A stretch of DNA of 32,960 bases from Sphingobacteriia bacterium (GCA_021286705.1 JAJTBW010000022.1:1-32960), one strand, 5' to 3'. Counted from the first letter of the stretch, positions 1-32,960 are shown. The notes: a model not told the origin generated them from the sequence alone. Translations and numbers: made by a program.

Positions 1-159
1 CTCTCCCTATAAACTCGTGTAAGATTCGAACTAGATAGGTAGAGGATATAGAGGGAATCTAGAGGGGATGTAGAGGGGATATAGAGATGTCTGAGAGAAG
101 AATGAGAGATGAACCACAGAGGGAAGCGGAGGCGGGGAAGCGGGGAATATGCAGATCCA
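1..159. repeat. Purine-rich degenerate ~11-bp repeats, no gene
   Basis: No gene is seen here. Positions 40-89 hold about five degenerate units beginning TAGAGG: TAGAGGATA (40-48), TAGAGGGAATC (49-59), TAGAGGGGATG (60-70), TAGAGGGGATA (71-81) and TAGAGATG (82-89). A purine-rich tract follows up to about 148. The units are not exact and there are no unique spacers, so this is not a CRISPR array. Similar words in the opposite orientation occur at the far right end of the window. Confidence 0.6.
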
Positions 160-930
160 CTAATCCTTCTTAAGAAGGACAACTAACCAATAGGGTTTCT
201 TCGGAGACAGAATAACATTTAATATGTCTAAGCTGGTTGCCACCGGATGAAATTTATAGCCGTAGTGAAAGGAGTGTTCACATTTTGGGCAGAAGGTATC
301 TCTAGACTCTTTAGCAATCCAGTAGTATGGAATCCATGATGAAGATGGGGTAATATCTCTCTTTAATCGTTGAATAGAAGGGATATAATACCTTACCTTT
401 TTACCGATCGTTGAGCTGTGAACTATTGAATATCCCGGAAATAGCTTTTTGAAATCTTCCAGATTGAATGATCTTAAATGATTTGGCCTGTTAAAAATAT
501 ATCCGCAATCAGGACATTTAATCATCAGCTTATTTGGGTTTTCTCCATTCGGCACTGTGATAAGAATGTACTTCTTAGATAATCGTTTAAACTCCTCTAT
601 GGTTTTTTGAAAGACCCCTTCTGGTAAATGCTCTAATAGTTCTGATGAGAAAACTAAATCATATGAATTATCCTCTTTCGGAACGCTGTCACATGATGCC
701 TCGATCTTTTTTCCCCTTACAAATTTGAGTGCATTCTGACTTCTATCAACACCGGTTGTGTCGAACTTTTCAGCAAATACGTTCGTTATGGTACCATTAC
801 CACAGCCAATGTCAATAATCGTATTAACATCTGAAGGAATTATATTAAGTAAATGATCGATCTTCGATTTTAACTTTGACAGATCTAGCTTTTCCCAATC
901 TAGTAGTTCATACACTTTTGCATTATCCAT
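160..930 (-). CDS. SAM-dependent class I methyltransferase with zinc-ribbon cysteines
   Basis: A cytoplasmic class I (Rossmann) methyltransferase of 256 aa. Motif I, the SAM-binding glycine loop, is IDIGCGNGTIT at about residues 39-49. The acidic residue ending strand 2 is in TTGVDRS (58-64), and the motif IV-like stretch is YDLVFSSELLEHLPEG (90-105). Outside the core are two CxxC pairs, C139/C142 and C214/C217, which could together bind one zinc. The acceptor substrate is not evident; the glycosyltransferase and flippase next door suggest polysaccharide or lipid-linked glycan modification. It is divergent from its neighbour at 1227. The start at 930 is the only ATG ahead of the first conserved helix. 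Confidence 0.8.
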   Translation of the reverse strand: MDNAKVYELLDWEKLDLSKLKSKIDHLLNIIPSDVNTIIDIGCGNGTITNVFAEKFDTTGVDRSQNALKFVRGKKIEASCDSVPKEDNSYDLVFSSELLEHLPEGVFQKTIEEFKRLSKKYILITVPNGENPNKLMIKCPDCGYIFNRPNHLRSFNLEDFKKLFPGYSIVHSSTIGKKVRYYIPSIQRLKRDITPSSSWIPYYWIAKESRDTFCPKCEHSFHYGYKFHPVATSLDILNVILSPKKPYWLVVLLKKD

Positions 931-1226
931 AATTGCTCTGTAAAAAGAAAATTATCAGAATTCGTTTGTTTAAGCATTAGCTCATTTAAAGCAACCTAAC
1001 CTAAACAACTGCTCGTAATGGCTGGCAAATGTAGTGCATTATTGATTGTGGCACAATCTTTCCTTTTTACTATTCATCGTAACCTAATCTCAATCTAATG
1101 ACTCTTCTTTGCTAATTTTACATCGAAAAAGCATTATCAAGGGAAACATTCTTGATTAGCCTTAGCTCAGGCTTATTAATGCTTAATTTGATTAGTAAGA
1201 ACTGAGCTCAAAAACTGATGTAACCT
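931..1226. other. Divergent intergenic region, no gene seen
   Basis: This 296-bp AT-rich spacer separates the methyltransferase (minus) from the glycosyltransferase (plus), so both promoters should lie here. No full TAnnTTTG box was found. The closest is TTAATTTG at 1183-1190 on the plus strand, with one mismatch and no good -33 TTG. No open frame or strong hairpin is visible. Confidence 0.5.
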
Positions 1227-2435
1227 ATGAATATCTCGGGATTGAAAACTCTAATGGTGGTCGATAATGAGTTTGTTGGTGATCCAAGGGTCTTTAATGA
1301 AGCAACTATTCTGTCGAAGGAGGGCGTTGATGTTGATGTGCTCTGTTTTAGTTTCGGCAGTCTACCTCAATATGAGGAGGTCAACGGCTTAAAGGTTTAC
1401 AGAGCTAAAATTAAGAAAACAGTAAAAAACTATCTGTTTTCTGCAATGACAACCATTCCGTTGTATCACTACTACTGGAGTCGTTTAATAAAGCGTCAGA
1501 TTAAGATTAGTAAACCTGATGTGCTTCACGTTCATGACCTTTATATGGCAAAGTCAGCTTACCTTGCCACTAAGAAGAATAAACTTCCGATTATTCTCGA
1601 TCTTCATGAGAATTTTCCTGCGGTAATACTCACTTACAATTGGGCCAATAAATTCCCAAAAAGTCTTATCGTTTGCCCAAAACGTTGGAGGAGACTAGAA
1701 GAGACTTTCCTCTCTTACGCGAGCCGTATAGTTGTTTTAAGCGCGAATTATCGCGATGATTTGTTAAAGAAGTATCGATCGCTTGAAAAGGATACATTTT
1801 TTATCTATCCTAATGTCCCTGATATTCATACGCTGTTATCGTACCCCGTTGATCAGAATATAATCGAAGATTTTGATGGGGTTACACTCTTTTACTTCGG
1901 AGTGATCGCTGAAAGACGTGGAATAATTACCACCTTAAAGGCGGTAGAGGAGTTGATTAAAAAGGGTTACAGAGTTAGGTTGTTGCTTATCGGACCCGTT
2001 GATAAGGTGGATCAGCAGCTGTTTTATTCAGCAATTAATCAGCCTGAAATAAAGGATTTTATTATACATTATCCCTGGAAGGATATTTCGACTCTGCCTT
2101 CGTATGTTCTGAAAAGTACGATCTGTCTATCTCCCATCGTAAAGAATGAACAACACGAATCGGGTATAGCAAATAAGGTGTTCCAATATTTGTTATTTAA
2201 GAGACCAGTCATTGTTTCCGATTGTAAACCTCAGCTTGAAACAATTAATCGTTACAAGTGCGGTTTGGTTTTCGAGAGTGAGAATAGCAATGATCTTGCT
2301 GCAAAGATTGAGCAACTGATTGTCAATCCTGATCTTAGAGATGAAATGGGAGAAAATGGAAGGAATGCAGTTAATGAGCAATTTAATGTTGAGCGGTTTA
2401 AAACAAACCTACTCGACTTATATCGATCTATTTAG
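1227..2435 (+). CDS. Glycosyltransferase family 4 (GT-B fold)
   Basis: A 402-aa cytoplasmic, probably membrane-associated retaining glycosyltransferase of the GT4/GT1-like GT-B fold. The N-terminal acceptor domain has the family signature VVDNEFVGDPRVFNEA at about 11-26 and DVLHVHDLYMAK near residue 98. The donor domain carries the E-x7-E type stretch HESGIANKVFQYLLFKRPVI near residues 309-328, where the first Glu contacts the nucleotide sugar. The C-terminal helix ends FKTNLLDLYRSI. It lies 185 bp upstream of a Wzx-type flippase on the same strand, which points to O-antigen, capsule or exopolysaccharide assembly. The donor sugar and linkage cannot be read from the sequence. The length is normal for GT4. 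Confidence 0.85.
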   Translation: MNISGLKTLMVVDNEFVGDPRVFNEATILSKEGVDVDVLCFSFGSLPQYEEVNGLKVYRAKIKKTVKNYLFSAMTTIPLYHYYWSRLIKRQIKISKPDVLHVHDLYMAKSAYLATKKNKLPIILDLHENFPAVILTYNWANKFPKSLIVCPKRWRRLEETFLSYASRIVVLSANYRDDLLKKYRSLEKDTFFIYPNVPDIHTLLSYPVDQNIIEDFDGVTLFYFGVIAERRGIITTLKAVEELIKKGYRVRLLLIGPVDKVDQQLFYSAINQPEIKDFIIHYPWKDISTLPSYVLKSTICLSPIVKNEQHESGIANKVFQYLLFKRPVIVSDCKPQLETINRYKCGLVFESENSNDLAAKIEQLIVNPDLRDEMGENGRNAVNEQFNVERFKTNLLDLYRSI

Positions 2436-2620
2436 TCTCTTTTTTCTTCCTACCTTAGCCAGTCTGGCTATCTCAATTCTGATTGAAAAGGCGGGTTCTC
2501 TCATTATGAAAGGGACGTGAAAAAGGACACTATAAGACGTTGAGGTGCTTCCGAAATGGAAATATCATAGGATTGTTGAAACGGATACACAAATTGAAAG
2601 AAAACGCGATAGAAGTTTAA

Positions 2621-4096
2621 ATGTTTGATAAAGTAAAGCTTTCTACACAGCAAGTACTGATCTATAGTATTGGCAACATAGCGACGAAAATGGCTGGTTT
2701 TGTGTTGCTGCCTTTGATTGCTCACAATGTTTCTGTTGACCAGTATGGTGCTCTGGTAATGTTAGAGCCCACATGGCAACTGTTGTCTGCTTTTCTTGCT
2801 TTAAGTCTTCCGTCAGCATTATTGCGTTGGTTAGCTCCGGAGAAAAATCTTCGAAAACAGAAGGAGATCATCTTTACAGTGGTCATGGCTCTTATTGGTA
2901 TCTTAGTCATTTTTAATTTGATAGCCTATCCGTTAAACAGGTGGTTGGGTTCAATGGGGGCCTATTCATATGATCAATTTGATACCTATCTGGCTTACTC
3001 ATTTCCTTTGGTCTCTTTTGATATATTGAATCTCGTGGTCTTAAGTATGCTTAGGTTTCACGAGCGGCCTGTTTTTTATATCATTCTGAATCTGGTTAAG
3101 TTGACTGTCAATATTGTGCTCAATGTATACTTTATCACGGGCTTAGGCATGGGAATAGAGTCGGTTATTCTAAGTCAACTAGCAGCGAGTGTATTATTAA
3201 ATTTGATTTCATTGCCATACCTGTTAAAGAATCTTGTGCCAAAGTTTGATTTTGGGATGTTAAAGGAGATGGCATCCTATGGTTTCCCTTTGGTTTTTAC
3301 CACTGCATCGGCGATTGTTTTACAGTTAGGCGATCGGTTTATCTTAGGGTATTATCTTGATAAATCAGAGGTGGGAGCCTATGGGTTTGGTTACAAGATA
3401 GGGGGGATCATTAATATGTTTGTCATACAATCATTCCAATTGGGCTTTTTACCCATGGCCTATAAGATGTTAAATGACCCTGATGCTAAGCGGTTCTTTT
3501 CGCGAATGTTGACCTATTTTACCTTTGTTTTGGTCTTTTCTGCTCTGTTTCTGACGCTGTTTGCCAAAGAGCTGAGTATTTTTCTTTCGTGGGGTGAAGA
3601 CAGTTATCAGAGTGCGGTCTATCTGGTCCCTCTGATTACTTTTAGTTTTGTCTTAAAGGGTATGCAATACTATTTCTCACTTGGGTTGCATTATGTGAAA
3701 CGTACTTCCTATAATGCCTACATAGTTGTATTCTGCGCACTTCTAAGTATTGTAATGAATATTGTGTTAATTCCGGTTTTAGGGGTAATAGCTGCTGCAA
3801 TAACTGTTACCCTTACAACCGCTGTGATGGGTGCATTGTATTTATATTACTCACAAAAGTTCTATTATATTCAGTTTGAAACCCGTCGGATACTATTGTT
3901 GTTGGGGATTGGTACGGTACTCTTTTTTATAGGTTGGGAACTTGAGTTTTTAAATCTTGTATGGGTTTTGATTATTAAATCTGTACTGGTGATTCTGTTC
4001 CCTATTCTGTTGTACAGAGGGCGGTTTTTTGATAAAGATGAGCTGAATAGACTAAAACAGGGATGGGAAATAGTTAGAGGATTGGTAAGAAAGTAA
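2621..4096 (+). CDS. Wzx-like polysaccharide flippase (MOP superfamily)
   Basis: A 491-aa integral inner-membrane protein with about 12-14 hydrophobic segments spread over its whole length. It has the features of polysaccharide-biosynthesis/Wzx flippases in the MATE-like MOP superfamily: an N-terminal amphipathic start (QQVLIYSIGNIATKMAGFVLLPL, cited here as residues 8-30), a charged loop after TM2 with RWLAPEK, and a second bundle starting near LKEMASYGFPLVFTTAS (about residue 214). It would flip a lipid-linked oligosaccharide to the periplasm. It probably acts with the glycosyltransferase just upstream; no polymerase or ligase is visible in the window. The ATG at 2621 is chosen because the first helix begins within a dozen residues. 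Confidence 0.85.
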   Translation: MFDKVKLSTQQVLIYSIGNIATKMAGFVLLPLIAHNVSVDQYGALVMLEPTWQLLSAFLALSLPSALLRWLAPEKNLRKQKEIIFTVVMALIGILVIFNLIAYPLNRWLGSMGAYSYDQFDTYLAYSFPLVSFDILNLVVLSMLRFHERPVFYIILNLVKLTVNIVLNVYFITGLGMGIESVILSQLAASVLLNLISLPYLLKNLVPKFDFGMLKEMASYGFPLVFTTASAIVLQLGDRFILGYYLDKSEVGAYGFGYKIGGIINMFVIQSFQLGFLPMAYKMLNDPDAKRFFSRMLTYFTFVLVFSALFLTLFAKELSIFLSWGEDSYQSAVYLVPLITFSFVLKGMQYYFSLGLHYVKRTSYNAYIVVFCALLSIVMNIVLIPVLGVIAAAITVTLTTAVMGALYLYYSQKFYYIQFETRRILLLLGIGTVLFFIGWELEFLNLVWVLIIKSVLVILFPILLYRGRFFDKDELNRLKQGWEIVRGLVRK

Positions 4097-4129
4097 TTGA
4101 GTTGGTTTTTCTCATTGGCCTTGGAGTAG

Positions 4130-4137
4130 TACCTTTG
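4130..4137 (+). promoter_or_regulatory. Bacteroidota -7 box upstream of gltX
   Basis: TACCTTTG matches the Bacteroidota sigma-A -7 consensus TAnnTTTG exactly. It implies a start of transcription near 4142-4144 and a leader of roughly 107 nt before gltX. The -33 region (around 4104-4110, ggttttt) is only a partial match to TTTG. Confidence 0.55.
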
Positions 4138-4250
4138 CACAATAAACTTTTTTGGGTGGAATAGCCTAGTCGTTATGCTCTTTTAGATTGTTAAGAGATT
4201 TAAATGAATAGGATATTCTATGACTCCTTTGAATAACAAATTGATAATCC

Positions 4251-5765
4251 ATGAATGATCAGAAAGTAAGGGTGCGCTTTGCCCCCAGTCCTACAGGCCC
4301 ACTACATATGGGTGGCGTTCGTACTGCTCTATATAACTATTTGCTGGCTCGCCAGACCGGAGGGCAGATGATCCTCCGCATTGAGGACACCGACCAAACA
4401 AGGTTTGTCCCGGGTGCTGAGCAATATATAATAGAGTCGCTTACATGGTGTGGTATTCAGTTTGACGAAGGGGTTCACGTTGGGGGACCTTTTGGTCCTT
4501 ATCGGCAGAGTGATAGAAAAGAGATATATGTCAAGTATGCTGACGAGTTGATCGCTAATGGGCATGCCTATTATGCGTTTGATACACCTGAGGAGCTAGA
4601 GGCTTTGCGTGCTGCATCTCCAAATTTCCAGTATGATTCGTCAACAAGAGTTGGCTTAAGAAATAGTTTGACTCTTTCGGCAGAAGAGGTTTCCGACTTA
4701 CTAAATAAGGCTGTGCCCTATGTTATCAGGGCGAAGATTCCGGCAGGAGAGGAGATTCTTGTTGATGATCTGATTCGTGGTGAGGTCAGGGTACAATCAT
4801 CGGTTCTTGATGATAAGGTGCTTTTTAAATCCGACGGAATGCCTACCTATCATTTAGCTAATATCGTTGATGATCATCTGATGGAGATTACTCATGTTAT
4901 CAGAGGAGAGGAGTGGTTACCAAGTGCTCCGTTGCATGTGTTGTTGTATCGTTTCTTTGGATGGAATGCACCCCGTTTTGCTCATTTGCCGTTATTGTTA
5001 AAACCCGATGGCAACGGTAAACTTAGCAAGCGTGATGGCGATAGATTGGGTTTCCCCGTATTCCCTTTGCGTTGGACAGATCCCAAGAGTGGTGATGTCT
5101 CTTCGGGTTATCGTGAATCAGGCTATTTCCCTGAAGCTTTCGTCAATCTATTAGCATTGCTGGGCTGGAATCCTGGTACTGAGCAAGAGGTGTTTTCAAT
5201 GGATGAACTCATCCGTCTCTTCTCATTAGATAGAGTTAATAAGGCTGGTGCAAAATTTGATCCAGAGAAGGCAAAGTGGTTTAACCAGCAATATCTTCGC
5301 AAGCTAAGTGATCAGCAGTTGACTGGTCTCTTTGTTGAGCAGATGAGTCATAATGGGGTTAGTATTGATGAGAATAAAGCTTTAAAGGTGATTCCATTGG
5401 TAAAAGACAGGGTTGTCTTTGTATCAGAACTTTGGGATCAATGTTGGTTCTTCTTTCAACGGCCAGCAGCCTATGATGAAGGGGTCGTTAAAAAGAGATG
5501 GAAAGCCGATACCGGGGAGCTAATTCTATGTTTAGCTGAGCGATTAGTTGCGCTTCCTGATTTTACTCAATCTTCATTAGAAGAAGAGATAAAACGCTTC
5601 TTAGAGGAGAAGGGAGTAGGCATGGGAGTTGTCATGAATGCACTTCGTCTGGCTATGGTTGGATCAGGAATGGGGCCTCATTTACTTGATATTGTAGTTC
5701 TTCTTGGAAAGGAAGAATTTATTTCACGTGTTAAATTAGCAGTCGATTCAATTAAGGTCAATTAG
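4251..5765 (+). CDS. gltX: Glutamyl-tRNA synthetase
   Basis: GluRS, a class I aminoacyl-tRNA synthetase that charges tRNA-Glu in the cytoplasm. The HIGH-type signature is in [20 protein letters not shown] (residues 10-29), the KMSKS-type loop is KLSKR at about 257-261, and RIEDTD follows at about 43-48. At 504 aa it has the normal bacterial length, with a C-terminal anticodon-binding helical domain. The [21 protein letters not shown] insertion style after the KLSKR loop resembles Bacteroidota enzymes. The ATG at 4251 is supported by the [16 protein letters not shown] start typical of the family. It reads directly into folB with one base between stop and start, so the two are co-transcribed, probably from the box at 4130. 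Confidence 0.97.
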
Positions 5766-5766
5766 G

Positions 5767-6135
5767 ATGGCAATAATTTCTTTAAATGGGATGGAGTACT
5801 ATGCATACCATGGCTGTTTCGACGCTGAAAGGGTTGTAGGTACTCATTTTATAGTAGATCTCTTAATGGAGACCGATGTTGAATCAGCTTCAAAATCGGA
5901 TAATCTAAAAGAGACCGTCAACTATCTATCAGTTTATCAGATGGTGAAGCAGGAGATGGAGGTTAGTTCTCACCTACTTGAACATGTGGCACGACGAATT
6001 TTAGTTTCTCTTCACAAAAACTTTCCCTCAGTGACTTATTCAGAGGTAACGGTAAGTAAGTTAAATCCACCTCTCGGAGGTAAGTTAGCCAGTGTTAGCG
6101 TTACGTTGAATTCTGATGAGCTTGAAAAGGAATAG
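5767..6135 (+). CDS. folB: Dihydroneopterin aldolase
   Basis: A 122-aa cytoplasmic enzyme that splits 7,8-dihydroneopterin to 6-hydroxymethyl-dihydropterin and glycolaldehyde in folate synthesis. Family features are visible: ISLNGMEYYAYHGCFDAERVVGTHF at residues 4-28 (Y-x-Y-H-G with the conserved E of the pterin pocket), DLKETVNYLSVYQMV-type segment near 46-60, SSHLLEHVARRI with the conserved HLLE near 66-77, and VTVSKLNPPLGGKLASVSV, which carries the catalytic Lys, near 97-115. Length is normal. The start is one base after the gltX stop, so translational coupling is likely. No other folate gene is in the window. Confidence 0.93.
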   Translation: MAIISLNGMEYYAYHGCFDAERVVGTHFIVDLLMETDVESASKSDNLKETVNYLSVYQMVKQEMEVSSHLLEHVARRILVSLHKNFPSVTYSEVTVSKLNPPLGGKLASVSVTLNSDELEKE

Positions 6136-6220
6136 CTATAATAATCATTTGCTCAGTAGGTCAAATGAGGAAATAAGTCGGGTGAGCACATTTTGATTAC
6201 GAAATAGTATACTAATAGAT

Positions 6221-6430
6221 ATGAATAATTGCGAGACTGATAATACAGCAGGGCTTGAGCCTAAGAAAGAAAACAAGACTTGTCCCAAGTGTGGTAAAGC
6301 CTTTTATTGTAGCCACTCTGCCCGATGTTGGTGTGTTGAATATAGCCTGAATAACGAGGCTCGTGAGTTGCTGGAATCAACTTACAGTGACTGTCTTTGC
6401 GAGGATTGTTTAAAGGGATATGCATCTTAG
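6221..6430 (+). CDS. Small cysteine-rich CWC-family protein
   Basis: A 69-aa soluble protein with nine cysteines in the order of the Cys-rich CWC family: CPKCGKAFYC (about 21-30), ARCWCVEYSL (about 34-43) and YSDCLCEDCL (about 55-64). The pattern indicates one or two structural zinc (or other metal) sites. The function of the family is not known. It follows folB by 85 bp on the same strand and is closed by the terminator at 6460, so it may be the last gene of the gltX-folB transcript. No separate promoter box was found. High confidence that it is a real gene, none about its job. Confidence 0.85.
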   Translation: MNNCETDNTAGLEPKKENKTCPKCGKAFYCSHSARCWCVEYSLNNEARELLESTYSDCLCEDCLKGYAS

Positions 6431-6459
6431 GTGTTGTTGGTCTTCATTTACTAATAAGA

Positions 6460-6496
6460 AAAAAGGCCTGCACTGATTAAAAGTGCAGGCCTTTTT
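6460..6496. terminator. Bidirectional intrinsic terminator
   Basis: The arms AAAAAGGCCTGCACT (6460-6474) and AGTGCAGGCCTTTTT (6482-6496) pair around a 7-nt loop. T-runs follow the stem on both strands. It sits between the plus-strand CWC gene and the stop of the minus-strand lipoprotein gene at 6512 and should end both transcripts. Confidence 0.9.
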
Positions 6497-6511
6497 CTTG
6501 AAGATTAAAGA

Positions 6512-7939
6512 CTAATTATTGACATCTGGAATAGGAGGTCCAGCTTCGAAACTTCTGAAGGTAACAAAGGTCATTTGTCCAGGTTTAACCGTTACCTTAA
6601 TCTCATGAGTTTTTCCACCAAACTTGCCATTGGTATTAAATTGAAGAGTCTGTTCACCGGCAGGAAGGGTGATTCGACTATACCATATTTCAGATGGAAG
6701 AGTTTGCCAGTTACGGGTATCCGCCTGTTCAGTAAGAGCATTTAGTATACCAACTGCTGCACCGATATCTTTATTTTGAGAGCGAACGGCCTCTTCAAGC
6801 GCCTGTTTTGTAGCTAAGCGGAGTAAAGAGTTTGCCATTTCTCTTAGCATTCTATCTCTGAGGGTTTGAACGAGTACATCAGTTAGATTATGAGCCTTAT
6901 TCAAATGAATCTGCTGGTTATTGGCCTCTACAGATGCGTCAGTATATACTGTAGGTCTGATCAGATATTTTGGGAAAGCGACCCTTACAAACTTCAGATC
7001 GCTAAATGAGGCGGACTCTTTCGGACTCATATTGCCGGTAAAGAATGGTAGACTAATGCCCAATTCTGAGCTTTGAAAAGTCACAAACCCTCCTTGTCCC
7101 TTGAGAACATTGAAGTTGATACTCCATTGGTCTTTGACAGGTCCAAAGCCATTTTCCCAGATTAAAACTACCTCCCCGTTTTTGTTGGGTAATCGAGGGG
7201 GTGCATCCATCTTAAAGCGATTCCTAAAGTATTCTTCCTCATCGGTGAAACCATTAGCACGAGCCATTCTAATGACATCACTTTTTAAGGTCTCAGGGAT
7301 AGAGATATTAAATCGAGGGGTAAAAACTGAGTCGTATGCTCTAATAGAGTTTCGATAGGCTATAAAGGCGTCATTCACATTGTTATCGGCTTCATAGATT
7401 AAACCCATAAGCAGATGAGCAAAGGGATCATCTGAGTAGCGATTCTTTTTGCCTTTGTACTTATCATTAAACTCATAAAGCTTGATATTAATTTTTCTTG
7501 CCTCTACTAATGCGGCACTTTTATTGCCTTCCTCAAGATATGATAATGCTTTATAGTAATTTATCATGACTTTCTCAGGATCCTCTGGCATGTAGGGCTT
7601 TACATTTGCATTAGTTAGTAATGATAAAGCCTCAGTACCATAGTTTTTAGAGTAGTCATCGATATAATTATCTGCGGCATCAAGGTATTTGATAGCTTGG
7701 GTCGAATTACCAGCAAGGTAATTGAGCCAACCTCCATTGAAAAGATAGAGAATACGGTTTTTACCAGTTGAATCACTAGCCTGTTTTCTCAAGATTTTCT
7801 GAGCCTCTGAAATATTACCAGTGCTAATTGCTTCCTGGAACTTCTGCGTTTTCTGGTAATAGGTCATACAGCTAGTCAGTCCGAGACTTAGGAAAAGCAA
7901 CAAAAACAAATGAAGTGGTCGACGAGCGTGACGCTTCAT
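6512..7939 (-). CDS. TPR-containing lipoprotein, COG3014-like
   Basis: A 475-aa predicted lipoprotein. The signal peptide has a basic start (MKRHARRP), a hydrophobic core and the lipobox LTSC with the lipidated Cys at 24, so it is probably anchored in the outer membrane. The N-terminal third is helical and TPR-like, with repeats such as GNISEAQKILRKQ and YLAGNSTQAIKYLDAAD. The C-terminal half, with VVLIWENGFGPVKDQWSINF and a terminal beta-rich region, resembles the uncharacterised COG3014 family. It lies 52 bp downstream of an LpoB-like lipoprotein gene on the same strand, suggesting one operon and a joint envelope role. By analogy with LpoB, which activates class A penicillin-binding proteins, a link to peptidoglycan synthesis is possible but unproven. 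Confidence 0.75.
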   Translation of the reverse strand: MKRHARRPLHLFLLLFLSLGLTSCMTYYQKTQKFQEAISTGNISEAQKILRKQASDSTGKNRILYLFNGGWLNYLAGNSTQAIKYLDAADNYIDDYSKNYGTEALSLLTNANVKPYMPEDPEKVMINYYKALSYLEEGNKSAALVEARKINIKLYEFNDKYKGKKNRYSDDPFAHLLMGLIYEADNNVNDAFIAYRNSIRAYDSVFTPRFNISIPETLKSDVIRMARANGFTDEEEYFRNRFKMDAPPRLPNKNGEVVLIWENGFGPVKDQWSINFNVLKGQGGFVTFQSSELGISLPFFTGNMSPKESASFSDLKFVRVAFPKYLIRPTVYTDASVEANNQQIHLNKAHNLTDVLVQTLRDRMLREMANSLLRLATKQALEEAVRSQNKDIGAAVGILNALTEQADTRNWQTLPSEIWYSRITLPAGEQTLQFNTNGKFGGKTHEIKVTVKPGQMTFVTFRSFEAGPPIPDVNN

Positions 7940-7991
7940 AACAGCATCAGTTTAAGTGTAGGAAAGGATAGGTTTACCCTTTCGGGCTAGA

Positions 7992-8582
7992 TTATTTATT
8001 GATATACTTTTTGATTTTCTTGTCGCCTATCCAGACAATTTCATTTGTTTCAAGATTGGTTAGTTCAAGATTAACCTGATAGAAGTTTACCCTTTCGTTA
8101 TTATAGGTATCAACAATTTGGTTTATAGAACCCTGAAGGATGAAGTCGGCACCAACCTCTTTTCCCCATTTTTTCATTGTCTCCTTGCTTGAATACTCTT
8201 GTTGATCTGCTCTTTCAGCTCTGAGTTGTTCTCTTTTTTCTCCACCTTGAACAACTCTGACTCTTCCCGAATTAATAAAAGCTTTCTCGAGATCTTTCAG
8301 GAATGGTTCTGCATCAATATGCTCGGAGCTTTTATTTTTAACGAAACCGACAATAATTACGGGTTTATTTCCACTTTCCTGCGTGAAATTGGTAAGCCAA
8401 TTTGTACCTAAAGCCTCTTGAATCATATCTTCAGCAGTAAGACGGGCGTCGGTATCATTCCATCTTCCGCTTAGGTCGATAGTTTGGTTGGGAGAAACTC
8501 TTGTCACTGAACGTTGTTGACAGCTACTCACAACTATGAGTAGGAGTACTAAGACCGAAAGGTTTTTTAATAGACTTTTCAT
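7992..8582 (-). CDS. LpoB-like penicillin-binding-protein activator lipoprotein
   Basis: A 196-aa lipoprotein with a short signal peptide and lipobox VSSC (Cys21). The mature part begins with the LpoB-family signature DLSGRWNDTDARLTAEDMI (about residues 37-55). It continues with VIIVGFVKNKSSEHID (75-90), the FLKDLEKAFINSGRVRVV strand-helix, and GKEVGADFILQGSINQIVD, as in E. coli LpoB/YcfM relatives. E. coli LpoB is an outer-membrane lipoprotein that stimulates PBP1b; whether this one acts on a PBP is inference. It is upstream of the COG3014-like gene on the same strand. This pairing recurs in several phyla, as I recall. Confidence 0.82.
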   Translation of the reverse strand: MKSLLKNLSVLVLLLIVVSSCQQRSVTRVSPNQTIDLSGRWNDTDARLTAEDMIQEALGTNWLTNFTQESGNKPVIIVGFVKNKSSEHIDAEPFLKDLEKAFINSGRVRVVQGGEKREQLRAERADQQEYSSKETMKKWGKEVGADFILQGSINQIVDTYNNERVNFYQVNLELTNLETNEIVWIGDKKIKKYINK

Positions 8583-8660
8583 GTGTTATTGAATTGTTTA
8601 GGAATAGTTACAAGTTATAAGTCAGGTTAAGTAATCTTATTCTTCTTAGATGAGTTTACC

Positions 8661-8678
8661 TACCATAACTTTATGGTA
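8661..8678. promoter_or_regulatory. 18-bp near-perfect palindrome upstream of lpoB-like gene
   Basis: TACCATAA-CT-TTATGGTA forms two perfect 8-bp arms around 2 bp, 79 bp upstream of the LpoB-like start codon. The shape suits a dimeric repressor or activator site; no regulator can be named. A weak -7 box for the same gene is at 8804-8811. Confidence 0.35.
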
Positions 8679-8803
8679 AAAGAAATTTGTTTTTCAAAGA
8701 ACTTCAGAAGTAGTCTCTGGTGGAGCCCAGGCTGATAGTTTTATGAGGAAAGGAATGTGTTATAAACTCCAGAAACAGCCTTTATAAATGTGGATCAAAA
8801 ACA

Positions 8804-8811
8804 CAAATATA
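8804..8811 (-). promoter_or_regulatory. Possible -7 box for the lipoprotein operon
   Basis: The minus strand reads TATATTTG, an exact TAnnTTTG match. A TTG lies 23 bp upstream, which is longer than the usual spacing. Use of this box would give a leader of about 215 nt that includes the palindrome at 8661-8678. Confidence 0.3.
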
Positions 8812-8833
8812 GTACCATGATTAGTTGTATTAT

Positions 8834-9220
8834 TCAATCTGGGTTATGTTTTTCATCATTTCTTACTGTTTTCAAAGAGAGTACATGCCATGAGACTCCT
8901 ATACCTACGACAAGCAGGATTAAAGGGATATACCAGATCGACCAGAAGAGAACAGCTGAGATAGTTAGGGTGATCCATAACGTTGCTATGGTTCTGAGTT
9001 TTGCTTTTCTTGTGATGCCTCGTTTTTCAGTATAATTTTTAATATGAGGACCTAGATATTTATGATTCAGTAGCCATTGTCGATATTTCGGCGAGCCCTT
9101 TGAGAATAGCCATGCGGCCAACAGTAGAAAGGCAGTTGTAGGCAATAGTGGAAGAAAAATACCAGCTACTCCTAGAGCAACGGATATAAAACCTGCTATT
9201 ATATAAAGTTTCTTCTTCAT
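8834..9220 (-). CDS. DUF454 (YbaN-like) inner-membrane protein
   Basis: A 128-aa membrane protein of the DUF454/YbaN family. The family start LGVAGIFLPLLPTTAFLLLAAWLF (residues 17-40) is clear, followed by SKGSPKYRQWLLNHKYLGPHIKNY and a basic loop (RGITRKAKLRT). Two further hydrophobic segments span about 82-115. Function is unknown for the family. It lies downstream of tyrS on the same strand, but a strong terminator hairpin ends immediately before its ATG, so it depends on readthrough or on a promoter I cannot see. It has no visible Shine-Dalgarno. Confidence 0.85.
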   Translation of the reverse strand: MKKKLYIIAGFISVALGVAGIFLPLLPTTAFLLLAAWLFSKGSPKYRQWLLNHKYLGPHIKNYTEKRGITRKAKLRTIATLWITLTISAVLFWSIWYIPLILLVVGIGVSWHVLSLKTVRNDEKHNPD

Positions 9221-9250
9221 AAAAAAATACCGGCTCGGTTAGGAGCCGGT
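9221..9250 (-). terminator. Intrinsic terminator of tyrS, abutting the next start codon
   Basis: On the minus strand an 8-bp stem ACCGGCTC/GAGCCGGT with a 6-nt loop is followed by ATTTTTTT. The T-run ends at 9221 and the DUF454 ATG starts at 9220. Confidence 0.85.
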
Positions 9251-9309
9251 AAGAGAATGTTTAAATTCGTGAAATTGTTCAAATAAAGTTTTGAGGAGAC
9301 GCTGTTTGT

Positions 9310-10602
9310 TTATTTCACGATAACTAAGTAATAATTCTTTTTGCCTCTTTGAACCAGAATATATCTATCATTTAGAAGCATTGATTGAGTAATTAGAGTC
9401 TCTTCAGTAATCTTTTCACGGTTAAACATTACGCCACCCTCCTTCATTGTTCTTCTGGCTTCTCCTTTACTTGGGAAGATAGCGGTTATGCCGGCAAGGA
9501 AATCGGAGGCATTAAGATCATTATTAAGTGATTCTTTCTCGATTTCAAACTGGGGGACCCCATCAAAAACGGAAAGTAGGGTTTTCTCATCTAGTTTTCT
9601 GAGCGTTTCGGTAGTTCCTTTTCCAAAGAGAATTTCCGATGCTTCAATTGCAGACTGGAGGTCAGCCTCTGAATGTACATTGATGGTCAGATCATTTGCC
9701 AGTGCTTTCTGAAGGATGCGAGTATGCGGAGCAAGAGCATGTTCTGCTTCAAGTTGTTCAATCTCACTCTTTGATCTGAGAGTGAAAATTCGGATATAAC
9801 GTGATGCATCAGCATCAGAGACATTGATCCAGAATTGGTAGAACTGGTAAGGTGAGGTGCGTTCTGGGTCAAGCCAGATATTTCCTTTCTCGGTTTTGCC
9901 GAATTTCCCACCATCTGCTTTTGTTATTAGCGGGCAAGTCAAGGCATAGGCCTCTCCTCCGGCTATACGCCTGATCATCTCTGTCCCTGTGGTAATATTC
10001 CCCCATTGGTCAGAACCACCCATCTGAAGTTTGCAGTTGTATTCTTTATACAAATGAAGGTAATCGTATCCCTGAACCAATTGATAGGTAAATTCGGTAA
10101 ATGACATTCCTTCACCGGTATCTCCACTGATTCTCTTCTTTACAGAGTCTTTAGCCATCATGTAGTTTACAGTGATGTGCTTACCTACATCGCGAATGAA
10201 CCCCAAGAAAGAGAACTCTCTCATCCAGTCATAGTTATTAACCATGAGAGCCTGATTCTCTGCTTTGGTTTCGAAGTCTAGAAACTTTGCAATCTGTTTT
10301 TTTATGCTCTCCTGGTTGTGCCTAAGGGTAGGTTCATCTAATAGGTTTCTCTCCTGAGATTTGCCGGATGGGTCTCCTATCATTCCTGTAGCACCACCAA
10401 CCAATACGACAGGACGATGGCCACAACTTTGTAAGTGTCTTAGCATCATAATGCCAACCAGATGGCCAATGTGAAGAGAGTCAGCAGTGGGGTCTATTCC
10501 AACATAGGCGGTGACAACCTCTTTAAGAAGTAAATCTTCAGTTCCCGGCATAACATCATGGATCATGCCTCTCCAGCGTAACTCTTCAACAAAATTCTTC
10601 AT
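9310..10602 (-). CDS. tyrS: Tyrosyl-tRNA synthetase
   Basis: TyrRS, a class I synthetase that charges tRNA-Tyr in the cytoplasm. The product is 430 aa. HIGH is at 44-47 ([10 protein letters not shown]), the KMSKS equivalent is KFGKT at 233-237, and the tyrosine-pocket segment [13 protein letters not shown] is at about 173-185. A C-terminal S4 RNA-binding domain begins near [17 protein letters not shown]. The frame is open 29 codons further upstream, but the ATG at 10602 gives the usual [16 protein letters not shown] start, and the upstream part lies across the promoter box at 10623-10630. The gene ends at the terminator at 9221-9250. Confidence 0.96.
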
Positions 10603-10622
10603 CTTTCGGTTATTATAAAGGG

Positions 10623-10630
10623 CAAAGTTA
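10623..10630 (-). promoter_or_regulatory. -7 box for tyrS
   Basis: The minus strand reads TAACTTTG, matching TAnnTTTG, 20 bp before the chosen tyrS start at 10602. It supports that start over the longer frame. No good -33 TTG lies at the usual distance. Confidence 0.5.
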
Positions 10631-10778
10631 CGAATTTGTGAGAGAATTGGATTACAACCATATCTAGCCAATGTTTTCAATGGCCTCAATGAAAGTTGAC
10701 CAAATTTGATCTGTACCGCAGTTCTATCTATCAGTATTGAGTTATTCCGCTAGTTAATAGCGTAATGGTTGAAATAAC

Positions 10779-10786
10779 TACATTTG
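10779..10786 (+). promoter_or_regulatory. -7 box 4 bp before the epimerase ATG
   Basis: TACATTTG is an exact TAnnTTTG match. Only TATT separates it from the ATG at 10791, so transcription should start at or very near the start codon, giving a leaderless or nearly leaderless mRNA. The -33 region is weak (GTT at 10753). Confidence 0.5.
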
Positions 10787-10790
10787 TATT

Positions 10791-11789
10791 ATGATTTTAT
10801 TAACCGGCTCAACAGGGCTACTCGGTGGCCAAATATTATCGTTACTCAATGATTCAGGCAAGGAGGTCAGAGCATTGGTGAGAAGGGTTCCTTCTCAGGA
10901 GGAGCTCATGATGAGGGGCATAAAGCGACCCGAGTTAATTGAATGGATAGTAGGTGATGTTACAGATGTTGAGTCTGTTGGTAGAGCCATGAAAGGGATT
11001 AGTTTGGTTATTCATTGTGCAGCATTCGTCTCTTTTAAATCAAAGGATAAAGCTGAGATTTTAAAAGTAAATGTTAACGGGACGACTAATATGGCAAATA
11101 TCGCCTTGGATGAAGGGGTTGATTATTTCGTTCATGTTAGTTCCATAGCGGCACTGGGCACTATTCCCGGAAAGGCACTAACAGATGAAGGTGATCCTTG
11201 GGATGATGTTCCAAAAGGATCTGTCTATGGGCAAAGTAAGTTTTTAGCCGAACGGGAGGTCTGGAGGGCAATAGGCGAAGGATTACCTGCGGTCATAGTG
11301 AACCCTAGTGTTATTTTAGGCCCTGGCGATTGGTCAAAAGGTAGTTCGGCTCTCTTTAAAAATGTGTGGGATGGGCTTAAATATTATACCCATGGTGTAA
11401 ATGGTTATGTAGATGTTGTTGATGTTGCTAAAGCCATTCTATTTCTTGTTGAGAGAAGAGTTATAGGAGAGCGATTCGTACTAAATGGCTCGAATTTAGA
11501 CTACAAGAAACTCTTTGATCTGATTGCTGAATCTCTTAATCGTCCATCTCCTCACAAATATGTATCTGCTTTTAAAGGGGAGATAGCCTGGCGTCTTTTT
11601 GCTATTAAGAGTTTTTTCACAGGTAATGATTCACTGGTTACTAAAGAGACAGCCAGGGCAGCGCAGAGGACATACCGCTATAGTTCGGATAAAATTGAAA
11701 AACTTGGATTTCGGTTTACTCCTATAGAGGAAACTATTCAGAAGACCGCTATACTGCTATTGAAAGAGAATACAGGGAATGCTACTTAG
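10791..11789 (+). CDS. NAD-dependent epimerase/dehydratase (extended SDR)
   Basis: A 332-aa cytoplasmic extended short-chain dehydrogenase/reductase. The cofactor loop GSTGLLG (G6-x2-G9-x2-G12) starts right after the first beta strand MILLTG, which fixes the start codon. The catalytic YxxxK is Y146/K150 in SVYGQSKFLAE, with SS at 117-118 in FVHVSSIAALG. NPSVILGPGDW near 171-181 and the later VVDVAKAI segment are typical of the dihydroflavonol-reductase/sugar-epimerase branch. The substrate is unknown. It converges with the DUF218 gene, their stops overlapping at 11786-11789, and has its own promoter box. Confidence 0.88.
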   Translation: MILLTGSTGLLGGQILSLLNDSGKEVRALVRRVPSQEELMMRGIKRPELIEWIVGDVTDVESVGRAMKGISLVIHCAAFVSFKSKDKAEILKVNVNGTTNMANIALDEGVDYFVHVSSIAALGTIPGKALTDEGDPWDDVPKGSVYGQSKFLAEREVWRAIGEGLPAVIVNPSVILGPGDWSKGSSALFKNVWDGLKYYTHGVNGYVDVVDVAKAILFLVERRVIGERFVLNGSNLDYKKLFDLIAESLNRPSPHKYVSAFKGEIAWRLFAIKSFFTGNDSLVTKETARAAQRTYRYSSDKIEKLGFRFTPIEETIQKTAILLLKENTGNAT

Positions 11790-12520
11790 ATCCATCCATT
11801 TAACCAATACCAGGTAATTGCGAAGTACTCACGTAATACGGTAATTTCGATTTTGAGGTAATTCCACATATTATATCGGAGAGCAGGGTTGCGACCAGGA
11901 TTATCAATTATTGTTGGTTTCTCAGTTTGTTTGAGGAGTAATGATTCATCTATCGCATTTTCATAAGAGGCAAGTCCTGAGACAAGCTTAAAACCTGCCC
12001 TTTGAAAGGTCTTAATAGATCTATAAATGTGCTCTGGGGAAGTTATGATTAGAAGGGAACTATTAGCGGAAATTTTAAGATCATTTTTTATGGTGAGAGC
12101 CTGTTCATGAGTGTTAGTCCCTTTGATCTCAAATATAAAGCGGGTTGAATCTACACCCCGTAACCTCATCTCTTGGTACATCTTGTAGGTGTGACTCTGT
12201 TTGAAATATTGTGGGAGTGTAGGTAAGGCAATAATGACTTGTGACGTCACATAGGCTTTGGCAGCCTCTGATCCATAATAGCATCTCATTATAGCCTCGG
12301 CACTAGGCATACCACCGGCTCCTAAAACTACAATGTAATCCGGAGAATTATAAGCTTTTTGATGAGGACAGGAGAGTCTATATGAGGCATAAAATGGGAT
12401 ACTTGTGAAGCTTAAAGCAATCAAAACTGACGAAAAGAGGCCGATCATAAAGATTATCCTAATGATTGAAATCTTCAAGATTCCTATGACCTTTTTTATG
12501 TGAAGTTTCTTCAGCATCAT
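11786..12520 (-). CDS. SanA/YdcF-like DUF218 membrane-anchored protein
   Basis: A 244-aa protein with an N-terminal transmembrane segment (about residues 13-40) and a DUF218 domain outside. Family landmarks are DYIVVLGAGGMPSAEA (about 62-77), IIALPTLP, GTNTHEQALTIKND with the conserved TxxEA-like Glu/Gln (about 133-146), and LLIITSPEHIYRSIKTFQRAGF (156-177). E. coli SanA and YdcF belong here; envelope-barrier or lipid-carrier roles have been proposed for the family, but the biochemistry is unclear. Two Met codons open the frame (12520, 12517); Met25 (12448) is an alternative if the -7 box 4 bp upstream does not give a leaderless mRNA. Confidence 0.8.
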   Translation of the reverse strand: MMLKKLHIKKVIGILKISIIRIIFMIGLFSSVLIALSFTSIPFYASYRLSCPHQKAYNSPDYIVVLGAGGMPSAEAIMRCYYGSEAAKAYVTSQVIIALPTLPQYFKQSHTYKMYQEMRLRGVDSTRFIFEIKGTNTHEQALTIKNDLKISANSSLLIITSPEHIYRSIKTFQRAGFKLVSGLASYENAIDESLLLKQTEKPTIIDNPGRNPALRYNMWNYLKIEITVLREYFAITWYWLNGWI

Positions 12521-12524
12521 GAAG

Positions 12525-12532
12525 CAAAAGTA
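12525..12532 (-). promoter_or_regulatory. -7 box 4 bp before the DUF218 gene
   Basis: The minus strand reads TACTTTTG, an exact TAnnTTTG match, then CTTC and ATGATG. As with the epimerase gene, this suggests a leaderless mRNA or a start codon further in. No clear -33 element. Confidence 0.45.
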
Positions 12533-12718
12533 TGATTATTTTATTCGAAATGGTGCTTACTTTTAGTTCAATATGTTGCGATAAGTCATTGGTATAATGT
12601 AAATATGTTGGATGGTTAATGGTTTGGCACGCCAATTGTGATAGTTGTTTTTACTACCAATTAGCGCTAAGGGAGTTGAGCTTTTGTCATGACTGTTAAT
12701 TCATTAGCTGTCATTTGT

Positions 12719-12738
12719 TAGAAACAATAGTGTTTCTA
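12719..12738. promoter_or_regulatory. 20-bp palindrome before the six-helix membrane protein gene
   Basis: TAGAAACA-ATAG-TGTTTCTA has perfect 8-bp arms and ends 24 bp before the ATG at 12763. It could be an operator or a leader hairpin that shields the translation start. No TAnnTTTG box was found nearby. Confidence 0.4.
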
Positions 12739-12762
12739 TAATACAATTAAAATTTCTAGATT

Positions 12763-13341
12763 ATGGAAAAGAAAGATTTTAGCGATACTATACTACTCGC
12801 CAAGTTAGATGCATTTTTATTTCTCTTTTTAGGAGTTGCAATGTTTTTGCAGCCATCCTTCTCTGCAATTGCTATTTATGGATTCTTGATTGTCTTAGCA
12901 CTTGTAAGTTTTGCTAAAGGCTTTGTAAGAGAGGTAATGGGTCAGCAGACACTGGGTTGGGTCAGCCGACTGATTAGTGTGGGTTATTTTTCTATGGTAC
13001 TATTAGTTGGTTGGGTTATAACTACAAATAGACCAGGTTCAGTTGGGCTTAATAGTGAGTTTCTGAGCAAATTATTTGGTGTGGCTGTTCTTTATTTAAT
13101 CTTGACGGTAGCGTCAAAGGCTTCAACAATGATAGTTCAGGCGTTGAAAAAGGAGCCAATCGGAAGGTCTGTTTTCGTAGCGCTGGGTTTAATGGTTGTG
13201 ACCATGATTTCTGTTGATAGCTATAAGACTACTTTCGATAGCACAATTGGAACAATAACTGGTGTTCTTGCTCTATTGGCCTCTTTAGCCCTTTTTACAT
13301 CCTCTGTTCAAAGTAGTAGAAAACCTGAGCTGGTATATTAA
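12763..13341 (+). CDS. Six-helix membrane protein, possibly HdeD/DUF308-like
   Basis: A 192-aa inner-membrane protein with about six hydrophobic segments (roughly 12-30, 32-50, 65-87, 101-118, 134-150, 160-180) and short charged loops such as KGFVREVMGQQ and QALKKEPIGRS. The size and the six-helix plan resemble DUF308/HdeD proteins, but I see no diagnostic motif, so the family is a guess. It stands alone: the gene before it is divergent and the gene after it is convergent. A 20-bp palindrome lies just ahead of its start. Confidence 0.65.
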   Translation: MEKKDFSDTILLAKLDAFLFLFLGVAMFLQPSFSAIAIYGFLIVLALVSFAKGFVREVMGQQTLGWVSRLISVGYFSMVLLVGWVITTNRPGSVGLNSEFLSKLFGVAVLYLILTVASKASTMIVQALKKEPIGRSVFVALGLMVVTMISVDSYKTTFDSTIGTITGVLALLASLALFTSSVQSSRKPELVY

Positions 13342-13356
13342 TAATATGTTTGCTTT

Positions 13357-13399
13357 CTATTCTCCCTGTTTAACTTGGTTAAATAAGGGAGGATAGGTA
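13357..13399. terminator. Hairpin between convergent genes
   Basis: CTATTCTCCC (13357-13366) pairs with GGGAGGATAG (13388-13397) with one T-G wobble, and TTTAAC/GTTAAA pairs inside. There is no T-run afterwards, so it is not a canonical intrinsic terminator. It lies between the six-helix membrane protein gene and the histidine kinase stop and may protect or end the upstream transcript. Confidence 0.35.
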
Positions 13400-13504
13400 G
13401 CAGAGATAGGAGAGTTAGATCAAAGGTTTGGGAAATGATTGATATACCTACCTCATTATGTGTTGAGGAGTTATCAGAATTCATTATTGATGATGTTTAG
13501 AGCT

Positions 13505-14851
13505 TTAGAACGTAAGCGTGAAAGTAGCTCCTTGGTCAGGTTTAGAATTGACGGTGATGGTTCCTTTATGAAGATGCATGATCTGACGGGAGAGACTTAA
13601 GCCTATTCCTGATCCTTCCTTTTTGGATGTGAAGAAAGGCATGAATATTTTGTCGATAAGGTCTGGAGAGATCCCCTGCCCGTTGTCGGTAACCTCGATA
13701 ATAACTTTTCCTGATTTGTTTGTCAGTGCCTTAAATAGGATACTCTTGTCGTTTGTGTTTCTTAATGCCTCTTTTGCGTTTAGGGCGAGGTTAATAAGTA
13801 CTTGGTCAAGTAAATCAGGATCTGCAGTAATCATTAGATCATCAGGAGATAGTAAATAGTTAGTTTTAATTTCTAGTTCCTCAAATTGGTTTCCCATTAG
13901 TCGATCTAAACGTTTAAAGGCCTCGGCAACCGCGAAATATTTAAAATTGGGCTTAGGAATTCGTGTTAGGTCGCGATAGAGCTCCATAAAAGAGAGGAGA
14001 CCCTTACTTCTGTTGGCTATTGTCTCTATGGCTTGTTGTATACTGGCTCTATCTTCATTATCGAGAGGAATTGGAGTTCCATCCTCAGAAAACATCATAT
14101 CATTCAATGTCCCGGCGAGTGATGAAATCGGGGTAATTGAATTCATGATTTCATGTGTTAGAACCCTTATAAGGCGTTGCCATGATTCGATCTCTTTCTC
14201 TTCAAGTTCTGATCTTATATCCTGTAAAGAGAGCAGGGTGAAGAGTTCATTTCTAAGTTTGAACTGGGTAGAGTGGATGTTTAATTGCTTTAACTGACCA
14301 TCTACTGAGATTTTGATTAGTTGTCTTTGGCCTGATTTTAAGGATAAAACGGATGTTTTAAGTTTCTCTGAGACTGTTGAAAGGTCATTAATATATCTTA
14401 AATCACTGATGCCTAGTAGTTCGCTGGCAGCATGGTTAAACATATCAACCTTTCCGTCTTCTTTAAAGACAAGAACTCCAATTGAAATATGCGAGACGAC
14501 CGTTTGAAGGTAGCTTAGATGCTCTTCTTTTGATGTTCTATTGCTTTTAAGCTCTTTAATGATCGCATTAAAGGAGGCATTCAAGTTGCTAAAAGAGTCA
14601 CTTAGGTTATCATCGGAAAAGGTTGGTGAGAAGTCTCCATGCTTAACGTACTCGAGAAAACGAGTCAACTTTCGGTTTGATTGCTCGGTATATCGAAATA
14701 GTTCAAAAACAAGAATTAAAAGAATAATCCATAAAGTAATTGCCGGGAATAGCATACTGGGCATCATTGTAATCCATGAGGCGCAGATTGCAGTACCCGA
14801 TATTGCAATTATTCTAAGGAAAATTCTTTTTTGGAAGCCGTTAAAGACCAT
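13505..14851 (-). CDS. NtrY-like sensor histidine kinase
   Basis: A 448-aa membrane sensor kinase. Two transmembrane helices lie close together (about 10-30 and 33-53) with almost no periplasmic loop, so it probably senses a membrane or cytoplasmic signal. A HAMP-like linker (about 55-102) and a PAS domain (about 112-212) follow. The H-box is LIRVLTHEIMNSITPISS with phosphorylated His233, and the ATPase domain shows N (LINLALNAKEAL), G1 (VTDNGQGIS) and G2 (KKEGSGIGLSLSRQIM). It overlaps the response regulator gene upstream by 11 bp, so the two are co-translated. It is predicted to phosphorylate Asp56 of that regulator. Length and domain order fit NtrY-type kinases common in Bacteroidota. Confidence 0.9.
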   Translation of the reverse strand: MVFNGFQKRIFLRIIAISGTAICASWITMMPSMLFPAITLWIILLILVFELFRYTEQSNRKLTRFLEYVKHGDFSPTFSDDNLSDSFSNLNASFNAIIKELKSNRTSKEEHLSYLQTVVSHISIGVLVFKEDGKVDMFNHAASELLGISDLRYINDLSTVSEKLKTSVLSLKSGQRQLIKISVDGQLKQLNIHSTQFKLRNELFTLLSLQDIRSELEEKEIESWQRLIRVLTHEIMNSITPISSLAGTLNDMMFSEDGTPIPLDNEDRASIQQAIETIANRSKGLLSFMELYRDLTRIPKPNFKYFAVAEAFKRLDRLMGNQFEELEIKTNYLLSPDDLMITADPDLLDQVLINLALNAKEALRNTNDKSILFKALTNKSGKVIIEVTDNGQGISPDLIDKIFMPFFTSKKEGSGIGLSLSRQIMHLHKGTITVNSKPDQGATFTLTF

Positions 14852-16220
14852 GTTTTTCTATTCTTCTATATAGAGAGGCACGGGTTAGTCCGAGTTCACG
14901 AGCAGCCTTACTAATGTTTCCTCCATGTTTATCGATCACTTTTCTTATAAGTACTTTTTCTGTCTCACCAAGATTAGTTGATCCAGTATAAAACTCATCG
15001 TTTCTATCGTCATCAGATGAGGGGAAGAAAAAATCCTGGGGCTCAAGAATATTACTTTCGCTAAGAATAACAGCTCTTTCAACAGCATGTTCAAGTTCTC
15101 TGATATTTCCTGGCCATCCATGCTTTTCTAATCGCTTCATCGTATTTGGAGCAATTCTTTTTAGTGGCATCTTATACCGACGGCAGTATATATTGAGGAA
15201 GTGCTCGGCTAAGAGACTGATATCTTCTGTCCTCTCTCTTAGAGATGGAACTTGTATTTCAACTGTATTGATTCGATAGAGTAAGTCTTGCCTGAATTTC
15301 CCCTCTTGTACCATTTGGTATAAAGGCATGTTTGTGGCGCATATTAGCCTAATGTCAATAGGAATCTCTCTGTTTGTGCCAAGTCTGACTACTTTACGGC
15401 TCTGAAGAACAGAGAGTAACTTAGATTGAAGAGGGAATGAGAGATTTCCAATCTCGTCTAAAAAGATAGTCCCTTTATTAGCTGCTTCAAATCTTCCGGC
15501 GCGATCTTCTCTTGCATCGGTAAATGCCCCTTTCTTAAAACCAAAGAGTTCACTCTCAAATAATGATTCACTTATCGCACCTAAGTCAACACTTACAAAT
15601 ACCTCATCTCTTCTCGGCGAGGCCCTATGTATCGCTCTGGCAATTAACTCTTTTCCTGTGCCATTCTCTCCAAGAATGAGAACAGTAGCATCAGTTGCTG
15701 CTACTTTATTTACTGTGGTGAGAACTTTCATCATTGAGGGAGAATTCCCAATGATATGCTCGTAGGGGTCGTTTTGTTGTGTAAGGAGGGTTTTCTTTTT
15801 ATTTCTTAAATCTTCTAGTTCACGATTATTTTCGCTCACTTTGAGGTTAGCCTGAATCTCTGCAAGAAGCTTTTTGTTATCCCAGGGCTTAAGTAGGAAA
15901 TTTGTAGCACCCTCTTTAATACCCTGTACAGCCAATTCAATATCGCCATATCCGGTAATGAAAATTACAACTGCAGCAGGGTCAATCTCCAAGATTTTAT
16001 TCAACCAAAAGAAGCCCTCCTTGCCGCTCGTTGACTCTCTTGAGAAGTTCATATCAAGCAGAATGATGTCGTAGTTTTCATTTTTAAGAAGGGCTGTTAT
16101 ATTCTGTGGATCGGGCTCTGTATGGACAGTAGTAAAATGTTGTTTAAGGAATAGCTTTGCTGCAAGCAAGACATCCCTATCATCATCTATAATTAAAACT
16201 TTGGCTTCTGTCTTATCCAT
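14841..16220 (-). CDS. NtrC-like sigma-54 response regulator
   Basis: A 459-aa cytoplasmic response regulator with three domains. The receiver (1-120) has the acidic pocket DDD near 12-14, the phospho-acceptor D56 (IILLDMNFS) and K near 111 (LLKPWD). The AAA+ domain has Walker A GENGTGKE and Walker B GTIFLDEIG. The Fis-type helix-turn-helix is GGNISKAARELGLTRASLYR at the C-terminus. The sigma-54 contact loop reads GAFTDA instead of GAFTGA, a variant I associate with Bacteroidota regulators. The frame is open to 16295, but that stretch overlaps the -7 box at 16293-16300, so the ATG at 16220 is chosen. It is first in an operon with the kinase. The shared dyad suggests it controls itself and the ABC exporter at 24287. 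Confidence 0.92.
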   Translation of the reverse strand: MDKTEAKVLIIDDDRDVLLAAKLFLKQHFTTVHTEPDPQNITALLKNENYDIILLDMNFSRESTSGKEGFFWLNKILEIDPAAVVIFITGYGDIELAVQGIKEGATNFLLKPWDNKKLLAEIQANLKVSENNRELEDLRNKKKTLLTQQNDPYEHIIGNSPSMMKVLTTVNKVAATDATVLILGENGTGKELIARAIHRASPRRDEVFVSVDLGAISESLFESELFGFKKGAFTDAREDRAGRFEAANKGTIFLDEIGNLSFPLQSKLLSVLQSRKVVRLGTNREIPIDIRLICATNMPLYQMVQEGKFRQDLLYRINTVEIQVPSLRERTEDISLLAEHFLNIYCRRYKMPLKRIAPNTMKRLEKHGWPGNIRELEHAVERAVILSESNILEPQDFFFPSSDDDRNDEFYTGSTNLGETEKVLIRKVIDKHGGNISKAARELGLTRASLYRRIEKHGL

Positions 16221-16292
16221 AACTAGTTCTTTTTTAGAGAGACGAAATGGTAATTGATTGATGTAATAAGAATCAAAAAAATGATTCAAGTC

Positions 16293-16323
16293 CAAATGTA
16301 TATAATTGTTCGTTATCGAACAA
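16293..16323 (-). promoter_or_regulatory. Promoter of the two-component operon, overlapped by an 18-bp dyad
   Basis: The minus strand reads TTG, 20 bp, TACATTTG (box at 16300-16293), matching both Bacteroidota elements at the normal spacing. The -33 TTG is the first three bases of the perfect dyad TTGTTCGATAACGAACAA (16323-16306). A protein on the dyad would cover the -33 region. Predicted transcription start is near 16287. Confidence 0.65.
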
Positions 16324-16389
16324 GTTCAATATTAAATTTTGTGACAGGCTGTTTTATGGCATATAGATCAATTGGTTAAATACCGTGAT

Positions 16390-16406
16390 TGAAAGACCGT
16401 CTTTCA
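16390..16406. promoter_or_regulatory. 17-bp perfect palindrome between the two regulator genes
   Basis: TGAAAGAC-C-GTCTTTCA has perfect 8-bp arms around one base. It lies in the 430-bp divergent region between the two-component operon (minus) and the AcoR-like gene (plus), about 70 bp beyond the dyad at 16306-16323. It is probably a transcription-factor site; the factor is unknown. Confidence 0.4.
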
Positions 16407-16557
16407 TGGTTGTTGTTTAATTCAAATCACTTTAGTCAACATGCCTTTACACTTTTGTTTTCAAAGCGATTTTATAGAACTGCTTTTTTCTAACACTAAG
16501 TATTTATATGGTGTGAAGTTTTTGGTCAGTTTGAGAAATGGTCTCTTGTGGTGTGGT

Positions 16558-16588
16558 TTTGATGTGTCTTAAATTTTAACTACTTTTG
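16558..16588 (+). promoter_or_regulatory. Sigma-A type promoter of the AcoR-like gene
   Basis: TTTG (16558-16561), 19 bp, TACTTTTG (16581-16588) matches the Bacteroidota promoter at both elements. Transcription should start near 16594, 57 bp before the ATG at 16651. Confidence 0.65.
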
Positions 16589-16650
16589 TTGTCTTTTACT
16601 GGAAATGATTAACTTTCGTCATTTATTTGAACGGAGTAATAAGCGGAGCA

Positions 16651-18582
16651 ATGAGTGAACCAATGAATGATCACGATAAAATCATTATCGAATCGCACGA
16701 AAGGAGTCGACAATTTGGGGTTCAGAAGGATCAGGAGAACCCGTCTCGAATTTTAAATACCGATGAAGTAGCGCGAATGTTGGATCAAAAGAGTGATCTG
16801 ATTGGACTTTGCCGGCCTGTGATGATGCAACTATATGACACTGTTAAGGAGTCTGGGTTCGTTATTTTCTGTACTGATTCAGAGGGGTGTATCTTACATA
16901 TTTTAGGTGATGAGGCGTTAGTTCTTGAGGCTGAATCGATGGGTATGGTCATTGGTGCATATATGAATGAGCAGAGTATAGGGACTAATGCTATGGGAAC
17001 CGCATTGAATGTGAATAGTGCAGTTCAGATAACAGCCAATGAGCATTTTACGAAGGCTTTTCATAAATGGACCTGTTCAGCGGCTCCGGTGCATAACACC
17101 AATGGAGAGATTATAGCAACTATTAATTTGACAGGGCATCGTGATAATGTTCATCCACATACATTGGGGATGGTAGTTGGAGCGGTACAGGCCATTGAGA
17201 GTCGAATGGAGAGTCTCGCGGTTCAGAAACAGCTCTTTGATGCCAATCAATATGCTTTCACGTTAATGAATAACCTCACATTTGGGGTTTTTGCTGTTGA
17301 TCTTAATGATGAGATACATTGGGTGAATGATACTGCCTGTACCTCACTAGGGATACGTCGTATACATCTTTTGAATAGACCGATAATTGAGTTGTTCCCA
17401 GATTGGGCACATGTGAAACGTAGGGTATTATTGGGTGAGGTTTTTATTGATGAGGAAGGTCGTTTTCTTATCAATAAAATGACGGAGAAGTTTATGTATA
17501 ATTCATACCCGATAAAAACACCTGAGGGTGAGATATTGGGTTTTATGCTCACAATACGTGAGTATCGAAGGATGCTCAACCTTGTCAATCGTTATACTGG
17601 AAGCCATGCCCGATATACTTTCTCTGATATCATAGGAACATCAGTTGCCATTCAACAGCTTCTCTCATATGCGAAAAAGGTGGCATTAAGTCCGTCTTCT
17701 GTTTTGATCATTGGGGAGAGTGGAACCGGTAAAGAGGTATTTGCACAAGCAATTCATAATGCTAGTGAGCGTCGGGAGGGTGCCTTTGTTGCTATTAATT
17801 GTGGAGCAATTGCTCCTACATTAATTGAGAGTGAGCTCTTTGGTTATGAAGAGGGTGCTTTTACAGGTGCCAGAAAGGGAGGACGCCCTGGTAAGTTTGA
17901 GTTGGCTGATAAAGGAACGCTTTTCTTAGATGAGATAGGAGAGATGCCTCTTGAGATGCAGGTGAAATTACTTAGAACCATTCAGGAAGGTTCGGTAACA
18001 CGCATTGGGGGTGAGAAGGAGATGAAAATTGATGTTCGTATTATCGCAGCAACGAATAAGGATCTTGCTGAGGAGGTTCGAAAAGGGCGTTTTAGGTTAG
18101 ATCTCTATTATCGGCTAAATGTGATTCCTTTAAGGGTGCCTCCTTTAAGAGAGCGTAAAGAGGATATAAAAGCAATGGTTAAGTTCTTCTTAAAGCAGAA
18201 GGCTCAGCATTTGAATAAGAATATTCCATATCTGAGTACAACTCTGATTGAGAAGATTATGGCCTATAGCTGGCCGGGTAATATTCGTGAACTTGAGAAT
18301 TTTCTTGAGAAGGCTGTCATATTAGATGGTAACATCACTACATTATACGAGTCTTCGTCTCAAGCTAATAATCAGAATTTGCCTGCTTTGCCAAATGGTA
18401 GCGGTCAATCTGAGGAGGCTGTCGTTGATTTACCATTAATGAGTTTAGATGAAGCAGAGAAGGCGGCTATTGAGCGCGCTATCTCAAAACTTAATGGGAA
18501 TATTAGCAAAGCGGCACGAATTCTAAATGTGAGTCGTAACACTCTCTATTTGAAGATGAAGAAGTATGGCATTCCATACTAG
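16651..18582 (+). CDS. AcoR-like sigma-54 activator (GAF-PAS-AAA-Fis)
   Basis: A 643-aa cytoplasmic enhancer-binding protein without a receiver domain, so it senses a ligand rather than a phosphate. The GAF-type sensor covers about 45-190, with the AcoR-style segment NEQSIGTNAMGTAL at 106-119. A PAS domain follows (about 200-305), then the AAA+ domain with Walker A GESGTGKE (355-362), an intact GAFTGA (402-407) and LDEIGEM (426-432). The C-terminal Fis helix-turn-helix is near 605-640. The frame opens with TTG at 16627, but the ATG at 16651 has GGAG 5 bp upstream and is preferred. AcoR relatives control acetoin or alcohol metabolism; the iron alcohol dehydrogenase directly downstream, with a sigma-54-like site and an inverted repeat, is the likely target. 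Confidence 0.9.
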   Translation: MSEPMNDHDKIIIESHERSRQFGVQKDQENPSRILNTDEVARMLDQKSDLIGLCRPVMMQLYDTVKESGFVIFCTDSEGCILHILGDEALVLEAESMGMVIGAYMNEQSIGTNAMGTALNVNSAVQITANEHFTKAFHKWTCSAAPVHNTNGEIIATINLTGHRDNVHPHTLGMVVGAVQAIESRMESLAVQKQLFDANQYAFTLMNNLTFGVFAVDLNDEIHWVNDTACTSLGIRRIHLLNRPIIELFPDWAHVKRRVLLGEVFIDEEGRFLINKMTEKFMYNSYPIKTPEGEILGFMLTIREYRRMLNLVNRYTGSHARYTFSDIIGTSVAIQQLLSYAKKVALSPSSVLIIGESGTGKEVFAQAIHNASERREGAFVAINCGAIAPTLIESELFGYEEGAFTGARKGGRPGKFELADKGTLFLDEIGEMPLEMQVKLLRTIQEGSVTRIGGEKEMKIDVRIIAATNKDLAEEVRKGRFRLDLYYRLNVIPLRVPPLRERKEDIKAMVKFFLKQKAQHLNKNIPYLSTTLIEKIMAYSWPGNIRELENFLEKAVILDGNITTLYESSSQANNQNLPALPNGSGQSEEAVVDLPLMSLDEAEKAAIERAISKLNGNISKAARILNVSRNTLYLKMKKYGIPY

Positions 18583-18599
18583 TGTTCATATTTTGAACA
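18583..18599. promoter_or_regulatory. TGTTCA-N5-TGAACA dyad after the AcoR-like stop codon
   Basis: TGTTCATATTTTGAACA has perfect 6-bp arms. It resembles the TTGTTC-N6-GAACAA dyad of the two-component system but with one extra base between half-sites, so it may not be bound by the same protein. Confidence 0.35.
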
Positions 18600-18613
18600 G
18601 TGCTCAATAATCC

Positions 18614-18638
18614 GACACAAGGTATTTTGGTGTGTGTC
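18614..18638. promoter_or_regulatory. GACACA/TGTGTC inverted repeat
   Basis: GACACA (18614-18619) and TGTGTC (18633-18638) form an inverted repeat with a 13-bp spacer. It is the second of three dyads between the AcoR-like gene and the alcohol dehydrogenase gene. It could be an activator site or part of a transcript-end hairpin. Confidence 0.3.
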
Positions 18639-18643
18639 ATAAT

Positions 18644-18689
18644 AATTAACACTCTTTGGCATTAGGGACAAGTTCAAAGAGTGTTAATT
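18644..18689. promoter_or_regulatory. Perfect 15-bp-arm inverted repeat, candidate enhancer site
   Basis: AATTAACACTCTTTG (18644-18658) and CAAAGAGTGTTAATT (18675-18689) are exact reverse complements around a 16-bp spacer. The centre is about 77 bp upstream of the predicted sigma-54 start for the alcohol dehydrogenase gene, within the range used by enhancer-binding proteins. It could instead fold as an RNA hairpin ending the AcoR-like transcript, but the following TTGTTTG is a poor T-run. Confidence 0.5.
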
Positions 18690-18716
18690 GTTTGTAATAC
18701 AATTAAGTAGAATTTA

Positions 18717-18732
18717 TGGCATAAGAATGGTA
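18717..18732 (+). promoter_or_regulatory. Candidate sigma-54 (-24/-12) promoter of the alcohol dehydrogenase
   Basis: TGGCATAAGAATGGTA aligns with TGGCACG-N4-TTGCA: the -24 GG is present and the spacing to the -12 dinucleotide is the required 10 bp, but the dinucleotide is GT rather than GC. It predicts transcription start near 18743, 21 bp before the ATG. No TAnnTTTG box competes. Confidence 0.4.
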
Positions 18733-18763
18733 TTACTAGAAGAAACTTAAATATCTTTTAGTT

Positions 18764-19930
18764 ATGGCACGTTTTACACTTCCCCGCGATCTCTACTTTG
18801 GAAAAGGAACACTCGCAGAATTAAAAAACCTCAAAGGAAACAGAGCAATCATAGTAACCGGAGGTAGCAGTATGAGAAAAGCAGGTTTTTTGCAGAAGAC
18901 CGAGTCATATTTGCAAGAAGCTGGAATGGAAGTAAAAATCATTGATGGGGTTGAACCCGATCCTTCGGTAGAGACAGTAATGAAAGGTGCAGAAATCATG
19001 AGAGAGTTTCAGCCCGATTGGATTGTCTCAATTGGAGGTGGTAGTCCGATTGATGCTGCAAAAGCGATGTGGATTTTCTACGAACATCCTGAAGCAAAAT
19101 TTGAGGATGTAGCAAAACCTTTTAACATTCCTCAGTTACGAAATAAAGCTCGTTTTGTAGCCATACCCTCAACTAGTGGAACGGCAACAGAGGTTACAGC
19201 TTTCTCCGTAATCACAGATTATAGTAAAGGAATTAAATACCCTTTAGCTGATTTTGAAATCACTCCTGATATTGCTATTGTTGACCATGAGCTAGCTCTT
19301 GGCATGCCACAAGAACTTACCGCTCACACTGGTATGGATGCCATTACTCATGCAACTGAAGCATACGTTGCCGCTCTTCATTCAGATTTTACTGATCCCC
19401 TGGCGTTGAAAGCAATTGCTATGATCAAGGAGAACCTTCTGAAGTCATATAATGGTGACGCAGATGCTCGTGAAAAGATGCACTATGCACAGTGTTTAGC
19501 CGGAATGGCCTTTAGCAACGCATTGCTCGGAATAGTTCACAGTATGGCACACAAAACGGGAGCCATTTTCCATATCCCTCATGGCTGTGCAAATGCAATT
19601 TATCTTCCTTATGTAATTGATTACAATAAGAAGGTTGCTGGTCAAAGATTAGCAGAGATTGGTAGATACCTGGGTCTTCCGGGAACTACAGATGATCAGC
19701 TTATTGATAGCTATACTTCAATGCTTATTGATATGAATAAGCAACTAAATATCCCTCTCTCTCTTAAGGAGTTTGGTGTGAAAGAAGAGGATTTCCTCGC
19801 CAACTTGGACAGAATCAGCAACAATGCTGTTTTGGATGCTTGCACCGGGTGTAATCCAAGAGAGACAACTGTTGACGATTTTAAAAAGATCTTTAAGGCT
19901 GTTTATTACGGTACCAAGATCGACTTCTAA
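18764..19930 (+). CDS. Iron-containing alcohol dehydrogenase
   Basis: A 388-aa cytoplasmic group III (iron-dependent) alcohol dehydrogenase that interconverts aldehydes and primary alcohols with NAD(P)H. The cofactor stretch is WIVSIGGGSPIDAAKA (86-101), followed by AIPSTSGTATEVTAF (133-147). The four metal ligands of the FucO/DhaT fold are all visible: D192 and H196 in GMDAITHATEAY, H263 in HSMAHKTG and H273 in PHG. Length is typical. It is likely the reductive end step of fermentation (ethanol, butanol or a diol; the substrate cannot be told). It follows the AcoR-like activator by 181 bp of site-rich DNA and precedes the Rex-like gene, which suggests redox-responsive expression. Confidence 0.93.
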   Translation: MARFTLPRDLYFGKGTLAELKNLKGNRAIIVTGGSSMRKAGFLQKTESYLQEAGMEVKIIDGVEPDPSVETVMKGAEIMREFQPDWIVSIGGGSPIDAAKAMWIFYEHPEAKFEDVAKPFNIPQLRNKARFVAIPSTSGTATEVTAFSVITDYSKGIKYPLADFEITPDIAIVDHELALGMPQELTAHTGMDAITHATEAYVAALHSDFTDPLALKAIAMIKENLLKSYNGDADAREKMHYAQCLAGMAFSNALLGIVHSMAHKTGAIFHIPHGCANAIYLPYVIDYNKKVAGQRLAEIGRYLGLPGTTDDQLIDSYTSMLIDMNKQLNIPLSLKEFGVKEEDFLANLDRISNNAVLDACTGCNPRETTVDDFKKIFKAVYYGTKIDF

Positions 19931-19973
19931 ACTTTTTCGATACGCTTTATCAGATAACCCATATATAAATCTC

Positions 19974-19999
19974 GCCCGATGGTCTTAGTACCATCGGGC
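19974..19999. other. Strong 10-bp GC-rich hairpin followed by an A-tract
   Basis: GCCCGATGGT (19974-19983) and ACCATCGGGC (19990-19999) pair around a 6-nt loop, 44 bp after the alcohol dehydrogenase stop. On the plus strand it is followed by CATTAT and then a run of ten A, not T, so it is not a normal terminator in either direction. It may be an mRNA 3'-end or processing element, or an operator for the Rex-like gene starting at 20018. Confidence 0.55.
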
Positions 20000-20017
20000 C
20001 ATTATAAAAAAAAAATT

Positions 20018-20659
20018 ATGAAAATGCCAGCTTTAAATGATCAGGTGACTATACAGGAGGCTTTAGGGCGTTTAAAAAAGTATGCCGAGACGGGGCGAAA
20101 AATGCTCAGGATTGGCGTTACAACTCTTACTGCTTCAGAGATCGCTTCTGAAACTTCGATTGAGGTGGAAGAGGTTCTTGGCGACTTGGCCAATCAACCT
20201 GATAAAATGAATCAAAGTACAGCATTTGAACTTGAGCAACTTGTTCTAGCAATTGAACTATTATTTACTCAAGGGAAAGAGAAAAAAGTGATAATCAGTG
20301 GTAACCATTCTGCTGTCGAAAGATTATTTGACAGTTGGGAATATCAAGGTTTTGGATTTAAACCTGTTTTAATTCTTTCTGATGATTACCATGGAATGGT
20401 TCCTGCAGGTGCTGAACTATTGAGAACTAATGACTCATCATTAAAGAAAAAAGGGGAGCATACTAATATATCAGGTGTCATTGCTGCTGATATTGAATAT
20501 GCTCAGAAATATGCTCAATCATTGGTTGAAAATGGAGTCTCAGAGATCTGGAATTTTAGTCCGCTTTTAGTTGAGGTTCCTGAAGAAATTCATGTAGAGA
20601 ATGTTATCCCCGGATATCCAAAATGGCCAGTGAGCAATATGGTTGCATTCAAGAATTAG
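20018..20659 (+). CDS. Divergent Rex-like protein
   Basis: A 213-aa protein matching the layout of the NADH sensor/repressor Rex. There is a winged-helix-like N-terminus (ALGRLKKY ... TLTASEIASETSIEVEEVLGDL), a linker helix FELEQLVLAIELLF, a Rossmann start KKVIISGNHSAVERL, and a closing segment AQKYAQSLVENGVSEIWNFSP followed by VEVPEEIHVENV, which corresponds to Rex ILNF(A/T) and VPEDV. The usual GxGNLG NADH loop is replaced by SGNHSA, and the recognition-helix R-(K/R)-D-L by VLGDL, so both NADH and DNA binding may be altered. Start: the frame opens at 19979 inside the hairpin, so the ATG at 20018 is preferred. Family call made by eye, moderately sure. Confidence 0.6.
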   Translation: MKMPALNDQVTIQEALGRLKKYAETGRKMLRIGVTTLTASEIASETSIEVEEVLGDLANQPDKMNQSTAFELEQLVLAIELLFTQGKEKKVIISGNHSAVERLFDSWEYQGFGFKPVLILSDDYHGMVPAGAELLRTNDSSLKKKGEHTNISGVIAADIEYAQKYAQSLVENGVSEIWNFSPLLVEVPEEIHVENVIPGYPKWPVSNMVAFKN

Positions 20660-20890
20660 TAAAATCTGGCACGATTTTTTGATACGAAAAGTTAGAAAAT
20701 AAAGTTCTTATTTTCAAAGAGAAATTCAACAGTTTAGATTGTCGGTTTACTTTTCATAGTTAGGTTGGTTAGTTTTTTAGGTAAGTGGAGGCAATCTAAC
20801 TGTTGGAGATCTCGAAAGGTAGAGGTAAGGAGCTTATCAGAAATGATACTTTCGCTTTTCGGTATAGATAACCCTTTAATATTACCGGAA
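20660..20890 (+). promoter_or_regulatory. Upstream region of the hydrogenase-sensor operon, with a perfect -24 element
   Basis: A 231-bp spacer. TGGCACG at 20667-20673 is an exact copy of the sigma-54 -24 element. At the correct spacing the -12 position reads TTTGA instead of TTGCA, so the match is half. TTCAAAGAG at 20713-20721 repeats one arm of the inverted repeat at 18675-18689. TACTTTTC at about 20749-20756 is one base off a TAnnTTTG box. A frame runs through from 20765, with an internal ATG at 20843. Confidence 0.35.
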
Positions 20891-21163
20891 ATGAATAAAA
20901 AGCACAGCATTACAATTTGTCTTGGGAGTTCTTGTTATACTCGAGGGAATGATGTTAACCTTGAGATTATAAAAAACTTTCTTCAAGTAAATGGTCTTAA
21001 AGATCAAATAGATTTCAGAGGACATCTTTGCGAAAACTCATGCAGTCGTGGTCCTATGATAAAAATTGATGGTACAATCTATTATGAGGTAACATCAAGC
21101 CAAATTGAGAAAATACTACTTGATACACTGTTACCCTCGGGAAAAACAGTTGTTTCTCTTTGA
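20891..21163 (+). CDS. NuoE-like thioredoxin-fold [2Fe-2S] protein
   Basis: A 90-aa cytoplasmic ferredoxin-like protein of the NuoE/HydC C-terminal (thioredoxin-fold) type. The four cluster ligands are in CLGSSCYTRGN (C-x4-C) and GHLCENSCSRGP (C-x3-C), the exact NuoE spacing, followed by MIKIDGTIYYEVTSSQIEKIL, which matches the family's end. Start: MNKKHSITICLG fits the family start. The ATG at 20843 would add 16 residues, with an aaggag 11 bp upstream, and cannot be excluded. It lies 11 bp before the hydrogenase-like gene, so it is probably its electron partner. NuoE-like subunits normally hand electrons between NAD(P)H flavoproteins and hydrogenases, but no NuoF-like partner is in the window. 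Confidence 0.88.
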   Translation: MNKKHSITICLGSSCYTRGNDVNLEIIKNFLQVNGLKDQIDFRGHLCENSCSRGPMIKIDGTIYYEVTSSQIEKILLDTLLPSGKTVVSL

Positions 21164-21174
21164 AATAATTAGAA

Positions 21175-22875
21175 ATGATTAGTGATTTACCGGTATATAC
21201 TCTAAGTAACAACTGCCAGGACTGTTACAAGTGTATCAGAGAATGTCCTGTAAAGGCCATTCGGATGGAACAGAACAGGGCAGGGATTATAGCAGAACTT
21301 TGTGTGAGTTGTGGTCATTGTACCGCAGTTTGTCCCGCAGGTGCAAAGAAATATCGAAACGATACCGGTATTGTCCAAAATTGGTTAGATGAAGGAAGCG
21401 ATGTTGTCTTATCGTTGGCTCCTTCCTACGTTGTTTTACATGGAGGTAAAAAAGGGGAGATAGTTAGACGTATTAAAGCTTCAGGATTTACACGTGTCTC
21501 TGAGACGGCACTTGGAGCTGAAATTGTTAATAGAAAGACAGAGGAGTGGTTAGAGAAAAGAAGACCCAATCTGGCAATTAGCAGTGCTTGTCCTGCTGTT
21601 GTTAATCTTATCCATCAGTATTATCCGGAGTTATCAGAATATATCGTACCGGTAGCCTCCCCGATGCTGGTTCATGCAAGAATGCTCAGACAATTGGTTG
21701 GCAAGCAGGCTAAGATTGTATTTGCGGGACCTTGTATTGCTAAGAAATACGAAGCAGATAATAGTGAAGGGCTTATTGATGCAGCCATCACATTTGATGA
21801 GTTACAAGATATTTTAGATGAGGCACCAAGTCATGATGCTATGGCTAACCTAGATTCATGGTTTCCTTTTCCTGCTGCTGACTGCAGGATTTATCCTATG
21901 GAGGGAGGCATGATTCGAGGTTTAAACAGTGTGCCCAAAGAGTATCATACTATGGCCTTCTCTGGGATGGAGAACTGTAAAGCAATCCTAAGCGACCTTA
22001 GGGAAAATAGTCCTGATACACCTCTCTTTCTTGAGTTGATGGCGTGTCAGGGTGGCTGCCTTATGGGTCCCGGAGTTACTACAAAGGGGTCGGTAGCCAT
22101 CAGACAGTTAAGAATACCAAATGACCTGGTTAATGGAAAGCACGATAAGCCATGGCCTATTGCAATCCCTGCAATATTCCCTCCTGCAAAGATGGCTCGT
22201 AGGGCATCTTTTACCTGTGTCCATAGTGAAGATGAAATGCGAAGTGCACTCGAGAGTGTTGGAAAGCACTCTGCTGCTGATGAGTTGAACTGTAGTGGTT
22301 GTGGATACGATAGTTGTCGCGAACTTGCTATAGCCATGTTAGATGGAAAAGCAGAGAGAACACAATGCGTTAGCTATATGAGAAGAGTGGCAAATGATAA
22401 GGCTACGGTTCTTATAGAGAAGATTCCATTTGGTGTAGTAATGGTTGATGATCAACTCAGGATTGTTGATGCCAATAAGCAGTTTGCTGAACTAATAGGG
22501 GGCGATTTACCCATGATGTTTGAGGCTACTAATAGCCTTTATGGGGCAGATCTGAAAAAGATTATCCCGTTTTATAAACTCTTCTCTGCAGTCCTTGATT
22601 CTGGTGAAGAGAAAGTAGAGCATGATTTACGCGTTGATGATAAATTCTTTAGGGTCTCTGTTATTACTATACGTAAGTATAAACTCGTAACCGGGATGAT
22701 TGAAAACCTCAGAGATGAACGCACCCGACATCAAGTGGCAGTTGATAGACTTCAAGACGTCATCAGCAAGAATATGAAGGTAGTTCAGGAGATCGCATAC
22801 TTGCTCGGTGAAAATGCTGCCTATACTGAATCAATGCTTCACTCTGTAATAGACTCTCATGAAGACAAAGATTAA
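21175..22875 (+). CDS. Sensory [FeFe]-hydrogenase-like protein with Fes and PAS domains
   Basis: A 566-aa cytoplasmic protein. Two 4Fe-4S motifs come first: C14/C17/C20/C24 and C43/C46/C49/C53. The H-cluster domain (about 75-340) keeps all four cluster cysteines: C139 (SSACP), C187 (GPCIAKKYE), and C291 and C295 (MACQGGC). The residue before C139 is Ala138 where catalytic enzymes have the proton-transfer Cys, and the L2 Met is Gly185. Both changes are typical of sensory (HydS, group C/D) hydrogenases. An Fes-type cluster domain follows (C373, C376, C381, C398), then a PAS domain (about 412-515) and a C-terminal helical tail. It probably senses H2 or ferredoxin redox state and signals to the phosphatase whose gene overlaps it by 17 bp. 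Catalytic turnover would be low at best. Confidence 0.92.
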   Translation: MISDLPVYTLSNNCQDCYKCIRECPVKAIRMEQNRAGIIAELCVSCGHCTAVCPAGAKKYRNDTGIVQNWLDEGSDVVLSLAPSYVVLHGGKKGEIVRRIKASGFTRVSETALGAEIVNRKTEEWLEKRRPNLAISSACPAVVNLIHQYYPELSEYIVPVASPMLVHARMLRQLVGKQAKIVFAGPCIAKKYEADNSEGLIDAAITFDELQDILDEAPSHDAMANLDSWFPFPAADCRIYPMEGGMIRGLNSVPKEYHTMAFSGMENCKAILSDLRENSPDTPLFLELMACQGGCLMGPGVTTKGSVAIRQLRIPNDLVNGKHDKPWPIAIPAIFPPAKMARRASFTCVHSEDEMRSALESVGKHSAADELNCSGCGYDSCRELAIAMLDGKAERTQCVSYMRRVANDKATVLIEKIPFGVVMVDDQLRIVDANKQFAELIGGDLPMMFEATNSLYGADLKKIIPFYKLFSAVLDSGEEKVEHDLRVDDKFFRVSVITIRKYKLVTGMIENLRDERTRHQVAVDRLQDVISKNMKVVQEIAYLLGENAAYTESMLHSVIDSHEDKD

Positions 22876-24052
22876 GGATACGGCGTTTCTTGAGACTGGT
22901 GCTTTTCTTCTTAGTAAGTTTGGTAATGAGGTTTGCGGGGACACTATAATGACTCGTCGCATCAAGGAGGAAAACAGGTATGTCGCTGTTTTATCTGATG
23001 GATTGGGTAGTGGTATCAGAGCAAATGTACTATCATCTCTTACAGCCTCCATGGCGCTTAATTTTACCTTAAGACATGAGCCGGTCAGAAGAACTGCGGA
23101 AACTATAATGCAGACTCTCCCCGTTGATAATAGGAGAAATATAAGCTATAGTACTTTTACAATTATCGATATTGATTTTTCTGGTGAGGCGGTAATAGTG
23201 GAGTATGATAATCCCAGGTTAATGATTATCAGAGATAATGAGGCATATTATCCAAATCGTGAACCATTTTTTGTACAAGGCACTGGTGGTGAGAAAAAAC
23301 TATGGCAGTCGGCGTGGGTCTTGAAACCTGATGATCGACTAATTGTGGTCTCAGATGGCGTAATTCAATCTGGGATTGGTGGTCAACTGACCCCTTTTGG
23401 TTGGGAGGAAGATGGTTTTAAAGGCTATGTTCTGGCATTATTAGAAAATCAACCGGATATCTCAGCTCGTGATTTAGCAAAGAAAATTGTGCTTAGAAGT
23501 AAGGCTAACGATCATTTGGAACCGAAGGATGATATTTCAGCTATGGTCTTCTATTATCGTCAACCTCGAAGAATGCTTATCTGCAGTGGCCCACCTTATG
23601 ATAATGGTCGAGATAGTCAGCTTGCCTCCTCGGTCTCCGATTTTCAGGGAATAAAAGTGATTTGCGGGGGTACTACCGCTCAAATAATCTCACGTGAGCT
23701 CAACAGACCTGTATCTGTTACACTCTCTTCTCCACAGCCGGGAGTGCCGCCGCAGGCCTCTATGGCAGGTGTTGACCTTATTACAGAGGGAATCTTGACT
23801 CTGGGTAAGCTGGGTGAGACCCTCGAATCGGGTGCATTTGATGAAATACCGGCTCATAGCCCTGTGGCTTTAATGTCAAAGTATATCTTAGACTCAGATA
23901 TAATTGAGTTTATTGTTGGAACGAGGATTAACCAGGCGCATCAGGATCCCGCTCTGCCCGTTGAACTAGAGATCAGGAGAAATATAATCAAACGGATTGC
24001 CCGGATCCTTGAAGAGAAATATCTAAAAGAGGTTGTTATCCATTATTTATAG
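22859..24052 (+). CDS. SpoIIE-type PP2C phosphatase with extra C-terminal domain
   Basis: A 397-aa cytoplasmic protein. Residues about 1-235 form a SpoIIE/RsbU-type PP2C Ser/Thr phosphatase with its metal aspartates intact: D28 in CGD, D47 in AVLSDGLGSG, D in RLIVVSDGV and DD in PKDDISAMVF. Residues about 240-397 form a second domain starting RRMLICSGPPYDNGRD and including FQGIKVICGGTTAQIISREL (about 261-280). I do not recognise this domain; it may be a regulatory or substrate-binding part. The start codon overlaps the end of the hydrogenase-like gene by 17 bp, so the two are translationally coupled, fitting phosphatase-linked sensory hydrogenases. No anti-sigma kinase or STAS substrate is in the window, so its target is unknown. 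Confidence 0.88.
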   Translation: MKTKIKDTAFLETGAFLLSKFGNEVCGDTIMTRRIKEENRYVAVLSDGLGSGIRANVLSSLTASMALNFTLRHEPVRRTAETIMQTLPVDNRRNISYSTFTIIDIDFSGEAVIVEYDNPRLMIIRDNEAYYPNREPFFVQGTGGEKKLWQSAWVLKPDDRLIVVSDGVIQSGIGGQLTPFGWEEDGFKGYVLALLENQPDISARDLAKKIVLRSKANDHLEPKDDISAMVFYYRQPRRMLICSGPPYDNGRDSQLASSVSDFQGIKVICGGTTAQIISRELNRPVSVTLSSPQPGVPPQASMAGVDLITEGILTLGKLGETLESGAFDEIPAHSPVALMSKYILDSDIIEFIVGTRINQAHQDPALPVELEIRRNIIKRIARILEEKYLKEVVIHYL

Positions 24053-24142
24053 ACTCCTGTTTGTTTGGTATTGAGGCAGGGTTATTTCATTAGATTCTGG
24101 GATCTTCTTCTGAGGTCGCAGTCACAAAAAAATGTCTTATTA

Positions 24143-24183
24143 TTGTTCAATAATGGACAAGCACTTTGAACGGCATTGAACAA
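24143..24183. promoter_or_regulatory. Two tandem TTGTTC-N6-GAACAA-like sites upstream of the ABC exporter
   Basis: Site 1 is TTGTTCAATAATGGACAA (24143-24160), one mismatch from the dyad. Site 2 is TTGAACGGCATTGAACAA (24166-24183), with a perfect right half. Their centres are 23 bp apart. The outer halves also form a perfect 12-bp inverted repeat (24140-24151 with 24175-24186). The same dyad, intact, lies on the promoter of the NtrC-like regulator at 16306-16323. Paired sites about 100 and 122 bp upstream of a promoter are the classic arrangement for sigma-54 activators. Confidence 0.6.
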
Positions 24184-24247
24184 TAAGTATTATCCAGGAT
24201 ACAAAATGTATTCCGTATTGCGTTGATAATCTGTTATCTCTTTTCCG

Positions 24248-24263
24248 TGGCATGGGCTTGGAT
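24248..24263 (+). promoter_or_regulatory. Candidate sigma-54 promoter of the ABC exporter operon
   Basis: TGGCATGGGCTTGGAT aligns with TGGCACG-N4-TTGCA with a near-perfect -24 half and a -12 dinucleotide of GA in place of GC at the right spacing. It shares the form TGGCAT-N5-TGG with the candidate at 18717. Predicted start near 24274. An alternative with a good -12 (TTGC) but a poor -24 is ATGTATTCCGTATTGCG at 24206-24222. Confidence 0.35.
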
Positions 24264-24286
24264 AATTGAAAGAAAAACCAGATGGC

Positions 24287-25537
24287 ATGGATCGTCCCAT
24301 AGAAAAAAAGAAATGGCCCCTAAAGCGAAAGCTATTATTTGGATCTATAGGTGTTATTTTAATCACCTTAATCATAATGAGCGTGGTTCAGACCTCGAAG
24401 AGAAGGGTAAAGGTAGAAAAGGCTCAATTGTTAATAGGTGATGTGGTTTCTGGTAAATTCAGAGAGTTTATACCAATAGATGGCACTGTCCTGCCAATGA
24501 ATACTACCTACATTGATGCAATGCAGGGTGGAATCGTTGAGAAGATCTATGTAGAAGATGGGGCAATGCTTATGTTTGGTGATACCATACTGAAATTACA
24601 GAACCCCCAGATGGAGCTGAGTTACATGGATCAAGAAACAAGGATGTATGATGCTATTAACAATCTCCAAAACTCGAGGGTAAACTTTGATCAGAGTCGA
24701 TTCCTTAGGCAAAAAGAGATCGTTCAAATCACCTATCAGCTTGACCAGGCCACCCGTGATTATGATAGAAAGGTTCGATTGCATAATGAAAAGGTAATAT
24801 CTGATAAGGAGTATGAGGATGCTACCCGTGAGTATAATCTCACCCGAAAGCAGTTATCCATTAGCCTTGAACTAAAGAAACTGGATTCTTTGGCCGCCAT
24901 CGAAGGTAAAAAGCAAATAGAAACAAGTATCACAAGAATAAAGTCGAATCTTGAGCTTCTAAGAAGAAACCTTGCAAATATGTATGTTAAAGCACCATCT
25001 GATGGTGTTCTCTCCTCTTTTGAGGCTGAAATAGGTGAAACTAAAAACGCGGGTGAGCGACTGGGGCAAATTGATGTACCCGGGGGGTTTAAGATCAGAG
25101 CTAATATCGATGAACGGTACGTTGCCAAGGTATATAAAGGCCAACCTGCTGAATTCGATTATAATGGTAAAACCTTCTCGCTCTCTGTCAGAAAGATCTA
25201 TACTGATGTTACTAATGGAACGTTTCAGGTGGATCTTATCTTTGATAGTATAACCCCTATTGATGTCAAAAGAGGCCAGACACTTCAATTGAGACTTCTC
25301 TTTAGCTCTGCCACTGATGCCCTTATGATTAATCGCGGAGGGTTCTTCCAACAGACCGGGGGAAACTGGATCTTTGTTCTTAATGAGGATCAGACACGGG
25401 CTGTGAAGAGAATAATCAGAATTGGGCGTCAGAATACCATGCAGTATGAGGTATTAGAAGGTTTAAAAGTCAATGAGAAGGTTGTTATATCATCATATGA
25501 GAGCTTCTCTAATAGTGATGAATTGATTTTAGAATAA
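24287..25537 (+). CDS. MacA/HlyD-like periplasmic adaptor of ABC efflux system
   Basis: A 416-aa membrane-fusion protein that links an inner-membrane ABC exporter to an outer-membrane channel. A short basic cytoplasmic start (KKKWPLKRKL) leads into one transmembrane segment (about 15-33). A biotinyl-lipoyl half follows (GGIVEKIYVEDGAMLMFGDTIL near 80-101), then a long coiled-coil hairpin (about 110-225), the second lipoyl half (MYVKAPSDGVLSSFEAEIG) and beta-barrel domains. The frame opens with TTG at 24266, but the ATG at 24287 gives the normal short cytoplasmic end and lies after the predicted sigma-54 start. It heads an operon with the ATPase 16 bp downstream and the permease. The substrate is unknown. 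The tandem dyads upstream suggest control by the NtrC-like regulator. Confidence 0.88.
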   Translation: MDRPIEKKKWPLKRKLLFGSIGVILITLIIMSVVQTSKRRVKVEKAQLLIGDVVSGKFREFIPIDGTVLPMNTTYIDAMQGGIVEKIYVEDGAMLMFGDTILKLQNPQMELSYMDQETRMYDAINNLQNSRVNFDQSRFLRQKEIVQITYQLDQATRDYDRKVRLHNEKVISDKEYEDATREYNLTRKQLSISLELKKLDSLAAIEGKKQIETSITRIKSNLELLRRNLANMYVKAPSDGVLSSFEAEIGETKNAGERLGQIDVPGGFKIRANIDERYVAKVYKGQPAEFDYNGKTFSLSVRKIYTDVTNGTFQVDLIFDSITPIDVKRGQTLQLRLLFSSATDALMINRGGFFQQTGGNWIFVLNEDQTRAVKRIIRIGRQNTMQYEVLEGLKVNEKVVISSYESFSNSDELILE

Positions 25538-25553
25538 TTAAAAGAGTAAAAAG

Positions 25554-26249
25554 ATGATTAGTGTAGAAAAGCTGAGCCGAGTTTTTCGGACTGATGAGGT
25601 TGAAACCACCGCACTTAATGAGGTCTCATTCAAAGTTGTACCCGGAGAGTTTGTAGCTATCATGGGGCCTTCCGGTTGTGGTAAATCAACTCTTTTAAAT
25701 ATTCTAGGAATGATTGACACTCCAAGTACCGGAGAGTACTTCTTTGATAGTAAATCTGTCGGGACTCTTTCTGAGCGGCAACGTGCCAGACTTAGAAAAG
25801 AGGGAATAGGGTTTGTTTTTCAAAACTTTAATCTTATTGATGAGTTAAATGTTTTTGAGAATGTCGAACTCCCTCTGGTTTATTTGGGTCTGCCAACAGC
25901 CGAGCGTAAAGCAAGGGTCAATGAAGTATTGGAGCAGATGAATATTGCTCATCGTCGTAAACACTACCCGTTACAGCTTTCAGGTGGTCAACAACAACGA
26001 GTGGCAGTAGCTCGGGCTGTTGTATCTCGTCCTAAGGTTTTATTAGCCGATGAACCCACCGGAAATCTTGACTCAGCTCATGGTGAAGAGGTAATGAACC
26101 TACTTGAGGAGTTAAACAAAAAGGGAACGACCATCATTATGGTAACTCACTCTACGCGCGATGCAGAGTATGCGAAAAGAATTATCAGACTTTTTGATGG
26201 GCAGATAATTAACGAGAATTGGAAGAGTGATGCTACAGTCAGTATTTAA
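25554..26249 (+). CDS. MacB/LolD-type ABC transporter ATPase
   Basis: A 231-aa cytoplasmic ATP-binding subunit. Walker A is GPSGCGKST (38-46), the Q-loop is FVFQNFNL (about 88-95), the signature is LSGGQQQR (142-149), Walker B is VLLADEPTGNLD (162-173), and the H-loop is MVTHS near 195-199. The LSGGQQQRVAVARA and DEPTGNLD wording places it in the LolD/MacB/FtsE branch, which drives mechanotransmission rather than classical transport. It lies between the adaptor (16-bp gap) and the permease (17-bp gap) as the middle gene of the operon. Confidence 0.95.
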   Translation: MISVEKLSRVFRTDEVETTALNEVSFKVVPGEFVAIMGPSGCGKSTLLNILGMIDTPSTGEYFFDSKSVGTLSERQRARLRKEGIGFVFQNFNLIDELNVFENVELPLVYLGLPTAERKARVNEVLEQMNIAHRRKHYPLQLSGGQQQRVAVARAVVSRPKVLLADEPTGNLDSAHGEEVMNLLEELNKKGTTIIMVTHSTRDAEYAKRIIRLFDGQIINENWKSDATVSI

Positions 26250-26266
26250 TTTTAAACCTGATTGTA

Positions 26267-28684
26267 GTGAATACAGTAAATGTTAAAATAGTACTAAGAA
26301 GACTCTTTCGAAATAGAGAGTATTTCTTTATCAACCTCACCGGCTTAACGGTCTCCTTAGCTTCGATTCTATTAATTGGATTGTATGTTGCTGATCAGTT
26401 TTCATTTGACGGGAACATCAGAGACCATGAGCGAACCTATAGAGTCGTTGAAATTCAGAATCAACCAGGAGTTGGAGAGCAACACGTGGCGGTTACTATG
26501 GGACCTCTTTCCGAGGCGTTAAAGAATCGAGTTCCTCATGTTGAAGAATCGGTCAGGATGATGTATGGTTGGTACATCAATGTTATTAAAGCTGGAGAAA
26601 AAGAGTTTAGACCCTCTAATTTATGGTATACCGATGAGAATATGCTTGACTTTTTCGGGTATAAACTTAGCGAAGGATCTTCTAAATCGGCTTTGGTTGA
26701 TCCCCGATCTGTAGTTCTGACTCCTAAGACAGCGATGAAATTTTTCGGTGTTGAGAGGGGTGTTTTAGGAAGAACTCTTGAACTTGATGGACAGACTTAT
26801 AAGGTAACCGGATTGCTGGAGCCTTTTGAAAATAAGGGACATCTGGAGATCGGTATGTTGTTGTCAATTAAGTCAATTACCGTGTTGCCCTTTTTCGATT
26901 TCATGAAGCAATGGGGCAATAATATGCTGGCCACTTATGTAAGACTCGACAACCAGGAAAATCTCGATAAGGTTGAATCTACAATAAACACCTTAATCGA
27001 TGAACAGTATAAAGATCAGCCTAAGGAGTTTCGAGTCAAGATGTATTTGCAGAATATCCGCAATATCTATCTTCACTCCTCTTCTATCAAGTTTCAGGTG
27101 GCCAGTGTTTATGGCAATGCAACCCTTGTCTATTTATTCATAGCTGTTGCTCTTTTAGTCTTGATAACAGCCATCGTTAACTTCATTAATATGTCTTTAG
27201 CTAGAGCTGTTAATCGGTCAAGAGAGGCAGGTATGCGTAAGGTTTTAGGGGCATCTCGGCTGAACCTCTTTACACAGTTCTTTAGTGAATCGTTGTTTTT
27301 AAGTCTCTTTGCCGGAGTTTTAGCTATTGTTATTACTCAACTGCTGCTTCCGGCTTTAAACCTGACTTTAAACACCGATATTTCTGTATCATGGTTGTTT
27401 AGTCCGATTACTCTCTCGTTATTGATTCTTTTAATCATGGTTGTAAGTCTGTTTGGCGGGCTCTACCCCTCGCTTTATCTCTCAAGGATGCAACCAATTG
27501 ATGTTTTAAAAGGTGGAGCCGGTCCCAAAGGAAAGGCCTCAGGTTTATTGAGCCGGTTTCTTGTAGGCTTCCAATATAGTGTTACAACGGCACTTTTAAT
27601 AATGGTTTCTGTGGCATGGGCCCAATATCATTATGCCACAACAGTTGATCTGGGAATAAACTATTCCAATGTTCTGGCTGTTAATTTGCCTTATGGGAAA
27701 GCGCATAAAAGTATGCCTGCTTTTCAAGAGGCCGTGAGCAAAATACCTGGAGTAGAAAAGGTCGCAACCTCTTCCGGATTTACCGCAGGGAGTGGAGATC
27801 AGGGTTCAATAATGGTAGATGATAGTGCCCGGACGCGAATTACGATGAGGCATTGTTATGTTGATCCTGATTTCTTTGAGATGATGGAGATCCCGGTCAT
27901 TATGGGGAGAAACTTTGATAGATCAATTTTATCAGATACGAATGTTGTCATTCTGAACCAAGCTGCTGTTCAGGCGCTGAGATGGGATAATCCATTACAA
28001 CAGAGATTTAAGAATTTCCAGTCTAATGATTCGCTTATTAAAATGCCAGTTATTGGTGTAGTTAGAGATTATCATTACTATTCATTACATTGGAAGATAG
28101 AGCCGGCAGTTTATGTTTTTAAACCAAAAAGGCTTTACACTTTAATGGTTAAAGTGAATCCAGCAGTAGCCTCTGGTGAAGGTAATAAGAGATTATTGGA
28201 AGAGATCGGCAAAGCCTGGAATAGTAATGTCGGTCAGTTACCTATTGAGACAACATGGGTTAAGCAGGAGGTTGCAAAATGGTATACGAGTGAGCAGAGC
28301 ATGACCAGATTATTTATCTTTTTCGCACTGCTTTCAGTGTTATTATCGGCATTTGGTCTATATGGATTAAGTAGTTTAATGATGCAACAAAGGGTAAGAG
28401 AGATAGGGGTGCGAAGGGTGTTAGGGGCATCAACCTATTCACTTACTCTTTGGTTGCTTCAAAAGCACCTGAGATTGGTAGTTGTTGGTAGTGTAATTGC
28501 AGTGCCACTGGCATGGTATTTTGCTCAGAAATTAATTGAAGAATTTGCTTATCATATTGATTTGAATTTTTGGGTTTTCTTATTGGCTCCGGTTGCTACA
28601 CTTATCATTGCAACCAGTATTATCCTTCAAAGGACTATTCAAACAGCTCGAACAATGCCCTATGTGGCACTGAAGGCTGAGTAG
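26267..28684 (+). CDS. FtsX/MacB-type ABC permease
   Basis: An 805-aa inner-membrane permease of the long Bacteroidota type with two MacB-PCD/FtsX units. The first has a transmembrane helix at about 20-40, a large periplasmic domain, then three helices beginning at VYLFIAVALLVLITAIVNFINMSLA. It includes the FtsX-family coupling helix SREAGMRKVLGASRLNLFTQFFSES. The second half repeats this (VREIGVRRVLGASTYSLTLWLLQKH near the end) with helices around 445, 690, 740 and 775. The start is GTG at 26267; no in-frame ATG precedes the first helix. It is the last gene of the exporter operon and is followed by a strong terminator. Confidence 0.92.
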   Translation: MNTVNVKIVLRRLFRNREYFFINLTGLTVSLASILLIGLYVADQFSFDGNIRDHERTYRVVEIQNQPGVGEQHVAVTMGPLSEALKNRVPHVEESVRMMYGWYINVIKAGEKEFRPSNLWYTDENMLDFFGYKLSEGSSKSALVDPRSVVLTPKTAMKFFGVERGVLGRTLELDGQTYKVTGLLEPFENKGHLEIGMLLSIKSITVLPFFDFMKQWGNNMLATYVRLDNQENLDKVESTINTLIDEQYKDQPKEFRVKMYLQNIRNIYLHSSSIKFQVASVYGNATLVYLFIAVALLVLITAIVNFINMSLARAVNRSREAGMRKVLGASRLNLFTQFFSESLFLSLFAGVLAIVITQLLLPALNLTLNTDISVSWLFSPITLSLLILLIMVVSLFGGLYPSLYLSRMQPIDVLKGGAGPKGKASGLLSRFLVGFQYSVTTALLIMVSVAWAQYHYATTVDLGINYSNVLAVNLPYGKAHKSMPAFQEAVSKIPGVEKVATSSGFTAGSGDQGSIMVDDSARTRITMRHCYVDPDFFEMMEIPVIMGRNFDRSILSDTNVVILNQAAVQALRWDNPLQQRFKNFQSNDSLIKMPVIGVVRDYHYYSLHWKIEPAVYVFKPKRLYTLMVKVNPAVASGEGNKRLLEEIGKAWNSNVGQLPIETTWVKQEVAKWYTSEQSMTRLFIFFALLSVLLSAFGLYGLSSLMMQQRVREIGVRRVLGASTYSLTLWLLQKHLRLVVVGSVIAVPLAWYFAQKLIEEFAYHIDLNFWVFLLAPVATLIIATSIILQRTIQTARTMPYVALKAE

Positions 28685-28710
28685 TAAATAAACGACGGAT
28701 TTTCCTTCTT

Positions 28711-28744
28711 AGGCCTGTGATATAACAAATCACAGGCCTTTTTT
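28711..28744 (+). terminator. Intrinsic terminator of the ABC exporter operon
   Basis: An 11-bp stem AGGCCTGTGAT/ATCACAGGCCT with a 7-nt loop is followed by a T-run (28740-28744). It ends on the stop codon of the minus-strand MFS gene. Confidence 0.9.
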
Positions 28745-29993
28745 AGTGCTGTATAATATTTCTTCTGGCTCTGTAAAGCGGATGAAGTATTAAAAGAATT
28801 ATTGAGACTATTATAAGCGCATATCCTACTCCCCATAAATCTGCAAAGAAGCCGAGAAGTGGTGCAATAAGAGCCGCAAAAAGTGTTTCCGCCTGTGATT
28901 CTGCAGATAATGCAGAGGCCAGCACATCTTTCTGTAGGTTATCAGCTACTGCAGATATTCCAATCGGTTTACGTAGATTCTCAATTAGGTAAATTCCTGA
29001 GAAGAGAATGATTGATATAATCTCAAGTCGAAAGGTATACATTATGCCACATACGATTCCTAAAATCAGCCCCAGGATCATTGTGATATTTAGCGGCTTT
29101 ATTACGTCTCGGAATTTATCAGTAAATCTTCCGGAATTCTTAGAGCTATAGCTTGTAAGAAGGTATATTACCGAGTAAACCAGTCCAACTAAAATGGAAG
29201 ATCTTTGCTGATTGTTCATCCATAAAAAAAGGGGTAAAGAGAGAGCAAATAGGCTAATAATCGGTTGTAGATAGTCCTTAACTGCTTTATAGTAACCAGT
29301 ATATACTGCCTGCGAGAGAATGGCTCCAAGCATAGCTCTGTTTTTAAAAGAGGATATAAAATCGGAGAGGGTAGATTTGAACTGCTGAATAATCTGGCCT
29401 CTTTCAAGCTTTGCAGTCTTTCCATCCAATGATTTTGGGTAGGTCGTAATCAACCAAAGATCTAAGAGATAAGGAATAATTGAGAAAAGAAACACAGATT
29501 TGTAATCCCCATGAAAGTATACAATGATGGCTGCCAGGATAGCTGAAAGTGCAGATCCTTTTTGTGACCATGACCTTGTGTGTCCATAGTAATGGACTTT
29601 CTGATTAGTCCAACCTTTTAACTTGAGATATTCGAAGATCATAGCTTTGTGTGTCCCAGTACGAAATGCATCTCCATAACCGAAAAATAGGGCTGCAACC
29701 ACTAAGGTTCCAAATGAGTTGGAGTAGTAATAAATCAGAAAGCTAATTATATAGAATATAAAACTCTGCACTAGGCTTTTTCTTCTTCCGAGTGTATCTG
29801 CCAGCACACCTGTTGGTATTTCAAAAAGGTTGATCGTTATTTCCTGGATGGCAATTAATGTTCCAACCTGAAGGTAAGTAAGATCTTTTTCCAAAAGGAA
29901 GAGGAGCATGAATGGTTCGAAAAATCTAAGGTTTTTAAGGAACCCATATGCACAGAACTTTTTATATTGGAGATCTTTTGTAAAGGTGGCCAT
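28743..29993 (-). CDS. Major facilitator superfamily transporter
   Basis: A 416-aa inner-membrane protein with about 12 transmembrane segments. The MFS motif A-like loop between TM2 and TM3 is GVLADTLGRRKSLV at about residues 62-75. The preceding YLQVGTLIAIQEITINLFEIPTG stretch is typical of MFS proteins in the YxiO/multidrug-like Bacteroidota group. The central loop near 190-215 carries the charged KTAKLERGQ. The substrate is unknown; it could be an exporter. Convergent with the ABC operon; upstream lies the two-way terminator at 30125, and no clear promoter box was seen in the 130 bp between them. Confidence 0.85.
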   Translation of the reverse strand: MATFTKDLQYKKFCAYGFLKNLRFFEPFMLLFLLEKDLTYLQVGTLIAIQEITINLFEIPTGVLADTLGRRKSLVQSFIFYIISFLIYYYSNSFGTLVVAALFFGYGDAFRTGTHKAMIFEYLKLKGWTNQKVHYYGHTRSWSQKGSALSAILAAIIVYFHGDYKSVFLFSIIPYLLDLWLITTYPKSLDGKTAKLERGQIIQQFKSTLSDFISSFKNRAMLGAILSQAVYTGYYKAVKDYLQPIISLFALSLPLFLWMNNQQRSSILVGLVYSVIYLLTSYSSKNSGRFTDKFRDVIKPLNITMILGLILGIVCGIMYTFRLEIISIILFSGIYLIENLRKPIGISAVADNLQKDVLASALSAESQAETLFAALIAPLLGFFADLWGVGYALIIVSIILLILHPLYRARRNIIQH

Positions 29994-30124
29994 CTTCGAT
30001 CTTTTTTATAAATGTCGGTAAAAAGGTTTAATCAGATAAGAATATCCCTTTTGTTTTTCATCTACATTTTCTGAACCTCTCGGGTATTAAAGGATTGTTT
30101 CGGGTCAGTAAGAGGTTTTAGTAT

Positions 30125-30157
30125 AAAAAAAAGAGCTGCTATTAAGCAGCTCTTTTT
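30125..30157. terminator. Bidirectional intrinsic terminator after tnaA
   Basis: AAAAAGAGCTGCT and AGCAGCTCTTTTT pair around ATTA. On the minus strand the stem is followed by a run of eight T, ending the tryptophanase transcript 6 bp after its stop codon. Confidence 0.9.
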
Positions 30158-30162
30158 AATGA

Positions 30163-31539
30163 TTAGATCTTATCTAGTTCTACTGTGAAATGTCTCATGA
30201 TGGGAGCTTCATAAAGGATTTTGTATCCAGTTTTGATATTATCTCTACGATCCCAGACATTTTTAAGGGCTACCGCGATGACATCCATGTGGTTATTAGT
30301 ATAAACACGACGAGGAATAGCCAAGCGGAGAAGTTCGAGGGCAGGGTATCTGTTCTCACGAGATTCAGGATCTCTATCAGCCAGAAGGGTTCCAATTTCA
30401 ACACCACGAATACCGCCTTCAATGTAAACTTCTATTGCAAGTGTTTGTGCAATATACTCCTCTTTAGGCACGCTGGGAAGGAACTTTTTGGCATCAATAA
30501 AAACTGCATGACCACCTATTGGGCGCTGAATTGGAATACCGAACTCAATTAGTTTTTGACCGAGGTATTCAATCTGTTTTATTCTTGTCTCAAGATATTC
30601 AAACTCTGTGCTCTCCATTAACCCTACGGCCAGAGCATTCATATCCCTTCCACTCATACCACCATAAGTGATAAAACCTTCAAACATGATGTTATATACC
30701 GCAGCATCGCGGAATATTTGCTGCGACCGTAATGCAATGAAACCTCCCATATTGACGATACCATCCTTCTTTGATGACATAGTCATCATGTCAGCATAGC
30801 TATACATCTCAAAGACGATCTCCTTAATTGTTTTATTCTGATAGCCCTCTTCTCTTAATTTGATAAAGTAGGCATTTTCAGCAAAGCGAGCAGAGTCAAA
30901 GCAAACAGGAACTCCGTATTTTACTGCCATCTCTTTTACTTCACGGATATTCTTCATTGAGACGGGTTGACCTCCTGATGTATTGCAGGTTACTGTAACA
31001 ATAATCATTGGAATCTTCTCTGCTGGGTAGCTAGAGAGAACTTTTTCCAGTTTAGTGAGGTCAATGTTTCCTTTAAACGGGTGTTCCATTTCTGTTACAA
31101 AAGCCTCATCGATAGTGCAATCGACAGCCTTACCATGACGGAATTCGATATGACCCTTTGTGGTGTCAAAGTGTGAGTTTCCGGGAACAATATCACCGCT
31201 TTTAACGAGAGTTGAAAACAGAACATTTTCTGCTGCACGTCCTTGGTGAGTTGGCAGGAAGTATTCCATTCCGAATATCTTCTGAATACTCTCTTTCAGG
31301 TTAAAATAGCTTGAAGCACCGGCGTAACTCTCATCACCCATCATTAGGGCACTCCACTGACGGTCGCTCATTGCACCCGTGCCAGAGTCGGTTAACAGAT
31401 CAATAAAGACCTGATCACTACGAAGATTGAAAAGATTGTATTTTGCCTCTTTGATCCATTGGATTCTTTCTTCGCGGGTGCTGCGGCGTAGAGGCTCCAC
31501 CATTTTTATTTTATATGATTCAGCAAATGGTAATTCCAT
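30163..31539 (-). CDS. tnaA: Tryptophanase
   Basis: A 458-aa cytoplasmic PLP enzyme of the beta-eliminating lyase family. It splits tryptophan to indole, pyruvate and ammonia. The family block FIDLLTDSGTGAMSDRQW (45-62), THQGRAAEN (97-105), and the PLP-binding KK pair 257-258 in MSSKKDGIVNMGG are clear. Tryptophanase rather than tyrosine phenol-lyase is indicated by FDTTKGH (124-130), DSARFAENAYFIK (215-227), where phenol-lyase has DATRCVENAYFIK, and RGVEIGTLLADRDP. The MELPFAES start matches Bacteroides TnaA as I recall it. It is transcribed alone, with a ~160-nt leader that contains a small Trp-containing ORF. Confidence 0.94.
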   Translation of the reverse strand: MELPFAESYKIKMVEPLRRSTREERIQWIKEAKYNLFNLRSDQVFIDLLTDSGTGAMSDRQWSALMMGDESYAGASSYFNLKESIQKIFGMEYFLPTHQGRAAENVLFSTLVKSGDIVPGNSHFDTTKGHIEFRHGKAVDCTIDEAFVTEMEHPFKGNIDLTKLEKVLSSYPAEKIPMIIVTVTCNTSGGQPVSMKNIREVKEMAVKYGVPVCFDSARFAENAYFIKLREEGYQNKTIKEIVFEMYSYADMMTMSSKKDGIVNMGGFIALRSQQIFRDAAVYNIMFEGFITYGGMSGRDMNALAVGLMESTEFEYLETRIKQIEYLGQKLIEFGIPIQRPIGGHAVFIDAKKFLPSVPKEEYIAQTLAIEVYIEGGIRGVEIGTLLADRDPESRENRYPALELLRLAIPRRVYTNNHMDVIAVALKNVWDRRDNIKTGYKILYEAPIMRHFTVELDKI

Positions 31540-31588
31540 GATAATAATATTTTAAAATTGTAACTAAGTTTTGAGCACAGAGAGTGCC

Positions 31589-31607
31589 CCTGAAATATTA
31601 TATCAGG
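31589..31607 (-). promoter_or_regulatory. Hairpin in the tnaA leader over the small-ORF stop
   Basis: The minus strand reads CCTGATATAATATTTCAGG: 5-bp GC-containing arms with partly pairing A/T inside. The TGA of the small leader ORF lies in its left arm. A second small hairpin (GCAC/GTGC, 31575-31587) follows toward tnaA. No T-run follows either, so termination is not obvious. Confidence 0.3.
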
Positions 31608-31677
31608 AAATAAAAGGATCACGCTTTTTTATATTTCTATAGCGGGTGTCCGAGATTTGCTGAGTGTTTTGCCACAT
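31603..31677 (-). CDS. Possible 24-aa leader peptide of tnaA with one Trp
   Basis: A 24-codon frame begins with ATG at 31677 and stops with TGA at 31605-31603, 63 bp before the tnaA ATG. It encodes Met-Trp-Gln-Asn first and ends Asp-Pro-Phe-Ile-Ser. An AGGG lies 5-8 bp before its ATG. The size equals E. coli TnaC (24 aa, one Trp), but the Trp is at position 2 rather than 12 and there is no Pro before the stop, so the stalling mechanism of TnaC cannot simply be assumed. It could be a chance frame. Confidence 0.25.
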   Translation of the reverse strand: MWQNTQQISDTRYRNIKKRDPFIS

Positions 31678-31706
31678 AGTGCCCTAGCGTGGGTGATACA
31701 GAACGA

Positions 31707-31714
31707 CAAAAATA
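31707..31714 (-). promoter_or_regulatory. -7 box for tnaA
   Basis: The minus strand reads TATTTTTG, an exact TAnnTTTG match. Transcription would start near 31701 and give a ~160-nt leader. The -33 region is T-rich without a clear TTG. Confidence 0.4.
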
Positions 31715-31792
31715 GTAAAATGGAGATAAAAAAGAGGATTGTGATTCTTATAAAAGTTCTGGCTACATCGGGTGATCCCTGAATAGGAGTCT

Positions 31793-32494
31793 TTAAAGGG
31801 CTACTTCAATAAGAAGGACGTAGCTGTTTTTGGATAATTCAACAGAGAAAAGCCCTGGTGTTGTGACTTCAAGTGCATCTCTTGCCGATAAGGTAAAAGC
31901 ATCAATCTGTGCAGTTCCTTCGATTACAAAAAGGAAAAATCCTCTTCCTTCCTTAACTTCAGGAAGATTTAGTTTTTGGTCTGTATCAACTTTAGCGAGA
32001 TATATAGAGGCATTCTGATAGATAAAGAGAGGAGCATTATCATCAGGACTACCTACAACTTTAAAAAATTGATTCAGTATTTCAGTGGTGGGAATAGACG
32101 TCTGATCATAGCGGGGTGCTGTATTAGGCCGGTTAGTCTGTATCCATATTTGAAGAAATGCTACTCTTTCAGAATTAGATGCATTATATTCAGAATGTTG
32201 AATACCGGTGCCGGCCGACATAACTTGAATTTCACCAACCCCGATTCTTTGATGGTTATCTTGGCTATCGCGGTGTTCAAGTTCTCCTTCTAGGGGAATT
32301 GAGATGATCTCCATGTTTTTGTGGGGGTGGGTATCAAAGCCTTGACCTGGTGCCACCAGATCATCATTAACCACCCGAAGATCACCAAACCCTAATCTTG
32401 TAGGGTTATAGTAACCTGCAAAGCTAAAGCTGAAATGGCTGTTTAACCATCCATAGTCGGCAGAGCCGCGTGTATGAGCTGGAAAGAGTTTCAT
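31793..32494 (-). CDS. Pirin family protein (YhhW-like)
   Basis: A 233-aa cytoplasmic bicupin of the pirin/YhhW quercetinase-like family. Metal-site residues are visible in GFDTHPHKNMEIISIPLEGELEHRD (two His in HPH, the Glu near EGELEH) and GTGIQHSEYN (His). The family start GSADYGWLNSHFSFSFAGYYNP is also clear. E. coli YhhW cleaves quercetin in vitro; the physiological role here is unknown. The frame opens at 32530, but the -7 box at 32538 would place transcription start at the codon itself, and the ATG at 32494, in A-rich context, fits the family length, so it is chosen with moderate confidence. Monocistronic. Confidence 0.88.
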   Translation of the reverse strand: MKLFPAHTRGSADYGWLNSHFSFSFAGYYNPTRLGFGDLRVVNDDLVAPGQGFDTHPHKNMEIISIPLEGELEHRDSQDNHQRIGVGEIQVMSAGTGIQHSEYNASNSERVAFLQIWIQTNRPNTAPRYDQTSIPTTEILNQFFKVVGSPDDNAPLFIYQNASIYLAKVDTDQKLNLPEVKEGRGFFLFVIEGTAQIDAFTLSARDALEVTTPGLFSVELSKNSYVLLIEVAL

Positions 32495-32537
32495 TATTTC
32501 GTTTTTGTTAAAAAACAGAGTCATTATCATTAGGGTT

Positions 32538-32545
32538 CAAAAGTA
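32538..32545 (-). promoter_or_regulatory. -7 box for the pirin gene
   Basis: The minus strand reads TACTTTTG, an exact TAnnTTTG match. A start near 32532 gives a leader of about 38 nt to the chosen ATG at 32494. No TTG at the usual -33 distance. Confidence 0.45.
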
Positions 32546-32660
32546 CACCCAACTTTCATCAAATAACCAGACTTTTAAGAAATTATTACATGAAGGTACT
32601 ATCTTCTTGTCTTTGCTGACTTCGACACTTTTATTGACCATGTTTTATATCATGCTGATG

Positions 32661-32820
32661 TCTAGCATTTAGCCACTGGCATCTGGCATCTGGCGTCTGG
32701 CATCTAGCGTCTGGCGTCTGGCATCTGGCGTCTGGCGTCTGGCATTTGGCCACTGGCATTTGGCACCGACAACTGGCATCTGGCATCTGGCATTTGGCCA
32801 TCAGCTAGTAGCCAGCGGCT
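32661..32820. repeat. Heptad tandem repeat array, unit TCTGGCR
   Basis: About 22 consecutive 7-bp units fit the pattern (A/T)(C/T)T(G/A)GC(A/G/C), for example TCTGGCA at 32682, TCTGGCG at 32689, TCTAGCG at 32703 and TTTGGCC at 32745. One unit (32766-32771) has only 6 bp. The last three units drift (ATCAGCT, AGTAGCC, AGCGGCT). There are no spacers, so it is not CRISPR. Every frame is tested by 7-bp periodicity, so a coding role is unlikely. Confidence 0.85.
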
Positions 32821-32960
32821 AAATTTTGAATTCTTGAATTTTGAATTTAGTCTAGCTAGTAGCTAATCTTTGAATCTTGAATCTCTCCCGCCAGCCCCAA
32901 ATATACATGCTTCCAATTCTCTGATATTCAGCATCTCTAAAGCATCTCTCTTATATCCCT
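32821..32960. repeat. AT-rich short repeats, no gene
   Basis: No gene is seen. TTGAAT-type words recur (TTTTGAATTCTTGAATTTTGAATTT spans 32824-32848, then TTTGAATCTTGAATC at 32870-32884). The last 30 bases carry two GCATCTCTAAAG/GCATCTCTC-like words. The reverse complement of 32942-32960 resembles the AGGGGATATAGAGATG words at the left end of the window. Confidence 0.5.

Follow-up and report, generated by a model that had tools for sequence, protein, structure and literature searches.

HydDB group C3 of the [FeFe]-hydrogenases is designated 'phosphatase-linked (putative)' (PMC5037454). An R. albus cluster that contains a ferredoxin-only hydrogenase, an alcohol/aldehyde dehydrogenase, and a sensory hydrogenase drops 111-fold when co-cultured with an H2 consumer (PMC6776011). 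Thermoanaerobacterium strains deleted for hfsA or hfsB have more adhE transcript and a higher NADH-ADH activity (PMC5707799), and a high yield of ethanol depends on the presence of hfsD, hydAB, and nfnAB and on the absence of hfsB (PMC11837493). HfsB is of the HydS type with a PAS domain, and HfsC is a serine phosphatase (PMC11837493, PMC5707799). The two systems differ in direction, as the R. albus cluster is high at high H2, whereas loss of hfsB in Thermoanaerobacterium raises adhE. In the AdhR/SigL-adhA system of C. beijerinckii, a GAF-PAS-AAA+-HTH activator accompanies an iron ADH with a -24/-12 promoter, and the available portion of that report describes no sensory hydrogenase (PMC7017808).

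The cassette described here encodes a small NuoE-like [2Fe-2S] protein, a sensory hydrogenase-like protein (HydS), and a SpoIIE-type PP2C phosphatase (Table 1). It lies in the window, the whole stretch of 32,960 nucleotides that was analyzed, which is contig C146 of a Sphingobacteriia assembly of 4.16 Mb that is 95% complete and whose named relatives are Bacteroidota. With HydDB group C3 the window shares a group C type H-domain, a PAS domain, and an adjoining Ser/Thr phosphatase, but its copy sits in a sigma54/ADH unit and has no neighboring H2-evolving hydrogenase. The tree and the gene order, taken apart from the HydDB classifier, support the assignment of the window HydS to group C3, a known class. 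The module is a useful lead on group C3 and represents a variant of this class rather than a system of a new kind.

The R. albus 7 plasmid pRUMAL01 (NC_014824; L083) carries, in a row, genes for Rex, adhE, a phosphotransferase, two 2Fe2S proteins, HydS, SpoIIE, and the 4Fe-4S hydrogenase HydA2. As in the window, a Rex-type gene, an alcohol dehydrogenase, [2Fe-2S], HydS, and PP2C occur together, and the two HydS proteins are homologous over their full length (30% identity over 98%). The window differs in having an Fe-ADH for AdhE, the ADH before the Rex-like gene, a degenerate Rex, an added AdhR-like activator, and a single [2Fe-2S] gene, and it lacks the phosphotransferase and HydA2. The hfsABCD genes, likened to the window by their published description, are genetically tied to adhE and ethanol, whereas the window cassette is without an hfsD-type hydrogenase. 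The window resembles the C. beijerinckii unit in its activator and iron ADH, has a weak candidate for the -24/-12 element, and differs from that unit, as far as the available text goes, in having HydS.

Table 1. Features of the extended unit, with positions counted from the first nucleotide of the window
Feature	Positions	Strand	Basis
AdhR-like sigma54 activator, GAF-PAS-AAA+-Fis HTH, 643 aa; alternative upstream TTG at 16627	16651-18582	+	Pfam
Inverted repeat GACACA...TGTGTC, candidate activator site (putative function)	18614-18638	.	
Perfect 15-bp inverted repeat AATTAACACTCTTTG/CAAAGAGTGTTAATT, candidate activator site (putative function)	18644-18689	.	
Sigma54 -24/-12-like site TGGCATAAGAATGGTA	18717-18732	+	Weak in window, strong in relatives
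Iron-containing alcohol dehydrogenase, closest to the ADH half of AdhE	18764-19930	+	Pfam, NCBIfam
Rex-like protein, NAD-binding glycine loop lost (VIISGNHSAVERL)	19979-20659	+	NCBIfam Rex below cut-off, alignment
NuoE-like [2Fe-2S] thioredoxin-fold protein, 90 aa	20891-21163	+	Pfam
HydS, sensory [FeFe]-hydrogenase-like, 566 aa	21175-22875	+	Pfam, relatives, tree, AlphaFold2
HydS N-terminal 2x[4Fe-4S] region, residues 12-57	21208-21345	+	Pfam
HydS H-cluster domain, residues 77-299	21403-22071	+	Pfam, alignment
HydS Fes [4Fe-4S] domain, residues 371-399	22285-22371	+	Pfam; PF04060 in 46/46 relatives
HydS PAS domain, approximately residues 413-511	22411-22707	+	Partial PAS_8 match, AlphaFold2 strands and helices
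HydS C-terminal helices, residues 515-563, conserved LLGENAA motif	22717-22863	+	Relatives, AlphaFold2
SpoIIE-type PP2C phosphatase, 397 aa	22859-24052	+	Pfam, AlphaFold2, structure matches
PP2C C-terminal alpha/beta domain, residues 238-397, conserved GGTT and AHQDP motifs	23570-24049	+	Relatives, AlphaFold2

Proteins of the cassette

The original prediction, made from the DNA alone, described three tightly packed genes, and their ORFs are exact, with a gap of 11 bp (21164-21174) and an overlap of 17 bp (22859-22875). The NuoE-like protein matches PF01257 (E 1.5e-8) and has the cysteine spacings C-x4-C and C-x3-C. HydS has Pfam matches to Fer4 clusters, Fe_hyd_lg_C, FeS (PF04060), and PAS_8, and its AlphaFold2 model (pLDDT 84.9) has a PAS-like fold near the C-terminal end, with two helices behind it, so that the Fes and PAS domains of the original prediction are borne out. 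The H-cluster ligands Cys139, Cys187, Cys291, and Cys295 are invariant across the aligned relatives. Ala138 and Gly185, which had also been read correctly, occupy the positions of CpI Cys299 and Met353, and Met289 is kept at the position of CpI Met497. A glycine at the L2 position is also found in most of the aligned group B enzymes and is therefore no sensory mark by itself. Sensory enzymes often have alanine where CpI has Cys299 (about 43%), and the HydS of Thermotoga maritima, which likewise combines an H-domain and a PAS domain, is still active with alanine at this proton-relay position; it has Ser267 where the window protein has Met289 (PMC10055695).

The phosphatase gene product matches SpoIIE (PF07228, E 1.1e-12). 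In the alignment of relatives, the metal-site aspartates Asp47, Asp224, and Asp225 are invariant, and Asp28 and Asp166 are nearly so. Residues 7-237 of the AlphaFold2 model (pLDDT 89.5) match the SpoIIE-class phosphatase structure 3pu9 (Z 26.1, rmsd 2.7, 223 aligned) and SpoIIE 5ucg (Z 24.8, rmsd 2.4, 213 aligned). When the whole model was submitted to Foldseek and VIA-align, the matches listed were dominated by the PP2C domain and not by residues 238-397, a region that is a candidate for the contact with HydS. Apart from the genome itself, a phylum-wide search returned near full-length matches in approximately 16 of 395 sampled genomes, and the weak matches that span no more than residues 10-235 resemble ordinary SpoIIE domains. 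A Ser/Thr kinase gene was considered as a partner of PP2C in the cassette and rejected, as the genes in the ADH-HydS intervals of relatives are NfnA/NfnB-like or Rex-like and do not encode kinases. The gene cluster itself yielded neither a kinase nor a substrate of PP2C.

The extended unit and its candidate promoter

Judged by gene order, the cassette belongs to a larger unit, conserved in the window's family, that comprises a sigma54 activator, an Fe-ADH, and a Rex-like gene, which is new here. The original prediction had the three genes right but set the left edge too far downstream, as the conserved unit begins at approximately 16651; it missed these three further genes as well as a second PP2C-linked HydS of the genome. 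The six genes occur in the same order (sigma54 activator, Fe-ADH, Rex-like, [2Fe-2S], HydS, PP2C) in the window and in the related loci L095, L096, and L097, where the orthologue of the activator that adjoins the cassette is 67% identical. Within the family, window-type HydS proteins are found at 54-55% identity (genomes G002, G006, and G008) and 44% identity (G004), each with PP2C adjoining, and the Fe-ADH orthologue beside HydS is 74-81% identical. HydS, PP2C, and ADH are intact between genera, with identities of 54-55%, 64-67%, and 80-81%, respectively.

A -24/-12-like element is situated 47-72 bases 5' of all 16 cassette Fe-ADH genes tested. It scores at least 10 for 13 of the 16, compared with 0 of 313 control regions. 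The window's own site has 8 matches, which ties it for the weakest of the 16 and is reached by 6% of controls (shuffle p 0.03); it aligns with the elements of its orthologues. At the position that matches the first inverted repeat of the window, L095-L097 contain the repeat GACACC...GGTGTC.

The GxGxxG loop for NAD(H) is lost from the Rex-like proteins of the window and of L095-L097. The genome's own Rex and the cassette Rex of many other relatives retain it. A genome search found no full AdhE; the AdhE alcohol domain has a single close relative there, the window Fe-ADH. Both HydF and sigma54 are encoded in the genome.

Most relatives, 50 of 68, keep a group B-type hydrogenase in the HydS cluster. 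No such gene was found downstream in the window or within 10 kb in L095-L097. A window cassette that by its gene content is without the nearby group B hydrogenase is also new here.

Relatives and phylogeny of HydS

A scan of 84,980 species yielded 80 loci with full-length HydS, distributed over Bacteroidota, Spirochaetota, Desulfobacterota, and Acidobacteriota. Named carriers in Bacteroidota include Butyricimonas, Odoribacter, Lentimicrobium, and Tidjanibacter, and Butyricimonas synergistica DSM 23225 and Odoribacter laneus are cultured. The original prediction had placed such modules mostly in Firmicutes, which understates their range, as the module is widespread in Bacteroidales and present in the other three phyla. 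Its claim of a three-gene unit holds: PP2C lies directly 3' of HydS in 79 of the 79 loci whose contig continues past HydS, and the [2Fe-2S] gene lies 5' in 71 of 78 relatives, so that the arrangement is not due to chance. An alcohol dehydrogenase is present within 8 kb of HydS in only 18 of 61 relatives, and control of ADH can therefore not be the sole role of the class. Genes that by eye, rather than by profile search, resemble NfnA and NfnB precede the sensor genes in seven loci (L099, L103, L106, L107, L111, L127, and L136), and by the same criterion an NfnA-like protein without the cluster cysteines occurs in six (L105, L110, L114, L117, L123, and L126).

The genome has eight Fe_hyd_lg_C matches. 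Three belong to group A (contigs C71, C12, and C31) and one to group B (C158), and four fall below the NCBIfam cut-offs: the window HydS, a PP2C-linked HydS (C115), a histidine-kinase-linked HydS (C31), and a group D-like protein (C71).

The H-domain tree contains 79 rows and 272 columns and is anchored by named records from R. albus, Monoglobus, and Acetoanaerobium, in place of reference sequences from HydDB, T. maritima, T. mathranii, and T. saccharolyticum. Group A is split from the others with an SH-aLRT of 100. The window H-domain groups with its three orthologues (98) and falls within a PP2C-linked clade, to which the HydS proteins of R. albus, Monoglobus, and Acetoanaerobium are sister (92). 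The AU test rejects a tree in which the window H-domain joins group A (p 0.000148). Its position outside group A, together with the conserved gene order, agrees with the design of a phosphatase-linked sensory hydrogenase that had been proposed.

A single origin of all PP2C-linked H-domains is also rejected, because the C115 type groups with the histidine-kinase-linked HydS; the AU p of 0.0026 is optimistic, as the test was framed after inspection of the tree. The C115 and window proteins are 26% identical in the H-domain, 36% in PAS, and 45% in PP2C, and the C115 H-domain is 39% identical to that of the histidine-kinase-linked protein, which has no PAS. PAS and PP2C were therefore either swapped jointly or retained jointly while the rest changed. 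From these comparisons, PAS and PP2C appear to behave as one output unit across different H-domain lineages, which is new here.

Proposed role of the module

The cassette likely provides a phosphatase that responds to H2 or ferredoxin and tunes the alcohol/H2 branch. Its position directly behind the alcohol dehydrogenase gene suggests that it helps the cell to choose between the release of H2 and the formation of alcohol. We consider it reasonably probable that this is a group C3 module in which HydS, set by H2 and ferredoxin, steers PP2C and so adjusts whether reductant is disposed of as alcohol or as H2. The state of a low-turnover H-cluster would be set by H2 or by the H2/ferredoxin balance, and both the small [2Fe-2S] protein and the [4Fe-4S] clusters would come into equilibrium with it. 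Through its Fes-PAS part and C-terminal helices, HydS would then alter the activity of the bound PP2C. In group D, H2 does not reduce the C-terminal cluster (PMC13104023), which by analogy suggests that the output is coupled through a change in conformation rather than through electron transfer. PP2C would dephosphorylate a Ser/Thr-phosphorylated regulator, and the Fe-ADH would be transcribed from the sigma54 promoter with the AdhR-like activator. The outcome would most likely be a tuning of reductant disposal via the alcohol dehydrogenase of the cluster as an alternative to H2 release. More tentatively, and at present rather doubtful, PAS and the SpoIIE-type PP2C may be a swappable output on at least two H-domain lineages that, in this family, feeds H2 information straight into the sigma54/AdhR alcohol operon, with PP2C dephosphorylating, for example, the AdhR-like activator or the degenerate Rex.

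HydS may instead sense the intracellular redox state through reduced ferredoxin or the [2Fe-2S] partner, with the H-cluster merely equilibrating electrons. The conserved pair of [4Fe-4S] clusters with a separate [2Fe-2S] partner, the replacement of the proton-relay cysteine by Ala138, and the nfnAB genes in the cassettes of several relatives are consistent with this, but the invariance of all four H-cluster cysteines and the activity of T. maritima HydS with the same alanine (PMC10055695) make it a minority possibility. It is somewhat less probable still that PP2C serves a STAS/anti-sigma partner switch in the manner of SpoIIE/RsbU and that the ADH linkage is incidental. The fold is closest to SpoIIE/RsbU-type phosphatases, the genome encodes HATPase_c_2 proteins, one of them beside the group D-like hydrogenase, and the ADH linkage is not constant among relatives. 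However, a search of the genome with PF01740 gave a single match, within a 546-aa frame, and none near the cassette; no anti-sigma kinase or STAS protein was seen among the window ORFs, as had been stated originally, and ADH, NfnAB, Rex, and HydA recur beside the module.

The loss of the NAD loop of Rex in the window and L095-L097, together with a group B gene that is gone from the window and from the 10 kb around L095-L097, could mean that the module in this family is decaying or rewired and may no longer control H2 metabolism. We find this improbable, as HydS, PP2C, and ADH are intact and conserved between genera. That HydS is a catalytic H2-evolving enzyme, with the phosphatase regulating something else, is highly improbable. 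The H-cluster ligands are intact and Met289 is kept, but in the tree the H-domain falls outside groups A and B, and the AU test and the extra Fes and PAS domains contradict a catalytic enzyme of either group. HydS scores 178.7 against TIGR04105 (cut-off 450) and 88 bits against TIGR02512 (cut-off 406), and the genome has separate A- and B-type enzymes.

Sensors of group C3 are widespread, and the conserved link of a group C3 module to an ADH with a recognizable sigma54-like promoter offers a concrete candidate regulon. The PAS-PP2C mosaic points to the parts that are expected to touch, and if the swappable output is real, the module would switch between alcohol and H2 under the control of H2 in a way that is of a new type. 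Since the class occurs in cultured Bacteroidota, the question can be approached outside Clostridia, and it bears on the release of H2 by fermenters of the gut and of sediment.

Other hydrogenase loci in the genome

The genome that carries the window contains another [2Fe-2S]-HydS-PP2C set (HydS, sensory [FeFe]-hydrogenase-like protein), of a type widespread in the order. The H-cluster domain of its HydS groups with histidine kinase-linked HydS. On a separate contig, bifurcating-type hydrogenase genes are followed by a histidine kinase-linked HydS, a response regulator, a kinase and an intact Rex. A group D-like hydrogenase (Fer4-H-Fes, without PAS) has as neighbors a PHP-like gene, an anti-sigma-like kinase with a HATPase_c_2 domain, and a group A hydrogenase set.

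Features of the loci (window coordinates unless prefixed)
Feature	Position
Second PP2C-linked set	G000:C115:36683-39732 (= L073:8678-12030)
Kinase-linked HydS locus	L081:790-9198 (G000:C31)
Group D-like locus	L080:526-3946 (G000:C71)
PP2C C-terminal domain, residues 238-397	23570-24049
Inverted repeat	24140-24186
Sigma54 response regulator	14841-16295
NfnA-like protein, example	L110:7998-8906
Tandem HydS-PP2C pairs	L106:5725-8616 and L106:10001-12894

The window phosphatase and its downstream region

The PP2C ends in a conserved alpha/beta domain, for which no Pfam match was found. A perfect 12-bp inverted repeat (TTATTGTTCAAT/ATTGAACAATAA) separates the PP2C from an HlyD/ABC/FtsX-type efflux operon, and is possibly a site for the sigma54 response regulator.

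Cassettes of relatives

One Bacteroidota contig carries two HydS-PP2C pairs in tandem. At six loci of relatives (L105, L110, L114, L117, L123 and L126), the gene between ADH and Rex encodes an NfnA-like protein whose [2Fe-2S] cysteines have been lost, and NfnB is absent; this protein may be an NfnA-derived nucleotide sensor.
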